Origin: Streptomyces sp. NBC_01723
GTDB lineage: Bacteria; Actinomycetota; Actinomycetes; Streptomycetales; Streptomycetaceae
NCBI RefSeq assembly: GCF_036246005.1
Contig: NZ_CP109171.1
Coordinates: forward strand, 5,258,001-5,322,000
DNA length: 64,000 nucleotides
Reading direction: 5' to 3'
Shown here: piece after piece, positions 1 through 64,000 of the stretch
How the letters are laid out: each line of letters begins with the position of its first letter
Position numbering within the stretch: the stretch's first letter is position 1
The notes under the pieces: generated by a model
What the model was told of the DNA's origin: nothing
Seen by the model: only the letters and a program-made list of their open reading frames with translations
Databases searched by the model: none
Program-made: the position numbers and the translations under genes

Positions 1-521
1 CCGGCGGCATGCGCCAGCGCATCATGATCGCCATGGCGATGGCCCTGGAGCCCAAGCTGATCATCGCCGACGAACCGACCACCGCCCTCGACGTCACCGT
101 CCAGGCCCAGGTCATGGACCTGCTCGCGGAACTCCAGCGCGAGCTGCACATGGGCCTCATCCTCATCACCCACGACCTGGGCGTGGTCGCCGACGTCGCC
201 GACAAGATCGCCGTCATGTACGCGGGCCGCATCGTCGAGACCGCCCCGGTCCACGACATCTACAAGAACCCCGCCCACCCCTACACCCGCGGCCTGCTGG
301 AGTCGATCCCGCGCCTGGACCAGAAGGGCCAGGAGCTGTACGCCATCAAGGGCCTGCCCCCCAACCTCACCCGCATCCCGCCCGGCTGCGCCTTCCACCC
401 GCGCTGCCCGATGGCCCAGGACGTCTGCCGCACCGACGTACCGCCGCTGTACGACGTCACCGAGTCCGACGCGGAGCGGGGCAGCGCCTGCCACTTCTGG
501 AGGGAGTGCCTGCATGGCTGA
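1..521 (+). CDS. Oligopeptide/dipeptide ABC transporter ATP-binding protein, 3' part (OppD/DppD type)
   Basis: Only the C-terminal half lies in the window; the frame is open to the left edge. The first residues read GGMRQR, the end of the ABC signature motif. Then follow the Walker B segment ([14 protein letters not shown]), the H-loop ([11 protein letters not shown]) and the OppD/DppD C-terminal extension with the Cys pattern C-x5-C-x5-C that ends peptide/nickel transporter ATPases. It would hydrolyse ATP in the cytoplasm to drive peptide import. Its TGA overlaps the next ATG by 8 nt, so it is co-translated with the second ATPase. The permease and binding-protein genes should lie just upstream. 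Family sure; substrate unknown. Confidence 0.95.
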
Positions 522-1578
522 GCCGATCCTTCAGGTCACCGGGCTCGTCAAGCACTACCCGCTGACGACCGGCATCCTCTTCAAGAAGCAGGTCGGCGCG
601 GTGAAGGCGGTCGACGGCGTCGACTTCCACCTCGACCGCGGCGAGACCCTCGGCATCGTCGGCGAGTCCGGCTGCGGCAAGTCCACGGTCGCCAAGATGC
701 TGGTCAACCTGGAGAAGCCGACAGCCGGCGAGATCCGCTACAAGGGCGAGGACGTCACCCGGCTGTCCGGCAAGGCCCTCAAGGCGGTCCGCCGGAACAT
801 CCAGATGGTCTTCCAGGACCCCTACACCTCCCTCAACCCCCGCATGACGGTCGGCGACATCATCGGGGAGGCGTACGACATCCACCCGGAGGTGGCGCCG
901 AAGGGCGACCGGCGGGCCCGCGTCCAGCACCTCCTGGACGTGGTCGGCCTCAACCCGGAGTACATCAACCGCTATCCCCACCAGTTCTCCGGCGGCCAGC
1001 GCCAGCGCATCGGCATCGCGCGCGGCCTCGCCCTGCGTCCGGAGATCATCGTCGCCGACGAACCCGTCTCGGCCCTCGACGTCTCCGTCCAGGCCCAGGT
1101 GATCAACCTGATGGGCCGCCTCCAGGACGAGTTCGACCTGTCCTACATCTTCATCGCGCACGACCTGTCGATCGTCCGGCACATCTCCGACCGGGTCGGG
1201 GTGATGTACCTCGGCCGCATCGTGGAGACCGGCCGGGACGCCGAGATCTACGACCACCCGACCCACCCCTACACCCAGGCCCTGCTGTCCGCCGTACCGG
1301 TGCCCGACCCGGAGGCCCGGGAGCGCCGGGAGCGGATCATCCTGGCCGGCGACGTCCCGTCCCCGACGAACATCCCCTCCGGCTGCCGCTTCCGCACCCG
1401 CTGCTGGAAGGCGAAGGAGCGGTGCGCGCTGGAGGTACCGGCCCTCGCCGTCCCCGCGGAGTTCCGCTCGGTCTCCGGACCCGCGGCCCACGACTCGGCG
1501 TGCCACTTCGCGGAGGAGAAGCAGGTGGTGCCGCCCGAGACGGACGGCGACGCCGGGCACGGCAGCGGGCCGGGGTGA
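514..1578 (+). CDS. Oligopeptide/dipeptide ABC transporter ATP-binding protein (OppF/DppF type)
   Basis: A complete 354-residue ABC ATPase. It has Walker A (GESGCGKST, around residue 50), Q-loop ([14 protein letters not shown]), signature ([16 protein letters not shown]), Walker B ([14 protein letters not shown]), H-loop ([11 protein letters not shown]) and the oligopeptide-transporter C-terminal domain with paired cysteines. ATG at 514 lies inside the end of the upstream ATPase and follows GGAGGGAG, so the two form the usual heterodimeric ATPase pair of Opp/Dpp importers. It is the last gene of the operon. In S. coelicolor-like genomes this position lies downstream of the bldK-type peptide importers, but the sequence alone does not prove that this is bldK. 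Confidence 0.95.
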
Positions 1579-1711
1579 CATGGCGCTCCCCGGCCCGCTT
1601 ACGGCACCCGCACGGCCGTACGCTGAACAGCCTCGCGCGTCCGTATATCGGAGCCGCTTCGGCGAAGTTGCCTGTGTGTTAAGGCGGTTGGCGTACGGGT
1701 GACGCAAGTCG

Positions 1712-3835
1712 TCACGACGGTGCGGGCAGCGACCGCTTGAGGAAGTCGACCTGGAGCCGCAGCAGGTTCTCGGCGACCGACTCCTGCGGGGTCATGTGCG
1801 TGACGCCGGACAGCGGCAGCACCTCGTGCGGGCGGCCGGCCGCCAGCAGGGCCGAGGACAGGCGCAGGGAGTGCGCGACCACCACGTTGTCGTCGGCGAG
1901 CCCGTGGATGACCATCATCGGGCGGTGCGGCTCGGCGGCGTCCACCAGCCCGGCGTCGTCGATCACCGAGTTGCGCCGGTAGACGTCCGGCTGCTCGCCG
2001 GGGTCGCCGAGGTACCGCTCCTGGTAGTGGGTGTCGTAGAGCCGCAGGTCGGTGACCGGCGCCCCGACCACCGCCGCGTGGAAGACGTCCGGCCGGCGCA
2101 GGGCCGCCAGCGCCGCCAGGTAGCCGCCGAAGGACCAGCCGCGCACGGCGACTCGGTTCAGGTCCAGCGGGAAGTCGGCGGCGAGTGCCTGGAGCGCGTC
2201 GACCTGGTCCTGGAGCACGACCGCGGCCACGTCGTCCTTGATGGACTTCTCCCAGGCGGGGGAGTGCCCCGGCGTGCCCCGCCCGTCGGCGACGATCACC
2301 GCGAACCCCTGGTCGGCGAACCACTGCGAGGTGAGGTGGGCGTTGTGCGCCGCGACCACCCGCTGGCCGTGCGGGCCACCGTACGGGTCCAGGAGCACCG
2401 GGAGGAGGGTGTCACCGTGGTAGTCCGTTGGCATAAGCACGGCGCACGGGACAGCGCGTGCGCCCCCTCGGGTGAGTGTCACGCGCGGGGACAAACCGGG
2501 GTCTTCGGCATACGAGGCGACGGTGGCCGCCGTCTTGCCGTCCCGCAGAACCCGCGCCCGGGCGCCCGGGTGGCCGAGCGTCGCGGAGACCAGAACGGAC
2601 ACGTCCCCGGAGCGCACCGCGGTGTGCACGCCGGGCTCCTGCGAGACGCGCTCCACGCCGAGTTCGTTCACCCGGTAGACGTGCACCTCGCCCGTCTCCG
2701 GGTCGGCCGCCTCCGCGCCCGCCGACGCCGAGACCAGCACGTCGTCGTCCCCGACGTCCAGCACCGCCCGCAGGTGCAACTGGCCCCCGGTCAGCAGCCG
2801 TTCACCGACCGCCAGCACCCGCGCACCCCCCTCGTCGGCGATCCGCACCAACTGCCCGGACGGGCTCCAGCAGGGCACGCCGGGGAAGAGTTCCAGCCAA
2901 ATTGGATCTTCGTCGGCGTGCACCATCCGGGTCGTCCCGGACACCGTGTCCACGGCCAGGAACAACTGGCTGCGCTGGTCGCGCGCCTGTACGAGAAGGA
3001 GTGGCGCACCAGACGCTGACCAGTGCACTCGCGCCAGATACGGGTACCGTGCCCGGTCCCACAGAACCTCCGTGCGCCCCCCGTCGACGCCGAGGACGAA
3101 CAGCCGTACGTCCGCGTTGGCGGTGCCGGCCGCCGGGTACGGCACGTGTTGTGGATCACGCTCGGGGCGGGCCGGGTCGGAGATCCACCAGCGCTGCACG
3201 GGCGTGTCGTCCACCCGTGCCACCAGCAGCCGGTCCGAGTCGGGGCTCCACCAGAAGCCCCGGCTGCGGCCCATCTCCTCGGCGGCGATGAACTCGGCGA
3301 GCCCGTACGTGACGCCCTCGCCGTCCGCCTCGGCCAGGGCCCTGTCCCCGTCCCCCTCGGCGCCCACGACCCGCAGGCCGCCCTGCGCGACATAGGCGAT
3401 GTGCCGGCCGTCGGGGGAGGGGCGGGGGTCGATCACCGGCCCGGGCGTGGACAGTTCGCGGGCGGTGCCGGCCCGCAGTTCGGCCGCGAAGAGCCGCCCG
3501 GAGAGGGCGAAGGAGGCCAGCTCGACCGCCGAGTCGGTGGCGTATCCGACGATGCCCGCACCTCCCTCACGGCTGCGCTCGCGCCGTGCCCGTTCCTCGG
3601 GCGACAGGGCCTCCTCGGCGCCGCCGAGGAGGGCTCGCGGGTCGGCGGCGACGCGCTCCGTGCCCCCGTCGATGTCGAGAACCCAGAGGGAGTTGGCCCG
3701 GTCCGTGCCGGAGCCGGAGCGCAGGAAGGCGACCCGTGAACCGTCGGGCGCCACGGTGAACGAACGCGGCGCGCCGAGCGTGAACCGCTGGGTGCGGGCG
3801 TGCCGTTTGGGGAAGGAGTCGGACTCGGTCGTCAT
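1712..3835 (-). CDS. S9 family peptidase (dipeptidyl peptidase IV / prolyl oligopeptidase-like)
   Basis: 707 residues from the ATG at 3835. The open frame reaches 3976, but those extra residues are low quality and the ATG follows TCGAGGC. The N-terminal about 450 residues form the WD-like beta-propeller of the DPP IV family. The C-terminal alpha/beta-hydrolase domain carries the nucleophile in GWSFGGY, the Asp in GLADDNVVV and the His in SGVTHMT. No signal peptide is evident, so it is probably cytoplasmic. It likely removes dipeptides or Pro-containing peptides, which would suit its place next to a peptide importer on the opposite strand. Exact specificity is not readable. Confidence 0.92.
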   Translation of the reverse strand: MTTESDSFPKRHARTQRFTLGAPRSFTVAPDGSRVAFLRSGSGTDRANSLWVLDIDGGTERVAADPRALLGGAEEALSPEERARRERSREGGAGIVGYATDSAVELASFALSGRLFAAELRAGTARELSTPGPVIDPRPSPDGRHIAYVAQGGLRVVGAEGDGDRALAEADGEGVTYGLAEFIAAEEMGRSRGFWWSPDSDRLLVARVDDTPVQRWWISDPARPERDPQHVPYPAAGTANADVRLFVLGVDGGRTEVLWDRARYPYLARVHWSASGAPLLLVQARDQRSQLFLAVDTVSGTTRMVHADEDPIWLELFPGVPCWSPSGQLVRIADEGGARVLAVGERLLTGGQLHLRAVLDVGDDDVLVSASAGAEAADPETGEVHVYRVNELGVERVSQEPGVHTAVRSGDVSVLVSATLGHPGARARVLRDGKTAATVASYAEDPGLSPRVTLTRGGARAVPCAVLMPTDYHGDTLLPVLLDPYGGPHGQRVVAAHNAHLTSQWFADQGFAVIVADGRGTPGHSPAWEKSIKDDVAAVVLQDQVDALQALAADFPLDLNRVAVRGWSFGGYLAALAALRRPDVFHAAVVGAPVTDLRLYDTHYQERYLGDPGEQPDVYRRNSVIDDAGLVDAAEPHRPMMVIHGLADDNVVVAHSLRLSSALLAAGRPHEVLPLSGVTHMTPQESVAENLLRLQVDFLKRSLPAPS

Positions 3836-4031
3836 GCCTCGACCATATTGGCCATGCGCCCCCTTGTGCGGCCGTGCGCCGAGAGATGCGCGCGCACGGA
3901 TAGTTATGATCACTAGCGCATAGTGGGTATCAACCAGGTGCCCGCAGCGTGGATTTATCTGCGTGCACTGTCCCAAGCTCCGACTGCGACCGACCCCCCC
4001 ATGTCCCTGGGCCTATTGGAGGTGAGCCGCC

Positions 4032-4226
4032 GTGGCACTCTCGATTTCGGCGGTTGTGCTGCTGGCGATCATCGTCTTCCTGCTGGTCAAGAAGTCCGGT
4101 CTGAAGGCGGGGCACGCGGTGGTGTGCATGCTGCTCGGCTTCTACCTGGCTTCCTCGACCGTCGCGCCCACGATCAGTGAGCTGACGACGAACATCGCGG
4201 GGATGATCGGGAGCATCAACTTCTGA
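4032..4226 (+). CDS. Small membrane protein, 64 aa
   Basis: GTG start preceded by a strong GGAGGTGAG site. Two hydrophobic stretches (residues about 3-19 and 28-45) flank a short KKSGLKAGH loop, so it is probably a two-pass or hairpin membrane protein. Such proteins are conserved in Streptomyces, but I know of no assigned function. Its 3' end overlaps the convergent DUF397 gene by 11 nt, so transcripts from both strands meet inside the coding ends. Confidence 0.8.
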   Translation: MALSISAVVLLAIIVFLLVKKSGLKAGHAVVCMLLGFYLASSTVAPTISELTTNIAGMIGSINF

Positions 4227-4410
4227 CGGCGGCCACGAAGTCGGCCCAGGCCCCCGGAGTCAGCGCGAGCCGGGGGCCGGCGTCCGGGCGGTTCTTGGAG
4301 TCGCGGACGTGGACGGCGCGGGGTTCGAGGGCGACCTCCACGCAGGAGTCGCCTTCGCTGCCGCTGCTGTAGCTGCTCTTGAACCATGCCAGGCTGGTGT
4401 CGCGGTTCAT
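4216..4410 (-). CDS. DUF397 domain protein, 64 aa
   Basis: A classic DUF397 sequence: WFKSSYSSGSEGDSCVEVA, then VHVRDSKN and a C-terminal WADFVAAVR. The open frame runs far upstream, but the family N-terminus begins at the ATG at 4410. That ATG overlaps the stop of the upstream XRE regulator (ATGA), giving tight coupling. In Streptomyces, DUF397 proteins pair with XRE/DUF5753 regulators (WhiJ-like systems) and act as small partners or antagonists. That role is inferred from the pairing. Confidence 0.93.
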   Translation of the reverse strand: MNRDTSLAWFKSSYSSGSEGDSCVEVALEPRAVHVRDSKNRPDAGPRLALTPGAWADFVAAVRS

Positions 4411-5270
4411 GTCTCCCCCAGCAGTTGTTCGATGAAGGCTGTCGACTGACGCGGTGAGAGGGCCTGAGCCCGGATGATCCCGTACCGCAGTTCCAGGATA
4501 CGGAGTTGCCTGGGGGCCGACACGGGCCGTCCACCGGCGACGGCAGGCGAGCGCCCGACCGCCGACCCGTCCGCGAACTTCAGTACCTCGATGCCGCCGT
4601 CCACCCCCGCGTGTTCCTCGCGGTCCATCGGCATCATCTGAAGCTCGATGCTGGGCAAGCCGCTGACTTCCAGCAGATGCGCGAGCTGATCGCGCAGGGT
4701 CTGCCTCCCGCCCAGTGGGCGCCTGAGCGTCCACTCCTCCAGGATGAAACCGAGTTCGGGTGCGGGCTCCCGATCGAAGATCGCCTTGCGTGCGACGCGC
4801 GCCGCGATGAAGCGCTCGATCTCGTCGGCTGCGTAGGTGGGACGCCGCATCGACAGAAGGGCTCGCGAGTACTCGGGGGTCTGCAAGAGGCCGTGGATGT
4901 GCAACGGGTCGTACAGCTGAAGCTCCACCGCCCGCGCCTCCATCTGCGCGAGATCCCGCACCTTCTTCGGATACCGGACCCTCCGCACGTCCTCCTTCAT
5001 CGCGGAGATGAGCCCGCCCGCGTCCAGCACGCGGTCCGCCGTGTCCAGGTAGTCGAGCCGGGGGATCCGCTTCCCGCCCTCGACCTTGTAGACCAGGTCC
5101 TCCCCGTACCCGACCGCCACCGCGAAGTCGGCGGCCCGCATGCCCGCCGCCTCGCGCCGCAGCTTCAACTGCCGCCCCACCGTCGCGATCACGGCGAGCG
5201 CCCAGTCGTCGTTGGGGTCCACCTCCCACCCCGGCTCGTCCACCTGCTCCGTCTCGACGTCCACCGACAT
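4407..5270 (-). CDS. XRE-family transcriptional regulator with DUF5753 (WhiJ-like)
   Basis: 287 residues from the ATG at 5270, which follows GGAGGGG. An ATG 12 codons earlier lacks a site. The N-terminal helix-turn-helix lies at about residues 30-90 (GRQLKLRREAAGMRAADFAVAVGYGEDLVYKVEGG). The remainder is the DUF5753 ligand-like domain with YDPLHIHGLLQTPEYSRALL and a terminal FIEQLLGE. It forms a two-gene unit with the DUF397 gene. Such pairs are multiplied in Streptomyces and linked to control of development and antibiotic production. The target is probably its own upstream region, 5271-5647. Confidence 0.93.
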   Translation of the reverse strand: MSVDVETEQVDEPGWEVDPNDDWALAVIATVGRQLKLRREAAGMRAADFAVAVGYGEDLVYKVEGGKRIPRLDYLDTADRVLDAGGLISAMKEDVRRVRYPKKVRDLAQMEARAVELQLYDPLHIHGLLQTPEYSRALLSMRRPTYAADEIERFIAARVARKAIFDREPAPELGFILEEWTLRRPLGGRQTLRDQLAHLLEVSGLPSIELQMMPMDREEHAGVDGGIEVLKFADGSAVGRSPAVAGGRPVSAPRQLRILELRYGIIRAQALSPRQSTAFIEQLLGET

Positions 5271-5647
5271 GTCGCGCCCCTCCGTACTCCCGTGCCGTAC
5301 CGCCACGCCTTACCCGGAGCAACGCACGGACAGCCCGGACGGCACTGGACAAGCCCTGGACAGTCCCGGACGCGCTTTCCTCAGGCACCGGAACCCGCGT
5401 CCTCGTGCTCCGGTGCCGCAAACGGCCAAAGACCAAGAAGGAAGAGGGAAAGAACCCGACCAAGCCCCACCCTCTCCGCCCGTGGCCAAAGCTCACTCGG
5501 GCGGGTGAACATCCCGGGCTCGGCTGGATTTCGTGGCGGCCGAGGCTCCACGCTCGGCGCAGGACAACAGCAGACATGCGACGGCCCCCGCCGGGACGGC
5601 AATCCCAATGCGAGGGCCTGACCACCGAGGAAGAGAGAACCTTCCCG
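5271..5647. other. Divergent intergenic region, 377 bp
   Basis: Lies between the minus-strand XRE regulator and the plus-strand winged-helix gene, so it must hold both promoters. I see no convincing ORF. It contains a purine-rich stretch (around 5430-5455) and a good ribosome site (GAGGAAGAGAG) just before 5648. No clear perfect palindrome longer than 8 bp was found by eye. Confidence 0.5.
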
Positions 5648-6541
5648 ATGGGTACCCAGAACCCTAGCGCGCCCCCGCACGCCCAGGCCCGCCCTGCGGG
5701 CAACAAGCACCCGAACCGGCGGCGTTCGAACACCGGCGGGCTCGTGCACGACAACACCCGCCACACCACCCGCTTCACGGTGGTCGGCAACCACCTGGCC
5801 CAGCACGCCGAGCTGTCGCTGCTCGCGATCGGGCTCGGCCTCCACCTCCAGTCGCTGCCCAAGGGCGCCCAGGCCGACATCAAGACCCTCGTCGCCCGCT
5901 TCCCCGAGGGAGCCACCCGCATCTCCGCCGCCCTGCGCGAACTGGAAGCCCACGGCTACCTGCGACGGGAACGCGTACGGGCCCCCGACGGCCGCATCGT
6001 CACCCGCACGGTCTCCTGCAACCAGCCCGCGGCGACCCGCCGGAAGTGCGAGTCGCGAGAGCAGCCGCAGAAGGCCGGGCAACAGAAGTCCGAGCAGCCG
6101 GGCACACGAGAGAAGCGCCCGCCCCGCAAGCCGCTCCCCGCCGTCCCGCGCCCCGGGTTCCCCGCCCAGACGCTGCTCCAGGCGGCCACCGACCTTCTCG
6201 CGGACCTCCGTCGCCACGACTCCCGCCTGCTCCTCTCCGCCTGCGACACGGCCCACCTGGCCCCCGGAGTCGCCGCCTGGCTGGAGCGCGACGTCTCCCC
6301 GGCGGCCGTACGCCACGCCCTGACCGCCGATCTGCCCGCCGAGGGGCCGCGCCGCCCCGCCGCCCTCCTCGCCCACCGGCTCACGGCACAGCTGCCACCC
6401 CCGCCCCCGTTCCGCGCGCCCGCCGCGCCACCGTCCGTACGGCACCCCCTCCAGACCTGCGACGACTGCGACCGCGCCTTCCGCGCCCCGGAACCCGGCC
6501 GCTGCCGCGACTGCCGAACCGGACACCCGCGGGCCGCCTAG
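5648..6541 (+). CDS. Winged-helix DNA-binding protein with C-terminal Cys4 knuckle
   Basis: 297 residues from the ATG at 5648, after GAGGAAGAGAG. Residues about 30-125 look like a winged helix (LSLLAIGLGLHLQSL, then RISAALRELEAHGYLRRER), as in replication-initiator-like and MarR-like Streptomyces helix-turn-helix proteins. The middle is Arg/Pro/Ala rich. The C-terminus has two CxxC pairs (CDDCDRAF and CRDC), probably a small zinc knuckle. I know of no functional assignment. It belongs to the regulatory patch 4032-7205 and ends 49 nt before the Uma2 gene. Confidence 0.75.
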   Translation: MGTQNPSAPPHAQARPAGNKHPNRRRSNTGGLVHDNTRHTTRFTVVGNHLAQHAELSLLAIGLGLHLQSLPKGAQADIKTLVARFPEGATRISAALRELEAHGYLRRERVRAPDGRIVTRTVSCNQPAATRRKCESREQPQKAGQQKSEQPGTREKRPPRKPLPAVPRPGFPAQTLLQAATDLLADLRRHDSRLLLSACDTAHLAPGVAAWLERDVSPAAVRHALTADLPAEGPRRPAALLAHRLTAQLPPPPPFRAPAAPPSVRHPLQTCDDCDRAFRAPEPGRCRDCRTGHPRAA

Positions 6542-6590
6542 CATGAACGGGACGATCCTTGCCCCTGGGCACAGACGAGGAGCGAGCCCC

Positions 6591-7205
6591 ATGACCACCG
6601 CACAGGACCACGCACGCCAGGGCGCCTCCCACATCTACCGGGCCATGCGGGACGTCGTTCAGTCGATGGACGACGCCGACACCGTCCCGGGCAGGTTCGA
6701 GATCACCAGGAAAGGGATCGTCCACGACATGATGGCGCCCATCGGTCCGCACGAGCTGACCACCCTGCATCTGCGCAAGCGCCTTGAGAAGGTGATGCCG
6801 GAGGAGATCGTCGCCCACACGGGGGAGCCCGACGTCGAGGACGCGCACGAGGGCGTCATGCGCCGCCCCGACGTGATGGTGATCGACCTGGTGGACATGG
6901 ATGTGCCGGGCTCCTTCGACCCGCGCACGCTGCACGCGGCCATCGAGGTCGTCTCGCGTTCCAACCCGGACAACGACTGGGTGGGCAAGGTCGGCGACTA
7001 CCCTCTGATCGGGGTGCCGGTCTACGCGGTCTTCGACCCCCGCACCGGAACCGGCGCCGTCTTCACCGACATCCACGCCACCCCGGACGGCCCTCGCTAC
7101 GCCACCCGCAAGGACTTCGTCTACGGCGAGGAGGTCACCGTAGCCGAGTGGACGATCTCCACGGACGGTCTCCCGCGTTACAAGGACGAGGACGCGTCCT
7201 CATAG
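6591..7205 (+). CDS. Uma2 family protein (DUF820, restriction endonuclease-like fold)
   Basis: 204 residues from the ATG at 6591, with GAGGAG eight nt upstream. An ATG at 6543 has no site. It shows the family pattern of PD-(D/E)XK proteins: [10 protein letters not shown], then [13 protein letters not shown] followed by [18 protein letters not shown], where E and K are candidate metal or catalytic residues. Uma2 proteins are abundant in actinomycetes and cyanobacteria. Nuclease activity is predicted from fold and rarely shown. Confidence 0.88.
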
Positions 7206-7215
7206 GGTGGAGCCC

Positions 7216-8109
7216 ATGACGGACCTCCCCGCCCGGCGTCTGCTGCTGGTGCACGCGCACCCGGACGACGAGTCGATCAACAACGGCGTCACCATGGCCA
7301 GGTACGCCGCCGAAGGCGCCCACGTGACGCTGGTGACCTGCACCCTCGGTGAGCGGGGGGAGGTCATCCCGCCCGGGCTGGCGCACCTGTCCGGTGCCGC
7401 CCTGGGCGGACACCGCAGGGGTGAGCTGGCGGACGCGATGCGCGCCCTCGGCGTCGAGGACTTCCGGCTGCTCGGCGGGCCGGGCCGGTTCGCGGACTCC
7501 GGGATGATGGGCCTGCCCGACAACGACGACCCCGGCTGCCTGTGGCAGGCGGACCTCGACGAGGCCGCCGCGCTCCTCGTCGAGGTGATCCGCGAGGTAC
7601 GTCCCCAGGTGCTCGTCACCTACGACCCCGACGGCGGCTACGGCCACCCCGACCACATCCAGGCCCACCGCATCGCCATGCGGGCGGTGGAGCTGGCGGC
7701 CGAGGCGGGCTGCCCGGTGGAGAAGGTGTACTGGAACCGCGTCCCGCGCTCCCGCGTCGAGGACGACTTCGCACGCCTCCGTGCCGACCTGCCGGGCACG
7801 CCGTTCGACAGGGCGGCCGGCGTCGAGGACGTACCGGGCGTCGTCGACGACGGGAAGATCACCACCGAGATCCGCGGCGAGGGCACCGCGTACGCCGCCG
7901 CCAAGGCCGCGGCGATGCGCGCCCACGCCACGCAGATCACGGTCGCCGAACCGTACTTCGTCCTCTCCAACGACCTGGCCCAGCCGGTCCTCACCACCGA
8001 GTACTACGAACTCGTGCGGGGCGAGCGGGCCGGTGAGGGGCGGGAGAGCGACCTCTTCGCCGGGATCGGGACCGGAACCGGGACCCACGAGACACAGGAG
8101 GCGTCGTGA
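7216..8109 (+). CDS. mshB: Mycothiol biosynthesis deacetylase MshB
   Basis: 297 residues. I chose ATG 7216 (MTDLPARR) over the in-frame GTG at 7207 because GGTGGAG lies between them. PIG-L/LmbE fold zinc enzyme: AHPDDES holds the first His-Asp zinc ligands and [11 protein letters not shown] the later His ligand and base. The length fits N-acetyl-1-D-myo-inosityl-2-amino-2-deoxy-glucopyranoside deacetylase, the second step of mycothiol synthesis in the cytosol, rather than Mca, which lies elsewhere in actinomycetes. It overlaps the next gene by GTGA. Confidence 0.88.
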
Positions 8110-8528
8110 GCGGACGCACCCCGCCGGCCACCTCCGCGCCGGCCCAGCCCCTGCGCCCGCCCTCGCTCGGCCGCGCCGCCCTCTATGTGGGGCTCTTCGT
8201 ACTCGGCGCCGTGATCGGCGTCGCCGGGGCGCTGCTCCAGCCGGCCTGGTTCCCCGGGGGGCTGCTGCTGGCCCTGGCCGCCGAGGCCGGGCTGTGTCTC
8301 GGGGCGGGCCGTGCCGTGGGACGCCGGGGCAGCGCCGTCGCGCCGGCCGCCGGCTGGGCGCTCGCCGTGGTGCTGCTCACCACCAGCCGCCCCGAGGGCG
8401 ACTTCGTGTTCGCCGCGGGGATCGGCTCCTATCTCTTCCTGCTCGGTGGGATCGCGGTTGCTGTGATGTGCGCCACCCTCGCGCCGGTGAGGCAACCGGA
8501 CGGCGACGCCGCCCGACTTCGCAAGTGA
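8106..8528 (+). CDS. DUF6113-like integral membrane protein, 140 aa
   Basis: GTG start overlapping the mshB stop by 4 nt. After a short Pro-rich N-terminus there are four hydrophobic helices (about residues 22-44, 47-67, 76-93 and 100-123). No catalytic motif. The tight coupling with mshB is typical of Streptomyces; whether it relates to mycothiol is unknown. Confidence 0.78.
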
Positions 8529-8685
8529 CGTACTACTTCGCCATAGCGTGCTCGTGCGAGTCCCGTGTGGGTTTCCCCGGCGGTCACGGGATACGCGTGA
8601 GAAGTGGCCAGTATGGTGGTGCGCGCCGCCGAGCCGCCCGCTCCGAAGGGGTGACGGGCGGCGGAGCCAACCGGGAGAACCTGCT

Positions 8686-10926
8686 TTGAGTCGTGAAACT
8701 GACAGTTCGTCCTCCGGGCCCCACGGGCGCGGCGGAGCCGCGTACCCGTCGGGCACCCCGCCCTACGGGACACCCACGGCTTCCGACGCCGGTGCGGACG
8801 CGGGCCGTTCGGCCGCGCGACCGGAGGAGCGCAAGACCGAGACGACGCTGACGACCCGTATCCGGATCAACATCCCCGGGTCGCGGCCCATCCCGCCCGT
8901 CGTCGTGCGCAAGCCCGTCACGGACGCCGAGGGCGGCGCGGGCGACGCGGAGACGACGGCCGAGCAGCCCGCGCCCAGCGCGGCCGCGCCCACGAGCGCG
9001 CCCGAGGCTCCCGCCGAGCCCGCCGGGTCCGCCGAGGAGAAGCCGACCAGCGACTGGTTCGCGCCCCGCAAGTCCGGTCCCGGCAAGAGCACTCAGGGCG
9101 GCGGCTCCACCAACGGCGCCGGTGTGCCCGGAGGTTCGGGCCCGGCACCCGGTGCCCCGGCCGGCACACCCGGCGCGGGCGCGTCCGGTGCCGGTGCGCG
9201 TCCGGGAGGCGGCAGCGGCCGTCCCGGGGGCGTCGTCGGCTCCATGAACGTGCCCGGCGGCTCCCGGCCCGGCTCCACGAACGGCGCCGGTCTCCCCGGG
9301 GCGACCGGCGGCCCCGTGGCGCCCGGCCACGGCGGAGGCACCGGTTCCTTCGACGTGACCGAGGCGCTGGCGGCCGGACCGCTCGGCGGCAACGGCGCCC
9401 GCCCCGGCACCGGCCCCGGCGGCGAGCCGCGCCGCGACGACCTGCCGTACTTCTCCGGCGACGGACCGGGCACCCAGGGCGCCGGCCCGAAGGGGCAGTC
9501 CCCCTACGGCGGCGGCCCGGGCCCCGCGGGTCCGACCGGCGGCCCGGTCACCGGAGAGGGCCGGCTCTCGCCGCCCCCGGTGGGCGACCTCGGCGATCTC
9601 GGCGACTTCGGCGCCCCCGGGGCGGCCGCGGGGACCGGAGCGCCCCCGGCACAGCGCGGGCCCGCGCCGACCGGCGTGCGGGGCCCGGGAGGTCCCGCCG
9701 CCCCCGGCAGGACGCAGGGCCCCGGCACCGGTCCCGGCGGTGGTCTCAGCGACGACACCGCGATCCTCACCCCGCAGAAGCCGGCCCCCGAGCCGGGCAC
9801 GCCGGGCTACGGCAACCCGGACAACATCTCCGGCAACACCGTCACCAGCGGCATCCCCGTCGTACCGAGCGAGCGCACCGCGCCGTTCCAGGGCCCCGGC
9901 GGCGACGGGCCCCTGCCGCACACGCCCCCCAAGCTGCCCGAACCGGTCTCCACGCCCCCGGCCGGCTCCGCCAAGCCCGCCAAGAAGAAGGGGCGCGGCA
10001 AGCTGCCGCTGCTCGTCGGCGGCGTGGTCGTGGTCGCCGGTGTCACCTACGGCGCCGGCCTGCTGATGAACCGCTCCGACGTGCCCAAGGGCACCACCGT
10101 GCTCGGCGTCGACATCGGCGGCGGCACCCGCGACGACGCCGTCGAGAAGCTGGACGACACGCTCGCCGCCCGCGCGGGCAAGCCGCTGAAGCTCACGGTG
10201 GGCGGCGAGACCGTCTCCCTCAAGCCGGACCAGGCCGGGCTCCAGCTCGACTCGCAGGCCACCGCCAGCTCGGCGGCCAAGAGCGACTACAACCCGGTCT
10301 CCGTCATCGGCTCGCTCTTCGGCCAGAAGCGGGTCGTCGACCCGGTCATGCCGGTCGACGAGGAGAAGCTGCACGCCGCCCTGGAGGACGCGGCGGGCGG
10401 CGCCGGATCCGTGACCGAGGGCACGATCAAGTTCGAGTCCGGCAGGGCCGTGCCGGTCTACGGCAAGGCGGGCAACGGCATCGACGTCGCCAAGTCGACC
10501 GAGTCCGTGCAGGCGGCGTACCGCACCCAGGTGGAGACCGGCACCGCGGCCGCGGTGAGCGTGCCGACGACCACCCAGCAGCCGACGGTCTCCAAGGCCG
10601 AGGTCGACCGGATGCTGAAGGAGTTCGCCGAGCCGGCCATGTCGGGCATAGTGACGGTCCGGGCGAGCGGCGCCGAGGTCAAGTTCAGCCCCGAGAAGTC
10701 GCTCTGGAAGTTCCTCGGTGTCACGGCCGTCGGCGGCAAGCTGGTCGACAAGCCCGACCTGAACGCCCTCAAGGGCCTCTACGGCCAGACGTTCGACGGC
10801 GTGCTCATCACCCGCGCCAACGGCAAGAAGACGCCCGTCACCCCCGAGGACGTCTACGGCGCCCTGCGCCAGGCCCTGAAGAGCAAGACCGACCGGGTGG
10901 CCGTCATCGAGACCAACCCGACCTGA
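8686..10926 (+). CDS. Membrane-anchored protein with disordered N-terminus and extracellular PG_binding_4/YoaR-like domains
   Basis: 746 residues from a TTG at 8686 that sits 8 nt after GGGAG. The frame extends to 8548, but those upstream residues read as spacer. Residues about 1-425 are low complexity, rich in Gly, Pro and Ala with repeated GG, PG and GPGG units. A Lys-rich stop-transfer precedes one membrane helix (PLLVGGVVVVAGVTYGAGLL, about 442-462). The rest resembles the putative peptidoglycan-binding domains found beside VanW domains in YoaR-type proteins (TTVLGVDIGGGTRDDAVEKL, then KLTVGGETVSLKPDQAGL), apparently in two copies. Role in the cell envelope is inferred. Confidence 0.75.
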   Translation: MSRETDSSSSGPHGRGGAAYPSGTPPYGTPTASDAGADAGRSAARPEERKTETTLTTRIRINIPGSRPIPPVVVRKPVTDAEGGAGDAETTAEQPAPSAAAPTSAPEAPAEPAGSAEEKPTSDWFAPRKSGPGKSTQGGGSTNGAGVPGGSGPAPGAPAGTPGAGASGAGARPGGGSGRPGGVVGSMNVPGGSRPGSTNGAGLPGATGGPVAPGHGGGTGSFDVTEALAAGPLGGNGARPGTGPGGEPRRDDLPYFSGDGPGTQGAGPKGQSPYGGGPGPAGPTGGPVTGEGRLSPPPVGDLGDLGDFGAPGAAAGTGAPPAQRGPAPTGVRGPGGPAAPGRTQGPGTGPGGGLSDDTAILTPQKPAPEPGTPGYGNPDNISGNTVTSGIPVVPSERTAPFQGPGGDGPLPHTPPKLPEPVSTPPAGSAKPAKKKGRGKLPLLVGGVVVVAGVTYGAGLLMNRSDVPKGTTVLGVDIGGGTRDDAVEKLDDTLAARAGKPLKLTVGGETVSLKPDQAGLQLDSQATASSAAKSDYNPVSVIGSLFGQKRVVDPVMPVDEEKLHAALEDAAGGAGSVTEGTIKFESGRAVPVYGKAGNGIDVAKSTESVQAAYRTQVETGTAAAVSVPTTTQQPTVSKAEVDRMLKEFAEPAMSGIVTVRASGAEVKFSPEKSLWKFLGVTAVGGKLVDKPDLNALKGLYGQTFDGVLITRANGKKTPVTPEDVYGALRQALKSKTDRVAVIETNPT

Positions 10927-10989
10927 CGAAACAGCTCCGCCAGGGGGTGCCGGGTGCCCCCTGGCCGGGCCGGCGCCCAGGCGCCCGCG

Positions 10990-11844
10990 TCAGTTCAGCA
11001 TCGCGCGAGCGGCCCGCGCCTCCCCCCGGACCTCCTCCGCGACCTCCTCGTCCACCGCCCCCACGACCTCCGCGTACGCCTCCAACTCCCCGGCCCCCGC
11101 CGAGAACTCCCCCCGTCCCACCAACAACCGCGCCCGCTCGTACCGCAACCGCGCCGCATGCGCAGGCAGCAGCAGCGCCAGCTCGATCGCCCACAGCCCG
11201 ACCGCCGACTCCTCGGGCCGGCCCGCCGCCCACGCCCGGATGTTGTTGAGCACCCGCGCCACCACCTCCAACGGCGCCGCGGGCTCCAGCATCGACGGCC
11301 GCAGCCCCGCCCCCGTCGCCCCGGCGACCAGCACCTCCGCGTCCCCGCCGCCGAGCACCCGGCCGCCGTCGAACGGATCGGCGAGCACCCGCTCCTCCTC
11401 CGGCCCGAACCCGACCACGAAGTGCCCCGGCAAGGCGACCCCGTACACCGGCGCCCCCGCCCGCCGGGCGACCTCCAGCCACACCACCGACAGCATGATC
11501 GGCAGCCCGCGCCGCCGCCGCAGCACCTCGTGCAGCAGGGACGACTCCAGCCGCTGGTAGTCCGCGGCGACCCCGTGGAACCCGTACCGCTCGCCGAGCA
11601 GATCCCGCAGCGCCACCGCCCAGGCCCGCGGCGAACCCGGCCGGAAGGGCAGCTCCCCGGCCAGCCGGTCCAGCTCCACCTGCGCGGCGTCGAGCCCCGC
11701 CTCGTCCAGCCCCCCGTCCGCCTCCGCGCCCAGCAGCAGGCACAGCGTGGCCAGGTCGGGCCGCTCGGACCGCGCCTCCTCGGCGAACCGCCCCCGCACC
11801 TCGGCGGAGCGCTCCGGCGAGGGCGGCCGCAGGTGCCCCGTCAC
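10990..11844 (-). CDS. SirB1-family transglutaminase-like/TPR protein
   Basis: 284 residues with a GTG start whose GTGA overlaps the stop of the upstream GNAT gene. The centre carries the SirB1 signature (YQRLESSLLHEVLRRRRGLP, then SVVWLEVARRAG and LPGHFVVGF), a transglutaminase-like fold that in most members lacks a full catalytic triad. The C-terminal helices (ELALLLPAHAARLRYERARL) look TPR-like. Function unknown; it was named from a Salmonella regulator neighbourhood. It is transcribed with the acetyltransferase. Confidence 0.85.
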   Translation of the reverse strand: MTGHLRPPSPERSAEVRGRFAEEARSERPDLATLCLLLGAEADGGLDEAGLDAAQVELDRLAGELPFRPGSPRAWAVALRDLLGERYGFHGVAADYQRLESSLLHEVLRRRRGLPIMLSVVWLEVARRAGAPVYGVALPGHFVVGFGPEEERVLADPFDGGRVLGGGDAEVLVAGATGAGLRPSMLEPAAPLEVVARVLNNIRAWAAGRPEESAVGLWAIELALLLPAHAARLRYERARLLVGRGEFSAGAGELEAYAEVVGAVDEEVAEEVRGEARAARAMLN

Positions 11845-12881
11845 GGCGTCGCCGTCCCGGCGTCCGCGGGCTCACGGTAATGGTGGTACGCGTGGTGCGC
11901 CGAGAAGCCCATCCCGGCGTACAGCGCCCGCGCCCCCGCGTTCTCCGTCTCCACCTGGAGCCACGCCGCCGACGCGCCCTCGTCCAGCGCCCGCCGGGCC
12001 AGCGCGGCCATCACGGCGGTCGCGAGCCCCCGGCGCCGCTGCGCGGGGTCGACCTCGACGGCCGCGAAGGAGGCCCACCGCCCGTCCACCACACACCGCC
12101 CGATGGCGGCCGGGGCGTCCGCGCCGGGCACCGTGGCGAACCACACCGAGGGGCCGCCGCCCAGCACCCGCAGGGCCACCTCGCTGACGCCCTTGCGCTG
12201 GTACCGGCCCAGCCACGCGTCGTCCGCGTCCCGGGACAGGACCACGCCGGCGCCCTCGGTCAGGTCGGCCACCGGCGCCAGGGCGCCGGTCCACACCTCG
12301 GCCGACACCTCACGCACCCAGCCCCGCCGCTCCAGCTCCGCGCACAGCCGCTCCTGGGTGCCCTCCGCACCGGTGGCGGTCTGCACGAACGCGGGCAGCC
12401 CGCGCGCGCCGTACCAGCGGCGTACGGCGCTCAGCGCGTCGTCGAGCGGCAGCCCCGGATCGCCGAGCGGGAGCACGGAGTTGGCCCGCCGCGTGAAGCC
12501 GGCCGCCGCCCGCAGCTGCCACTCGCCGAGCCACTCGCTCTCGACGGGCGGCCAGGCCCGCGCCGCGATCCGCGCCAGCTCCTCGTACGACGCGGCGGGA
12601 CCGCGGCGGCGCGCGGGCGCGGACGGCACGACCTTCCCGGCGACCAGGGCCGACTCCGCGATACGTACCGACTCGCCACCCTTCCGTGTGATCAGCAGCA
12701 CACCGTCGGTCCACGATGTGAGAACACCAACCGTGTCGGTGAACTTCTCACCCGCGCCACCCGGTTCGCTCAAGCGCCGCACGGAGACTCGTTTGCCCAC
12801 GTCAGCAGCGGTGATACGAACCTCAAGACGCCCGGCGGCAGAGATTTCCACGGGTCTGTCCACCCCTCCTGTTCGGATCAT
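11841..12881 (-). CDS. GNAT family N-acetyltransferase
   Basis: 346 residues if it starts at ATG 12881. A TTG at 12887 and a GTG at 12851 (preceded by AGGAGG, spacing 13) are alternatives. The C-terminal domain has the acetyl-CoA loop (DPAQRRRGLATAVMAALARR) and the NAGARALYAGMGF motif of GNAT enzymes. The N-terminal half (residues 20-80) is an SH3-like beta domain (GVLTSWTDGVLLITRKGGESV) seen in actinobacterial two-domain GNATs. The substrate cannot be read. A TAGTAT box at 12896-12901 would put transcription only a few bases before the ATG. Confidence 0.86.
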   Translation of the reverse strand: MIRTGGVDRPVEISAAGRLEVRITAADVGKRVSVRRLSEPGGAGEKFTDTVGVLTSWTDGVLLITRKGGESVRIAESALVAGKVVPSAPARRRGPAASYEELARIAARAWPPVESEWLGEWQLRAAAGFTRRANSVLPLGDPGLPLDDALSAVRRWYGARGLPAFVQTATGAEGTQERLCAELERRGWVREVSAEVWTGALAPVADLTEGAGVVLSRDADDAWLGRYQRKGVSEVALRVLGGGPSVWFATVPGADAPAAIGRCVVDGRWASFAAVEVDPAQRRRGLATAVMAALARRALDEGASAAWLQVETENAGARALYAGMGFSAHHAYHHYREPADAGTATP

Positions 12882-12991
12882 GCCCAAGAACGGAGATACT
12901 AGGGGCGGGCATCGACGACGCCGCGCTCCCGCGCGCCAGGCGGCGGAGCCTGAGGAGGCCCGCCAGCGCCCTATCGAGGAGGAACGACAGC

Positions 12992-13312
12992 GTGACCTAC
13001 GTCATCGCGCAGCCTTGTGTCGACGTGAAGGACAAGGCGTGCATCGAGGAGTGCCCGGTCGACTGCATCTACGAGGGCCAGCGGTCCTTGTACATCCACC
13101 CGGACGAATGCGTCGACTGTGGTGCCTGTGAGCCGGTCTGCCCGGTCGAGGCGATCTTCTACGAAGACGACACTCCGGAGGAGTGGAAGGACTACTACAA
13201 GGCGAACGTCGAGTTCTTCGACGAGCTCGGTTCGCCGGGCGGCGCCAGCAAGCTGGGTCTGATCGAGCGCGATCACCCCTTCGTCGCCGCGCTGCCGCCG
13301 CAGAACCAGTAA
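12992..13312 (+). CDS. fdxA: 7Fe ferredoxin FdxA (3Fe-4S / 4Fe-4S)
   Basis: 106 residues, GTG start after GAGGAACGACAGC. Cysteines are arranged as in seven-iron ferredoxins: C-x7-C-x3-CP (QPCVDVKDKACIEECP) and CVDCGACEPVCP. One cluster is 3Fe-4S and the other 4Fe-4S. The C-terminus with EWKDYYKANVEFF is characteristic of the actinobacterial FdxA type. It is a soluble low-potential electron carrier. It ends 22 nt before a perfect 14-bp inverted repeat and lies upstream of dapC. Confidence 0.95.
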   Translation: MTYVIAQPCVDVKDKACIEECPVDCIYEGQRSLYIHPDECVDCGACEPVCPVEAIFYEDDTPEEWKDYYKANVEFFDELGSPGGASKLGLIERDHPFVAALPPQNQ

Positions 13313-13333
13313 GAGCGGCCCGTACCAGCGCCG

Positions 13334-13385
13334 CCTCGGTCCCGTACGGCCTGATCGTTCCGATCGGCGCGGTACGGGACCGAGG
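13334..13385 (+). terminator. 14-bp perfect inverted repeat between fdxA and dapC
   Basis: Arms at 13334-13347 (CCTCGGTCCCGTAC) and 13372-13385 are exactly complementary. The 24-nt loop itself contains a GATCG...CGATC inner stem. There is no T-run. It is 21 nt downstream of the fdxA stop and 38 nt before the dapC GTG, so it can work as a terminator of fdxA or as an attenuating or stabilising element in an fdxA-dapC transcript. Confidence 0.7.
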
Positions 13386-13423
13386 CGTTTGCCGCAGGAC
13401 GAAGACGAAAGAGAGCCAGCATC

Positions 13424-14521
13424 GTGTCCGCAGTCTCCGACCGGCTTCCCACCTTCCCCTGGGACAAGCTGGAGCCGTACAAGAAGACGGCCGCGGCCCA
13501 CTCCGACGGCATCGTCGACCTCTCCGTCGGCACGCCGGTCGACCCGGTCCCCGAGCTGATCCAGAAGGCCCTGACCCACGCGGCGGACTCTCCGGGCTAC
13601 CCGACCGTCTGGGGTACCCCGGCGCTGCGCGACGCGATCACCGGCTGGGTGGAGCGCCGCCTCGGCGCCCGCGACGTCACCCACCGCCACGTGCTCCCCA
13701 TCGTCGGCTCCAAGGAACTCGTCGCCTGGCTCCCGACCCAGCTGGGCCTCGGCCCCGGCGACCGGGTGGCCTTCCCCCGCCTGGCCTACCCGACCTACGA
13801 GGTCGGCGCGCGCCTGGCCCGCGCGGAGTACGAGGCGTACGACGACCCGACCGACCTGGACCCGGCGGGGCTCAGGCTGCTGTGGCTCAACTCGCCGTCG
13901 AACCCGACCGGCAGGGTGCTGCCGAAGGCGGAGCTGGCCCGGATCGTGGCCTGGGCCCGCGAGCACGGCGTCCTCGTGGTCTCCGACGAGTGCTACCTGG
14001 AGCTGGGCTGGGAGGCCGACCCGGTCTCCGTGCTGCACCCGGACGTCAACGGCGGCTCCTACGACGGCCTGGTGGCCGTGCACTCGCTCTCCAAGCGCTC
14101 CAACCTCGCCGGCTACCGCGCGGCCTTCCTGGCCGGCGACCCGGCCGTCCTGGGCCCGCTGCTGGAGATCCGCAAGCACGGCGGCATGATGACCTCGGCG
14201 CCGACGCAGGCGGCCGTGGTGGCGGCCCTCGGTGACGACGAGCACGTGCGCGTCCAGCGTGAGCGGTACGCGGCCCGCCGCACGGCGCTGCGCGAGGCAC
14301 TGCTCGGCCACGGCTTCCGCATCGAGCACAGCGAGGCCAGCCTCTACCTCTGGGCCACCCGCGACGAGTCCTGCTGGGACACGGTCGCCCACCTGGCCGA
14401 ACGCGGCATCCTGGTGGCCCCCGGCGACTTCTACGGCCCCGCGGGCGACCACTTCGTCCGGGTGGCCCTGACGGCCACGGACGAACGCGTCCGGGCAGCG
14501 ACAGACCGCCTGAAGTCCTGA
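13424..14521 (+). CDS. dapC: Succinyldiaminopimelate transaminase DapC (class I/II aminotransferase)
   Basis: 365 residues, GTG start. PLP enzyme with SPSNPTGR (substrate and cofactor binding), VVSDECYLELGW, and the PLP lysine in HSLSKRSNLAGYR; the C-terminal Arg lies in DHFVRVALTA. Length and sequence match the actinobacterial DapC group, found directly after fdxA. It transfers the amino group from glutamate to N-succinyl-2-amino-6-ketopimelate in lysine and meso-diaminopimelate synthesis. dapE, which acts next, is 2 kb downstream. Confidence 0.92.
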   Translation: MSAVSDRLPTFPWDKLEPYKKTAAAHSDGIVDLSVGTPVDPVPELIQKALTHAADSPGYPTVWGTPALRDAITGWVERRLGARDVTHRHVLPIVGSKELVAWLPTQLGLGPGDRVAFPRLAYPTYEVGARLARAEYEAYDDPTDLDPAGLRLLWLNSPSNPTGRVLPKAELARIVAWAREHGVLVVSDECYLELGWEADPVSVLHPDVNGGSYDGLVAVHSLSKRSNLAGYRAAFLAGDPAVLGPLLEIRKHGGMMTSAPTQAAVVAALGDDEHVRVQRERYAARRTALREALLGHGFRIEHSEASLYLWATRDESCWDTVAHLAERGILVAPGDFYGPAGDHFVRVALTATDERVRAATDRLKS

Positions 14522-14556
14522 CGCCTGTCGGGCTCTCGGCCCGGCGGCCCGGCTGT

Positions 14557-14656
14557 GGGCAGTCGTTCCGCAGGGCGGAACGGGTGGGCACAGCCACCGA
14601 CGCCGGGCAGTCGTTCCGCAGGGCGGAACGGGTGGGCACAGCCACCGACGCCGGGC
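14557..14656 (+). repeat. Two perfect tandem copies of a 48-bp repeat
   Basis: Copies at 14557-14604 and 14605-14652 are identical, followed by a partial GGGC. Each holds a small hairpin, GTTCCG-CAGGG-CGGAAC, and a GGGTGGGCACAGCC box. It lies 35 nt after the dapC stop. It resembles small dispersed intergenic repeats of Streptomyces (recollection, not searched). Confidence 0.9.
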
Positions 14657-14700
14657 CACGGCCAACACACGCCCACCGCACCGACGTAGGCACGAAAAAA

Positions 14701-14737
14701 CGCCGGGACCCAGGAAGGAAGACCCTGGGCCCCGGCG
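14701..14737 (-). terminator. Intrinsic terminator of the secreted-protein gene (minus strand)
   Basis: Near-perfect arms at 14701-14714 (CGCCGGGACCCAGG) and 14724-14737 (CCTGGGCCCCGGCG) with a 9-nt loop. Positions 14695-14700 are A6, read as U6 on the minus-strand transcript right after the hairpin. It lies 17 nt past the stop of the gene at 14754-15200. Confidence 0.85.
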
Positions 14738-14753
14738 CCGTACAAGCCCGGCG

Positions 14754-15200
14754 CTAGCCGATCGGCAGACCCTGCACCGGCAGCCCGCCCTTGCCCAGCG
14801 CGTCCGTCGGCAGCCCGCCCTTCGTGGCGGTCCGCGCCGTGTCACCGACGATGTCCCCGGTGAGACCCGCCACCTGCCCGGCGGCGCCCTGCGCGGCCGG
14901 GGTGGCCTTCTTGACGACCGAGCCACCAGTCTTGCCGGCCTTGGGCGCGGCCTTCTTGACGGTGGCCTTCTTGACGGCCTTGCTGCCGGTGTCGCCCGCG
15001 GTCGCGGTCAGGCTCTGGGCGGCGGAGTCCACGGTGGTGCCGACGTTCGCGCCGTCCAGGGCGGTCAGTCCCCCGAGGTTCGGGGTGGCGGGCACTTCGG
15101 GAGCCGCGCTGGCGGAGCCGGCCGCACCGACCCCGGCGGCCGCTCCCGCAGCGACGAGCAGCGCGGCACGGGCGATCCGGCGGGTCAGGGGGAGGGACAT
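14754..15200 (-). CDS. Small secreted Ala/Lys/Gly-rich protein, 148 aa
   Basis: ATG at 15200 preceded by GAAGGAG. A Sec-type signal peptide (LTRRIARAALLVAAGAAAG) with likely cleavage after SASA at about residue 32. The mature part is low complexity: repeated KKAT/KKAAPKAGKTGG units at about residues 75-105, and a C-terminal repeat GKGGLP (KGGLPTDALGKGGLPVQGLP). No known domain. Basic repeats and export suggest a wall- or surface-associated protein; function unknown. Confidence 0.82.
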   Translation of the reverse strand: MSLPLTRRIARAALLVAAGAAAGVGAAGSASAAPEVPATPNLGGLTALDGANVGTTVDSAAQSLTATAGDTGSKAVKKATVKKAAPKAGKTGGSVVKKATPAAQGAAGQVAGLTGDIVGDTARTATKGGLPTDALGKGGLPVQGLPIG

Positions 15201-15522
15201 GATGCTCCTTCGACGGAAGTCAACTGGTGAGGTACCGAACCGATCCCGGCGGGTGAACCACCGGGCTCGGACGCAGTGACTACCGCTCGAAGGCGGCGAA
15301 GGTTGCGGCGGCACAGCGTAAAGAGTTGGCAATGTGTCGCATTATCGGGTGCACAGAAAAACGGGCAAAAGGGCTCCGGTCGGAAGGACTGCCGAATCCT
15401 TACAGCCCTTGATTTTCCCGAGCTGCGGAACGTTGGGGGGTGACCACGCGAAAAGGCGTGCTCCGCCCGACCCGAGGCCCGCGCGCGTCACCCGCGGGAG
15501 TGACGGATCGTACGGGTGACCG
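15201..15522. other. Intergenic region upstream of the secreted-protein gene, 322 bp
   Basis: No gene seen. At about 15366-15410 there is a nested dyad: AAGGGCT...AGCCCTT around AAGGA...TCCTT, which would fold in the 5' leader of the minus-strand gene starting at 15200. At 15487-15494 and 15513-15520 the repeat GTCACCCG/CGGGTGAC lies just past the stop of the lysozyme-like gene and may terminate it. Confidence 0.5.
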
Positions 15523-16503
15523 TTACCGCATGGACGTGATGCGCACCGCGCCCGCCGCCCGCTCCGCGCCCTGGGCGCCGCGGGTGCCCGACGGGGCCCA
15601 CTTGCTGTCGGTGTTGCCCGCGGTCCACTCCCGGCCCGCGTACGAGACCCGCTCGACGTGCAGCGAGGAGGCGTTGGCCACCGCCCAGTGCGCCAACTGC
15701 CAGCCGCGCTGCCGCAGGTCCTCACCGTCGTCCGAGGCGGCGTCGGCGGTCACGGGCAGCGTCACGGTCCGCTCGTCGGCGCCGTCACCGTCGGGGGACG
15801 CCGCGGCCGGTTCCGCCGAGGCGTCGCCCGCCGTCGCGCCGGCCGGCTGGAACACCGCGCGCCCGAAGTCCCGCACCAGCGCCGCGCGTACCGCGTCCGG
15901 CCCCTTCTCCCGCGTCGCGCCGGGGCGTCCGTCGCAGGTCAGGGTCGCCGCGGACCGTCCGGTCAGGGCGGCCGCGAGCAGCGTGGCGTCCGGCTCGTGC
16001 TTGGCGTACGCGTCGGGGAAGGCGCTGCGCTGCACGCGCTGGGCGGCGTCGGTCAGTTCGAGGTCCTGGTAGCCGGGGATCTCGACCAGGTGGTCGTAGA
16101 ACAGGCCCGCCGAGTACGCCGGGTCCATGATCTTCTCCGGCGTGCCCCAGCCCTGCGAGGGGCGCTGCTGGAACAGGCCGAGCGAGTCCCGGTCGCCGTG
16201 GTCGAGGTTGCGCAGCGTGGACTCCTGCAGCGCGGTCGCCAGCGCTATCGTCACCGCCCGCTCCGGCAGCTTGCGCGCGGTGCCCACGGCGGTGATCGTC
16301 GCCGCGTTCACCGCCTGCTCCGGCGTGAACTCGTACGTCGTCCCCTCGCTCCCGCCGGAGACCACCTTGCAGCCGGGAGCGCCCGCGCCCCCGGTGACGT
16401 ACTGCACCGCCAGATAACCGGCGACGGCGAACAGGGCCATGGCGGCCGCGCCGGAACGGACGAGGCGGCCACGGCGCTTGGGCGACGGGGAGGGCTGAAG
16501 CAC
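15523..16503 (-). CDS. Membrane-anchored lysozyme-like (transglycosylase-fold) protein
   Basis: 326 residues from the GTG at 16503. The longer frame upstream is antisense to dapE. A basic N-terminus (PSPKRRGRLVRSG) and one membrane helix (AAMALFAVAGYLAVQYV) anchor it. The outer part has a lysozyme-like segment: TIALATALQESTLRNL with the candidate catalytic Glu, then DSLGLFQQRPSQGWG. The C-terminal third is a separate domain (QLAHWAVANASSLHVERVSY). Similar proteins are often labelled heavy metal transporter in Streptomyces, which the sequence does not support. TAA stop. Confidence 0.78.
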   Translation of the reverse strand: MLQPSPSPKRRGRLVRSGAAAMALFAVAGYLAVQYVTGGAGAPGCKVVSGGSEGTTYEFTPEQAVNAATITAVGTARKLPERAVTIALATALQESTLRNLDHGDRDSLGLFQQRPSQGWGTPEKIMDPAYSAGLFYDHLVEIPGYQDLELTDAAQRVQRSAFPDAYAKHEPDATLLAAALTGRSAATLTCDGRPGATREKGPDAVRAALVRDFGRAVFQPAGATAGDASAEPAAASPDGDGADERTVTLPVTADAASDDGEDLRQRGWQLAHWAVANASSLHVERVSYAGREWTAGNTDSKWAPSGTRGAQGAERAAGAVRITSMR

Positions 16504-16587
16504 GCGTACAAGGTACTGGAGGGTAGGGTCCGGTGTACGCCGGGTACGCACAGTGCCCGAAAGGGCGGGGGCGTTAGGGTCGGAGCC

Positions 16588-17667
16588 ATGGCCGACACCC
16601 CGCTTGACCTCACGCTGGACGCCGCCGAGCTTACCGCGCGGCTCGTCGACTTCCCCTCCGAGAGCGGCACCGAGAAGCCGCTGGCGGACGCGGTCGAGAG
16701 CGCCCTGCGCAGCCTGCCGCACCTGACGGTCGAGCGGTACGGCAACAACGTCGTCGCGCGGACGGACCTGGGCCGCGCGGAGCGCGTGATCCTGGCCGGC
16801 CACATCGACACCGTCCCCATCGCGGACAACGTGCCGTCCCGGCTCGACGAGGACGGCGTCCTGTGGGGCTGCGGCACCTGCGACATGAAGGCCGGCGTCG
16901 CGGTGCAACTGCGCATCGCGGCCACCGTCCCGGCCCCCAACCGCGACCTGACCTTCGTCTTCTACGACAACGAAGAGGTCGCCGCCGACCTGAACGGCCT
17001 GAAGCACGTCGCCGAGGCGCACCCCGAGTGGCTGGAGGGCGACTTCGCGGTGCTCCTCGAACCGTCCGACGGGCAGGTGGAGGGCGGCTGCCAGGGCACC
17101 CTGCGGGTGCTGCTCAGGACGTCGGGGGAGCGGGCGCACTCGGCACGGAGCTGGATGGGCTCCAACGCGATCCACGCGGCCGCCCCGATCCTCGCCCGCC
17201 TGGCCGCCTACGAGCCCCGCTACCCGGTGATCGACGGCCTGGAGTACCGCGAGGGACTGAACGCGGTCGGCATCACGGGCGGAGTCGCCGGCAACGTCAT
17301 CCCCGACGAGTGCGTGGTCACGGTCAACTTCCGCTACGCCCCCGACCGCAGCCCCGAGGACGCCCTCGCGCACGTGCGCGAGGTCTTCGCGGACTGCGGG
17401 GTGGCCGAGTTCGTGGTCGACGACCACAGCGGCGCGGCCCTGCCCGGCCTCTCCCACCCGGCCGCGGCCGCCTTCATCGAGGCGGTGGGCGGCACTCCGC
17501 AGCCCAAGTACGGCTGGACCGACGTGTCCCGCTTCTCGGCGCTCGGCGTACCGGCGGTGAACTACGGCCCGGGCAACCCGCACCTGGCGCACAAGCGGGA
17601 CGAGCGGGTCGAGGTCGCGAAGGTCCTCGCGGGCGAGGAGCGCCTGCGGTCCTGGCTGACGGCTTGA
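16588..17667 (+). CDS. dapE: Succinyl-diaminopimelate desuccinylase DapE
   Basis: 359 residues, ATG 16588 after CGGAG. M20 peptidase-family dizinc enzyme: LAGHIDTVP (His and Asp ligands), GTCDMKAGVAVQL (bridging Asp), YDNEEVA (catalytic Glu pair) and a late His in NPHLAHKRDE. It splits N-succinyl-LL-diaminopimelate to LL-diaminopimelate, feeding lysine and peptidoglycan. It is the actinobacterial type of about 355-360 residues. It is divergent from the lysozyme-like gene with only 84 bp between them, which should hold both promoters. Confidence 0.93.
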   Translation: MADTPLDLTLDAAELTARLVDFPSESGTEKPLADAVESALRSLPHLTVERYGNNVVARTDLGRAERVILAGHIDTVPIADNVPSRLDEDGVLWGCGTCDMKAGVAVQLRIAATVPAPNRDLTFVFYDNEEVAADLNGLKHVAEAHPEWLEGDFAVLLEPSDGQVEGGCQGTLRVLLRTSGERAHSARSWMGSNAIHAAAPILARLAAYEPRYPVIDGLEYREGLNAVGITGGVAGNVIPDECVVTVNFRYAPDRSPEDALAHVREVFADCGVAEFVVDDHSGAALPGLSHPAAAAFIEAVGGTPQPKYGWTDVSRFSALGVPAVNYGPGNPHLAHKRDERVEVAKVLAGEERLRSWLTA

Positions 17668-17737
17668 TCCACGCGCGCCGGAAAGGGGTTTACCCCGGCG
17701 CGTGGCGGACATGCTGAGGTCCCTCGTACGTAACCCG

Positions 17738-17749
17738 CGTAGATCTACG
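17738..17749. promoter_or_regulatory. 12-bp perfect palindrome upstream of the LOG-family gene
   Basis: CGTAGATCTACG lies 36 nt before the ATG at 17786. Its position in the short dapE-LOG spacer suits an operator or core-promoter element. No regulator identified. Confidence 0.4.
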
Positions 17750-17785
17750 CTGAGGTGGAAGAACCTGCAACTGGAGGGAGCGCGC

Positions 17786-18544
17786 ATGGCTACTGGCAAC
17801 CCCGAGGGCAAGAAGCGGCCACCGGAGGAGCAGCGCCTGGGCCCTGTCCTCCGGCGGCGGGGTCAGGTCCAGAAGAGCACCACGGACCAGCGCCTGCTGG
17901 ACGAGCGCGCTCCGACGGACTGGGTGCACACCGACCCCTGGCGGGTCCTGCGCATCCAGTCGGAGTTCATCGAGGGCTTCGGCACGCTCGCCGAACTGCC
18001 CCCCGCGATCAGCGTCTTCGGCTCCGCCCGCACGCCGGTCGACTCGCCGGAGTACGACGCCGGTGTCCGGCTGGGCCGCGGCCTGGTCGAGGCGGGCTTC
18101 GCGGTCATCACCGGCGGTGGGCCCGGCGCCATGGAGGCGGCCAACAAGGGCGCCCTGGAGGCGGAGGGCATCTCGGTCGGCCTCGGCATCGAGCTGCCCT
18201 TCGAGCAGGGGCTCAACCCCTACGTCGACATCGGCCTGAACTTCCGCTACTTCTTCGTCCGCAAGATGATGTTCGTGAAGTACGCGCAGGGCTTCGTGGT
18301 CCTGCCCGGCGGCCTCGGCACCCTCGACGAACTCTTCGAGGCCCTCACGCTGGTGCAGACCCAGAAGGTCACCCGCTTCCCCATCGTGCTCTTCGGCTCC
18401 GACTACTGGGGCGGCCTGGTCGACTGGCTCCGGGGCACCCTGGTGGCCCAGGGCAAGGCCGCCGAGAAGGACCTCCTCCTCTTCCACGTCACGGACGACG
18501 TGGACGAGGCGGTCGCCCTGGTCTCCAAGGAGGCGGGCCGCTAG
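17786..18544 (+). CDS. LOG-family protein (TIGR00730; cytokinin riboside phosphoribohydrolase-like)
   Basis: 252 residues, ATG after GGAGGGAG. Rossmann-like lysine-decarboxylase-family fold with GGGPGAMEAANKGA and the diagnostic PGGLGTLDELFE nucleotide motif. Relatives release nucleobases from N6-substituted AMP (Lonely guy activity) or act as AMP nucleosidase-like enzymes. The neighbourhood dapE-LOG-folP2 is the same as in M. tuberculosis (Rv1205 to Rv1207). Specific substrate unknown. Confidence 0.9.
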   Translation: MATGNPEGKKRPPEEQRLGPVLRRRGQVQKSTTDQRLLDERAPTDWVHTDPWRVLRIQSEFIEGFGTLAELPPAISVFGSARTPVDSPEYDAGVRLGRGLVEAGFAVITGGGPGAMEAANKGALEAEGISVGLGIELPFEQGLNPYVDIGLNFRYFFVRKMMFVKYAQGFVVLPGGLGTLDELFEALTLVQTQKVTRFPIVLFGSDYWGGLVDWLRGTLVAQGKAAEKDLLLFHVTDDVDEAVALVSKEAGR

Positions 18545-18553
18545 CTTCCGGCC

Positions 18554-18577
18554 GGGCGGGGGCTCCGGCTCCCGCCC
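18554..18577. terminator. Bidirectional terminator between convergent LOG and folP2-like genes
   Basis: GGGCGGG (18554-18560) pairs with CCCGCCC (18571-18577) around GGCTCCGGCT. It fills the 33-nt gap between the two stop codons. Confidence 0.65.
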
Positions 18578-19462
18578 TTACGCCAGCCCTCGCCGCGCCA
18601 CCGCCGGCTCCCGGTGGCCCGCGATCGTCGCCACCATGTCCAGGACCTGCCGGGTCTCCTCCACCTCGTGCACCCGGTACACCCGCGCGCCCAGCCACGC
18701 CGAGACCGCCGTGGTCGCCAGCGTCCCGAGCACGCGCTCCTTCACCGGCCGGTCCAGGGTCTCCCCGACGAAGTCCTTGTTCGACAGGGACACCAGCACC
18801 GGCCACCCCGTCTCCACCATCTCCCCGAGCCGCCGCGTCGCCTCCAGACTGTGCCGGGTGTTCTTCCCGAAGTCGTGCCCGGGATCGATCAGCACCGACT
18901 CCCGCGGCACCCCCAGCGCCACCGCCCGCTCGGCCAGCCCCAGCGTCACCCGCAAGATGTCGGCCACGACGTCGTCGTACGTCACCCGGTGCGGCCGCGT
19001 CCGCGGCTCAGCGCCCCCGGCGTGCGTGCACACCAGCCCCACCCCGTACCGCGCGGCGACCTCCGCCAGCTTCGGGTCGACCCCGCCCCACGCGTCGTTC
19101 AGCAGGTCCGCCCCCACCTCGCACACGGCCTCGCCGACCTCGTGCCGCCAGGTGTCCACGCTGATCACGACGTCCGGGAACCGCCGCCGCACCTCCGCGA
19201 CGAACCCCACCGTCCGCCGCGCCTCCTCCTCGGCCGACACCTCGTCGCCGGGCCCGGCCTTCACCCCGCCGATGTCGATGATCGCGGCCCCCTCGGCCAC
19301 CGCCCGCTCCACGCGCGCGAGAGCGGGCTCGTCGAGGAACGTGGCCCCCTGGTCGTAGAAGGAGTCCGGGGTCCGGTTCACGATCGCCATGATCACCGGC
19401 TCGTGCGCCGCGAATACACGCCTGCCCAGCCTGAGCATCCCCTGTGACATCTCCTCGTCCAT
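18578..19462 (-). CDS. folP2: Dihydropteroate synthase-like protein, FolP2 type
   Basis: 294 residues from ATG 19462; ATGs at 19450 and 19438 are possible. TIM-barrel DHPS family: IMAIVNRTPDSFYDQGATF replaces the usual loop-1 NVTPDSFSDGG, and loop 2 reads DIGGVKAGPG where true DHPS has DVGGESTRPG. LNDAWGG, IDPGHDFGKN and VLVSLSNKDFVG are retained. These changes are those of mycobacterial FolP2 (Rv1207), reported not to support folate synthesis, and the LOG neighbour agrees. A pterin-related but non-DHPS role is likely. The symbol is given for the subfamily. Confidence 0.85.
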   Translation of the reverse strand: MDEEMSQGMLRLGRRVFAAHEPVIMAIVNRTPDSFYDQGATFLDEPALARVERAVAEGAAIIDIGGVKAGPGDEVSAEEEARRTVGFVAEVRRRFPDVVISVDTWRHEVGEAVCEVGADLLNDAWGGVDPKLAEVAARYGVGLVCTHAGGAEPRTRPHRVTYDDVVADILRVTLGLAERAVALGVPRESVLIDPGHDFGKNTRHSLEATRRLGEMVETGWPVLVSLSNKDFVGETLDRPVKERVLGTLATTAVSAWLGARVYRVHEVEETRQVLDMVATIAGHREPAVARRGLA

Positions 19463-19566
19463 ACCGTTCTCTCGTCCCAGTGCCGTTGGCTGTCAGACTC
19501 GCATGGCACGATCTGACCCGACACAACCGACCCGACCCAACCGATCCGACCGTGGGGGCCTCAGCG

Positions 19567-19926
19567 ATGGTCATGTTCCTGTTCCTCGTCATCGCGCTGG
19601 TCGTCGTGGTGGCCGGAGTGACGCTGGCCGTGGTGAGCGGCGGCGACAGCGGGCCGCTGCCCGACGCCGACCCCGAACGGCTCCGGGACTCCCTGCCCCC
19701 CGACCGCCCGGTGGGCCGCCCGGACGTGGAACGGCTCCGCTTCCCGCTCGTCCTCCGCGGCTACCGCATGACGGACGTCGACGACGCCCTCGCCCGCCTC
19801 GGCGCCGAGCTGGCCGAGCGCGACTCCCGCATCGCCGACCTGGAGTCCGCCCTGGCCGGTGCCCGGGCCGCCGCCGCCCACCAGCACGTGGTGATGGACA
19901 AGCCGGCCCCGGAGGAGCAGCAGTGA
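19567..19926 (+). CDS. Single-pass membrane protein with DivIVA-like segment
   Basis: 119 residues from ATG 19567; a GTG at 19552 is an alternative. One N-terminal membrane helix (MFLFLVIALVVVVAGVTLAV). Residues about 55-80 (VERLRFPLVLRGYRMTDVDDAL) match the short DivI1A/DivIVA-like motif, followed by a coiled segment (LGAELAERDSRIADLESAL). Overlaps the glycosylase gene by GTGA. DivIVA motifs organise polar or septal proteins in actinobacteria; a local role here is inferred. Confidence 0.8.
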   Translation: MVMFLFLVIALVVVVAGVTLAVVSGGDSGPLPDADPERLRDSLPPDRPVGRPDVERLRFPLVLRGYRMTDVDDALARLGAELAERDSRIADLESALAGARAAAAHQHVVMDKPAPEEQQ

Positions 19927-20510
19927 GCACCGGCGAGGCCGTGGCCGGCCCGGACGGCGCGCTGCGCTGCCCCTGGGCCCTGTCCACCGCGGACTACGTG
20001 ACGTACCACGACGAGGAGTGGGGCCGGGCGGTCCACGGGGACGGCGCCCTGTACGAGCGGCTCAGCCTGGAGGCCTTCCAGTCCGGCCTGTCCTGGATCA
20101 CCATCCTGCGCCGCCGCGCCGGCTTCCGGGCCGCCTTCGCCGGCTTCGCCATCGCCGACGTGGCCGCCTTCACCGACGAGGACCGCGAGCGGCTCCTCGC
20201 CGACGAGGGCATCATCCGCAACCGCGCCAAGATCGACGCGACCCTCGCCAACGCGCGCGTGCTCGCCGACTGGGCGCCGGGCGAGCTGGACGAGCTGATC
20301 TGGTCCCACGCCCCCGACCCGGCGGCCCGCCCCGCCCCGAAGACCCTCGCCGACGTCCCCGCCATCACTCCCGAGTCCACGGCACTGTCCAAGGCTCTGA
20401 AGAAGCGGGGCCTGCGTTTCGTGGGCCCCACGACGGCATACGCCCTCATGCAGGCGTGCGGCCTGGTCAACGACCACTTGGAGACATGCGCCGCAAGAAA
20501 CGCCCCATAA
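19923..20510 (+). CDS. tag: DNA-3-methyladenine glycosylase I
   Basis: 195 residues, GTG overlapping the previous stop. HhH-GPD family of the Tag type: RCPWALSTADYVTYHDEEWG, with the conserved Tag residues YHDEEWG and LSLEAFQSGLSWITILRRR, then RNRAKIDATLANA and FVGPTTAYALMQACGLVNDH. The zinc-binding Cys and His residues of Tag can be placed at RCPW and at DHLETC. It removes 3-methyladenine from DNA. The last codons and the TAA lie inside a dispersed-repeat-like hairpin (CGCCCC-ATAA-GGGGCG). Confidence 0.93.
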   Translation: MSTGEAVAGPDGALRCPWALSTADYVTYHDEEWGRAVHGDGALYERLSLEAFQSGLSWITILRRRAGFRAAFAGFAIADVAAFTDEDRERLLADEGIIRNRAKIDATLANARVLADWAPGELDELIWSHAPDPAARPAPKTLADVPAITPESTALSKALKKRGLRFVGPTTAYALMQACGLVNDHLETCAARNAP

Positions 20511-20580
20511 GGGGCGCGGGGCTGTATCGATGTGCGGCTCCGCCGCGTGGGCGCGATCAACCACGACGCACCCGCACCCT
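20501..20580 (+). repeat. Dispersed Streptomyces-type intergenic repeat overlapping the tag stop codon
   Basis: Two hairpins: CGCCCC-ATAA-GGGGCG at 20501-20516, in which TAA is the stop of tag, and GCGGC-TCC-GCCGC at 20534-20546. Then GTGGGCGCGATCAACCACGACGCACCCGCACCC. I recognise this arrangement as one that recurs between Streptomyces genes, often as a terminator; copy number was not checked. Confidence 0.7.
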
Positions 20581-20603
20581 CCGACGGCGCTCAGGTCCCG
20601 AGC

Positions 20604-21407
20604 TCACCTGCCCAAATAGCGAGGCTTCCGCTTCTCGACAAACGCCCGCACCGCGATCGCATGGTCCTCGGAGGAACCCGCCCGCGACTGCAGCTCGTCC
20701 TCCTTCTCCAGCGTCTCGGCGAGCGAGTGCGTCAGCCCGTACGCCATCGCCTCCTTCAGCGCCGCGTACGCCACCGTCGGCCCCTCGGCCAGCGCCCGCG
20801 CCGTCCGTTCGGCCTCGGCGCGCAGCTCGGCGGCGGGCACGACCCGGGTGGCGATGCCCAGCTCGTACGCCTCCTGGGCGGGGATGCTGCGCGGGAAGAG
20901 CAGCAGATCGGCGGCGCGCCCGGGGCCGACGACACGCGGCAGCGTCCAGGAGATCCCCGAGTCCGCGGTGAGCGCGACCCCGGCGAAGGACGTGTTGAAG
21001 GCGGCGGTGTCCGCGACGATCCGGTAGTCCGCCGCCAGTGCGAAGCCGAGGCCCGCCCCGGCCGCCACGCCGTTCACGGCGGCGACCACCGGCTTCTCGG
21101 CGTCCGCGAGCGCCCGCACGATCGGGTTGTAGTGCTCGCGCACCGTGCTCATGGTCTCGCCCGAGCCCGCCTCCCGGTCGGCGGCCAGCAGACCGATGTG
21201 CTCCTTGAGGTCCTGGCCGACGCAGAACGCCCGGTCGCCGGCGGCCGTCAGCAGCACCGCCCGTACCCCGCCGTCCACCGCCGCGGAGCGCACCGCGTCC
21301 CGGAGCGCGACCTTGGTCTCGATGTTCAGCGCGTTCATCGCCTCGGGGCGGTTCAGCGTGATCGTCGCGAGCCCGTCGCTCACCTCGTAGAGCACGGTGT
21401 CGGCCAT
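20604..21407 (-). CDS. Enoyl-CoA hydratase/isomerase family protein
   Basis: 267 residues from ATG 21407, after GGAGGGGAATTCC. Crotonase fold: TLNRPEAMNALN, the oxyanion-hole segment KPVVAAVNGVAAGAGLGFAL, FCVGQDLKEH, and a late TADSGISWTLPR in place of a classic catalytic Glu pair. It resembles PaaG/PaaF-like and short-chain enoyl-CoA hydratases or isomerases. It is monocistronic. Substrate not determinable. Confidence 0.9.
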   Translation of the reverse strand: MADTVLYEVSDGLATITLNRPEAMNALNIETKVALRDAVRSAAVDGGVRAVLLTAAGDRAFCVGQDLKEHIGLLAADREAGSGETMSTVREHYNPIVRALADAEKPVVAAVNGVAAGAGLGFALAADYRIVADTAAFNTSFAGVALTADSGISWTLPRVVGPGRAADLLLFPRSIPAQEAYELGIATRVVPAAELRAEAERTARALAEGPTVAYAALKEAMAYGLTHSLAETLEKEDELQSRAGSSEDHAIAVRAFVEKRKPRYLGR

Positions 21408-21756
21408 GGAATTCCCCTCCGCTTCGTCGCGAGTGTCGGGCAACAGCATGACGGAGATCGCCGCCGGCGCGGGGCCGCGGAGATGTGACCTGCGTCAAAG
21501 AATTCCGGTCCGTATCCATTCGGTGGAAGTGGGTGAGGGCGCGCAGTATCGCAGTCACATCCCCGAATTGAGTGGTTTTGCTCGCGCGCGTTGCCCAAGC
21601 GATGCCGACCGATGTTGGTCATCGGGTCCTGGGATGCGGGATAATGGCCGGGAAGCAATGTGTTCGATGCCGGTGTCGCGCGTCCGGGCCGGACTGCGCG
21701 TGCCCTCACGGGCCGTCGGCGGTGACGGTGAGCTGGTATCAGGAAGGGGAACGAGC
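21408..21756. other. Divergent intergenic region, 349 bp, with a candidate promoter for the DUF3117 gene
   Basis: No ORF convincing on either strand. On the plus strand TTGGTC (21615-21620) and GATAAT (21640-21645), 19 nt apart, could be -35 and -10 boxes; transcription would start about 100 nt before the DUF3117 ATG. The crotonase promoter should lie at 21410-21550. Confidence 0.4.
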
Positions 21757-21924
21757 ATGGCGGCCATGAAGCCGCGGACGGGCGATGGCCCGCTCGAGGT
21801 GACCAAGGAGGGGCGGGGCATCGTCATGCGCGTTCCGCTCGAAGGCGGCGGGCGGCTCGTCGTCGAGCTGACCCCCGATGAGGCCGACGCGCTCGGCGAC
21901 GCCCTCAAGAAGGTCGTCGGCTGA
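21757..21924 (+). CDS. DUF3117 protein, 55 aa
   Basis: ATG 21757 after AGGAAGGGG. The sequence ([20 protein letters not shown], then [20 protein letters not shown]) is almost invariant in actinobacteria. Basic N-terminal and acidic C-terminal halves. Function unknown. It lies just before the sigma-factor block, as in mycobacteria, and is followed by a strong terminator. Confidence 0.95.
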
Positions 21925-21946
21925 CGCGCGAGCGACCATACCCGTT

Positions 21947-21984
21947 CAGTCGCCCCGGTGCCGCACGTGGTGCCGGGGCGACTG
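21947..21984 (+). terminator. Terminator after the DUF3117 gene
   Basis: CAGTCGCCCCGG (21947-21958) and CCGGGGCGACTG (21973-21984) pair perfectly over a 14-nt loop, 22 nt past the stop. It also lies 31 nt past the stop of the convergent methyltransferase, so it may serve both. Confidence 0.8.
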
Positions 21985-22015
21985 TTCGTCTCAGGTGTCG
22001 CCCCAGGTGTTCCGC

Positions 22016-22648
22016 TCAGCGCTTCACGGCGCAGAGCAGCCCGTCGCCGACCGGCAGCAGCGACGGCACCAGCTCCTGGCTCTCGCGCACCGCGCGCAGG
22101 ACCTCCCGCAGCCGCAGCACCTCGGTGGGCTGCGGTCCGGAGTCGATCGTCCGGCCGGCGCCGAAGACGCCCTCGAACGCGACGAGGCCCCCGGGGCGCA
22201 GCAGGCGCAACGATTCAGCGAGGTAGTCCAGGTACTCCAGGCGGTCGCCGTCGCAGAAGACGAGGTCATAGCCGGAGTCCGCGAGCCGGGGCAGCACGTC
22301 CAGGGCGCGCCCGGGAATGAACCGGGCCCGGTTGCTGGCGAAGCCCGCGGCGCGGAAGGCCTGGCGGGCGAACTGCTGGTGCTCCGGCTCGGGGTCGACC
22401 GTGGTCAGCACGCCGTCCGGTCGCATCCCGTGCAGCAGGTGGATCCCGGAGACGCCGCAGCCGGTGCCGATCTCCGCGACCGCCTTCGCGTCCACGGCGG
22501 CGGCGAGCAGCCCCAGGGCCGAACCCGTGCCCGGGGTCACCGAGCGCAGACCCGCCTCGCGGGCCCGGTCACGTGCCCAGAGCAGCGCGTCGTCCTCGGC
22601 GACATAGGCGTCGGAGAACGCCCAGCTCGTCTGCCGGTTGCCGGTAAT
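22016..22648 (-). CDS. Class I SAM O-methyltransferase (family 3), probable ATT start
   Basis: 210 residues if read from ATT at 22648. The only standard start in frame, a GTG at 22540, would remove 36 residues of conserved N-terminal helices ([20 protein letters not shown]). GGAG lies 6 nt before the ATT, and no ATG, GTG, TTG or CTG occurs between it and an upstream in-frame TAA. SAM motif I is [15 protein letters not shown]; then [16 protein letters not shown] and [13 protein letters not shown]. The family is like catechol/caffeoyl-CoA O-methyltransferases and Rv1220c. It is divergent from the sigma gene, as in M. tuberculosis. Natural substrate unknown. Confidence 0.85.
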
Positions 22649-22888
22649 GACCCTCTCCTGTCCCCGTTGAAGCCTCGGCGTGACTGTATCCGTTGGCGTC
22701 GGGAACCCGCAGATGGGACCGGTCGTTTAAAGGGGGGAGCAAAGAGACGATCGAGCGGCCGGGGACAGGGACGGGGGCGGCGGATGGACCAGGGCGTCGA
22801 CCAACTGCTGACGCAGCCGTACGAGCCGGGCCGGCGCAGATCAAATTCTCGTAAAACCGCTTATCCGGAGCTAACGGGCGAGGTGGCT

Positions 22889-23674
22889 ATGGTAGGGGCT
22901 CCACTGGACACCACCAGAGCCGACAGGGGAGGTGCGGCCGCACCCGCGGATCGGGGCGGAGTGCTGCGGCGCTTCCTCGGATCGGCAGGCAGGCCGAAAT
23001 CCGTGAACGACACCGCTGCTGACCACAGCCACGCCGCCGGTCCCGCCACGGGACCCGCGCAGACCGCGACCTTCACCAGCGACGCGGACGGGCAGGCGTG
23101 GACTCCGCCCACCTGGGAGGAGATCGTCAGCACCCACAGCGGCCGGGTCTACCGCCTCGCCTATCGCCTCACCGGCAACCAGCACGACGCCGAGGACCTG
23201 ACCCAGGAGGTCTTCGTCCGCGTCTTCAGGTCCCTGTCGACGTACACGCCGGGCACCTTCGAGGGCTGGCTGCACCGCATCACGACCAACCTCTTCCTGG
23301 ACATGGTGCGCCGCAAGCAGCGCATCCGCTTCGACGCGCTCGGTGACGACGCGGCCGAGCGGCTGCCCAGCAAGGAGCCCACCCCGCAGCAGATCTTCCA
23401 CGACGCCCACTTCGACGCGGACGTCCAGCAGGCGCTGGACACCCTCGCGCCCGAGTTCCGTGCCGCGGTCGTCCTGTGCGACATCGAGGGGCTGTCGTAC
23501 GAGGAGATCGCCGCGACCCTCGGCGTCAAGCTCGGCACCGTCCGCTCGCGCATCCACCGCGGCCGCTCCCAGCTCCGCAAGGCGCTCGCCCACCGTTCAC
23601 CCAAGTCGCGCGCCGAGCGTCGTTCCTTCGCGGCCGGCGTTCCCGCACTGGGAGGAGGGGGCACGAGCGCGTGA
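22889..23674 (+). CDS. ECF RNA polymerase sigma factor (orthologue of mycobacterial SigE)
   Basis: 261 residues from ATG 22889, with GAGGTGG just before; a GTG near 23003 is an alternative. The N-terminal about 70 residues are unstructured. Region 2 reads [20 protein letters not shown] to [16 protein letters not shown]. Region 4 reads [20 protein letters not shown] with helix-turn-helix [20 protein letters not shown]. Anti-sigma, HtrA and TatB genes follow exactly as in M. tuberculosis Rv1221-Rv1224, so it probably controls envelope stress. It is not S. coelicolor sigE, which lies elsewhere, so no symbol is given. GTGA overlap with the anti-sigma gene. Confidence 0.9.
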
Positions 23675-24672
23675 GTGGGTCACGGCCTGAATCCGAGGGA
23701 CACCTCGCAGAGCAGCATCTGGGAGACCGACTCTCCGCCCTGGTGGACGGAGAGCTCGGTCATGACGCGCGTGAGCGCGTACTGGCGCACGTGGCGACCT
23801 GCCCGAAGTGCAAGACGGAGGTCGACGCGCAGCGCCGGTTGAAGAACGTCTTCGCGGAAGCCGCCCCGCCGGCCCCCTCCGAGAGCTTCCTGGCCCGCCT
23901 CCAGGGGCTGCCCGCGGGAGGTGACGGGGACGGTGGCGGCCTGCCGCCGTTCGGCGGCGGCTTCGCCGACGACCTGACGGGGCTGCCCGGCAGGCTCGGT
24001 AGCCCCGGCGCCCTCGGCCCGAAGCGGGGCGAGCGGTTCGAGTTCGACTACGCGCCGTTGCGGCCGCACGCCTCCGTCCTGCCACCGTCCGCACCCGGAC
24101 GGGGCTTCCGGATCCACGACGTCAGCCGCCAGGAGTCCGAGCGGTCGGGCTCGCGCGGGCTGCGGTTCGCCTTCGCCGCCGCCGGCGCGGTCTCGCTGGC
24201 CGCCATCGCCCTGGGCGGCGTCACCATCGGCACGCCGGACATCACCACCGACGCCCGCGGCTCGGGGAACGGCAGCAACGTGACGCCGACCCGGACTCAA
24301 GGCGCGGGAGCGGCCGCCACGTCCGAGAGCCAGCGCCGCCGCACGGCCGGTCCGCTGCTGGGGCAGGCCCAGGCGCAGCGGTCGCTCGGCGACGCCCCCG
24401 TCGCGCCCACCAGCGCCTCCGCGCCGCTGGTGCCGGGGCTGCCCGCCGCCGACGCCCGTCGGCAGGCCGTGCACGCGCTGACCGCCCCGGTGACGGCCGG
24501 TGCCGCCGCGATGTCCCCGTTGATACGCCCGCTGGAGGCGGTGTCGCCGCTCTCGCTCGCGTCCTGGTCGACGGCGCCCGAGGTCCGGCCGCCCGGCCTG
24601 TTCGCCGCCCCCGCCCCCGGCCCGGCCGTGTCTCCGGCCCCGGCGGCGTCCTCGCACCGTCCGGTCCGCTGA
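23671..24672 (+). CDS. Zinc-binding anti-sigma factor, single-pass membrane protein (RseA-like)
   Basis: 333 residues, GTG overlapping the sigma stop. N-terminal ZAS domain: [19 protein letters not shown] followed by H-x3-C-x2-C (HVATCPKC). One membrane helix at about residues 170-192 ([20 protein letters not shown]). The extracytoplasmic tail of about 140 residues is Ala/Pro/Ser rich. It should hold the sigma factor inactive at the membrane and release it upon stress, by a redox change at the CxxC or by proteolysis. It is longer than mycobacterial RseA because of linker and tail. Confidence 0.88.
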
Positions 24673-24766
24673 CGGGCTCTGCGCGCCGGGCCCGGAACCT
24701 GATTGAATCCGGGGTGGCGCCAGAGCCCTTGGGGCCGACGATCTGCGGCCAGCTGCGGGGGAGAAC

Positions 24767-26620
24767 ATGAACGAGGCGAAGCCCACGAAGGCGAAGTGGT
24801 GGACTCGTCCCCGCTCGTCCGAGGACGCGACGGACGGCGACTTCGAGCTGGAACGGCCTCGCGGTACGGGTCCCGACCGCACCGACGGCGGCGACTTCGA
24901 GCTCGAACGCCCGGCGCCGCCCCGCGCGGCCGACGAGGGGGACTACGAGCTGGACCGCCCGGCGCCCGGCGGTGACGTCCCCCTGCCCACGCCGGCCGCC
25001 GAGCGCCCGAAGCCCCTCCACGACCCCGACCCGTACAGCACCCCGCCGTACGGCGAACCGGGCCCCTGGGCACCCGCCCCACCCGTCCAGCACCCGGCGA
25101 CGACCCCGGCCCACGGCACGGCGACGCCCCCTGCGCCCGCCGTCCCCACGCCCCCGCCCGGCGCGACCCGCGACCCGGCGCCGCCCATGCCCCACGGCAC
25201 GACGCCGCCGCCCGCACACGCCCTCCCCACGCCCCCGCCCGGCGCGTCCCCCGACCCGGCGCTGACCGACGCCCCGCCCCCGGTCCCGCCGGCCCGGCGG
25301 CCCGCGGGGACGCGTCCCTCGGCGTCCCTCGGCGTCCCCGCGCCCGCCCCGGCAGGCGAGCCCGTGGGAGCGGCCGGCCACGCTCCCGAGCCGACGGCGG
25401 TGCAGGGCGCCGAGCCCCCGCTCGACCCCTGGGGCCGCTACGACCCCTGGGCCGCGTCGCCCGCCCCCGAGCCCCTCCAGCACAGCGGCAGGCCCCCGGG
25501 CGCGCCGGACGAGCGGCGCAGGGGGATCAGGAAGGCGCTGATCGGCGGAGCGCTGCTCATCGCGCTGATCTCCGGCACCGTGGGCGGCGCCATCGGCGTC
25601 TACCTGGAGCGCAACGGCGGCGTGGGCACCGTGGAGCTGCCGCAGGCCGGTGCCGAGTCCGCCGAGCGGGCGCCCGGCAGCGTCGCGGCGCTGGCCGGCC
25701 GCGCCCTGCCCAGCGTGGTGACCCTGCACGTCAGCGGCAGCGACGCCGCGGGCACCGGCACCGGCTTCGTCCTCGACGACCGCGGCCACATCCTGACCAA
25801 CAACCACGTCGTGGACCCCGCCGGAGACGGCGGCGAGATAACGGTGACCTTCAACAGCGGTGACACCGCCGAGGCCACCGTCGTCGGCCGCGACAGCGGA
25901 TACGACCTCGCCGTGGTGAGGGTGAAGGGCGTCAGCGGCCTCACCCCCATGCCCCTCGGCAACTCCGACAACGTCCGGGTCGGCGACCCCGTCGTGGCCA
26001 TCGGCGCCCCCTTCGACCTCGCGGGCACGGTCACCTCCGGCATCATCAGCGCCAAGGAGCGCCCCATCACCGCCGGCGGCGAGGAGGGCGACGCCAGCGA
26101 CGTGTCGTACGTCGACGCCCTCCAGACCGACGCCCCCATCAACCCGGGCAACTCCGGCGGTCCCCTCCTGGACTCCCAGGGCCGGGCCATCGGCATCAAC
26201 TCCGCCATCCGCTCCGCGGGCGGCGGCAGCGCCGAGTCGGACGGCGGCCAGTCCGGTTCCATAGGGCTCGGCTTCGCCATCCCCATCAACCAGGGCAAGC
26301 GCGTCGCCGAGGAACTGATCAACACCGGCAAGGCCAGCCACCCGGTCATCGGCATCACCCTCGACATGAACTACACGGGTGACGGCGCCCGGGTCGGCGC
26401 CGGCGGATCCGCGGTCACCAAGGGCGGTCCGGGCGCCAAGGCCGGCATCAAGCCGGGTGACGTGATCACCGCGGTGGACGGACAACGCGTCCACTCCGGC
26501 GAGGAACTGATCGTCAAGACCCGCGCCCACCGCCCCGGCGACCGCCTCGAACTCACCCTTGAACGCGGCGGCAAGGAAACAAAGGTCTCCCTGGTCCTCG
26601 GCTCCTCCGACGGCGGCTGA
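24767..26620 (+). CDS. HtrA/DegP-type membrane serine protease with PDZ domain
   Basis: 617 residues, ATG after GGGGGAGAAC. Residues 1-255 are a cytoplasmic Pro-rich tail with three repeats of DFELERP/DYELDRP (about 25-31, 43-49 and 59-65). A membrane helix follows at 257-279. The protease domain has catalytic His in LTNNHVV, Asp in SGYDLAVVRV and Ser in NPGNSGGPL. The PDZ domain is C-terminal (IKPGDVITAVDGQRV). It degrades or refolds misfolded exported proteins and, in mycobacteria, modulates the SigE pathway. 94 nt after the anti-sigma gene. Confidence 0.93.
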   Translation: MNEAKPTKAKWWTRPRSSEDATDGDFELERPRGTGPDRTDGGDFELERPAPPRAADEGDYELDRPAPGGDVPLPTPAAERPKPLHDPDPYSTPPYGEPGPWAPAPPVQHPATTPAHGTATPPAPAVPTPPPGATRDPAPPMPHGTTPPPAHALPTPPPGASPDPALTDAPPPVPPARRPAGTRPSASLGVPAPAPAGEPVGAAGHAPEPTAVQGAEPPLDPWGRYDPWAASPAPEPLQHSGRPPGAPDERRRGIRKALIGGALLIALISGTVGGAIGVYLERNGGVGTVELPQAGAESAERAPGSVAALAGRALPSVVTLHVSGSDAAGTGTGFVLDDRGHILTNNHVVDPAGDGGEITVTFNSGDTAEATVVGRDSGYDLAVVRVKGVSGLTPMPLGNSDNVRVGDPVVAIGAPFDLAGTVTSGIISAKERPITAGGEEGDASDVSYVDALQTDAPINPGNSGGPLLDSQGRAIGINSAIRSAGGGSAESDGGQSGSIGLGFAIPINQGKRVAEELINTGKASHPVIGITLDMNYTGDGARVGAGGSAVTKGGPGAKAGIKPGDVITAVDGQRVHSGEELIVKTRAHRPGDRLELTLERGGKETKVSLVLGSSDGG

Positions 26621-26741
26621 GCGGAAGGCAAACAATTCGGAAAGCGCTCGCATACACGCACTCGGGACTCACGGGACGGTACCGGTCACGCGGGGTCGGC
26701 GGGTACCGTGGTGGCGGCCCGGACATCCCAAGGAGCTTCAG

Positions 26742-27200
26742 GTGTTCAATGACATAGGACCACTCGAGCTGGTCGCGCTCGTTGTTCTCGCCGTGCTCGT
26801 CTTCGGTCCGGACAAGCTCCCCAAGGTCATCCAGGACGTGACGCGCACCATCCGGAAGATCCGGGAGTTCTCGGACAGCGCCAAGCAGGACATCCGCCAG
26901 GAGCTGGGCCCCGAGTTCAAGGACTTCGAGTTCGAGGACCTCAACCCCAAGACGTTCATCCGCAAGCAGATGGAGAACGACGAGCTGGGGCTCAAGGAAC
27001 TCCGCAACGGCTTCGACCTGAAGAAGGAGATGGCGGAGGTCACCGACGCGGTGCACAGCCGCGACACGGAGTCCTCGTCGTCCGGGTCCGCGTCCTCGTC
27101 CGGTTCGGGCGGCGGCCGTATCGACATGTCGAAGAAACCCGAGCAGCCCGGGAAGCCCGCCGCCGAGGACCGCCCGCCCTTCGACGCCGACGCCACCTGA
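26742..27200 (+). CDS. tatB: Sec-independent translocase protein TatB
   Basis: 152 residues, GTG start 6 nt after AAGGAG. N-terminal membrane helix of the TatA/B family (DIGPLELVALVVLAVLVFGP) with the conserved Glu and the FGPDKLP hinge. Then an amphipathic helix (VIQDVTRTIRKIREF) and a longer charged region than TatA, ending in a Ser/Gly-rich disordered tail. Binds Tat substrates with TatC. The position after htrA matches Rv1224. tatA and tatC are not in the window. Confidence 0.93.
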   Translation: MFNDIGPLELVALVVLAVLVFGPDKLPKVIQDVTRTIRKIREFSDSAKQDIRQELGPEFKDFEFEDLNPKTFIRKQMENDELGLKELRNGFDLKKEMAEVTDAVHSRDTESSSSGSASSSGSGGGRIDMSKKPEQPGKPAAEDRPPFDADAT

Positions 27201-27417
27201 GCCCGCCCGCCGCCGCGCCGCGAGTGACGCGTCTCATACTCCGGACGGGGCGTACCGGGCCCTGAGGCGACCTCCGGGCGACCCACGCGCCGGGCGCTTT
27301 CCCGGCTGCCGCCAGTGGTGTGGCTATGCTTCCCGAGTTGTTGTGCGGACCGGACGAGTGCGCCCGAAGGGGGGCGGGCCGTTCCGGTCCGACGAGAGCG
27401 AGGAGGCGTCCGGGCAC

Positions 27418-28089
27418 ATGGAGACGACGAGTCAGGCGGTCGCGCAGGCGCCGGCCGCGGAGGGCGGACCACAGTCCCCCTCCGGCCGGCAGACGATCGA
27501 CGGCTACCTGAGCGCGCCCTTCCCGTGGTACGGCCTCGACGAGGCGTTCACGGGACCGCGCCGGCTGATGCAGATCGGTACGGCGGCCGACGGCAGCGTG
27601 GAGCACGGCTCGATCGGGCACGGCGACGAACCGTCGGTCCGCAACGAGCACGTCGCGGGCGAGGAGCAGGACGCCAAGGAGAAGTTCGCGGTCGTCGTGA
27701 CCGTGGCGGCCAACCCGGACCGGCGCAGCGCCGACGGCACGGGCCTGCTGGAGGCGACCTCGGTCTCCTCGGCGGCCTGGCTCGCCGGCGTGGGCCTGCT
27801 GTCCTTCACCTGGCCCGGCCAGATGGACCACTCGCTGCGCGACGACTGGCTGGAGCAGCAGACGGAGACGGCCTGGGTCCTCGCGGACGACCTCGACGGC
27901 GAGGACTGGACGACCCTGTCCCTCCCCGTGGACGGCGTGCCGACGCCGTTCCACTACCGGGAGTCCGAGTTCGGCTGGGTACTCGCGGGCTCCACCGAGC
28001 AGGGCGTGCACCTCGGCGCCTACGGCCGGGGCATGAGCGCGTACGGCCTGGCCTTCTCCGTGGTCAAGGACATCGCCGCCTACGCCTAG
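27418..28089 (+). CDS. Conserved hypothetical protein, 223 aa
   Basis: ATG 27418, AGGAGG ten nt upstream. No domain recognised. Readable features: a Gln/Ala/Pro-rich N-terminus, aromatic segments (PFPWYGLDEAF, LLSFTWPGQMDHSL, WTTLSLPVDGVPTPFHYRES) and a C-terminal GVHLGAYGRGMSAYGLAF. The mix of beta-type segments suggests a compact soluble domain. Codon use is like its neighbours. Ends 25 nt before the convergent terminator at 28115. Confidence 0.78.
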   Translation: METTSQAVAQAPAAEGGPQSPSGRQTIDGYLSAPFPWYGLDEAFTGPRRLMQIGTAADGSVEHGSIGHGDEPSVRNEHVAGEEQDAKEKFAVVVTVAANPDRRSADGTGLLEATSVSSAAWLAGVGLLSFTWPGQMDHSLRDDWLEQQTETAWVLADDLDGEDWTTLSLPVDGVPTPFHYRESEFGWVLAGSTEQGVHLGAYGRGMSAYGLAFSVVKDIAAYA

Positions 28090-28114
28090 CCCGGCGGCCG
28101 TTCACGCACGACGA

Positions 28115-28142
28115 GGGGCGCCGTCCAGCCGGACAGCGCCCC
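28115..28142. terminator. Bidirectional terminator between convergent genes
   Basis: GGGGCGCCGTCC (28115-28126) pairs with GGACAGCGCCCC (28131-28142), one mismatch, loop AGCC. It lies between the stops at 28089 and 28162. Confidence 0.75.
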
Positions 28143-28161
28143 GGTCACCTCGCGGGGAGGA

Positions 28162-29295
28162 TCAGAACTTGTTCTTCGGCGTGATCCCCAGCGACAGGCC
28201 CGAGAGGCCGCGCTGACGGCCGCCCAGCTTGCCCGCGATCGAGCGCAGGGCCGCGCCCGCCGGGGACTGAGGGTCGGACAGCACGACGGGCCTGCCCTCG
28301 TCGCCGCCCTCGCGGAGCCGGACGTCGATCGGGATGGCGCCGAGCACCGGCACGGAGGCGCCGGTGGTGCGGGTGAGGCCGTCGGCGACCGACTGGCCGC
28401 CGCCCGTGCCGAACACGTCGACCATCTCGCCGCAGTGCGGGCAGGGCAGGCCGGACATGTTCTCGACCACGCCGACGATCTTCTGGTGGGTCTGCACGGC
28501 GATGGCCCCGGCGCGCTCCGCCACCTCGGCGGCGGCCTGCTGAGGGGTCGTCACGACCAGGATCTCGGCGTTCGGCACCAGCTGGGCCACCGAGATCGCG
28601 ATGTCACCGGTGCCGGGCGGCAGGTCGAGCAGCAGGACGTCAAGGTCGCCCCAGTACACGTCCGCCAGGAACTGCTGGAGCGCGCGGTGCAGCATCGGGC
28701 CGCGCCAGACGACCGGCGCGTTGCCCGGGGTGAACATGCCGATGGAGATGACCTTCACGCCGTTCGCCGACGGCGGCATGATCATGTTCTCGACCTGGGT
28801 GGGGCGCCCGTCGGCGCCCAGCATGCGCGGCACGGAGTGGCCGTAGATGTCGGCGTCGACGACCCCGACCTTGAGGCCGTCCGCCGCCATCGCCGCCGCC
28901 AGGTTCACCGTCACCGACGACTTGCCGACGCCGCCCTTGCCGGACGCGACCGCGTAGACCCGGGTGAGGCTGCCGGGCTTGGCGAAGGGGACCTCGCGCT
29001 CGGTCTGGCCGCCGCGCAGGGCGCTCGCCAGCTCCTTGCGCTGCTCGTCGCTCATCACGTCCAGCTCGACGTCGACGCGCGTGACGCCCTCGACCCGCGC
29101 GACCGCGTCGGTCACCCGCTGTGTGATGGTGTCCCGCATGGGGCAGCCGGAGACGGTCAGGTACACCGCGACCGCGACCGCTCCGTCCGCACCGATCTCC
29201 ACCGACTTGACCATCCCGAGCTCGGTGATGGGCCGGTTGATCTCGGGGTCGTTCACCGTCGCCAGTGCTTCGCGCACCGCGTCTTCCGTAGCCAT
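28162..29295 (-). CDS. mrp: Mrp/NBP35-type P-loop ATPase (Fe-S cluster carrier)
   Basis: 377 residues from ATG 29295. The N-terminal MIP18/DUF59 domain (NDPEINRPITELGMVKSVEI, then SGCPMRDTI) is followed by a deviant Walker A (ASGKGGVGKSSVTVNL), the switch region VDADIYGHSVPRML, DLPPGTGDIAISVAQL and a CPHC metal-binding pair near residue 290. It acts as a cytoplasmic scaffold or carrier for Fe-S clusters. There is no good ribosome site; a TACCAT box lies 8-13 nt upstream, so the message may be leaderless. Confidence 0.93.
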   Translation of the reverse strand: MATEDAVREALATVNDPEINRPITELGMVKSVEIGADGAVAVAVYLTVSGCPMRDTITQRVTDAVARVEGVTRVDVELDVMSDEQRKELASALRGGQTEREVPFAKPGSLTRVYAVASGKGGVGKSSVTVNLAAAMAADGLKVGVVDADIYGHSVPRMLGADGRPTQVENMIMPPSANGVKVISIGMFTPGNAPVVWRGPMLHRALQQFLADVYWGDLDVLLLDLPPGTGDIAISVAQLVPNAEILVVTTPQQAAAEVAERAGAIAVQTHQKIVGVVENMSGLPCPHCGEMVDVFGTGGGQSVADGLTRTTGASVPVLGAIPIDVRLREGGDEGRPVVLSDPQSPAGAALRSIAGKLGGRQRGLSGLSLGITPKNKF

Positions 29296-29339
29296 AGTGA
29301 CGATGGTACGGCGCCGCACACCGGGCAGGGTAAGCCCCG

Positions 29340-29936
29340 TCAACGGTCGTGTACGTCACGCCCCGGCGGGCGATCCGCCGGGAATACCCCGCGGTCGGGG
29401 TGGTGGCCGTTCTGCCGCTCCTCCAGGTCCCGGAGCACATCCTGCAGCTCGGAGCGGATCCAGTCCCTGGTGGCGACCTCGCCCAGGCCGATGCGGAGTG
29501 CCGCGATCTCCCGGGTCAGGTACTCGGTGTCGGCGATCGACCGCTCGTTCTGCTTGCGGTCCTGCTCGAGATTGACCCGGTCCCGGTCGTCCTGCCGGTT
29601 CTGCGCGAGCAGGATGAGAGGGGCCGCGTAGGAAGCCTGTAGCGAGAGCATCAGCGTCAGGAAGATGAACGGGTACTCGTCGAACCGCAGCCCGCTCGGC
29701 GCGGACACGTTCCACACCACCCACAGGATGATGACGACCGTCATCCAGACGATGAACCGCCCGGTGCCCAGGAACCGCGCGACCCGCTCCGAGAGCCGGC
29801 CGAAGGACTCCGGGTCCCACTCGGGCAGGATGCGGCGGCGCGGCGCGCGGGGCTGGTCCAGGCGGGCCCGGGAACGGGAGGCCGTGGCTCCCGACGCGGC
29901 CCGCTCCCGGGTCGCCGTCTCACGATCGGGCGCCAT
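29340..29936 (-). CDS. DUF1003 membrane protein
   Basis: 198 residues, ATG 29936, overlapping the upstream gene by 17 nt. Basic N-terminus, then two membrane helices (about 57-78, GRFIVWMTVVIILWVVWNV, and about 88-110, PFIFLTLMLSLQASYAAP), typical of DUF1003 with the conserved LILLAQNRQ-x-DRDR after helix 2. The C-terminus is a charged coil (LTREIAALRIGLGEVATRDW). It shares an operon with the MgtE-N/CBS protein, as in many actinobacteria, which hints at a joint role in ion transport or sensing. Confidence 0.9.
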   Translation of the reverse strand: MAPDRETATRERAASGATASRSRARLDQPRAPRRRILPEWDPESFGRLSERVARFLGTGRFIVWMTVVIILWVVWNVSAPSGLRFDEYPFIFLTLMLSLQASYAAPLILLAQNRQDDRDRVNLEQDRKQNERSIADTEYLTREIAALRIGLGEVATRDWIRSELQDVLRDLEERQNGHHPDRGVFPADRPPGRDVHDR

Positions 29937-31227
29937 CGGCCTTCCCTTCCTTCGCCGCCCCGGCCGGCTCGTCGAGGTGGTACTCGGTCTCCCGCCAGTC
30001 CTCGGGCAGCATGTGATCCAGTACGTCGTCCACGGTGACCGCGCCGAGGAGCGACCCGGAGTCGTCCACGACCGGCGCCGCGACCATGTCGTACGCGGCG
30101 AAGAACCCGGCGACGACGGGCAGCGCGGCGTCCGGCTCCAGGGGCCGCAGATCGTCGTCGAGGATCGACCCGACCAGGGTGTACGGGGGATCGCGCAGCA
30201 GGCGCTGGAAGTGGACGGTGCCCAGGTACTTGCCGGTCGGCGTCTCCTCCGGCGGCCGGCACACGTAGACCTGGGCGGCGTGCGCCGGGGACAGGTCGGG
30301 GTTGCGGATCCGGGCCAGGGCGTCGGCGACGGTCGCGTCGGGCCGCAGCACGATCGGCTCGGTGGTCATCAGACCGCCCGCCGTGTGCTCCTCGTACGCC
30401 ATCAGGCGCCGCATGTCGGCCGCGTCGTCCGGCTGCATCAGGCTCAGCAGCCGTTCCTTGTCCGCCTCGGGCAGCTCGCCCAGCAGGTCGGCCGCGTCGT
30501 CGGGGTCCATCGCCTCCAGCACGTCCGCGGCGCGCTCCTCCTTGAGCTTGCCGAGGATCTCGATCTGGTCGTCCTCCGGCAGCTCCTCCAGTACGTCGGC
30601 CAGGCGGTCGTCGTCGAGGGCGGCGGCGACCTCCGCGCGGCGCTTGGCGGACAGGTGGTGCAGGACGTTGGCGAGGTCGGCGGGGCGCAGCTGCTCGAAG
30701 GTGGCGAGGAGGTTCTCGGCGCCCTGCCCGTGCTCCTCCACGGAGAAGCCGGTGACGCCGGACCACTCGACGGTGAGGGTCTCGCCCTTGGCCCGCCGGA
30801 AGGCGCCGCCCTTCCTGCCCTTGCGCACGAAGACCTTGTCGATCTCCCAGTCCCGGCGGGCCGGCAACTGCTGCACCGACAGGTCGAGCACGGTGACCTC
30901 CTCGCCCGTCTCGGTGAGCGAGACCCGCCGGTCGAGCAGCTCGCCGAAGACCAGGCGCTCGGTGGGCCGCTGCTCGAAGCGCCGGACGTTGACCACCCCG
31001 GTGGTGATGACCTGGCCGGACTCGATGCCGGTGACCCGGGTCATGGGCAGGAAGATGCGGCGGCGGGTGGTGAGTTCGACGACCAGCCCGAGCACCCGCG
31101 GGGGTTTGCGGCCGACCCGGAGCATGACGACCAGGTCGCGCACCCGGCCCACCTGGTCGCCCGCCGGGTCGAACACGGCGATGCCGGAGAGATGGGAGAC
31201 GAAGATCCGGGGGGCGCCCGCTGCCAT
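29920..31227 (-). CDS. PRC-barrel-like / MgtE N-terminal / CBS-pair protein without membrane domain
   Basis: 435 residues from ATG 31227, AAAGGAG upstream. Residues 1-90 are beta-rich (IFVSHLSGIAVFDPAGDQVG) and repeated at about 120-180, resembling PRC-barrels. Then come the MgtE-N helical repeat domain (ADVLEELPEDDQIEILGKL, then AADVLEAMDPDDAADLLGEL) and two CBS domains (TTEPIVLRPDATVADALARI and a second ending GAVTVDDVLDHML). The five-helix membrane pore of true MgtE is absent, so it is not a transporter alone. It may sense magnesium or nucleotides and act on a partner. Confidence 0.88.
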   Translation of the reverse strand: MAAGAPRIFVSHLSGIAVFDPAGDQVGRVRDLVVMLRVGRKPPRVLGLVVELTTRRRIFLPMTRVTGIESGQVITTGVVNVRRFEQRPTERLVFGELLDRRVSLTETGEEVTVLDLSVQQLPARRDWEIDKVFVRKGRKGGAFRRAKGETLTVEWSGVTGFSVEEHGQGAENLLATFEQLRPADLANVLHHLSAKRRAEVAAALDDDRLADVLEELPEDDQIEILGKLKEERAADVLEAMDPDDAADLLGELPEADKERLLSLMQPDDAADMRRLMAYEEHTAGGLMTTEPIVLRPDATVADALARIRNPDLSPAHAAQVYVCRPPEETPTGKYLGTVHFQRLLRDPPYTLVGSILDDDLRPLEPDAALPVVAGFFAAYDMVAAPVVDDSGSLLGAVTVDDVLDHMLPEDWRETEYHLDEPAGAAKEGKADGARS

Positions 31228-31499
31228 GGCCGCGGCTCCTTTTCGTAAGCGTGCCTCAGAGTGCGTGGCTCGGAGTGCGTGACGGCTGATTCGTTGGTGT
31301 CTCTTTTCCGAATTGCCCGCTCGGACGGGCTTCAGGCTAGCCCGTCCCGATCGGCCGCGCCCCGGCGGCCGGTCCGGACGGACTGGCTCCGTTCGCCCTC
31401 CGGGGCCCCGGTACGCTGCGGTACGCCGCCCGGGCGGCCAGCCCGCCACCGGCGTCCGTCCGCGTCGTGTCAGCCCCTGTCAGAAAGGCAGTTCCACCT

Positions 31500-32240
31500 G
31501 TGTCTGTGACTCCCCGGCGTCGTGTCCGCAGGGCTGCTCTCAAGGGCGTGGTGTGTGCCCTGGCCGCGGTGACGGGCGCGGGGCTGACGGGATGCGGCGG
31601 CGAGGACCCGGACGCGGGGACCAACGGCCTCGGGAAGCTTCCGGCCGACACGATCCAGACCAAGTCCCGCGCGGTCGCCCAGTCCGCCGAGGCGGTACGC
31701 CTGCACGGCACCGTGGCCGCCGGCGGGAGCACGTACCGCCTCGACATGCGGCTGAAGGCCGACGGAGGCACCGGCTCGGTCGCCGCCGAGGGGACGACGT
31801 TCGGGCTGCTGCGCGTCGGGGAGCAGCTCTTCCTCAAGGCCGACGCCGGGTTCTGGAGCCACGACGGCGGTGACGCCAAGGCCGCGGAGAAGCTGGCCGG
31901 CAAGTACGTGAAGGTGCCGCAGGGCGACCCCGTGTACAAGAAGTTCAGCGGCTTCACGGACAAGGACGTCCTCCTCGCGGGTCTGCTGACGCTGCACGGC
32001 GAGGTCAAGACCGACGGCCGGCACGAGCAGGCGGGTGTCCGCACCATCCGGATCACCGGCGACGACGGCGCCGGCGGCTCGCTCGACGTCTCCCTGGAGG
32101 GCGCGCCGTACCCGCTGGGGCTGGTGCGGGCGGGCAGCGCGGGCACGCTGAGCTTCTCGGACTGGAACAAGGACTTCGCACTCAAGGAGCCCCCGAAGGA
32201 CGACACCCTGGACTACGGCAAACAGCTCCCGTCGTCCTAG
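31500..32240 (+). CDS. Lipoprotein, LppX/LprG-like fold
   Basis: 246 residues from GTG 31500; a GTG at 31467 is in frame but less suited to the signal peptide. Signal: RRRVRRAALKGVVCALAAV with lipobox LTGC at about residue 31. The mature part resembles the LppX_LprAFG family (beta sheet with SAEAVRLHGTVAAGGSTYRL, then GEQLFLKADAGFW), known to carry lipids or lipoglycans in mycobacteria. Cargo unknown. Divergent from the MgtE-N/CBS gene and convergent with the next. Confidence 0.83.
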   Translation: MSVTPRRRVRRAALKGVVCALAAVTGAGLTGCGGEDPDAGTNGLGKLPADTIQTKSRAVAQSAEAVRLHGTVAAGGSTYRLDMRLKADGGTGSVAAEGTTFGLLRVGEQLFLKADAGFWSHDGGDAKAAEKLAGKYVKVPQGDPVYKKFSGFTDKDVLLAGLLTLHGEVKTDGRHEQAGVRTIRITGDDGAGGSLDVSLEGAPYPLGLVRAGSAGTLSFSDWNKDFALKEPPKDDTLDYGKQLPSS

Positions 32241-32271
32241 GGCCGGACGGCCGTGGAAGCTGTCCGGCCCT
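32239..32271. terminator. Terminator that includes both convergent stop codons
   Basis: AGGGCCGGAC (32239-32248) pairs perfectly with GTCCGGCCCT (32262-32271). The end of each facing gene's stop codon is part of a stem. Confidence 0.75.
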
Positions 32272-32779
32272 ACCGGCGGCGCCGCTTCAGCAGCAGGCGG
32301 GGGAGTCCGGCCGGTGCCGGGTTCCGGGTGGTCGCCGGCGTCGGCTGGGGTGGCTCGGACAGCGCGCCGTCGGGCAGCGGGGCCGTGGTCCCGGTCGGTT
32401 CCAGCCGGAGCACCCGGCACTCGCGGGCCCAGCGGTCGGTCATCGCCTCGCCGTCGGGGGCGTTGAGGCGCTTGCCCTTGAGGTCGCCGACCGCGGCCTG
32501 CCACGCCTCGGAGCCGGAGGGCAGCTCCACGACCCGGGCCGCCCAGGTGACCAGCCGGCCGCCCTTGTCCTTGCTGCGCACCGTGACCTCGGCCGCGGCC
32601 CCGTCCGTCAGCCCCGGCAGCGGCTGCTCACCGGGCCCGTCGCCGACGACGCAGGCCGCGCCCTCGTGCCAGACGTGCCACAGCGCCCGGGCGGGCACCC
32701 CGGGGCCCTTGGCCCAGATGAGGCCGGACTTCTTCGTGGCCTCCTCGACGAGGGCCTGGTCGAGCAGCTCGCGTGTCAT
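32270..32779 (-). CDS. Conserved hypothetical protein, possible FMN-binding split-barrel-like
   Basis: 169 residues, ATG 32779. The sequence LDQALVEEATKKSGLIWAKG followed by ALWHVWHEGAACVVGDG and AEVTVRSKDKGGRLVTWAAR is reminiscent of flavin-nucleotide-binding (pyridoxamine oxidase-like) domains, but key residues cannot be confirmed. The C-terminus is Pro-rich and ends in LLLKRRRR. It lies 33 nt after corA on the same strand and is probably co-transcribed with it. Confidence 0.72.
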   Translation of the reverse strand: MTRELLDQALVEEATKKSGLIWAKGPGVPARALWHVWHEGAACVVGDGPGEQPLPGLTDGAAAEVTVRSKDKGGRLVTWAARVVELPSGSEAWQAAVGDLKGKRLNAPDGEAMTDRWARECRVLRLEPTGTTAPLPDGALSEPPQPTPATTRNPAPAGLPRLLLKRRRR

Positions 32780-32812
32780 GCGGTCAGCCTATCCAGCGCC
32801 CGTCCGCCCCGG

Positions 32813-33928
32813 TCAGAGCCAGCCGTTGCGCTTGAGCGTGCGGTGGATGCCCAGGCAGAGGACGACGGTGACGGACAGGACCAGCGGATACCCGAACTTC
32901 CAGTGGGTCTCCGGCATGTAGTCGAAGTTCATCCCGTACACCCCGCACACCATCGTCGGTACGGCGATGATCGCCGCCCACGAGGTGATCTTGCGCATGT
33001 CCTCGTTCTGCGCGACGGACGCCTGGGCGAGGTTGGCCTGGAGGATCGAGTTCAGCAGCTCGTCGAAGCCCACGACCTGTTCCTGCACCCGGGCCACGTG
33101 GTCGGCGACGTCCCGGAAGTACTTCTGGATCTCGGGGTCGATCAGCCGCATCGGCCGCTCGCTCAGCAGCAGCATGGGGCGCAGCAGCGGCGCCACCGCC
33201 CGCTTGAACTCCAGCACCTCGCGCTTGAGTTGGTAGATCCGGCCGGCGTCCGTGCCGCGCGGGCTGCCCTTGCGGCCCGGCGAGAACACCTCCGTCTCGA
33301 CCTCGTCGATGTCGTCCTGCACCGCGTCGGCGACCGCGATGTAGCCGTCCACGACGTGGTCGGCGATGGCGTGCAGCACCGCCGAGGGGCCCTTGAGCAG
33401 CAGCTCGGGGTCCTCCTGGAGCCGGTGCCGCAGCGCGCGCAGGGAGCCCTTGCCGCCGTGCCGGACGGTGATGAAGAAGTCCCGCCCGGTGAAGCACATG
33501 ACCTCGCCGGTCTCGACGACCTCGCTGCTGGCGGTCAGCTCGTCGTGGTCGACGTAGTGGATGGTCTTGAAGACGGTGAACAGGGAGTCGTCGTAGCGCT
33601 CCAGCTTGGGCCGCTGGTGGGCCTGGACGGCGTCCTCCACGGCCAGCGGGTGCAGACCGAACTCCCGGGCGATACCGGCGAACTCGTCCTCGGTGGGCTC
33701 GTGCAGACCGATCCACACGAAGCCGCCGTCGCGGCGCACCTGGCGCATCGCCGTGTGCGGGGTCAGCGGCGTGTCCGTCTCGACGCGAGCACCGTCGCGG
33801 TAGACGGCGCAGTCGACGACGGCGGACGGGTTGCCCGGGTCGCGGGTGGTGTCGTAGGCGCCGGTGTCCTTGCGCAGAGAGACGCGGGACGGGCGGACCG
33901 CGGCGCGCAGGTCACGGATCATCGACAT
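32813..33928 (-). CDS. corA: CorA family magnesium/cobalt channel
   Basis: 371 residues from ATG 33928, AAGGAG upstream. A large cytoplasmic N-terminal domain (FVWIGLHEPTEDEFAGIA) with the long stalk helix (LKREVLEFKRAVAPLL), then two membrane helices joined by the signature YGMNF and loop MPETHW. The C-terminal basic tail is RTLKRNGWL. It is a pentameric channel for Mg2+ or Co2+ in the plasma membrane. Preceded by a long leader with hairpins. Confidence 0.93.
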   Translation of the reverse strand: MSMIRDLRAAVRPSRVSLRKDTGAYDTTRDPGNPSAVVDCAVYRDGARVETDTPLTPHTAMRQVRRDGGFVWIGLHEPTEDEFAGIAREFGLHPLAVEDAVQAHQRPKLERYDDSLFTVFKTIHYVDHDELTASSEVVETGEVMCFTGRDFFITVRHGGKGSLRALRHRLQEDPELLLKGPSAVLHAIADHVVDGYIAVADAVQDDIDEVETEVFSPGRKGSPRGTDAGRIYQLKREVLEFKRAVAPLLRPMLLLSERPMRLIDPEIQKYFRDVADHVARVQEQVVGFDELLNSILQANLAQASVAQNEDMRKITSWAAIIAVPTMVCGVYGMNFDYMPETHWKFGYPLVLSVTVVLCLGIHRTLKRNGWL

Positions 33929-34452
33929 GGCAGGCTCCTTCGCGACGGGCAGCGAACGGGGCCGGAGACGGGTGGAACCGCCCGGAATGGGGACGTCCTG
34001 GCTACGCGTGCTCGGCGCGTCCACAAAGCGGGGGGCACCGCACCGTCGCGGTGGCCGGCTTCGCTGCTGATTCAGCTGCTGACACGGATCGACGCGAGGG
34101 GCGTCGATGGATCGGATCAGGCACTACGAGACGAAGTGCTCTTCCGCGTGAAGGGCGCGCGGACGGAAAGCGGCAGCGGCAGGAACCGGAACAGCTGCGT
34201 CAGTGGCCGGAAGAGCGGGTGGTACTGCACGGTCGACTTCGGTCCATGCCGCCCACCTCCTCCGGCCGGTCCCTCGTGAGGGACGATCCATACCCCTTGT
34301 TTGGAGGGGTTCCCCGTAGGGGAGTCTTCATAGCGTCGGGTGCTTGATCGCGATGCGCTGAGCGCTGCCCCGAACCGCTGGCCCACAGTACCAGTCACCC
34401 AAGGTGTCAAGGCGCCGCTTTGCCGGTTCACGACGAGTTCTATGCTCGCCGC
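33929..34452. other. 524-bp divergent intergenic region with hairpins upstream of corA
   Basis: No ORF convincing. Structures that would be in a corA leader (minus strand): perfect palindrome GTCCCTC-GT-GAGGGAC at 34269-34284; ACCCCT/AGGGGT at 34292-34297 and 34305-34310; and CCCC-GTA-GGGG at 34312-34322, which could compete with the preceding stem. The plus-strand promoter of the next gene is at 34441. Confidence 0.55.
34441..34446 (+). promoter_or_regulatory. -10 box TATGCT, leaderless promoter
   Basis: TATGCT ends 6 nt before the ATG at 34453 and no ribosome site lies between, as expected for a leaderless transcript. A weak -35 (TTTGCC) is 16 nt upstream. Confidence 0.5.
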
Positions 34453-35049
34453 ATGGCTGATGTTCTTCCTCTGGTGGAGGCCCGGTTGCGCAGCGCGCTG
34501 GGCGAACCGGACGCACGCGCGGCGGTCACCTTCCTCGGCACCGACCGCATCGAGGTGCTGCGCTTCCCCGCCGCGGGCCAGGAGGGCGACATCGTCCGCT
34601 ACGCCACCCTCGGCATGTCGGCGCAGCCCATGGCGGACCCCACCGCCCCGCTCGCCGACCCGGTCAAGGGGCCCCGCGCCGAGCTGGTGCTCTCCGTCCG
34701 GGCCGGCCTCGCCGACACCGGCAAGGTGCTGCGGCCGCTCGCCGTGCTGGCGGCCTCCCCGCAGGTCGAGGGCGTGATCGTGGCGCCGGGCGCCTCGCTG
34801 GACGTGGGGGAGGCGCTGTGGCCCGGGGCGCCGTTCACCTCGGTCCTGGTCGCCGAGCCGGGCGGCCTGGTCGAGGACCTGGAGCTGGACGCTCCGCTGG
34901 ACCCCGTACGGTTCCTGCCGCTGCTGCCGATGACGCCGAACGAGGCGGCCTGGAAGCGCGTGCACGGCGCGCAGGCCCTCCAGGAGCGCTGGCTGACGCA
35001 CGGGACGGACCTGCGCGACCCGTCCCGCAGGTCCGTCCCACTGGAGTGA
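34453..35049 (+). CDS. Suppressor-of-fused domain protein (SUFU-like)
   Basis: 198 residues, ATG 34453, apparently leaderless. Residues follow the bacterial SUFU-domain pattern: IEVLRFPAAGQEGDIVRYAT with LGMSAQPM, then RAELVLSVRAGLADTGKVLR and LPLLPMTPNEAAWKR. Bacterial SUFU proteins are soluble and often belong to immunity or toxin-related or housekeeping contexts; no toxin is adjacent. Function unknown. Convergent with the MFS gene, 30 nt apart. Confidence 0.85.
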   Translation: MADVLPLVEARLRSALGEPDARAAVTFLGTDRIEVLRFPAAGQEGDIVRYATLGMSAQPMADPTAPLADPVKGPRAELVLSVRAGLADTGKVLRPLAVLAASPQVEGVIVAPGASLDVGEALWPGAPFTSVLVAEPGGLVEDLELDAPLDPVRFLPLLPMTPNEAAWKRVHGAQALQERWLTHGTDLRDPSRRSVPLE

Positions 35050-35079
35050 CGGAACTCACCAAGTACGCCTCCCCGCTCC

Positions 35080-36339
35080 TCAGTTGGTGAAGACGGTGAC
35101 GCTGTCCTCGGTCGCGTGCCCGGTCTCCGGCTCCTCCGCCATGGGGGTCCCCCCGCTCGAGCGAAGCCGAGAGTGGGGGAGGGTGAGCGCCCGGCGCCGT
35201 ACGAGGACCACGACCGCGCCCAGCACGGCGGTGACGGCCGCCACCACGAACGGGATGTGGATGTCGGTCCATTCCTCGATCTTCGGCGCGAAGTAGGGCG
35301 CGGCCGCCGCCGCGAACCAGCGCACGAAGTTGTACCCGGCGCTCGCCACGGGCCGCGGCGCGTCCGACACCCCGAGGGCCAGCTCGGTGTAGACGGTGTT
35401 GTTCACACCGATGAACGCGCCGGACAGGATCGTGCAGACGATCGCGGCGGTGTGGTTGCCGTAGCCGAGGACCAGTACGTCGGCCGCGAGCAGCACCAGC
35501 GAGCCGCCGAGCACCTTCAGCGAGCCGAACCGCTTCTGCATGCGCGGCGCCACGAGGACCGAGAAGACGGCGAGCAGCACACCCCAGGCGAAGAACACCG
35601 CGCCGGACTTGTACGGGGTCATGTTCAGTACGAACGGCGTGAAGGCCAGCACCGTGAAGAACGTGTAGTTGTAGAAGAAGGCCGAGACGGCGGCGGAGGC
35701 GAGGCCGCCGTGGCCGAGCGCCCTGATCGGGTCGAGCAGGGACGTCTTGCGGGCCGGCTTCGGCTGTTCCTTGAGGAACACGGTGATGCACAGGAAGCCG
35801 ATCGCCATCAGGAAGGCCGTGCCGAAGAACGGGTAGCGCCAGCTGGCGTCGCCGAGCAGTGCGCCGAGCAGCGGGCCGCACGCCATGCCGAGGCCGAGCG
35901 CGGACTCGTAGAGCAGGATCGCCGCCGCGCTGCCCCCGGCCGCGGCGCCGACGATGACGGCGAGGGCGGTCGAGACGAACAGCGCGTTGCCCAGGCCCCA
36001 GCCGGCCCGGTAGCCGACGAGCTGGCCGACCGTGTCCGAGGTGCCCGCGAGGCCCGCGAAGACCACGACGAAGGCCAGGCCGAGCAGCAGGGTCTTGCGT
36101 CCGCCGATACGGCTGGAGACGAAGCCGGTGACCAGCATCGCGAGCGCGGTGATGAGGAAGTACGAGGTGAACAGCAGGGAGACCTGGCCGGCGCTCGCGT
36201 CCAGGCCCTTCGCGATGGACGGCAGGATCGGGTCGACGAGCCCGATGCCCATGAAGGCCACGACGGACGCGCCGGCCGTCGCCCACACCGCCTTGGGCTG
36301 TCGCAGGATGCCGCCCGCACCCGCGTCGAAGGGGTCCAT
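35080..36339 (-). CDS. MFS transporter, 12-TM drug/metabolite exporter type
   Basis: 419 residues from ATG 36339 with GGAG 7 nt upstream. About 12 membrane helices; MFS loop motif SSRIGGRKTLLLG between helices 2 and 3, and the antiporter-like motif GLGMACGPLLGALLG in helix 5. The C-terminal cytoplasmic tail contains LPHSRLRSSGGTPM, the translation of a repeat-like element (35141-35184), then a short acidic end. Likely proton-driven export; substrate unknown. The promoter holds a dyad that may bind a regulator. Confidence 0.9.
   Translation of the reverse strand: MDPFDAGAGGILRQPKAVWATAGASVVAFMGIGLVDPILPSIAKGLDASAGQVSLLFTSYFLITALAMLVTGFVSSRIGGRKTLLLGLAFVVVFAGLAGTSDTVGQLVGYRAGWGLGNALFVSTALAVIVGAAAGGSAAAILLYESALGLGMACGPLLGALLGDASWRYPFFGTAFLMAIGFLCITVFLKEQPKPARKTSLLDPIRALGHGGLASAAVSAFFYNYTFFTVLAFTPFVLNMTPYKSGAVFFAWGVLLAVFSVLVAPRMQKRFGSLKVLGGSLVLLAADVLVLGYGNHTAAIVCTILSGAFIGVNNTVYTELALGVSDAPRPVASAGYNFVRWFAAAAAPYFAPKIEEWTDIHIPFVVAAVTAVLGAVVVLVRRRALTLPHSRLRSSGGTPMAEEPETGHATEDSVTVFTN
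35141..35184 (+). repeat. Dispersed repeat-like element inside the MFS 3' coding region
   Basis: ATGGGGGTCCCCCCGCTCGA followed by GCGAAGCCGAGAGTGGGGGA and GGGT. It contains the dyads GGGGGTCCCCCC and CTCGAGCGAAGCCGAGAG. I recognise it as a common Streptomyces element; here it is in frame and encodes the MFS tail. Copy number elsewhere not checked. Confidence 0.65.
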
Positions 36340-36379
36340 GCCAGTGCTCCAATGCCGACGAGATGGTTGGTGTTTACAC

Positions 36380-36409
36380 ATACTAAGTTAGGTCGGCTAA
36401 ATAATGCAA
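36380..36409 (-). promoter_or_regulatory. MFS promoter with TTAG-N5-CTAA dyad
   Basis: On the minus strand TTGCAT (36409-36404) and TAGTAT (36385-36380) are 18 nt apart. The spacer holds TTAGCCGACCTAA (36388-36400), a TTAG...CTAA dyad placed where a repressor would block the polymerase. It recalls, but is shorter than, actinobacterial iron boxes. Confidence 0.5.
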
Positions 36410-36510
36410 CGTACATCTAATCTCGCGGATGTGGACCCGGGGCGCGGGCTTCCCTCCGGATGGGTGATCGTCCTTGACGTGGGGGAGCGAGGGTAGGACC
36501 GTGGGGCTGT

Positions 36511-37152
36511 ATGAGGGGCGAACCCAGTTGCCCGAAGTGTGGTGGCCGGGTCAGGGCTCCCGGTCTCTTCGCCGATTCCTGGCAGTGCGACCTGCACGGC
36601 ACCGTGCATCCGCTCCAGCCCGTGCTCCCGCCCAGCGTCGAGGCGCTCGGTGTCGTGGTGCACCGCACCCAGGTGCCGGTCTGGATGCCCTGGCCGTTGC
36701 CGGTCGGCTGGCTGTTCACCGGGGTGGCCTGCGCGGGCGACGACCGCACCGGTGGCCGCGCGACCGCGGTGGCCTGTTCCGGACCGGGACCGCTCGGCGG
36801 CATCGGTGAGCTGATCCTGATCGCCGAGGAGCTCGGTGTCGGTCTGGGCGCGCGCTACGCCGGCCTCGACGCCCCCGATCCGGGGCCGTACATGGACGTG
36901 GAGAAGCCGGCTCAGGCCAAGGTCCTGGCCGCCGGGCGTCCGACCCCCCTCTGGCACGTCTCGGGCGGCCCCGTCGACCGCGCGGTCTTCGCCGGGGAGG
37001 CCCTGGGCATGTGGCTGTGGGCCGTCGTGTGGCCCGAGCGGTCGGGGCTGCTGATGTACGAGGAACTGGTGCTGACCGACCTGCGGGACGCGGGCGCCGA
37101 GATCGACCTGGTGCCGTGCGGGGCCTTGTCGCCTCGGCTGCTCCAGCCCTAG
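36511..37152 (+). CDS. DUF6758 family protein with N-terminal zinc ribbon
   Basis: 213 residues, ATG 36511, weak ribosome site. Starts MRGEPSCPKCGGRVRAPG, with CPKC and a later CDLH forming a probable zinc ribbon. The remainder (PVWMPWPLPVGWLFTGVA, then ATAVACSGPGPLGGIGELIL) is conserved in streptomycetes without known function. GELILIAEELGVGLGARYAG and KVLAAGRPTPLWHV look like a compact alpha/beta domain. Confidence 0.8.
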   Translation: MRGEPSCPKCGGRVRAPGLFADSWQCDLHGTVHPLQPVLPPSVEALGVVVHRTQVPVWMPWPLPVGWLFTGVACAGDDRTGGRATAVACSGPGPLGGIGELILIAEELGVGLGARYAGLDAPDPGPYMDVEKPAQAKVLAAGRPTPLWHVSGGPVDRAVFAGEALGMWLWAVVWPERSGLLMYEELVLTDLRDAGAEIDLVPCGALSPRLLQP

Positions 37153-37295
37153 GCGCCTCGGCGCGGGCCGGGTGTAGGGGGTGCAGGGCCCTTGCGGGTG
37201 TGACAGGGCGGGGTGTGGCACCGGTTATCCTTGAGCGGTTCCCTTCTTGTCCTCGAGCGTCCCCTTCCGTCCCGTCGCCGTTTGGAGTCAGCGTC

Positions 37296-38153
37296 GTGCG
37301 CATCGATCTGCACACCCACTCCACCGCGTCCGACGGCACGGACACCCCGGCCCAGCTGGTGCGCAAGGCCGCCACGGCCGGTCTCGACGTCGTCGCGCTG
37401 ACCGACCACGACACCACCCGTGGCCACGCCGAGGCCCTCGCCGCGCTGCCCGAGGGACTGACCCTGGTCACCGGGGCCGAGCTCTCCTGCCGACTCGACG
37501 GCGTCAGCATGCACATGCTGGCCTACCTCTTCGACCCCGAGGAGCCCGCCCTGCTCGCCGAGCGCGAGCTGGTCCGCGACGACCGCGTGCCGCGGGCCCG
37601 TGGCATGGTCGAGAAGCTCAACGGCCTGGGCGTGCCCGTCACCTGGGAGCAGGTCGCCCGCATCGCCGGCGACGGCTCGGTCGGGCGGCCGCACGTGGCC
37701 ACCGCGCTGGTGGAACTCGGCGTGGTGCCGACGGTGGGCGACGCCTTCACGGCGGACTGGCTGGCCGACGGCGGCCGGGCCTTCGTCGAGAAGCACGAGA
37801 CCGACCCCTTCGAGGCGCTCCGGCTGATCAAGGGCGCCGGCGGGGTCGCCGTCTTCGCCCACCCGGCCGCCGTCAAGCGGGGCCGCACCGTGCCGGAGAC
37901 CGCGATCGCCGACCTGGCCGCCGCCGGGCTCGACGGCATCGAGGTCGACCACATGGACCACGACGCGGACACCCGGGCACGGCTGCGCGGGGTCGCGAAG
38001 GAGCTGGGGCTCCTGACGACCGGCTCCAGTGACTACCACGGCAGCCGGAAGACCTGCGTGCTCGGCCAGTACACGACCGACCCCGAGGTGTACGGGGAGA
38101 TCACGCGACGGGCGTTCGGGGCGTTCCCCGTGCCGGGGGCCGGCGGGGCCTGA
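37296..38153 (+). CDS. PHP-domain metal-dependent phosphoesterase (TrpH/YciV-like)
   Basis: 285 residues, GTG 37296 with GGAG 8 nt upstream. PHP motifs in order: RIDLHTHSTASDGT, VALTDHDTTRGHAEAL, GAELSCRLDGVSMHML, VAVFAHPAAVKRG, IEVDHMDHDAD and TTGSSDYHG. These supply the His/Asp ligands of three metal ions. Relatives remove 3'-phosphates from nucleoside bisphosphates or degrade short RNA 5' to 3'. 62 nt before the marC-like gene. Confidence 0.9.
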   Translation: MRIDLHTHSTASDGTDTPAQLVRKAATAGLDVVALTDHDTTRGHAEALAALPEGLTLVTGAELSCRLDGVSMHMLAYLFDPEEPALLAERELVRDDRVPRARGMVEKLNGLGVPVTWEQVARIAGDGSVGRPHVATALVELGVVPTVGDAFTADWLADGGRAFVEKHETDPFEALRLIKGAGGVAVFAHPAAVKRGRTVPETAIADLAAAGLDGIEVDHMDHDADTRARLRGVAKELGLLTTGSSDYHGSRKTCVLGQYTTDPEVYGEITRRAFGAFPVPGAGGA

Positions 38154-38215
38154 GCCTCACCTCCCGCGCGACCTGCCCCTCTCCCGTCCTCTCTCGCAAG
38201 GCCAGTAGCTCACCC

Positions 38216-38821
38216 ATGTTCGACCTCGCCGTCTTCGGCTCCCTCTTCCTGACCCTCTTCGTCATCATGGATCCCCCGGGGATCACCCCGATCTTCCTCG
38301 CGCTGACCTCCGGGCGCCCCGCCAAGGTGCAGCGGCGGATGGCCCTCCAGGCGGTCTGCGTCGCCGGTGGCGTGATCACCGTGTTCGGTCTGCTCGGGCA
38401 CCAGATCCTCGACTACCTGCACGTGTCCGTGCCCGCCCTGATGATCGCGGGCGGGCTGCTGCTCCTGCTGATCGCCCTCGACCTGCTCACCGGCAAGACG
38501 GACGAGCCGAAGCAGACCAAGGACGTCAACGTGGCGCTGGTGCCGCTGGGCATGCCGCTGCTCGCGGGGCCCGGGGCGATCGTGTCGGTCATCCTCGCCG
38601 TGCAGAAGGCGGACGGGGTGACCGGCCAGGTCTCGGTGTGGGCGGCGATCCTCGCCATCCACGTGGTGCTGTGGCTGGTGATGCGGTACTCGCTGCTGAT
38701 CATCCGCGTCATCAAGGACGGCGGCGTGGTCCTGGTGACCCGGCTCGCGGGCATGATGCTCTCCGCGATCGCGGTCCAGCAGATCATCAACGGTGTCACG
38801 CAGGTGATCCAGGGCGCCTGA
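38216..38821 (+). CDS. MarC/NAAT-family integral membrane protein
   Basis: 201 residues, ATG 38216. Six predicted membrane helices with the MarC signature FVIMDPPGITPIFLALT and a second inverted-repeat copy (ALVPLGMPLLAGPGAIVSVI). Once called antibiotic-resistance proteins, MarC members lack a proven drug role. Probably co-transcribed with the PHP gene. Followed by a very strong hairpin. Confidence 0.9.
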   Translation: MFDLAVFGSLFLTLFVIMDPPGITPIFLALTSGRPAKVQRRMALQAVCVAGGVITVFGLLGHQILDYLHVSVPALMIAGGLLLLLIALDLLTGKTDEPKQTKDVNVALVPLGMPLLAGPGAIVSVILAVQKADGVTGQVSVWAAILAIHVVLWLVMRYSLLIIRVIKDGGVVLVTRLAGMMLSAIAVQQIINGVTQVIQGA

Positions 38822-38852
38822 GCGCGGTCCCGGCCCCGCACCCGACACGCAC

Positions 38853-38886
38853 GGGGCCCCCGTACGGCGTTCCGTACGGGGGCCCC
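38853..38886. terminator. Perfect 15-bp hairpin between marC-like and small minus-strand gene
   Basis: GGGGCCCCCGTACGG (38853-38867), loop CGTT, and exact complement at 38872-38886. It sits between the stops at 38821 and 38909 and should stop transcription from both sides. Confidence 0.88.
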
Positions 38887-38908
38887 GGGTGTGTGTGAAG
38901 GGTCCGCG

Positions 38909-39061
38909 CTACAAGGCCGAAGGTTCGGCGGGGCGGATCCACAGGCGCTGTCCGATGGCGGCGGCCTGCTGGACGATCCGGTTTACGGAGGCGGCGTCCA
39001 CGACAGTCGTGTCGACGGGGGTCCCGTCGACATCGTCGAGTCGCATGACTTCAAAGCGCAT
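38909..39061 (-). CDS. Conserved small protein, 50 aa
   Basis: ATG 39061 after GGGAGAGG, TAG stop. Reads MRFEVMRLDDVDGTPVDTTV, then VDAASVNRIVQQAAAIGQRL and WIRPAEPSAL. It is well formed, with acidic and amphipathic parts and codon bias like real genes here. It resembles a small hypothetical family I have seen in Streptomyces. Too short for most gene calls. Function unknown. Confidence 0.75.
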   Translation of the reverse strand: MRFEVMRLDDVDGTPVDTTVVDAASVNRIVQQAAAIGQRLWIRPAEPSAL

Positions 39062-39296
39062 GGCCTCTCCCTTGATCTGGTCATCCTCCTGAGGAGAACT
39101 ACTGGTGTGGCTCCTGGGTCGTCGGTGCCCGGGCTTCCGTAGGAGTCAACGGGATGCCCGATGCAAACATTCCCTACGCTAAGGAAATTTTTCGAACGAC
39201 TAATTACTGACAGGTAAGCGGCTTGTTGCCGTGCGCCAAGTGTCCGTTACAAGACTGACCGGGACCAGTTGTGTTCGTAGCGTGACCGCCGGGACA

Positions 39297-40199
39297 ATGG
39301 AGGCGATGAACGCCGACCTCGCGTCCTTGAACGCTCGTATCGACCGCACCAACGAGCTGCTGCTGCGCATGCTCGCCGAGGTGGCGAAGACACCCTCGAC
39401 CCACGCGATCTTCGTCGACGCCGGATACCTGTACGCGGCGGCGGGGCGGCTGGTGACCGGGACCGAGGACCGCCGGGCCTTCGACCTGGACGCCGAGGGC
39501 CTGATCGAGGCGCTCATCGACAAGGCGCGCACCATCTTCGCGGACAGCCGCCTGCTCCGCGTCTACTGGTACGACGGCGCCCGCCGCCGCATCCACACCG
39601 CCGAGCAGCAGTCCATCGCCGAACTGCCGGACGTCAAGGTGCGCCTGGGCAACCTCAACGCCAACAACCAGCAGAAGGGCGTCGACTCACTCATCCGCTC
39701 CGACCTGGAGTCCCTCGCCCGGTACCGCGCCATCAGCGACGCGGCGCTGCTCGGCGGCGACGAGGACCTGGTCTCCGCGGTCGAGGCGGCGCAGGGGTAC
39801 GGCGCCCGCGTCCACCTGTGGGGCATCGAGGCGCCCGACGGCCGCAACCAGGCCGACCCGCTGCTCTGGGAGGTCGACAGTCAGCGCACCTTCGACCTGG
39901 AGTTCTTCAAGCCGTACGTCTCCCGGCGTGCCGCCCATGCCTTCGACGCGGCGGGCACCCGGCCGGCCCGCGAGGACGTCCGCTTCGTGGGCGCGCAGAT
40001 CGCGGCGAAGTGGCTGGCCGCCCGCGGCCGCGACACCCTGCTGGAGCTCCTCCCCGGCCACCCCTACCTCCCCGGCTCGGTCGACCAGGACCTGCTGGTG
40101 GAGGCCGAGGGCCTGCTCCAGTACTCGCTGCGCGGCCAGGCCGACCTGAGACGGGCCCTGCGGGACGGCTTCTGGGAGCACCTGCGGGCGCAGTACTAG
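39297..40199 (+). CDS. NYN-domain (PIN-like) protein
   Basis: 300 residues from ATG 39297; ATG 39306 is an alternative. After a short coil (LASLNARIDRTNELLLRMLA) the NYN domain begins: THAIFVDAGYLYAAAGRLV (first Asp), RVYWYDGARRR, KGVDSLIRSDLESLAR (second Asp pair) and ALLGGDEDLVSAVEAAQGYG. These acidic residues would hold metal for an RNase-like activity. The C-terminus (FVGAQIAAKWLAARG, then LPGHPYLPGSVDQDLL) is an LOTUS/OST-HTH-like or family-specific helical part. Its stop shares CTAG with the convergent hydrolase. Confidence 0.88.
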   Translation: MEAMNADLASLNARIDRTNELLLRMLAEVAKTPSTHAIFVDAGYLYAAAGRLVTGTEDRRAFDLDAEGLIEALIDKARTIFADSRLLRVYWYDGARRRIHTAEQQSIAELPDVKVRLGNLNANNQQKGVDSLIRSDLESLARYRAISDAALLGGDEDLVSAVEAAQGYGARVHLWGIEAPDGRNQADPLLWEVDSQRTFDLEFFKPYVSRRAAHAFDAAGTRPAREDVRFVGAQIAAKWLAARGRDTLLELLPGHPYLPGSVDQDLLVEAEGLLQYSLRGQADLRRALRDGFWEHLRAQY

Positions 40200-41092
40200 G
40201 GTCCGGCCTCCGCGGAGAGCCGGGGGACGCCGTCCCAGAAGTCGGCGAGTGCGCGGGCGGTCGGCAGGGGCTGGTCTGTGTTGGGGGAGTGCTCGGCGCC
40301 GGCGATCACGGTCCGGCGCGCGTCCAGGCGTACGGCCATCTCGTCCAGAAGAGGGATGGGCCAGGTGTCGTCGTAGGCGCCGGACAGCACGTGATACGGC
40401 AGCGCCAGCGCGGCCAGCTCCGCGACCCGGTCCGGCTCCGTGCACAACTGCCTCCCCGTCGCGCGCAGTTGGGCGGATCTGGTGCCCAGCCAGCGCTCGC
40501 GCAGCCGCACCGGGTCCTCCGGGCCGTGGGCGGGGGCCGGGGCACCGACCTCCTCGGGCGGCCCCATGGCCTGCATCACCTGCCAGACCTCGGTCATCGT
40601 CATGGTGTCGAGCGCGTCCCGCAGCAGCTTCACGCGCAGCCGCTGGGACTCGGAGATCCGCGCCGGGCCCGAGGAGACCAGCGTGAGGGAGACGAAGGGG
40701 GCGTGGTCGAGCAGGACGGCGGCCCGCGCGATCTGGCCGCCGAGGGAGTGCCCGACGAGATGGACGCGCGTCCCGAGGGCGGCGACCTGCGCGAGTACGT
40801 CCCGGGCCAGCTCGGGGCGCGCGTAGCCGGCCTCGTCGTCCTCGGGGCCGTCCGACTCGTACTGCCCCCGCCCGTCGACGGCGACCGTACGGTACCCGCG
40901 CGCCCCCAGCGGTGCGTGCAGCAGCGTGAAGTCCTCCTTGCTGCCGGTGAACCCGGGCAGCATCAGGACCGTTCCCCGCGCCGCCACCCCGTCGGCCACG
41001 GGCGAGTCGACGACGGCGAACTCACCGCGCGCGGTGGACATCCGGTACGCGCGGGCGCCGGGCGGTGGACTGAAGGCGGCGTTCCTGCTCAC
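40196..41092 (-). CDS. Alpha/beta hydrolase
   Basis: 298 residues, GTG start. VLMLPGFTGSKEDF (oxyanion segment), nucleophile Ser in LVGHSLGGQIAR, Asp candidate in LSGAYDDTWP, and His in IAGAEHSPN. No signal peptide. It resembles the soluble hydrolases of haloalkane dehalogenase or lactonase type. Substrate unknown. Ends by sharing a palindromic CTAG stop with the NYN gene. Confidence 0.88.
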   Translation of the reverse strand: MSRNAAFSPPPGARAYRMSTARGEFAVVDSPVADGVAARGTVLMLPGFTGSKEDFTLLHAPLGARGYRTVAVDGRGQYESDGPEDDEAGYARPELARDVLAQVAALGTRVHLVGHSLGGQIARAAVLLDHAPFVSLTLVSSGPARISESQRLRVKLLRDALDTMTMTEVWQVMQAMGPPEEVGAPAPAHGPEDPVRLRERWLGTRSAQLRATGRQLCTEPDRVAELAALALPYHVLSGAYDDTWPIPLLDEMAVRLDARRTVIAGAEHSPNTDQPLPTARALADFWDGVPRLSAEAGP

Positions 41093-41129
41093 GGGCAGAG
41101 GCTATCGGTCGGTGGCGCGCGGGAACGCC

Positions 41130-41168
41130 GTCGGCCCGGCCCCGCCTGGGTGGCGGGACCGGGCCGAC
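41130..41168 (-). terminator. Terminator of the DEAD-box helicase gene
   Basis: GTCGGCCCGGCCCCGCC (41130-41146) pairs with GGCGGGACCGGGCCGAC (41152-41168) with one mismatch and a 5-nt loop. It lies 21 nt beyond the helicase stop on the minus strand. Confidence 0.78.
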
Positions 41169-41188
41169 GTCCGGGTACGCGGTGCGGA

Positions 41189-43774
41189 TCAGCTCTCGCC
41201 GGACTCCGCGGGCTGCGTGGCGGCCGCGGCCGCCTTACGGGTGCGGCGGGCCTTCGGCTTCGCCTCGTCCGGCGCCTCGACGGCCTGTGCCGGGATACCG
41301 GCGGTGGCCTCGGCCGGCTCCGCGGCCTGGGTGGCCTTGCGGGTGCGGCGGCGGGGCTTGGCCTCGGTGCCTTCGGCGGTGTCGGCTACGGCCTCGGCCT
41401 TGGCGGCGGTGGCCTTGCGGGTGCGTCGGGGCTTGGCCTCGACCGCTTCGTCGGTCGCCTCGACGGGCTCGGCGGTGGCGGCCTTGCGGGTGCGGCGGCG
41501 CGGCTTGGTCTCCGTGCCTTCGGCGGTGTCGGCTACGGCCTCGGCCTTGGCGGCGGTGGTCTTCCGGGTGCGTCGGGGCTTGGCCTCGACCGCCTCCGTC
41601 TCCGGCGCCGTCTGTGCCGGGATACCGGCGGTGGCCTCGGTGGCCTCGGCCGAATCCCCCGCGGCCTGGGTGGCCTTACGGGTGCGGCGGCGGGGCTTGG
41701 CCTCGGTGCCTTCGGCGGTGTCCGCGACGGCCTCCGCCTTGGCGGCGGCGGTCTTGCGGGTGCGGCGGGGCTTGGCCTCGGCGGTCTCCGGGGCCTGGGT
41801 GGCCTCGGTCGCCTCGACGGGCTCGGCGGTGGCGGCCTTGCGGGTGCGGCGGCGCGGCTTGGTCTCCGTGCCCTCGGCGGTGTCGGCGACGGCCTCCGCC
41901 TTGGTGGCGACCGCTTCCGCCTTGGCGGCGGGCTCCGCCTTCGGGGCGGCCGTCTTGCGCGTGCGGCGCGGCTTGGTCTCCACGGGTGCCTCGACGACCG
42001 GGGCCTCGACGACCGCCGTGGCGGTGGCCGCAGGCTCGGTCGCGGGCGTGGTCTCCAGCGGAGCGGCCGGCGCCTCGGCCGACTTGCGGGTACGGCGGCG
42101 ACGCGGCTTGGCCGGGGTCTCCACGACCTCCGCGGCCTGAGCCACGTCGGTGACCTCGGAGACCGCGACCGCGCTGTCCTCGGCGGCCTGCGCGACCGGG
42201 GCGTCGGCCGTGGCGGCCTGCACCGGACGGCGCGACGGCTCCCCGCCACGCGTACGACGGCGGCGGCGCAGCGTGCGGGGCGCACCTGCCTCGTCCGTGC
42301 CCGTGGCGCCGTCGGCACCGCCGGTCACGGCCTCGGCCGCGGCGCTCGCGGAGGTGTCCGCGTCCACCGGAGCCCCGCCGCGCATCCGGCGGCGGCGACG
42401 CGGCGTCTCACGGGAGGAACGCTCGCGCTCGGCGGAGCGGGACTCGTCCCGGCCGCCACGGCCACCGCGGGTACGGCCACCGCGGCCGCCCGGCTCGCCC
42501 AGGTCCTCCAGCACCTCGGCGTCGAGCCCGGCGCGGGTGCGCTCCGAGCGCGGCAGCACACCCTTGATGCCCTCGGGGATACCGAGGTCGGTGTACAGGT
42601 GCGGGGAGGTGGAGTACGTCTCCGGCGGGTCGTTGAAGCCCAGGTCCAGCGCCTTGTCGATCAGCTGCCAGCGGGGGATGTCGTCCCAGTCGACCAGCGT
42701 GATCGCCGTACCCTTGGCGCCCGCGCGGCCGGTGCGGCCGATGCGGTGCAGGTACGTCTTCTCCTCTTCCGGCGACTGGTAGTTGATGACGTGCGTCACG
42801 CCCTCGACGTCGATGCCGCGGGCGGCCACGTCGGTGCAGACGAGCACGTCCACCTTGCCGTTGCGGAAGGCGCGCAGGGCCTGCTCGCGGGCGCCCTGGC
42901 CGAGGTCGCCGTGGACCGCGCCGGAGGCGAAACCGCGCTGCTTGAGCTGGTCGGCCAGGTCGGCCGCCGTGCGCTTGGTGCGGCAGAAGACCATGGCCAG
43001 TCCCCGGCCGTCGGCCTGCAGTATGCGCGCCACCATCTCGGGCTTGTCCATGTTGTGCGCGCGGTAGATGAACTGCTTCGTGTTCGCGACCGTCGCGCCC
43101 GCGTCGTCCGGAGAGGTGGCGCTGATGTGCGTGGGCTGCGACATGTAGCGGCGGGCGAGTCCGATGACCGCACCCGGCATGGTCGCCGAGAACAGCATGG
43201 TCTGGCGCCGCGTCGGCAGCATGTTGATGATCTTCTCGACGTCGGGCAGGAAGCCCAGGTCGAGCATTTCGTCGGCCTCGTCGAGGACCAGGCACTTGAC
43301 GTGCGCCAGGCTGAGCTTCTTCTGGCCCGCGAGGTCCAGCAGGCGGCCCGGGGTGCCGACGATCACGTCGACGCCCTTCTTCAGGGCCTCGACCTGCGGC
43401 TCGTAGGCGCGGCCGCCGTAGATCGCGGTGACGCGCACGTTGCGGACCTTGCCGGCGGTCAGGAGGTCGTTGGTGACCTGCTGGCACAGCTCGCGCGTCG
43501 GGACGACGACGAGGGCCTGCGGGGCGTCGGTCAGGGCCTCGGGCGCGGCGCGGCCCGCCTCGATGTCCGCGGGGACGGTGACGCGCTCGAGGAGCGGAAG
43601 GCCGAAGCCCAGCGTCTTGCCGGTGCCGGTCTTGGCCTGGCCGATGACGTCCGTGCCCGACAGGGCCACGGGGAGCGTCATCTCCTGGATGGGGAAGGGG
43701 TTGATGATGCCGACGGCTTCGAGGGCTTCGGCGGTCTCGGGGAGGATCCCGAGGGATCGGAACGTCGTAGTCAG
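41189..43774 (-). CDS. DEAD-box RNA helicase (RhlE-like) with long Lys/Arg/Ala repeat tail; probable CTG start
   Basis: 861 residues from CTG 43774. The first ATG in frame (43681) would delete the Q-motif region (TTTFRSLGILPETAEALEAV, then GIINPFPIQE), and GAGG lies 7 nt before the CTG. Motifs: I AKTGTGKT, Ia PTRELCQQV, II DEAD, III SAT, V TDVAARGID, VI HRIGRTGRAG. From about residue 440 the tail consists of repeated (E)AKPRRRTRKA and AVADTAEGTE units, predicted disordered and RNA-binding. The gene corresponds to Rv3211 rhlE by position. It unwinds RNA, perhaps in cold or ribosome assembly. Confidence 0.92.
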   Translation of the reverse strand: MTTTFRSLGILPETAEALEAVGIINPFPIQEMTLPVALSGTDVIGQAKTGTGKTLGFGLPLLERVTVPADIEAGRAAPEALTDAPQALVVVPTRELCQQVTNDLLTAGKVRNVRVTAIYGGRAYEPQVEALKKGVDVIVGTPGRLLDLAGQKKLSLAHVKCLVLDEADEMLDLGFLPDVEKIINMLPTRRQTMLFSATMPGAVIGLARRYMSQPTHISATSPDDAGATVANTKQFIYRAHNMDKPEMVARILQADGRGLAMVFCRTKRTAADLADQLKQRGFASGAVHGDLGQGAREQALRAFRNGKVDVLVCTDVAARGIDVEGVTHVINYQSPEEEKTYLHRIGRTGRAGAKGTAITLVDWDDIPRWQLIDKALDLGFNDPPETYSTSPHLYTDLGIPEGIKGVLPRSERTRAGLDAEVLEDLGEPGGRGGRTRGGRGGRDESRSAERERSSRETPRRRRRMRGGAPVDADTSASAAAEAVTGGADGATGTDEAGAPRTLRRRRRTRGGEPSRRPVQAATADAPVAQAAEDSAVAVSEVTDVAQAAEVVETPAKPRRRRTRKSAEAPAAPLETTPATEPAATATAVVEAPVVEAPVETKPRRTRKTAAPKAEPAAKAEAVATKAEAVADTAEGTETKPRRRTRKAATAEPVEATEATQAPETAEAKPRRTRKTAAAKAEAVADTAEGTEAKPRRRTRKATQAAGDSAEATEATAGIPAQTAPETEAVEAKPRRTRKTTAAKAEAVADTAEGTETKPRRRTRKAATAEPVEATDEAVEAKPRRTRKATAAKAEAVADTAEGTEAKPRRRTRKATQAAEPAEATAGIPAQAVEAPDEAKPKARRTRKAAAAATQPAESGES
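41200..42440 (-). repeat. Degenerate tandem repeats encoding the helicase tail
   Basis: At least eight copies of a PRR(R)TRK block alternate with AEAVADTAEGTE or VEATEA-type spacers, giving near-identical DNA segments 100-280 bp apart (for example around 41350, 41500, 41690 and 41870). Such repeats invite length variation by recombination. Confidence 0.8.
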
Positions 43775-44174
43775 GGTGCTGCCTCTTCTGTGTACGTGGT
43801 GCGAGGCGAGCGCGCGGGTCTTGACGGATCGTGTCGGGGACGTCGGCTGCCCGTACGGGTGAGCCGTAGGACACGGGACCTCTGTCGACGCTCCAGCGCT
43901 CGTACCACTGAGGGTCCCCCTCCGGATTCCGTACGCACTGTGGCGTACGGCAGGGAGGGCTGTCGGGTCGGAGCCGATCGGGCCACCGACCGGGCATCCT
44001 CATGCGTGCGGCCCGACGACGATGTCACGTACCCGTACGTCACATACTCGGCAGGCGCATTACCACCATACCCCGGATTCGCGCACATGCGATGGCCGAA
44101 TTGGTCACGTAGTCGTCGTCACACTGACTGACCAGGGCCTTACCGTCGTCGGAGAGCGGGCTATTGTGCGCTGC
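43775..44174. other. 400-bp divergent intergenic region with dyads
   Basis: No ORF convincing. Contains CCGTACGC-ACTGTG-GCGTACGG at 43929-43950 and a further near-palindrome around 44028-44043 (CACGTACCCGTACGTC). The first would be in a long leader of the helicase mRNA if its promoter lies beyond it; the second may be an operator. Confidence 0.5.
44162..44167 (+). promoter_or_regulatory. -10 box TATTGT, leaderless promoter
   Basis: TATTGT ends 7 nt before ATG 44175, with no ribosome site between. TTACCG 16 nt upstream could be the -35. Confidence 0.45.
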
Positions 44175-44948
44175 ATGACGAGCTCTGACAAGCCTGGCAC
44201 CGCCGCAGACGCCCCCGCCGAAACCACCGGAGCAGCCGAAGCCACCGGCCCCACCGGAGTGGCCGCCCGGGACTGGGCGTCGGCCGCGGCCGACCCGCAG
44301 TACCGCGCCGCCGTCGTGGACCTGCTCGGCGCGCTCGCGTACGGCGAGCTGGCGGCGTTCGAGCGGCTGGCGGAGGACGCCAAGCTGGCGCCCACGCTGG
44401 CGGACAAGGCGGAGCTGGCGAAGATGGCGTCGGCGGAGTTCCACCACTTCGAGCGGCTGCGCGGCCGGCTCGCGGAGATCGGCGAGGAGCCGACCGCGGC
44501 GATGGAGCCGTTCGTGGCCGCCTACGACGGCTTCCACAAGCAGACGGACCCGTCGGACTGGCTGGAGGGACTCGTCAAGGCCTACGTCGGCGACTCCATC
44601 GCCAGTGACTTCTACCGCGAGGTCGCGGCCCGCCTCGACGCGGACACACGTGAGCTGGTGCTGGCCGTGCTCGACGACACCGGGCACGCCGGTTTCGCCG
44701 TGGAGAAGGTCCGTGCGGCGATCGACGCCGACCCGCGCGTGGGCGGGCGGCTCGCGCTGTGGGCGCGGCGGCTGATGGGCGAGGCCCTCTCGCAGTCCCA
44801 GCGGGTGGTGGCCGACCGGGACGCGCTGTCGACCATGCTCGTGGGCGGTGTCGCGGACGGCTTCGACCTGGCCGAGGTCGGCCGGATGTTCTCCCGGATC
44901 ACCGAGGCGCACACCAAGCGGATGGCGGCGCTGGGCCTGGCGGCCTGA
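44175..44948 (+). CDS. Ferritin-like fold protein, MiaE-like (PF13794 type)
   Basis: 257 residues, ATG 44175. After an Ala/Thr-rich N-terminus, a four-helix ferritin-like domain: LGALAYGELAAFERLAEDA, then MASAEFHHFERLRGRL with Glu and E-x2-H ligands, and DTGHAGFAVEKVR with a later His. It resembles MiaE_2 tRNA-hydroxylase-like proteins and Rv3210c, which has the same position beside a DEAD helicase. A di-iron centre is likely but the substrate is unknown. Confidence 0.86.
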   Translation: MTSSDKPGTAADAPAETTGAAEATGPTGVAARDWASAAADPQYRAAVVDLLGALAYGELAAFERLAEDAKLAPTLADKAELAKMASAEFHHFERLRGRLAEIGEEPTAAMEPFVAAYDGFHKQTDPSDWLEGLVKAYVGDSIASDFYREVAARLDADTRELVLAVLDDTGHAGFAVEKVRAAIDADPRVGGRLALWARRLMGEALSQSQRVVADRDALSTMLVGGVADGFDLAEVGRMFSRITEAHTKRMAALGLAA

Positions 44949-44988
44949 CCGCTGTCGGCTCGGGCCCGCCCCGGACCTCGGCGGCCGG

Positions 44989-45258
44989 TCAGGCGGTCGC
45001 CGAGCTGCGGCGGAGTCTTCCCGCGGGGCGCAGCAGCAGCGACAGCGAGGCCGCGGAGAGCGCGACCGAGCCCAGGAGCACCAGCAGCAGGCCGCCGGCG
45101 CCCAGCGCGGTGTGCGTGACGAACGCCCCGAAGAGCGCTCCGGCGATGCCCGTCGGCAGGACCAGGACCCGGGCGGGGAGGCGGTGCGGCAGGCGATGGA
45201 CGGCCGCCCATGCCAGGGCGAATCCGAGGATCGCGGCGCTGAGCGCTTCCAAGAGCAT
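44989..45258 (-). CDS. Small integral membrane protein, 89 aa
   Basis: ATG 45258 after GGGAGGGACCCCGAC. Three hydrophobic helices (EALSAAILGFALAWAAVHRL; PARVLVLPTGIAGALFGAFV; GGLLLVLLGSVALSAASLSL), Arg-rich C-terminus. No known motif. Convergent with the ferritin-like gene, 40 nt apart. Confidence 0.78.
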   Translation of the reverse strand: MLLEALSAAILGFALAWAAVHRLPHRLPARVLVLPTGIAGALFGAFVTHTALGAGGLLLVLLGSVALSAASLSLLLRPAGRLRRSSATA

Positions 45259-45397
45259 GTCGGGGTCCCTCCCACATGGCCGGCCTGCCCGAACGGTCAC
45301 AGCCGTCTTACCCCTGACCTGCGGAATACAACCCTCCCCCTGTGGGTGAACTGTGCTCCACCCGTGCACGGGACGACTCCGTCGACTCCGCGGAAAC

Positions 45398-45438
45398 GGG
45401 AGGGGCCCGGCGGTGACACGCACCGCCGGGCCCCTCCC
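45398..45438 (-). terminator. Perfect 18-bp terminator hairpin after the DUF3107 gene
   Basis: GGGAGGGGCCCGGCGGTG (45398-45415), loop ACACG, and its exact complement at 45421-45438. It is 29 nt beyond the DUF3107 stop on the minus strand. The palindrome CCCGTGCACGGG (45361-45372) follows, in the promoter area of the next minus-strand gene. Confidence 0.88.
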
Positions 45439-45467
45439 GCGACTTCGTCCGTCGTCCCGCTTTCGGG

Positions 45468-45695
45468 CTACAGCGCGCCGAAGCCCACCTTGCGCGGGGA
45501 CGGCTCGCCGATCTCGACGTAGGCGAGCCGGTCGGCCGGCACCAGGACCTTACGGCCGTGTTCGTCCACGAGGCTCAGCAGCTGCGACTTGCCGGCCAGT
45601 GCCTCGGCCACCACACTCTCGACTTCCTCGGCACTCTGACCGCTCTCCAGAACGATCTCGCGGGGCGCGTGCTGCACGCCGATCTTGACCTCCAC
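45468..45695 (-). CDS. DUF3107 protein, 75 aa
   Basis: GTG 45695 after GGAGGGACATAGCC. The sequence (VEVKIGVQHAPREIVLESGQ, then KVLVPADRLAYVEIGEPSPR and KVGFG) is the DUF3107 family, conserved in all actinobacteria (Rv3208A/TB9.4 in M. tuberculosis). Small soluble alpha/beta protein of unknown function, next to a TetR gene in both genera. Confidence 0.94.
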   Translation of the reverse strand: MEVKIGVQHAPREIVLESGQSAEEVESVVAEALAGKSQLLSLVDEHGRKVLVPADRLAYVEIGEPSPRKVGFGAL

Positions 45696-45851
45696 GGCTA
45701 TGTCCCTCCGACGGTCAGTGAAGTGCGCGATCTTCCGCGCCGTACCCAGCACACATTAGCCCGGTGAGGGGACGTACACGGTGCGTCGGAGAACGCCAGG
45801 AGCGAACAGCGGGCGGGAACAGACCCGCCGCGCGCCCCCGTACCGCGACCG

Positions 45852-46505
45852 TCAGTGCTGCTCGGTGCCGTGCAGCGGGAAGCCGGCGATGCCACGCCAG
45901 GCCAGCGAGGTCAGCAACTGCACCGCCTGGTCGCGCGGCACGCTGCGGTCGCTGTGCAGCCAGGAGCGGGCCACCACCTGGGCGAGGCCGCCGAGACCGG
46001 AGGCCAGCAGCATCGACTCGGCGCGCGAGAGGCCGGTGTCCTCGGCGATGACGTCGCAGATCGCCTCGGCGCACTCGTTCGTGACCTTGTCGACGCGCTC
46101 GCGCACGGCGGGCTCGTTGGTCAGGTCCGACTCGAAGACCAGGCGGAAGGCGCCGCCGTCGTCCTCGACGTACGCGAAGTACGCGTCCATCGTCGCCCGG
46201 ACGCGCTGCTTGTTGTCGGTCGTCGAGGCGAGCGCGCTCCGCACGGACTGGATCAGCGCCTCGCAGTGCTGGTCCAGCAGGGCGAGGTAGAGGTCGAGCT
46301 TGCCCGGGAAGTGCTGGTAGAGCACGGGCTTGCTGACGCCGGCCCGCTCGGCGATGTCGTCCATCGCGGCCGCGTGGTAGCCCTGCGCCACGAACACTTC
46401 CTGTGCGGCGCCCAGCAGCTGGTTGCGTCGGGCTCGGCGGGGAAGGCGTGTGCCCCGCGGGCGTACCGCCTCTGTCTGCTCGATGGCTGTCACGCCGCCT
46501 CCCAT
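45852..46505 (-). CDS. TetR family transcriptional regulator
   Basis: 217 residues from ATG 46505, GAGG upstream; a GTG at 46493 with GGAGG is equally possible. Helix-turn-helix: RNQLLGAAQEVFVAQGYHAA, then DIAERAGVSKPVLYQHFPGK and LDLYLALLD. The ligand domain follows (AYFAYVEDDGGAFRLVFESD). Position and sequence match Rv3208. A target could be the DUF3107 gene, 156 nt downstream on the same strand, or itself. Confidence 0.92.
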   Translation of the reverse strand: MGGGVTAIEQTEAVRPRGTRLPRRARRNQLLGAAQEVFVAQGYHAAAMDDIAERAGVSKPVLYQHFPGKLDLYLALLDQHCEALIQSVRSALASTTDNKQRVRATMDAYFAYVEDDGGAFRLVFESDLTNEPAVRERVDKVTNECAEAICDVIAEDTGLSRAESMLLASGLGGLAQVVARSWLHSDRSVPRDQAVQLLTSLAWRGIAGFPLHGTEQH

Positions 46506-46671
46506 AGTCGTCCTCGTGCGGTGTGCGCCGCGTCGTCATCGTACTTTTCGGTAACCGTGGTGTGTGTGCTGCGAGCGCAGAATTTCACGGACCGGACGGT
46601 GCCGAAAGCCGCACAACAGGTTTCAAAAGGTGCCAGGCCGGGCAGGGATGCGCCTTCTTTCGGTTCGGCAC

Positions 46672-46893
46672 TCAGCGGTAGTCGTCCTCGTCGCTGGAGA
46701 CGACGCGGGCCTGCTCGGCCAGGTCGGCCTCGTTGGCGCGGTCGGTGTCGGCGCCGGTGAGCGGTTCGTCGTGCTCCGGCGCGAGATCCGCCTGCTGCTC
46801 GGCCGCGTCGGCGTCGGGTGCCTCGACATCGATTTCCTCGGGGCTCGGTGTCTCGGCGTCGAAGGTCTCGGGATCGGTCGGGTCGACGGTCAT
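46672..46893 (-). CDS. Small acidic protein, 73 aa
   Basis: ATG 46893 after AAGGGAG. About one third Asp and Glu (TPSPEEIDVEAPDADAAEQQ); predicted fully disordered. It ends SSDEDDYR. Well-formed ribosome site and family-like occurrence in streptomycetes support it as real. Function unknown. Confidence 0.72.
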   Translation of the reverse strand: MTVDPTDPETFDAETPSPEEIDVEAPDADAAEQQADLAPEHDEPLTGADTDRANEADLAEQARVVSSDEDDYR

Positions 46894-47093
46894 GATGGGC
46901 TCCCTTCGTACGAACGTCCCCGCGGATGCGGGGGCAACATGCGGGTGCCCACTCCACGAGCCTAGGAGACACCCGATCCGGACGCCATGCGTCGCGCACG
47001 TCCGGTCCGGGCCGCCCGTCCCGCCCGCCGGCCCGGCACCGGCTCACCCTCGCCTGTGACTGCCGACACACGAGTAGCGGCGTGATCGTCTCG

Positions 47094-47099
47094 TAACAT
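47094..47099 (+). promoter_or_regulatory. -10 box TAACAT, leaderless promoter
   Basis: TAACAT ends 6 nt before ATG 47106 and no ribosome site precedes the start. Confidence 0.45.
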
Positions 47100-47105
47100 T
47101 GCCGC

Positions 47106-48140
47106 ATGCCTTCGACCGAGCCGTACTCCGAGCCGCCCACCGCGCCGCCCGCGAACGTGCTGCCGAAGGTCGGATCCGTCAAGGTCGCCGACGGCGAGCG
47201 GCTCCGGTCGGTCCACCTGCCCGGCATGACCCTGACGGTGCGCTCCAGGCGACCGCTCCGCGACGGCCTGCCGCCCGCCCTGTACGTCCATGGCCTCGGC
47301 GGCTCCTCCCAGAACTGGTCGGCGCTGATGCCGCTGCTGGACGGGATCGTCGAGAGCGAGGCGCTCGACCTGCCCGGCTTCGGCGACTCCCCGCCGCCGG
47401 ACGACGGCGACTACTCGATCACCGGCCACGCCCGCGCGGTCGTCCGGCACCTCGACGCGTCCGGGCGCGGCCCGGTGCACCTCTTCGGCAACTCCCTCGG
47501 CGGCGCCGTCGCCACGCGGGTCGCCGCGGCCCGGCCCGACCTGGTGCGCACCCTGACCTTGATCTCGCCCGCGCTGCCCGAGATCCGCGTGCAGCGCAGC
47601 GCCGTGCCCACGGGGCTGCTGGCCCTGCCGGGGGTGGTGACGCTCTTCTCGCGCCTCACCCGGGAGTGGACCCCGGAACAGCGGGTCCGCGGGGTGACGG
47701 CGCTCTGCTACGGGGATCCGGGGCAGGTCTCGCCGGAGGGCTTCCGCAACGCCGTCGAGGAGATGGAGCGGCGGTTGGGGCTGCCGTACTTCTGGGACGC
47801 GATGGCGCGTTCCGCCCGCGGGATCGTGAACGCGTACACGGTGGGCGGCCAGTACGGTCTGTGGCGACAGGCCGAACGGGTTCTCGCACCGACCCTGCTG
47901 GTCTACGGTGGACGCGACCAACTCGTCGGCTACCGCATGGCCCGGCGGGCCGTCCGCGCCTTCCGTGACTCCCGGCTGCTGACCCTGCCGGACGCGGGTC
48001 ACGTGGCGATGATGGAATACCCGGAGACCGTGGCCACGGCCTTCCGCGAGCTCCTCGCGGACACCGAGCGGCCGACGGTCGGCGAACGGACCGACGGGAT
48101 CGTCGACGACGAACCCGCCAACCAGAGCACAGGAGGCTGA
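47106..48140 (+). CDS. Alpha/beta hydrolase
   Basis: 344 residues, ATG 47106. ALYVHGLGGSSQNW (oxyanion), Ser in LFGNSLGGAVATRV, Asp in VYGGRDQLVG and His in PDAGHVAMMEYP. No signal peptide. Typical of esterase or epoxide-hydrolase-like cytosolic enzymes. It is 8 nt before the DUF3152 gene, with AGGAGG inside its own last codons, so the two are translationally linked. Confidence 0.9.
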   Translation: MPSTEPYSEPPTAPPANVLPKVGSVKVADGERLRSVHLPGMTLTVRSRRPLRDGLPPALYVHGLGGSSQNWSALMPLLDGIVESEALDLPGFGDSPPPDDGDYSITGHARAVVRHLDASGRGPVHLFGNSLGGAVATRVAAARPDLVRTLTLISPALPEIRVQRSAVPTGLLALPGVVTLFSRLTREWTPEQRVRGVTALCYGDPGQVSPEGFRNAVEEMERRLGLPYFWDAMARSARGIVNAYTVGGQYGLWRQAERVLAPTLLVYGGRDQLVGYRMARRAVRAFRDSRLLTLPDAGHVAMMEYPETVATAFRELLADTERPTVGERTDGIVDDEPANQSTGG

Positions 48141-48148
48141 GGCGCGAC

Positions 48149-49603
48149 GTGGGACGCCACAGCCGCCGTGGACCCGCCCCGAAGGCCGACGCCGCGGACA
48201 CCGCCAAGGCACGGGGTGGGCCCCTCGGCCCCCAGAGCGGGCCCCAGGGACGCCCGGCTCCGGGGCGAGGCATTGATCCACGGTTCCCGGACGGTACGCC
48301 CGCGCACGGTTCCCCGACGCTTCCGGGCGGCGGCGGACCGGCGCGAGGTTTCCCGGGGACGCAGGGCGCCCCGGGGGGTACGCCCGCGTACGGGGGACCG
48401 CGGTTCCCCGACGGCACTCCGGCTCAGGGTGTGCCGCGGGTTCGGGGCGGTCACCCCGAGCAGCGTGAAGCGGGCGGCGGCTGGGGCGAGTTGAACGGCC
48501 GGGCGGCGGCTCCCGACCGGTTCACCCGGCCGGGTCCGTCCCTCCCGCGGCAGCGGCAGGCGCCTCAGGGCGGGCCGCGCCAGGACTACCTGGACGCCTT
48601 CACCGAGGACGACGACGTCTTCGCCGCCCGTCCTCCGCGCCGTACGCCCGCCCCCGCGCCGTCCGCCGACCCGTATGCCTCCGTCACCGACTGGAGCGCG
48701 GACGGCGGCGGCCGCCTCGGCGCGGACGCGGGGCCGGGCGCGGACGGCGGCGACGACGACGCCCCGCCCACGGGCGAGCCCGCGCCGGCCAAGGGCGGCA
48801 AGGGCAGGACCTTCACCGGCATCGCGGCGGCCGCCGTCACCACCGTGCTCGCGGTGGTCGTGGCGGGCCAGGTCGCCGACGGGGCGGACGGAGACGGCGG
48901 TACGCGGTCGCAGTCGGCCGCCGGCCAGGCCCGCGACGCCCACGCCCCCGCGTCCCGCGACGACGAGCGGCCGACACCCTCCGCGCCCGAGGCCGCCGCA
49001 CCCCTGACGTACGGGCAGAAGCTCGGCAAGAGGTACCCGCTCAGCCCCGAGCTCAAGGCGTCGGGGAAGTTCGACGCGATCCCCGGCATCGCCAAGGCGC
49101 CCGGCGAGGGGCAGAAGTACACCTACCGTGTGGACGTCGAACGGGGGCTCGGCCTCGACGGAGACCTCTTCGCGGAGGCCGTGCAGAAGACCCTCAACGA
49201 CGAGCGGAGCTGGGCCCACGGCGGTGCCCGCACCTTCGAGCGCATCCACTCGGGGCAGCCCGACTTCGTGATCACGCTGGCCAGCCCCGGCACCACCGCC
49301 GACTGGTGCGCCAAGTCCGGCCTGGACACGACCGAGGACAACGTCTCCTGCGACTCCGCCGCCACCGAACGCGTGATGATCAACGCCTACCGGTGGGCGC
49401 AGGGCGCGGAGCCCTACGGTGACGCGATGCTCGCGTACCGCCAGATGCTGATCAACCACGAGGTCGGCCACCGCCTCGGCTTCAACCACGTCACCTGCGA
49501 CAAGGACGGCGAACTCGCCCCGGTCATGCAGCAGCAGACCAAGTTCGTCGACCACGACGGGATCGACTGCCGCCCCAACGCCTGGGCCTTCCCGAAGGGC
49601 TGA
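48149..49603 (+). CDS. DUF3152 membrane-anchored putative zinc metalloprotease
   Basis: 484 residues, GTG 48149. Residues 1-225 are Pro/Gly-rich and disordered with repeated RFPDGTPAxG units. One membrane helix (FTGIAAAAVTTVLAVVVAGQ, about 230-250). The outer DUF3152 domain (YTYRVDVERGLGLDGDLFAE) holds HEVGHRLGFNH at 437-447, a full metzincin zinc motif (HExxHxxGxxH), followed by a PVMQQQT segment that can act as the Met-turn. Rv3207c is the mycobacterial relative. Extracellular peptidase activity inferred. Confidence 0.9.
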   Translation: MGRHSRRGPAPKADAADTAKARGGPLGPQSGPQGRPAPGRGIDPRFPDGTPAHGSPTLPGGGGPARGFPGTQGAPGGTPAYGGPRFPDGTPAQGVPRVRGGHPEQREAGGGWGELNGRAAAPDRFTRPGPSLPRQRQAPQGGPRQDYLDAFTEDDDVFAARPPRRTPAPAPSADPYASVTDWSADGGGRLGADAGPGADGGDDDAPPTGEPAPAKGGKGRTFTGIAAAAVTTVLAVVVAGQVADGADGDGGTRSQSAAGQARDAHAPASRDDERPTPSAPEAAAPLTYGQKLGKRYPLSPELKASGKFDAIPGIAKAPGEGQKYTYRVDVERGLGLDGDLFAEAVQKTLNDERSWAHGGARTFERIHSGQPDFVITLASPGTTADWCAKSGLDTTEDNVSCDSAATERVMINAYRWAQGAEPYGDAMLAYRQMLINHEVGHRLGFNHVTCDKDGELAPVMQQQTKFVDHDGIDCRPNAWAFPKG

Positions 49604-49814
49604 CCGGGCCTGGCCGTAGTGTCACGCGTGGTGACCTCTTGATCTCTTAGCGCGACGGAACGCGCCCCGCACGGGAAAGTTACGACCGTTCACCCCTTTT
49701 GGTGGTGCGACGGACAACCGTCCATCGCGCCACCGCGTTGTCCGCATACGTTCGTCCCGCTGCGAGCCGCCGGGCCAACGGCGGCTCCCCAGACGGGAGA
49801 TCGGGGGTGCGCGC

Positions 49815-51533
49815 GTGCGCATCGGACTGCTTACGGAGGGTGGCTATCCGTATGTGAGCGGTGAGGCCGGACTCTGGTGCGACCGGCTCGTGCGCGGGCT
49901 GGATCGGCACGAGTTCGACGTCTACGCGCTCAGCCGCAGCGAGCACCAGGAGGCCGAGGGGTGGGTGCCGCTGCCGCCGCAGGTCAGCCGGGTGCGCACC
50001 GCCTCGCTGTGGGAGACCGAGGACGACGGGATCGTGCTCGGACGGCGCGCGCGCCGGCGCTTCGCCGACTGCTACGGCGAGATCGCCACGGCCCTGTGCA
50101 CGGCCGCACCCGGAGATCCGTCCGCGGTCTCCGAGGAGGCGTCGGCCCTAGAGGCGGACCGTTTCGCCAGCGCGCTGTACGGCCTCGCCGAACTCGCCCG
50201 CGACGAGGGCGGGCTGTCCGCCGCGCTCCGGTCGGACATCGCCGTGCGCGCCCTGGAACGCGCCTGTCGCGCGCCCGGCGCCCACCGCTCCGCCCGCGAG
50301 GCGCGCGTCCCCGACCTGCTCGCCGTCGCCGCGCGCCTCGAACGCGCCCTGCGCCCCCTGTCGCTCGACTGGTACGAGGACGACGGCCTCGGAGCCGTGG
50401 ACCTGTGCCACGCGGCCTCCGGCGGCCCGGCCGCCCTGCCCGGTCTGCTCGCCCGTCAATTCCACGACGTGCCGCTGCTGGTGACCGAGTACGGGGTCCG
50501 GCTGCGCTCGCACTACCTCACGGAACCCGACGCCCCGCCGTCCACACGGACCCTGCTCGCCGCGTTCCACGGGCGGCTGGCCGCCGAGACCTACCGGCGC
50601 GCGGCCGTGATCACACCCGGCAACACGCACGCCCGCCGCTGGCAGGAACGCTGCGGTGCCGACCGTGCCAAGCTCCGCACGGTCCACCCGGGCATGGACG
50701 CCGCGCCCTTCGCCGAAGCGGGGGAGTCGCCGGAGTGCGCCGATCCGCGGACCCTCGTCTGGGTCGGCCGCGTGGAGCCGGCGAAGGACCTGGTCTCGCT
50801 GCTGCACGCCTTCGCGGAGATCCGCAGGGCCGAGCCCGGGGCACGCCTGCGGGTCGTCGGCACGCCGTCCGGCCCCGAGGGCGCGGCCTACCTCGCGCAC
50901 TGCAAGGCCCTGGCCGCACAGCTGTTCCCCGACGAGGCCGACGGTCCGCACGCCGTCGGCCGCAACCCGGTCTCCTTCGAGGAGACCGGCGGGCCGGAAC
51001 TTCCGTCCCGCGCCGACGCGTACGCCTCCGCCGCCCTGGTGGTGCTCTCCAGCGTCGTCGAGGGCTTCCCGGCCGGGCTGGTCGAGGCCATGTTCTGCGG
51101 TCGCGCGACCGTGTCCACGGACGTCGGCGCGGTGGTGGAGGCCATCGGCGGCACCGGACTCGTCGTGCCCCCGCGCAATCCGCGGGCGCTCGCCGAGGCG
51201 TGCGTCGCCCTGCTGCGCGACCCCGAGCGCCGCGAGCGCCTCGGAGCCGCCGCGCGCGCCCGCGCACTGGAGCTGTTCACCGTCGAGCAGAACGTCGCGG
51301 CATTTCACGGCATTTACCTGGAGATCCTCTCGCGCACACCGGTGCGGCGCGTCCTCCTCGACGACATGGGCGCACCCCTGCCGTTCGGCGTACCGGCCGA
51401 GGCCCACGTCCCGGGCCGGTGGGCCGACCCCGCGGCCCGGATCGCCGTACGCGGCGGCCCCGGCTGGGCGACGGACACACCCGTCGCGGCCACGACCCCC
51501 GTCTCCGCCGCGCCCGAGGGAGTGTCCCGATGA
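49815..51533 (+). CDS. PelF-type glycosyltransferase (DUF3492 + GT4)
   Basis: 572 residues, GTG 49815. N-terminal DUF3492 (IGLLTEGGYPYVSGEAGLWC, the PelF signature; LSLDWYEDDGLGAVDLCHAA; LLVTEYGVRLRSHYL). C-terminal GT-B domain: LVWVGRVEPAKDLVSLLHAF, FEETGGPELPSRADAYASAA, and the donor-binding ASAALVVLSSVVEGFPAGLVEAM with E-x7-E. The family polymerises amino sugars from UDP donors (PelF of the Pel polysaccharide). It starts an operon: ATGA overlap with the membrane protein. Product here is inferred, not known. Confidence 0.88.
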   Translation: MRIGLLTEGGYPYVSGEAGLWCDRLVRGLDRHEFDVYALSRSEHQEAEGWVPLPPQVSRVRTASLWETEDDGIVLGRRARRRFADCYGEIATALCTAAPGDPSAVSEEASALEADRFASALYGLAELARDEGGLSAALRSDIAVRALERACRAPGAHRSAREARVPDLLAVAARLERALRPLSLDWYEDDGLGAVDLCHAASGGPAALPGLLARQFHDVPLLVTEYGVRLRSHYLTEPDAPPSTRTLLAAFHGRLAAETYRRAAVITPGNTHARRWQERCGADRAKLRTVHPGMDAAPFAEAGESPECADPRTLVWVGRVEPAKDLVSLLHAFAEIRRAEPGARLRVVGTPSGPEGAAYLAHCKALAAQLFPDEADGPHAVGRNPVSFEETGGPELPSRADAYASAALVVLSSVVEGFPAGLVEAMFCGRATVSTDVGAVVEAIGGTGLVVPPRNPRALAEACVALLRDPERRERLGAAARARALELFTVEQNVAAFHGIYLEILSRTPVRRVLLDDMGAPLPFGVPAEAHVPGRWADPAARIAVRGGPGWATDTPVAATTPVSAAPEGVSR

Positions 51534-52798
51534 GCGGCCTCGGCGAACTGGACCGGCCCGAGACGCCCAGCAGTCCGGGGGCCTGGGACGAACGCTCACG
51601 CCGTTCCCTGACGGACGTCGGTGGCGACGAGGGCGGGACGGATGAGAGCGGGAGCCGTGGCGCGGGCGCGGTGGCGTCCTCGCGAGACCGGCAGTCGCCC
51701 TCCCGCGCCCGCCGGTCCAACGCGGACCCCGTGAAGGCCCTGATGCACCGCCACCGCGACCTGTGCGAACGCGCCGTGGACCCGCTGGAGATCGCGGCCG
51801 GCCTGGAGGCGCACGGCGTCACCGACCGTACCGCCGCACGCTTCCGGCACCGGGACGTCTTCTCCCTCGCGGAGGAGATGTACGCCCGCGTCCCGCGCGA
51901 CGACGACCCGGCGCCGCGCCTCACGAACCCGCCGGCCCCGAGCGTCCGCGCCGCGTGGCTCCTGCTCGCCCTGCTGCCCGGCGTCCTGTGCGCCGCCGCC
52001 GTGGCCGGCCTGCGCCTCACCGACGGGAGGCCACGCCTGATCGCGGCCGCCGTCGGCGCGCTCGCCGTGACGATGGCGCTGCGCGCGGCACTGCGCCGAG
52101 GCCCGTTGAGCGCCGCCACCCGAACCTCCGGTACCTGGACCTGCTGGCTGGTCGGCTACGCCCTCCTCGGCGACGGACTCCTGCGCACCGCCCTCGCCGG
52201 AGGCCCCGACGCCCTGCCGGACGGCACGGCCGACGGGGAGTGGCCCCTCACCGCCGCCCCCGTCGTGGCGCTCGCGCTGTCCTGTGCGCCCGCCGCGGTC
52301 TGCGCCCACCTCTTCGCCGTGCGCGCCCGGCGCAAACTGACGTCCAGCCGCGGCCTCGCCGACTTCTCCGCCTCCGTACGCCCCCTCCTGCTCGGCACGT
52401 TCGCCCTGTACATGGGCGTTCTGACCGCCCTGCTCACGCTGACCGGCGCGGTCCTGGACGAGCCCGCGGCACACCCCCAGGCTCTCGCCCTGGGCGCCCT
52501 GCTGCTGCTCGCCCGGCTGCTCACCGTGCACGGCCACGCCCACTCCGCCACGCTCGTCCTCACCGCCACGGCCGCCGCCGAGGGAGCCGCCCTGGCCACG
52601 CTCTTCGCCGGCCGCCTCCCCGGCTGTGACTTCCTGGCCGTGCCCGTGGAGGCCCTGGTGGCCGCCTGCGGCCCGGCCGGTGTGCCCACGGCGGCCTGCG
52701 GCCTCGGCGCGCTGACCCTCCTGGTGCACGCGTCCCGTCGCCTGACCAGGGCGAGCGCCCACGCCCATGCCGACGCAGCGACGGAGCGGCCGGGATGA
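51530..52798 (+). CDS. Polytopic membrane protein of the PelF-like operon
   Basis: 422 residues, ATG overlapping the glycosyltransferase stop. The N-terminal 65 residues are disordered; then a helical cytosolic part (ADPVKALMHRHRDLCERAVD, and VTDRTAARFRHRDVFSLAEE); then about nine hydrophobic helices to the end. It does not show clear MATE/PelG motifs that I can recognise, but would suit an export partner for a cytosolic polymerase. The N-terminal segment is also seen in other Streptomyces membrane proteins. Function unknown. Confidence 0.8.
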   Translation: MSGLGELDRPETPSSPGAWDERSRRSLTDVGGDEGGTDESGSRGAGAVASSRDRQSPSRARRSNADPVKALMHRHRDLCERAVDPLEIAAGLEAHGVTDRTAARFRHRDVFSLAEEMYARVPRDDDPAPRLTNPPAPSVRAAWLLLALLPGVLCAAAVAGLRLTDGRPRLIAAAVGALAVTMALRAALRRGPLSAATRTSGTWTCWLVGYALLGDGLLRTALAGGPDALPDGTADGEWPLTAAPVVALALSCAPAAVCAHLFAVRARRKLTSSRGLADFSASVRPLLLGTFALYMGVLTALLTLTGAVLDEPAAHPQALALGALLLLARLLTVHGHAHSATLVLTATAAAEGAALATLFAGRLPGCDFLAVPVEALVAACGPAGVPTAACGLGALTLLVHASRRLTRASAHAHADAATERPG

Positions 52799-52853
52799 GC
52801 ACGCCCCGGGCAGCCCTGCACACGTCCGCAAACACCCCCTGAAGGAGCCCCAG

Positions 52854-52901
52854 ATGACCACCTCCCGACCCGACGCCTCGGCACCGGGAGCCGCCCGATG
52901 A
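52854..52901 (+). CDS. 15-codon ORF translationally coupled to the epimerase
   Basis: ATG with GAAGGAG upstream, reading MTTSRPDASAPGAAR and then TGA, which overlaps the epimerase ATG as ATGA. The epimerase start itself lacks a ribosome site beyond the GGGAG inside this ORF. It may be a coupling leader peptide. Whether the peptide is made is unknown. Confidence 0.5.
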   Translation: MTTSRPDASAPGAAR

Positions 52902-53956
52902 GAGTCCTGCTGATCGGAGCCAACGGCTACATCGGACGCTTCGTCGCCGACCGTCTCCTCGCCGACCCGGCCGTCCAGCTCACCGCTCTCGGCCGCGGCG
53001 ACGACGCCGACGTCCGCTTCGACCTCGCCACCGGCAGCCCCGGCGCCCTCACCCGCTTCCTGGACGCGGTCCACCCCGGCGTCGTCGTCAACTGCGCGGG
53101 CGCCACCCGGGGCGGCGCCCGCGAACTCACCCGGCACAACACCGTCGCCGTCGCCACCGTCTGCGAGGCCCTGCGCCGCAGCGGGTGCGGCGCCCGGCTG
53201 GTGCAGGTCGGCTGCAGCGCGGAGTACGGGCCCAGCCAGCCCGGCTCCTCCACCGCCGAGGACGCCGTGCCCCGCCCCGGCGGCCCGTACGGCGTGAGCA
53301 AACTCGCCGCGACCGAGCTGGTCCTCGGCTCCGGCCTGGACGCCGTCGTCCTCCGCGTCTTCTCACCCGCGGGCCCCGGCACCCCCGCCGGCTCACCGCT
53401 GGGCCGCCTCGCCGAGGCCATGCGCCGCGCCATGCAGTCCGGGGACGGTGAGCTGCGGCTCGGCGGTCTCGGTGCCCAGCGCGACTTCATCGACGTCCGC
53501 GACGTCGCCCGCGCCGTGCACGCCGCCTCGCTCTCCGCCGCCCAGGGCGTCATCAACATCGGCTCCGGCCGCGCCGTCCGCCTGCGCGACGCCGCCGCCA
53601 CCCTCGCCCGCGTGGCCGGCTACGGCGGCGCCCTGCACGAACTCGACGGACCGCCCGGCGCGCTGCGGCCCACCATCGGCCATCCCCGCACCGAATCCGT
53701 CGGGCACCGCGTCGACGCCCTGGGCCACCACCGCGCCGACGGCCTCGGCCACCACCGCCCGGAACCCCTCGGGCACCGCGGTGACCGCGCCGACACCGAG
53801 CACGCCGCGCCGGTCTCCTACCCCTACCCGGACGGCTGCGGCAGCTGGCAGCAGGCCGATGTGCGCACCGCGCGCGACCGGCTCGGCTGGCGGCCCCGGA
53901 TCGGTCTCGAAGAGTCCCTCGCGGACATCTGGATGGAGGCGGCGTGTCGTATCTGA
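52898..53956 (+). CDS. NAD-dependent sugar-nucleotide epimerase/dehydratase with GH-rich insertion
   Basis: 352 residues, ATG 52898. Extended SDR: N-terminal GANGYIGRFVADRLL (NAD loop), VVVNCAGATRGGARELTRHN, catalytic S/Y-x3-K as GCSAEYGPSQP and PYGVSKLAATEL, then RDFIDVRDVARAV. At about residues 267-308 there is an inserted region with repeated (A/P)LGHHR-type units before WQQADVRTARDRLGWRPR. Relatives make UDP-Gal/GalNAc or dTDP-sugars. It likely supplies donor sugar to the adjacent PelF-type enzyme. Overlaps the next gene by 13 nt. Confidence 0.88.
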   Translation: MRVLLIGANGYIGRFVADRLLADPAVQLTALGRGDDADVRFDLATGSPGALTRFLDAVHPGVVVNCAGATRGGARELTRHNTVAVATVCEALRRSGCGARLVQVGCSAEYGPSQPGSSTAEDAVPRPGGPYGVSKLAATELVLGSGLDAVVLRVFSPAGPGTPAGSPLGRLAEAMRRAMQSGDGELRLGGLGAQRDFIDVRDVARAVHAASLSAAQGVINIGSGRAVRLRDAAATLARVAGYGGALHELDGPPGALRPTIGHPRTESVGHRVDALGHHRADGLGHHRPEPLGHRGDRADTEHAAPVSYPYPDGCGSWQQADVRTARDRLGWRPRIGLEESLADIWMEAACRI

Positions 53957-54693
53957 CCAGCACGAGGACGGGCACCGCGAGCACCGGCATACGCACCGGC
54001 CTCGGCGTCCCCGGGCTGGCCCACCCCCTCGTCGCCCCCGATGAGTGGGCCGGCCTCACCTGCCCCGGTACCCCCCTGCACTGGGTCGTCCTCAACATCG
54101 CCGACGGCCCCGGCGCCCACCCGGACCCGCGCTGCCTGGAGGCCGCCGGGCGCCTGCGCAACGCGGGCGTCCGCGTCCTCGGCCACGTCGACGCCGCGTA
54201 CGGTGCACGAAGCCTCGGCGATCAGATCTCCGAGGCCCACCGGTATCTCGACTGGTACCAGGTCGACGGCTTCCTCCTCGACCGCTGCCCGTCCGAACGG
54301 GCCGCCCTCCCCGAGATCCGCCGCACCGTCGGCACACTCCGCGTGATCCGTGACGACGCTCACATCGTCCTCTGCCACGGCGCCCACCCCTACCCCGGCT
54401 ACGCCGAGAACGCCGACCAACTCGTGACCTTCTCCGGCACCTGGGCCGACTACCGCTGGTCGCAGGCGGCCGAGTGGAGCGCCGACTATCCGCCCGAGCG
54501 CTTCTGCCACTTCGTCCACGGCGTCCCGCGCGGGCACCTGGAGGAGGCGCTGCGCATCGCCCGCTGGCAGGGTGCCGCGACGATCTACTTCACCGATCGC
54601 ACGGACCTGGGCGGCCGGGTGGACCCCTGGGAGACGATGCCCGGCTACTGGGACGAAATCGTCTCGCGGGTCGGGACGGGTGTCTCGGAATGA
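53944..54693 (+). CDS. Spherulation-specific family 4 protein (putative TIM-barrel glycosidase)
   Basis: 249 residues, GTG 53944 within the end of the epimerase gene. Spherulin-4 pattern: WVVLNIADGPGAHPDPRCLE, VLGHVDAAYGARSLGDQISE, DWYQVDGFLLDRCPSERAAL and FSGTWADYRW. The acidic residues in VDGFLLDR are candidate catalytic groups, as in GH135/GH114 relatives that cut alpha-1,4-galactosamine polymers. No signal peptide is seen, so it would act inside or be exported otherwise. Role in trimming the operon's polysaccharide is inferred. Confidence 0.85.
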   Translation: MSYLTSTRTGTASTGIRTGLGVPGLAHPLVAPDEWAGLTCPGTPLHWVVLNIADGPGAHPDPRCLEAAGRLRNAGVRVLGHVDAAYGARSLGDQISEAHRYLDWYQVDGFLLDRCPSERAALPEIRRTVGTLRVIRDDAHIVLCHGAHPYPGYAENADQLVTFSGTWADYRWSQAAEWSADYPPERFCHFVHGVPRGHLEEALRIARWQGAATIYFTDRTDLGGRVDPWETMPGYWDEIVSRVGTGVSE

Positions 54694-54756
54694 AAAAGGC
54701 CATGGCAGTGTTACTGGCAGAGCAACCGTAATCACTGACCGACCAACGGAGTCCCC

Positions 54757-55935
54757 GTGTCGCTGCCACCCCTGGTCGAGCCGGCCGCCGAGCTCACCGT
54801 AGACGAGGTCCGCAGGTACTCCCGCCACCTGATCATCCCCGACGTGGGGATGGACGGGCAGAAGCGGCTGAAGAACGCCAAGGTGCTCGCCGTGGGCGCG
54901 GGCGGCCTCGGTTCGCCGACCCTGATGTACCTGGCGGCAGCCGGTGTCGGCACGCTCGGCATCGTCGAGTTCGACGAGGTCGACGAGTCCAACCTGCAGC
55001 GGCAGGTCATCCACAGCCAGGCCGACATCGGCCGCTCGAAGGCCGAGTCCGCCCGCGACACCATCAAGGGCATCAACCCGTACGTGGACGTGATCCTTCA
55101 CGAGGAGCGGCTCGAGGCCGACAACGTGATGGACATCTTCCGCGAGTACGACCTGATCGTCGACGGTACGGACAACTTCGCGACCCGCTACCTGGTCAAC
55201 GACGCCTGTGTGCTGCTGAACAAGCCCTACGTCTGGGGTTCGATCTACCGCTTCGACGGCCAGGCGTCCGTCTTCTGGTCCGAGCACGGTCCGTGCTACC
55301 GCTGCCTCTACCCGGAGCCCCCGCCCCCCGGCATGGTCCCCTCCTGCGCCGAGGGCGGCGTCCTGGGCGTGCTGTGCGCGTCCATCGGCTCCATCCAGAC
55401 CAATGAGGCCATCAAGCTCCTCGCGGGCATCGGTGAGCCGCTGGTCGGCCGTCTGATGATCTACGACGCCCTGGAGATGCAGTACCGCCAGGTCAAGGTC
55501 CGCAAGGACCCCGACTGCGCGGTCTGCGGCGAGAATCCGACCGTCACCGAACTCATCGACTACGAGGCCTTCTGCGGCGTCGTGTCCGAGGAGGCCCAGG
55601 CGGCGGCCGCCGACTCCACGATCACTCCCAAGCAGCTCAAGGAGTGGATGGACGACGGCGAGAACATCGAGCTGATCGACGTCCGCGAGCCGAACGAGTT
55701 CGAGATCGTCTCCATCCCGGGCGCCAGGCTGATCCCGAAGAACGAGTTCCTCATGGGCTCCGCCCTGGAGAGCCTGCCGCAGGACAAGAAGATCGTCTTG
55801 AACTGCAAGACCGGTGTCCGCAGTGCGGAAGTCCTGGCGGTCCTGAAGTCCGCCGGCTTCTCGGACGCCGTGCACGTCGGCGGCGGCGTGATCGGCTGGG
55901 TCAACCAGATCGAGCCGGCGAAGCCGGTCTACTGA
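54757..55935 (+). CDS. moeZ: Adenylyltransferase/sulfurtransferase MoeZ (ThiF + rhodanese)
   Basis: 392 residues, GTG after CGGAG. ThiF/E1-like domain 1-270: VGAGGLGSPTLMYLAAAGVG, with zinc pairs C181/C184 and C254/C257. Rhodanese domain from about 285: ELIDVREPNEFE, with the persulfide Cys at 350 in LNCKTGVRSAEVL. It activates the C-terminus of small sulfur carriers by adenylation and then transfers sulfur. Substrates in actinobacteria include CysO, MoaD and ThiS-like carriers. Same position as Rv3206c. Confidence 0.94.
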   Translation: MSLPPLVEPAAELTVDEVRRYSRHLIIPDVGMDGQKRLKNAKVLAVGAGGLGSPTLMYLAAAGVGTLGIVEFDEVDESNLQRQVIHSQADIGRSKAESARDTIKGINPYVDVILHEERLEADNVMDIFREYDLIVDGTDNFATRYLVNDACVLLNKPYVWGSIYRFDGQASVFWSEHGPCYRCLYPEPPPPGMVPSCAEGGVLGVLCASIGSIQTNEAIKLLAGIGEPLVGRLMIYDALEMQYRQVKVRKDPDCAVCGENPTVTELIDYEAFCGVVSEEAQAAAADSTITPKQLKEWMDDGENIELIDVREPNEFEIVSIPGARLIPKNEFLMGSALESLPQDKKIVLNCKTGVRSAEVLAVLKSAGFSDAVHVGGGVIGWVNQIEPAKPVY

Positions 55936-55970
55936 CCGAAGCCGGTCCACCGGCCGAGACTCGTCCCGCG

Positions 55971-56017
55971 GACGGCGGGGGTTTCGCGCACCACGGGTGC
56001 CCGAAGCCCCCGCCGTC
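55971..56017. terminator. Strong bidirectional hairpin after moeZ
   Basis: GACGGCGGGGGTTTCG (55971-55986) pairs with CGAAGCCCCCGCCGTC (56002-56017), one G-U pair; the loop holds GCACC...GGTGC. It sits between the convergent stops of moeZ and the S33 peptidase. Confidence 0.85.
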
Positions 56018-56018
56018 G

Positions 56019-57560
56019 TCATGAGCAGACCTTGCCGGCCTCGGGCACCGTCCCCTTCAGCAGGTAGGCGTCCACCGCGGAGTCGACACAGTCGCTCCCG
56101 CTCCCGTACGCCCCGTGCCCCTCGCCCTTCCAGGTGAGCATCACGCCGACGTCCTCGCCCAGCTCGTCCGCCATCCTGCGGGCACCCTCGTAGGGCGTGG
56201 CCGGGTCGCCTGTGTTGCCGACCACGAGGATCGGGGCCGCGCCCGCCGCGCTCACGTCCGGGGTCTCGTGCTGTCCGGGAACGGGCCAGTCGTGACACCA
56301 GCCGGCCGTGTCCCAGCCCAGGAAGGCTCCGAAGACCGGCGAGACCTTCTCGAACCTCGGCAGCAGCGCCTTCGTCTCCTCCACGGTCGGCCGCTGCCTG
56401 TCGTCCAGGCACGATATGACCCGCTGGGAGTGGGTCGTCGTGCCGTAGCGACCCGAGTCGTCCCGTTCGTTGTAGCCGTCGGCCAGGGCGAGCAGCTCCG
56501 AGCCGTCGCCCTCCTCGGCCGCCGCCAGCGCGCTGGTCAGCGTCGGCCAAGTGGCCTCGCTGTAGAGCGGCAGCACGATGCCGGTGAGCGCCAGCGTCTG
56601 CGTCAGCTTCCGTCCCGGCGACGACGTCGGCAGGGGCTCCGCGTCCAGCCGTTCCAGCAGGGCGGTGATCTTCCGTGATCCCTGCCGGGGTTCCTGCCCG
56701 GTCGACTTCAGGTAGTCGTCCAGCGCCCGCTGGAAGCCCCTGGCCTGGTTCTCGGCGTGGCCCATCGTGTCGGCGCCCGGGTCCACGACGGCGTCGAGGA
56801 TCATGCGCCCCACCCGCTTCGGGAACAGGTGGGCGTACACCCCGCCCAGTTCGGTGCCGTACGAGATTCCGAAGTAGTGCATCTTCTCGTCGCCCAGCAC
56901 ATGGCGCATCAGGTCCATGTCGCGGGCCGTGTCCGTGGTCGAGACGTGCGCCATCAGCTTGCCGGCGGCCTTCTGGCAGCCCTTCCCGAAGTCGGCCGCG
57001 TCCTTCAGGTACGCCTGTTCCTCGGTCGCGGTGTCCGGCGTGGAGTCCACCGTCTCGGCCGCATCGATCGCCTCGTCGCCGCGGCAGCGGACGCCTTCGC
57101 TGGCGGCCACTCCGCGTGGGTCCCAGCTCACCAGGTCGTACCGCTCGTGCAGCGAGGAGACGAGCTCGCCGTAGGAAGGCATCATGGAGACGCCGGATCC
57201 GCCCGGGCCGCCGAAGTTGAACAGCAGGGAGCCGACGCGCTGTTCGCCCTTGGCCTTGGCCCGGATCAGCGCGAGGTCGATGGTCTCGCCGTCCGGGTCG
57301 GACCAGTCCAGCGGCGCCCTGAGTGTGGCGCACCGCCAGTCGCCGCCCGGTGCGGGGGAGTCGGCGGTGCCTTCGCAGCGGCCCCAGTCCAGCGACTGGG
57401 AGGCCAGCGCCTCGGGCACCCCGGACGGTGCCGCCGCCGAGGGCCCCGCGCTGCTCCGGCCTCCCTCGTCCCCGTCCTCGTCGGACGAGCCGCCGCTGCA
57501 GCCCGCCGTCAGCAGTGCGGCGGCGGCCGTCAGAGCCGTCCACCGTACGAGACGCCCCAT
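56019..57560 (-). CDS. Lipoprotein S33 peptidase (tripeptidyl aminopeptidase-like), copy 1
   Basis: 513 residues from ATG 57560, after GGGGAGAGGAC. Signal peptide with lipobox LLTAGC, then a Ser/Gly/Asp linker. Alpha/beta-hydrolase: LFNFGGPGGSGVSMM (oxyanion), Ser in YFGISYGTELGGVYAHLFPK, Asp in VVGNTGDPATPYEGARRMAD and His in KGEGHGAYGSG. TAP-like C-terminal domain with paired cysteines. Surface-bound exopeptidase of Streptomyces mycelium (Slp/Tap type). The 58-residue upstream open frame is spacer. Paralogue of the next gene. Confidence 0.92.
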   Translation of the reverse strand: MGRLVRWTALTAAAALLTAGCSGGSSDEDGDEGGRSSAGPSAAAPSGVPEALASQSLDWGRCEGTADSPAPGGDWRCATLRAPLDWSDPDGETIDLALIRAKAKGEQRVGSLLFNFGGPGGSGVSMMPSYGELVSSLHERYDLVSWDPRGVAASEGVRCRGDEAIDAAETVDSTPDTATEEQAYLKDAADFGKGCQKAAGKLMAHVSTTDTARDMDLMRHVLGDEKMHYFGISYGTELGGVYAHLFPKRVGRMILDAVVDPGADTMGHAENQARGFQRALDDYLKSTGQEPRQGSRKITALLERLDAEPLPTSSPGRKLTQTLALTGIVLPLYSEATWPTLTSALAAAEEGDGSELLALADGYNERDDSGRYGTTTHSQRVISCLDDRQRPTVEETKALLPRFEKVSPVFGAFLGWDTAGWCHDWPVPGQHETPDVSAAGAAPILVVGNTGDPATPYEGARRMADELGEDVGVMLTWKGEGHGAYGSGSDCVDSAVDAYLLKGTVPEAGKVCS

Positions 57561-57699
57561 GTCCTCTCCCCCCACGCGAGCCGTCCGCGCCGTGCGGCGG
57601 ATGGCGGTCATGCCATGGTAGGCGGACCACGCAGCGCCCGCCGAAGCCTGTGGATAACGCTTTGACCTGGTGTTTCCCAGTCCTGGGGCGATGTCGCGG

Positions 57700-59250
57700 T
57701 CAAGGGCAGACGGCGCCGGCCGCGGGTACCTTCCCGTCCAGCAGATAGCCGTCCACCGCGTTCCGCACGCACTTGTCCTGGCTGTCGTAGGCACCGTGGC
57801 CCTGGCCCTTGTAGGTCAGCTCCACACCGACGCCCTCGCCCAGCTCCTCGGCCATCCTCCCGGCTCCCTCGTACGGCGTCGCCGGGTCACCGGTGTTGCC
57901 GATCACCAGGATCGGCGGCGAACCCGGAGCACTGACGTCCGGATGGTCGGCGGCGCCGGCCACCGCCCAGTCGGTGCAGCTGAGCATGGACCAGGCGAGG
58001 AAGTCGCCGAACAGCGGTGACGCCTTCCGGAATGCGGGCAGCTTGCTCTCCACGTAGGCGGAGTCGTACCGGGGCTTGTCGTCGGCGCAGTTGATCGCGA
58101 CGTTGGCCGCGGTGATGTTGCTGTACTGGCCGTTCTCGTTGCGCCCGTTCAACGAGTCCGACAGCACCATGAGGACCCGGCCGTCACCGTCGTAGGCCTG
58201 CTCCAGGCCCTCGGTGAGGTACTCCCAGAAGTCCTTCGAGTACAGCGCCTGTGCGATGCCGCCAGTCGCCGCGGTCTCGGTCAGCTCGCGGGGGAAGATG
58301 CCGGGGATCGGTCTGCGGTCCAGGTCCTTCAGCAGCCGGGCGATACGGGACTTGACGTCGTCGGCGGTGTCTCCGATGGGGCAGTCCTCGACCTTGGACA
58401 CGCAGTCCTCGGCGAAATTGTCGAGCGCGAGCTGGAATCCCTCGGCCTGTCCGAGCGAGCCCTGCTCCGGGGTCTGCGTGGGGTCGACGACCGCGTCGAA
58501 GACGGCCCGGCCCACCCGCTTCGGGAACAGGTGGGCGTAGACGCCGCCGAGTTCGGTGCCGTAGGAGATGCCGAAGTAGTACAGCTTGTCGTCGCCGAGG
58601 ACCTGGCGCATCAGGTCCATGTCGCGGGCCGCGTCGGTGGTGGGGACGTGCGGGATGACCTTCTTCGAGTTCTTCTCGCAGGCCGCGTTGAACTCCTCCG
58701 TGTTGTCCACCAGCTCGGTGCGCTCGGCCGCGTCGTCGGGGGTGGCGTCCTGCTGGAAGTAGGTGTCGAGCTGCTTGTCGTCCAGGCACTCCACCGGCGC
58801 GCTGCGGCCGACGCCGCGCGGGTCGAAGCTGACCAGGTCGTAGCGCGTGCGCAGCTTCGCGTAGTCCTGCCCGAAGGCGGGCAGTGTGGTCACGCCCGAT
58901 CCGCCGGGGCCGCCGAAGTTGAAGATCAGCGAGCCGATCCGCCGGTCGGCCGGACCGCTCGACTCGGCCCGGATCAGCGCGAGGTCGATCGTGTCGCCCT
59001 CGGGGTCGTCGTAGTCGAGGGGTGCCTTCATGGTGGCGCACTGCCACTCGTCGCCGTCCGGCAGCGGGGAGGGGGAGGCACCACCGCCCTCGGCCTCGGA
59101 CGGCGCCGGGCACTCCTTCCAGCTGAGCTTCTGCTGCGAGAGGTTCTCGTCGTCCTCTTGCGAACCGCCGCCGCACCCTGCCATCAGGGCGGACAGCGTG
59201 ACGGCGGTGGCGGTCAGGGCGGCGGCGCGCAGCCGGGAGGGATTCGGCAT
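57700..59250 (-). CDS. Lipoprotein S33 peptidase (tripeptidyl aminopeptidase-like), copy 2
   Basis: 516 residues from ATG 59250; ribosome site weak (GATGGAC). Lipobox LMAGC. Same catalytic signatures as copy 1: LIFNFGGPGGSGVTTLP, YFGISYGTELGGVYAHLFPK, VIGNTGDPATPYEGAGRMAE, YKGQGHGAYDSQ. It has extra cysteines in the lid (AEDCVSKVEDCP), absent from copy 1, suggesting an additional disulfide. Tandem duplicates 139 bp apart, same strand. They probably degrade peptides outside the cell. Confidence 0.92.
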   Translation of the reverse strand: MPNPSRLRAAALTATAVTLSALMAGCGGGSQEDDENLSQQKLSWKECPAPSEAEGGGASPSPLPDGDEWQCATMKAPLDYDDPEGDTIDLALIRAESSGPADRRIGSLIFNFGGPGGSGVTTLPAFGQDYAKLRTRYDLVSFDPRGVGRSAPVECLDDKQLDTYFQQDATPDDAAERTELVDNTEEFNAACEKNSKKVIPHVPTTDAARDMDLMRQVLGDDKLYYFGISYGTELGGVYAHLFPKRVGRAVFDAVVDPTQTPEQGSLGQAEGFQLALDNFAEDCVSKVEDCPIGDTADDVKSRIARLLKDLDRRPIPGIFPRELTETAATGGIAQALYSKDFWEYLTEGLEQAYDGDGRVLMVLSDSLNGRNENGQYSNITAANVAINCADDKPRYDSAYVESKLPAFRKASPLFGDFLAWSMLSCTDWAVAGAADHPDVSAPGSPPILVIGNTGDPATPYEGAGRMAEELGEGVGVELTYKGQGHGAYDSQDKCVRNAVDGYLLDGKVPAAGAVCP

Positions 59251-59350
59251 GCGTCCATCGTGCGGTCGCGCCGGGCGGTGCGCTCGGGGCAGGGGCCGTA
59301 CGAGGGACGGGCGGGTTGCCACGCGACTCGACGCGCGTTCGACGCCTGGG

Positions 59351-62179
59351 TCAGAGCGCCTCTTTCCGCGTCAGGTGGTTGAACATCAGCCAGCCCGGCA
59401 GGACCGGCAGCCACAGGGTCAGCAGCCGGTAGAGCAGCACCGCGGGGGCGGCGACCTCCTTCGGGAGGCCGACGGCGATCAGGCCGACCGTCAGCGTCGC
59501 CTCGACCGCGCCCACACCTCCAGGCGTCGGCGCGGCGGATCCCAGGGCGTTGCCCGCGAGGAAGACGACCGCGACGCTCGCCAGGCTGATCGACGTCGAG
59601 TCGTCGCCGAAGGCCCGGATCGAGGCGTCCAGGCACATCACGAAGCAGGCGGTGAGCAGCAGCATGCCGCCGATGCCGGTGATCAGCTTCTGCGGCCGCT
59701 GCAGCACGTCCAGCATGCGCGGCACGACCCCGGCGAAGAGCGAGCGCACGCGCGTGACGACGAATTTGCGCAGGAACGGCACCGAGGTCACCACGAGCAC
59801 GAGCACCGCCACGGTCAGCAGACCCGCGATGACCGTCCGGGACGGGGACAGCGACGGCGTCTTCTCCGTGCCGGTCAGATAGCCGAAGGCCATCAGCATC
59901 AGGATGTGGCAGCCGAGCCCGAACAACTGGGAGGCCCCGACACTCGCCACCGCGAGCCCCGGGCGCACGCCCGCGCGCTGGAGGAAGCGGGTGTTCAGCG
60001 CCACGCCGCCGACCGCCGCCGGGGCGACGATCTTCACGAACGAGCCGGCGACCTGCGCGGCCACGGTCCGCAGGAACGGCACCCGCTCGGGCACGAAGCC
60101 CAGCAGGGCCATCGCCGCCGCGAGGTAACTCGCCGCCGAGAACAGCACGGCCGCGGCCACCCAGCCCCACTGGGCGTTCGAGATCAGCGGGCCGAACTCG
60201 ATGTGGGTGAGCTGCGTCAGCAGGAAGTAGGCGCCGATCGCCCCGGCGATGAAGCTGATCAGCGTGCGCGGACGCACGCGTTCCAGCCGGGCCGGCTCGA
60301 CCGGGGCCTGCGGCCTGATGCGCAGCACGGCGTGCCGGATCAGGGTCAGCAGGTCCTCCTCGCGAGCCTCCTCCAGCGCCTCTTCCACGGCCCGCTTCTC
60401 GGCCCGCTGTTCCGCACGCGCGGCCTTCTTGTCGGACTTGTCTGTCTTCTCGGTCTTGCTGGTGTCTTCCGTCTTGGTGAGCTGGACGCTCTTCTCGGGT
60501 GTGTCGCCCGCGTCCTCCCCGGCGGCCGCCTCGGCACGGGCCGGCTTGGCCTGCCGGGACGACTCCAGGACCGCCTCGCGCTCGCGCTCGGCGCGTTCCC
60601 GCGCGAGTCTGCGCAGCGTCGCGCGGGTGGAGCGGCTGAGCGCGATGGGCTGGAGCATCGGCAGGCAGTCCGCCACGGCGTCGGGACCGAGCACGCCCAC
60701 CGCCGAAGCGACCGCGCGTTCGGCGCCCACCCGCAGGCCGAGTGTCACCAGGAGCTGCGAGATGTCCATGCGCAGCAGCAGGTCTCCGGCGGCGATCTCG
60801 CCGATGCGCAGATCGGTGAGGATCACCGCGCCGGAACGATCCACCAGGATCGCGTCGCCCACCAGCCTGCGGTGTGCGATGCGCCGGGACTGCAACGCCT
60901 GGACCTGTTCCCACGTGCCGCGCAGCAGCTCGTCCGTGATCTCCTCGTCCGGCAGGGAGTCGAGGGTGCGTCCGCCGGTGTGCTCGTAGACGAGCATGAC
61001 CGCGTCGGGACCCAGTTCGGACGTCGCGATCAGCTTGGGGGCGTTGGCGCCGGCGCCGATCGCCGCGTAGGCGAGCAGCGCCTCCTGCTCCAGGGCCTGC
61101 CGCAGGGAGGGGAGGCTGCTGCGGGTGGCGAAGCCGCGCAGCGTCAGGTTGCGCCAGGCGCGGTAGAAGAAGCCCTGCGCCTGCTGCTCCCGGTCCACCA
61201 CCGTCACGTCGAGCGGATGCCCGTCCTCCAGCGTGACGAAGTAGCGGCGGCCGCGGTCGCCGGTCTCCGCGCTGTCCGCCGGTGCCTCCTCGCGTGCGGC
61301 GGTCACCGGGCGGAAGCCGACGTGCCGCAGGCCCGCCATCAGCGTCCGACCGGTGGGCCGGACGTTGGGGGAGCCGACCGCGTACAGCGTGCCGTAGGCC
61401 ACGGTCCAGCCGATGAGGACGGTCAGGATGATCGAGAACGGCGTGGTGTAGCCGGTGACGAGCATCGAGAACGCGTCGAGGAGCAGCACGATCCACAGCA
61501 CCGCGCGCCAGCGGGGTCTGCGGGACATGCCGACCGCGGTCATGTACGCGATGACCGGAGCCAGATAACCGTGCACGGGGTCGGTCAGCGCGTGGATGTC
61601 GCCCGGCGACGGCTGGGTGAGCGCCTCCTGGATGGACCCCGGGGCGGCCTTGGCGACCCACAGGTCAGTGGCCAGGGTCACCCCGTGCGCGAGGACCGCC
61701 GCCAGTACGCCGTCGGCGATCCGCAGCCCGTCCCGTTTGATCAGCCGTTCGATCGCGAAGGCGACCGGCACCAGGAGGATCGCGATGCTGGACGCCAGCC
61801 CCGCGATCTTGATGAGCAGGTCGGGAGCCTGCCCGGTCCCCTTGTTGATGTCCTGTTCGAGGCCGGAGGTGGTGCCGTGCGCGAAGGCGGCCACGGCGAG
61901 GAGTACGGCGACGGCGAGTACGCCCACCAGCAGCCGCATGAGGTCGGAGGGGCGGTGCACGCGCGCGGGGAGGAGCGGTTCGTCGCCCTCCACTTCGTCG
62001 ATGTGCGCCACGTCGTCGGGATCGGCGGCCGTGGCCGACCTGCCCGCCGCCGCACGCCGGGCGGACTTCCCGCCGCCGTCGTCCACGGTGTCCGGGCGCG
62101 ACGAAGCGTCAGAGGTGCCCTCGGCGTCCTCGGGGTGCACACCCTGCTGCTTCATCGCCTCTTCTTGCTCTCGTATCAC
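59351..62179 (-). CDS. Large membrane protein: kinase-like domain plus MprF/UPF0104-type flippase domain
   Basis: 942 residues from GTG 62179; ATG 62155 is an alternative. Order: acidic cytosolic N-terminus (1-75); about seven membrane helices (80-290); a protein-kinase-like domain at about 310-500 (VMLVYEHTGGRTLDSLPDEE, then AHRRLVGDAILVDRSGAVIL with DLRIGEIAAGDLLLRMDISQ in place of DFG); a Lys/Ala/Glu linker (about 545-610); then the eight-helix lysylphosphatidylglycerol synthetase membrane region (LGLGCHILMLMAFGYL and TPGGVGAVEATLTVGLIAVG). Canonical kinase residues are partly lost. Probably a lipid-related transporter whose action is tied to the kinase-like part. Confidence 0.87.
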   Translation of the reverse strand: MIREQEEAMKQQGVHPEDAEGTSDASSRPDTVDDGGGKSARRAAAGRSATAADPDDVAHIDEVEGDEPLLPARVHRPSDLMRLLVGVLAVAVLLAVAAFAHGTTSGLEQDINKGTGQAPDLLIKIAGLASSIAILLVPVAFAIERLIKRDGLRIADGVLAAVLAHGVTLATDLWVAKAAPGSIQEALTQPSPGDIHALTDPVHGYLAPVIAYMTAVGMSRRPRWRAVLWIVLLLDAFSMLVTGYTTPFSIILTVLIGWTVAYGTLYAVGSPNVRPTGRTLMAGLRHVGFRPVTAAREEAPADSAETGDRGRRYFVTLEDGHPLDVTVVDREQQAQGFFYRAWRNLTLRGFATRSSLPSLRQALEQEALLAYAAIGAGANAPKLIATSELGPDAVMLVYEHTGGRTLDSLPDEEITDELLRGTWEQVQALQSRRIAHRRLVGDAILVDRSGAVILTDLRIGEIAAGDLLLRMDISQLLVTLGLRVGAERAVASAVGVLGPDAVADCLPMLQPIALSRSTRATLRRLARERAEREREAVLESSRQAKPARAEAAAGEDAGDTPEKSVQLTKTEDTSKTEKTDKSDKKAARAEQRAEKRAVEEALEEAREEDLLTLIRHAVLRIRPQAPVEPARLERVRPRTLISFIAGAIGAYFLLTQLTHIEFGPLISNAQWGWVAAAVLFSAASYLAAAMALLGFVPERVPFLRTVAAQVAGSFVKIVAPAAVGGVALNTRFLQRAGVRPGLAVASVGASQLFGLGCHILMLMAFGYLTGTEKTPSLSPSRTVIAGLLTVAVLVLVVTSVPFLRKFVVTRVRSLFAGVVPRMLDVLQRPQKLITGIGGMLLLTACFVMCLDASIRAFGDDSTSISLASVAVVFLAGNALGSAAPTPGGVGAVEATLTVGLIAVGLPKEVAAPAVLLYRLLTLWLPVLPGWLMFNHLTRKEAL

Positions 62180-62340
62180 TGGTCACCGCCCGCACGATGG
62201 TGGCATGCCGCGTCGGCCTCGGCAGGCATCAGGGTGCCCGTGCGGGCCGCACAGTCTGCCCGAAGCGCCGCGTCCGGGCGAGGGAATCGCACCCTCGGGA
62301 GCGCGTCGCGTTGTCGCAGGGGTGCGGCAGGATGGGGCGG

Positions 62341-62727
62341 ATGAGCGAGCAGAGCCTTCCGGACGGCGCCCGCGCGGAGCACGCGGACGCGCTGCCCGAG
62401 TATGCCGAGCGGGTCCTCGACGTGACCGAACTGATCCCGCCGGGCCGCGTCATGACCTACGGGGACGTCGCCGAGTACCTGGAGGAGGGGGGACCTCGTC
62501 AAGTCGGCCGCGTGATGTCCCTCTATGGGGGAGGCGTCCCCTGGTGGCGTGTCGTCCGCGCGGACGGGGCGCTGCTCGCCGGGCACGAACTGGAGGCCCT
62601 CGACCGCTACCGGGACGAGGGCACGCCCCTGAAGGAGGCGAGCAGGGCCGCGGAGGGCCATCAGCCGCGCCTCGACCTGAAGCGGGCGCGGTGGGACGGC
62701 GGCGGACGTGCGCAGGGTCACACCTGA
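62341..62727 (+). CDS. Alkyltransferase-like protein (ATL, MGMT C-terminal domain without active Cys)
   Basis: 128 residues, ATG 62341 after GGATGGGG. MGMT DNA-binding fold: VTELIPPGRVMTYGDVAEYL, PRQVGRVMSLY with the Arg finger. The active-site PCHRV is replaced by P67-W68-W69-R70-V71, so it cannot accept alkyl groups. ATLs bind O6-alkylguanine and hand it to nucleotide excision repair. It lies beside an AdnA-type helicase gene, as in M. tuberculosis (Rv3204/Rv3202c). Confidence 0.9.
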   Translation: MSEQSLPDGARAEHADALPEYAERVLDVTELIPPGRVMTYGDVAEYLEEGGPRQVGRVMSLYGGGVPWWRVVRADGALLAGHELEALDRYRDEGTPLKEASRAAEGHQPRLDLKRARWDGGGRAQGHT

Positions 62728-63002
62728 CAGCTTCCGCCATGAGACCGGTCGGCGTGTGACCTGTGATCCGGATGAGGGAAACGGGGCACATCGGGCATGT
62801 CTGTGGCATGACGTACGTTCGTGGGGCGGGGGACACGCGCGTCGCGAGTGACCCGAGGGAAGAGAGGGAAGAAGAGGAAGCTCTGCTTCCATCTCGTCCG
62901 TCGGCGTAGCGTCGGCCGCACGCGTCCCCCTCATCCCGCGGTCACCGCCGTGCGCGCGACGCGGACGGCCCACCAGCACACCCACCAGGACCGGCGAACC
63001 AC
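62728..63002. other. Intergenic region before the helicase gene, 275 bp
   Basis: No gene recognised. A purine-rich run (GAGGGAAGAGAGGGAAGAAG, 62852-62871) looks like a ribosome site, but it is too far from any good start in frame with the helicase. The promoter of the adnA-like gene must be here. Confidence 0.4.
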
Positions 63003-64000
63003 GTGAGCTCCTCTTCCTCCACCGGACACCCGTCGCACCCCCAGGTGCGACGGGGGAGCCGTGGCGCTTACCGACTGGTGCGTACCCCTCCGGCGCGAAG
63101 GGACCCCCCTCGTCTGGACGCCGCACAGCGTGCCGTGGTTGACCACGCCGCCGGGCCGCTGCTCGTCCTCGCGGGTCCGGGCACCGGCAAGACCACCACG
63201 CTCGTCGAGTCCGTGGCGGACCGGATCGCCAAGGGCGGCGACCCGGAGCGCATCCTGGTGCTGACCTTCAGCCGCAAGGCTGCCGTCGAACTGCGCGACC
63301 GCATGGCCCTGCGCATGGGCGCCGCCCGTGCCCCGCGGGCGACCACCTTTCACTCCTTCGGTTACGCCCTGGTCCGCGCCCACCAGGACAGCGACCTGTT
63401 CGTGGAGCCCCTGCGCCTGCTGTCCGGCCCGGAGCAGGACGTCACGGTGCGCGAGCTGCTCGCCGGGCAGGTCGACCTGGAGCGGCTCGGACTGGCCCAC
63501 GTGCGCTGGCCCGACGAACTGCGCGCCTGCCTGACCACCCGCGGCTTCGCCGACGAGGTCCGCGCGGTGCTCGCCCGCAGCCGCGAACTCGGTCTCGGCC
63601 CGGAGGCGCTGGGAGACTTCGCTCGGCGCATCGGCCGCCCCGACTGGCGGGCCGCCGCCGTCTTCCTCGCCGAGTACCTCGACGTGCTCGACCTCCACGG
63701 CGTGCTCGACTACGCGGAACTCGTCCACCGCGCGGTGCTCCTCGCCCGCCGCCCCGAGGTCGCCGCACACCTCGCGGGTCAGTACGACGCGGTCTACGTC
63801 GACGAGTACCAGGACACCGACCCGGCCCAGGTACGGCTGCTGCACGCCCTGGCCGGCGGCGGGCGCACCCTCGTCGCCTTCGGTGACCCCGACCAGTCGA
63901 TCTACGCCTTCCGAGGCGCGGACGTGAACGGCATCCTGGACTTCCCGGGCGCCTTCCCGCGCGCGGACGGCCGTCCGGCGCCGGTCGAGGTACTGCGGAC
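63003..64000 (+). CDS. UvrD/Rep-family helicase-nuclease subunit, AdnA-like, 5' part
   Basis: GTG 63003; the frame runs off the right edge after about 332 codons. The first 40 residues are basic and variable; then the Q-motif/LDAAQRAVVDH, Walker A GPGTGKTTTLVESV, motif Ia ILVLTFSRKAAVELRDRMAL, TFHSFGYAL, and motif II/III YVDEYQDTDPAQVRLLHALA with FGDPDQSIYAFRGAD. Order and position suggest the first gene of the adnA-adnB pair (RecBCD-like end-resection motor nuclease of actinobacteria). The nuclease domain would be C-terminal, outside the window. The start codon is uncertain. Confidence 0.9.
   Translation, partial: MSSSSSTGHPSHPQVRRGSRGAYRLVRTPPARRDPPRLDAAQRAVVDHAAGPLLVLAGPGTGKTTTLVESVADRIAKGGDPERILVLTFSRKAAVELRDRMALRMGAARAPRATTFHSFGYALVRAHQDSDLFVEPLRLLSGPEQDVTVRELLAGQVDLERLGLAHVRWPDELRACLTTRGFADEVRAVLARSRELGLGPEALGDFARRIGRPDWRAAAVFLAEYLDVLDLHGVLDYAELVHRAVLLARRPEVAAHLAGQYDAVYVDEYQDTDPAQVRLLHALAGGGRTLVAFGDPDQSIYAFRGADVNGILDFPGAFPRADGRPAPVEVLR

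Follow-up and report, generated by a model that had tools for sequence, protein, structure and literature searches.

A four-gene operon beside moeZ in Streptomyces sp. NBC_01723 looks, from its sequence and that of its relatives, like the reduced descendant of an Agd3-type polysaccharide cluster that was once complete at this site. The operon lies within a 64,000-nucleotide stretch of the genome (the window) and encodes a glycosyltransferase (GT), a membrane protein (MP), an SDR and a spherulin-4 protein (SPH). The reading that we favor, with a probability of roughly 0.55, is that GT and MP still build an envelope glycan, whereas SPH has lost its hydrolytic function and binds or controls. Deacetylase, GH114, dehydratase and nucleotidyltransferase genes are absent from the locus. 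In Streptomyces, GT and MP would supply the developing envelope with a glycan that is short or modified, the SDR would prepare or bind the sugar nucleotide, and the dead spherulin-4 would serve inside the cell as a partner for binding or control, trimming nothing. On this reading, the operon is not a secreted, deacetylated and trimmed exopolysaccharide system of the Pel/galactosaminogalactan type, and a protein annotated as spherulin-4 or PelF need not point to a biofilm polymer of the Pel kind. The operon is little studied, nearly genus-wide and induced in development, and it poses the question of what becomes of a synthase after its deacetylase and hydrolase are lost.

Organization and conservation of the operon

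All four reading frames are open, and their domain scores match the families and places given in a first-pass annotation of this DNA (Table 1). That annotation described coupled or overlapping gene junctions, which is correct for GT and MP (an ATGA at 51530) and for SDR and SPH (a 13-nucleotide overlap), but MP and SDR share neither an ATGA nor an overlap. They are separated by 99 nucleotides that hold two 15-codon reading frames.

Of 80 named loci, which are the top-scoring ones of 372, 73 show the whole series GT-MP-SDR-SPH-MoeZ, and a contig end falls inside the operon in the other seven, so the four genes are kept in order beside moeZ. A search of 247 genomes from the genus finds a relative of SPH in 236 (E <= 1e-8), although five of the 236 have only weak best matches (E 1e-35 to 1e-41) that are perhaps not the moeZ copy, and a search of 121 genomes from the family finds a relative of the SDR in 114 (E <= 1e-40). 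Nearly all Streptomyces seem to carry the four-gene remnant at moeZ. Purifying selection acts on every gene in 25 close loci, judging from dN/dS values of 0.07 for SDR, the most constrained, 0.20 for SPH, 0.23 for GT and 0.37 for MP. No dedicated paper on the Streptomyces PelF/spherulin operon was found in the open-licence literature.

Table 1. Features of the operon and its leader, in window coordinates
Feature	Position	Strand	Basis
Conserved leader, candidate structured RNA or regulatory region, reaching the GT start codon	49640..49817	+	Conservation, fold z
14-pair hairpin of the leader, loop AACC	49700..49735	+	Covariation, 46 sequences
Second hairpin, GAGCCGCCG/CGGCGGCTC, ahead of the ribosome-binding site	49764..49787	+	Sequence, minimum-energy fold
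GT, DUF3492 + GT4 glycosyltransferase, PelF-like	49815..51533	+	Pfam/NCBIfam, motifs
MP, polytopic membrane protein	51530..52798	+	Hydropathy, conserved N-terminal block, fusions
Short reading frame between MP and SDR, possibly coding	52795..52842	+	Read from sequence
Short reading frame, ATGA overlap with SDR start, possibly coding	52854..52901	+	Read from sequence
SDR, extended sugar-nucleotide dehydrogenase/reductase	52898..53956	+	Epimerase domain, PDB relatives, residues
SPH, spherulin-4 (GH135-like) protein, likely pseudo-hydrolase	53944..54693	+	Pfam, PDB, active-site alignment

The spherulin-4 protein

The Spherulin4 domain of SPH scores 80.5 bits against a Pfam cut-off of 30.2, and the only PDB relative is Sph3 (5c5g/5d6t; E 1.2e-06). 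The equivalent of the catalytic Asp166 is Asp113 in the window and is Asp in 103 of 121 and 73 of 81 relatives, so some relatives lack it. The equivalent of the catalytic Glu222 is Ser in the window, and Glu is found at this position in none of 121 sequences (the window and the best 120 of 1263 matches), none of 81 (the window and the 80 named loci) and none of 27 core loci. The same residue is kept in six of six spherulin-4 copies from agd3-type loci and in locus L194. Intact copies also lack an equivalent of Glu167, and therefore that residue is unusable as evidence.

SPH is likely a pseudo-hydrolase. No hydrophobic stretch or signal peptide is seen in it, in agreement with the first-pass annotation, which had nevertheless proposed that the protein trims a polymer. 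Because the catalytic Glu is absent from all reduced-locus copies checked and no signal peptide is seen, trimming is unsupported.

A split synthase

GT contains DUF3492 (98.5 bits) and GT4 domains. Its NCBIfam PelF score is borderline, at 100.5 only half a bit over the cut-off of 100; the range for six relatives and fusions is 147-191. All 73 sequences compared keep the EX7E glutamate pair and the donor Lys. In 71 of the 73, an acidic residue (Asp or Glu) stands in place of the second Gly of the GGVS loop, a change that could mean an inactive GT as well.

MP has about seven membrane segments by hydropathy, fewer than its agd3-type relatives, and a conserved, helical N-terminal domain. It matches no Pfam or NCBIfam family. 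Natural fusions in other organisms (P0242-P0244) comprise GT and MP in a single protein, and MP is the predicted counterpart of their membrane half. Because these fusions join both proteins, GT and MP are taken as one synthase, and their interpretation as a split synthase that forms one unit is supported by sequence comparison. No fungal names occur among the matches of the search that gave the fusions. Foldseek with a model of a fused protein found only GT-B glycosyltransferases among the 50 matches listed, so the membrane half is without a named fold. A fold search with the predicted structure of MP found a weak resemblance to MOP-superfamily flippases.

PelG was considered as an identity for MP and rejected: Pfam gives no match, the fold search is weak, and a profile comparison with two PelG sequences, which make a thin profile, gives a probability of 0.1%. 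A search for PelG (PF16933) has no match in this genome; of 198 genomes searched alike, two exceed the cut-off, as does one control genome.

The SDR

The Epimerase domain of the SDR scores 130 bits. Its best solved relative is the GDP-6-deoxy-D-lyxo-4-hexulose reductase RMD (PDB 2pk3; E 1e-20), and in the PDB comparison the 4-keto reductase scores 77.7 bits, versus 45.9 for the best UDP-glucose 4-epimerase. The protein falls far below the galE cut-off (34.2 of 262.3 bits), and equally far below those for GDP-fucose synthase (39 of 500) and rmlD (35.3 of 224). By its PDB relatives, the SDR is nearest to the 4-keto-6-deoxysugar reductases. Because the best solved relative is a reductase and the galE score is so low, the role as hexosamine epimerase that had been suggested for this gene is unsupported. 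The Tyr-Lys pair is present in 81 of 81 sequences; a Gly-Arg follows beta-2 in 79 of them, and the other two have gaps there. Unlike RMD, the SDR has Cys in place of the catalytic Ser (81 of 81).

Probable descent from a complete Agd3-type cluster

Agd3-type galactosaminogalactan/Pel-like clusters are an already described kind in bacteria, where Agd3-containing exopolysaccharide operons were reported by Bamford et al. 2020 (PMC7229062). Those operons likewise combine a cytoplasmic GT with a multi-spanning membrane protein and, in some Actinobacteria, spherulin-4; the homologous loci in our collection are L084-L089, L095 and L194. The Streptomyces locus differs in that it lacks Agd3, GH114, dehydratase and nucleotidyltransferase, has a dead hydrolase site, and occupies a fixed position in nearly the whole genus.

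A complete cluster comprises an Agd3-like deacetylase, GT, membrane protein, dehydratase, nucleotidyltransferase, SDR, intact spherulin-4 and GH114. In one related genus (L194/L204), the complete cluster adjoins moeZ and its spherulin-4 is intact. Among seven agd3-type loci (L084-L089, L095), an Agd3-like gene is present in six, all but L086, where none lies within the stretch fetched. Dehydratase and nucleotidyltransferase are present in five, GH114 in one, and spherulin-4 in six, all with catalytic Asp and Glu.

The Agd3-like protein of L089 matches Pfam CBM87_Agd3/Agd3_CE and PDB 6nwz, as does, for 6nwz, a seven-member profile that includes L089. That of L204 matches no Pfam family, and it is identified as Agd3-like because five proteins from agd3-type loci align with it at 48-52% and that of L089 at 29%, and because of the profile. 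The L085 protein also has no Pfam match, and the L088 protein alone has no PDB match and is under the Agd3_CE cut-off. Within the stretches fetched, 126 reduced loci contain neither GH114 nor an Agd3-like gene, with many stretches taking in just 1-2 kb ahead of GT. Searching this genome for Agd3, without a positive control, gave no match, and two GH114 genes are found elsewhere in it.

L194 is sister to all reduced rows in the GT tree (100/99, 100/100) and in the SDR tree (99/96, 96/78), the latter with a long-branch warning. Because the complete cluster shares the moeZ site and branches just outside the reduced copies, the operon looks like a stripped descendant of such a cluster. Alternately, the complete cluster may have been gained at moeZ in the L194 line alone. 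L194 has the whole cluster at the same position on the chromosome, which allows a stepwise comparison of function. Of the Pel/galactosaminogalactan-like system proposed in the first-pass annotation, the descent and the GT-MP synthase are retained, and the trimming and the hexosamine epimerase are not.

The fungal galactosaminogalactan cluster consists of gtb3, agd3, ega3, sph3 and uge3. It similarly brings together a transmembrane GT, an SDR and a spherulin-4 protein, and the last is the Sph3 to which SPH is related. In contrast, SPH has neither a signal peptide nor Glu222, and the SDR is no clear UDP-hexose 4-epimerase. Pel systems, including the Gram-positive pelDEADAFG, share the PelF-family GT with DUF3492, but this genome lacks PelG by Pfam, MP is unalignable to the two PelG sequences, and the PelF score is borderline.

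Expression and alternative explanations

SCO5178 is moeB, and therefore SCO5174-5177 are taken as the operon in S. coelicolor. Log2 values of 2.2 to 3.8, second over first mycelium, are reported for SCO5174, SCO5175 and SCO5177 (PMC3610822), and published S. coelicolor data place three of the four genes more than 8-fold up in differentiated mycelium. A SCO5174 mutant has reduced actinorhodin (PMC6585502). Since the operon persists despite the lost hydrolase site, and most of its genes are induced in the differentiated mycelium of this species, it may have taken on a new job. Decay fits the evidence as well as reuse does: across the family, 10 of 17 reduced loci have altered GT motifs, four pairs of such loci give a GT dN/dS of 0.33-0.62, and the GT of L197 has an internal stop within the aligned stretch.

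The leading competitor, which is possible but clearly less probable than continued synthesis, is that GT, SDR and SPH form a pseudoenzyme complex that makes no polymer and binds a sugar nucleotide or glycan and controls development or wall assembly. Changes in catalytic residues or substrate loops in all three soluble proteins, purifying selection and developmental induction are consistent with it, and PMC7112168 provides a precedent: in the pel operons of Gram-positive bacteria, the epimerase domain of PelD is altered and probably inactive. However, GT and SDR retain the catalytic residues noted above, and SDR activity may survive the Ser to Cys change. A more elaborate version is a little more doubtful: a synthase operon would have become a non-synthetic complex that senses or binds sugar nucleotide or glycan in differentiation under a new, single-copy structured RNA leader, and the family would preserve the steps from complete cluster through this state to loss.

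It is rather unlikely that the operon is a relic in slow decay, with SDR alone functional and GT, MP and spherulin-4 as leftovers. Of 20 loci across the family that were picked by SDR match, 15 yielded no spherulin-4, two no GT and two no MP, which agrees with such decay, as do the altered motifs and weaker selection in GT and the strong constraint on SDR. Streptomyces nevertheless keeps all four genes under purifying selection, with a highly conserved leader and strong induction. Least probable is the first-pass proposal of a working minimal Pel/galactosaminogalactan system that makes, exports and trims a galactosamine-like polymer, for which the PelF-like GT, the kinship of SPH with Sph3 and the agd3-type ancestry speak; against it stand the dead, apparently signal-less SPH, the lack of Agd3-like genes in the reduced stretches, the missing PelG and a reductase-like SDR.

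A conserved leader upstream of GT

The operon also offers a conserved leader that is under every Rfam cut-off. It is about 175 nucleotides long, lies directly upstream of the first gene, and is highly conserved across the window and 69 named loci (70 sequences). Of 27 core loci, 26 have it (some as a partial copy), as do 72 of 80 named loci and nine of 21 loci L184-L204, but none of 12 loci L084-L095. A 76-nucleotide core has a single full copy in the genome, with the next match at E 0.17. No Rfam family reaches its gathering score; CC1840, at 29.3 bits against a gathering score of 50, is taken as chance. A scan for the BldD box gave a two-mismatch leader site in the window that is unconserved; a one-mismatch site occurs in five of 70 sequences, and 34 of 70 need three.

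The predicted RNA fold of the leader has a z of -3.9. Its second hairpin is absent from the consensus structure of 46 sequences. The 14-pair hairpin has 96.1% of cells paired in those sequences. Both sides changed in 22 cells, with a covariation score of 0.200, and none of 500 shuffles reaches either value. Five pairs changed on both sides, a number reached by 20 of 500 shuffles, and slid controls have at most seven such cells and four such pairs.

Gene order and distribution

The operon consists of genes for a PelF-like glycosyltransferase (GT), a membrane protein (MP), an SDR and a spherulin-4 protein (SPH), followed by moeZ. The first-pass annotation described these four genes correctly, but not their coupling throughout, because MP and SDR are separated by 99 nt. 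The genes are kept together elsewhere. Of 80 named loci, 73 show the full order GT-MP-SDR-SPH-moeZ; the sequence of the remaining seven starts within the operon, where the contig ends. These 80 are the best of 372, and the window's nearest named relatives at this locus are Streptomyces, with 99% identity in spherulin-4 to Streptomyces sp. WAC 04229; genus and family are accordingly taken below as Streptomyces and Streptomycetaceae. An identical order, moeZ included, is found in 27 core loci from further genomes of the genus, one of which (L077) gives partial matches only, due to masked bases.

MP matches (E <= 0.001) occur in 23 of 25 Streptomyces genomes versus 0 of 16 outside the genus; of the two genomes lacking one, the first is an incomplete assembly and the second a fragmented one. 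Spherulin-4 relatives are present in 236/247 genomes of the genus (E <= 1e-8), five of these being weak. SDR relatives are present in 114/121 genomes and 14/16 genera of the family (E <= 1e-40), where a few matches may be a paralogue only. GT relatives (E <= 1e-20) are found in 14 of 246 genomes across the phylum, eight of them Streptomyces.

Coordinates of the operon and associated features
Feature	Location	Strand	Remark
GT	window 49815-51533	+	
MP	window 51530-52798	+	
SDR	window 52898-53956	+	
SPH	window 53944-54693	+	
Conserved leader	window 49640-49817	+	~175 nt long, upstream of GT; high conservation in 70 sequences
SDR insertion	window 53693-53815		His-rich, repeated
scr4677 sRNA (Rfam)	window 5406-5647		185.9 bits; far from operon
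GH114 gene	G000:C1:2156349-2156993		window's genome; unlinked to operon
GH114 gene	G000:C1:8319065-8319706		window's genome; unlinked to operon

Relatives and probable origin

Homologous GT and MP genes are found at six other Streptomyces loci (L084-L088, L095) and at L089 from another family. These seven agd3-type loci include an Agd3-like gene in six cases, a spherulin-4 gene in six, LegB-like 4,6-dehydratase and nucleotidyltransferase genes in five, and GH114 in one. The upstream protein of L089 scores above the Pfam cut-offs of CBM87_Agd3 and Agd3_CE, and in PDB it matches the structure of the deacetylase Agd3 from Aspergillus, 6nwz; a seven-member Agd3-like profile that includes it matches 6nwz only. 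Bacterial operons of agd3 type were already known (Bamford et al. 2020, PMC7229062).

Twenty further loci were fetched around SDR matches: two lie in additional Streptomyces genomes, and 18 represent 13 of the family's other genera. With SDR as the basis of selection, its presence in 20/20 proves nothing. At the moeZ site, L194 and its upstream part L204 together have the complete set, with genes for an Agd3-like protein, GT, MP, dehydratase, nucleotidyltransferase and SDR, a GH114 gene, and a spherulin-4 gene whose product retains both Asp and Glu. The GT tree (45 rows) places L194 as sister to all 28 copies from reduced loci (starred support 100/99 and 100/100), with agd3-type copies and natural GT-MP fusions outside this group. 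The SDR tree (36 rows) concurs (99/96; 96/78), with a long-branch warning. None of agd3, dehydratase, nucleotidyltransferase or GH114 is found in the stretches fetched for 126 reduced loci, many of which span just 1-2 kb upstream of GT. The simplest reading of these sequences is that a complete cluster once stood at the moeZ site and that the reduced operon arose from it by gene loss. The Pel/galactosaminogalactan-like lineage originally proposed is borne out by the agd3-type relatives, the L194 cluster and the trees.

Spherulin-4 protein

The putative catalytic residues of the reference hydrolase Sph3 are given as Asp166, Glu167 and Glu222 in PMC10485009, and the catalytic pair as Asp196/Glu222 in PMC12054363. 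In alignments to Sph3, the Glu222 position in the genus's reduced loci is Ser, Thr, Ala, Cys, Arg, Gln or Val. The catalytic Glu is found in 0/121 proteins (the window and the best 120 of 1263 matches), 0/81 (the window and the named loci, whose species overlap with that set) and 0/27 core loci. Among the 20 family-wide loci, no spherulin-4 match lies in the fetched stretch of 15, and the position is Ala in L187, Cys in L188, Leu in L192 and Asn in L196. The Glu is present in 6/6 agd3-type copies and in L194; Glu167 is without counterpart even in intact copies, which have Gln or Arg there.

The trimming role first assigned to the hydrolase is not supported, given the loss of this Glu from every reduced-locus copy checked. 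The lack of a signal peptide is indeed odd for such a role, and its likely explanation is that this protein has ceased to act as a secreted hydrolase. By eye, no leader sequence is seen in intact agd3-type copies either. Several public records call orthologues (P0124, P0126, P0132 and others) 'phage tail protein', apparently a misannotation.

SDR and possible sugar

Tyr and Lys are present in 81/81 SDR proteins, and Cys occupies what we take to be the catalytic Ser position in 81/81. Ser is found there in L189, L194, L184-type loci and three aligned agd3-type copies. The closest solved relative is a GDP-6-deoxy-4-hexulose reductase, yet the protein scores far under every NCBIfam cut-off. An Arg follows beta-2, as is typical of NADP-binding SDRs. 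A reductase-like SDR, together with the complete cluster's dehydratase and nucleotidyltransferase, would point to a 6-deoxy or 6-deoxyamino sugar and away from GalNAc. The window's SDR has 352 aa versus about 317-323 in most orthologues, and its insertion lies near the C-terminal third.

Leader upstream of GT

The leader is present in 26/27 core loci, 72/80 named loci, 9/21 loci of L184-L204 and 0/12 of L084-L095. L189 retains it ~220 nt before SDR, with neither GT nor MP detected; there, SDR and leader are beside moeZ, and a DUF3152-like frame (by eye) is directly upstream. The leader folds better than shuffles (z -3.9). Its 14-pair hairpin covaries, with 22 cells changed on both sides (reached by 0/500 shuffles; slid controls <= 7 cells) and five pairs changed on both sides (20/500 shuffles). 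Outside this hairpin, the leader yields no consensus structure. A 76-nt core occurs once in the window's genome, and no Rfam family cut-off is reached. Conservation of the hairpin arms would be expected of a palindromic protein site as well; G-U intermediates favour RNA, short of proof.

GT and MP as a predicted synthase

GT and MP are predicted to be one synthase encoded by two genes. Three natural GT-MP fusions (P0242, P0243, P0244; 974-992 aa) cover 75-98% of the joined query at 42-49% identity, and the window's MP can be aligned with the C-terminal half of each (E 9e-20 to 4e-12, set of 34 proteins). In fungi, it is Gtb3, a putative transmembrane glycosyltransferase, that makes galactosaminogalactan (PMC4817252). 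Structure prediction gave a good model for a fusion (pLDDT 85, pTM 0.84) and a poor one for the window's MP (pLDDT 65); the predicted MP fold weakly resembles MOP flippases. At one locus from another actinobacterium (L092/L208, G041), where the GT is PelF-like, a weak PelG match lies a few kb away (18.3 bits, below cut-off).

A GT loop reads G(D/E) in 71/73 proteins versus GGVS in agd3-type GTs (8/8 seen, L194 included). All 73 have the two EX7E glutamates and the donor Lys, presumably the catalytic GT4 positions. EX7E is retained in 7 of the 17 reduced loci with a GT match among the family-wide 20, and EX7E and R/K motifs are altered in ten (L184, L185, L190, L191, L193, L197-L201). The G(D/E) loop, the Cys of SDR and the lost spherulin-4 Glu would suit a pseudoenzyme complex in which GT, SDR and spherulin-4 bind sugar nucleotide or glycan and no polymer is made. 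This is a less likely but still tenable reading, against which the intact EX7E and Lys of the 73 GTs and the retained Tyr and Lys of SDR speak.

Selection and expression

Measured against the window, dN/dS has a median of 0.07 for SDR, 0.12 for MoeZ, 0.20 for SPH, 0.23 for GT and 0.37 for MP (for each gene, the first 25 named loci that were usable, all close relatives); the SPH value implies that the dead hydrolase is maintained. Four locus pairs with altered GT motifs have dN/dS of 0.33-0.62 for GT versus 0.07-0.28 for SDR, and the L197 GT has one internal stop within the aligned stretch. GT in loci with altered motifs thus appears to be under weaker constraint.

S. coelicolor SCO5178 is moeB (PMC4340878), so conserved gene order would make SCO5174-5177 this operon. 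SCO5174, SCO5175 and SCO5177 are up in second versus first mycelium (log2 2.2-3.8) in a table of conserved unknown-function genes changed more than 8-fold (PMC3610822); SCO5176 is absent from that table, which is filtered for unknown function. SCO5174 mutants have reduced actinorhodin (PMC6585502).
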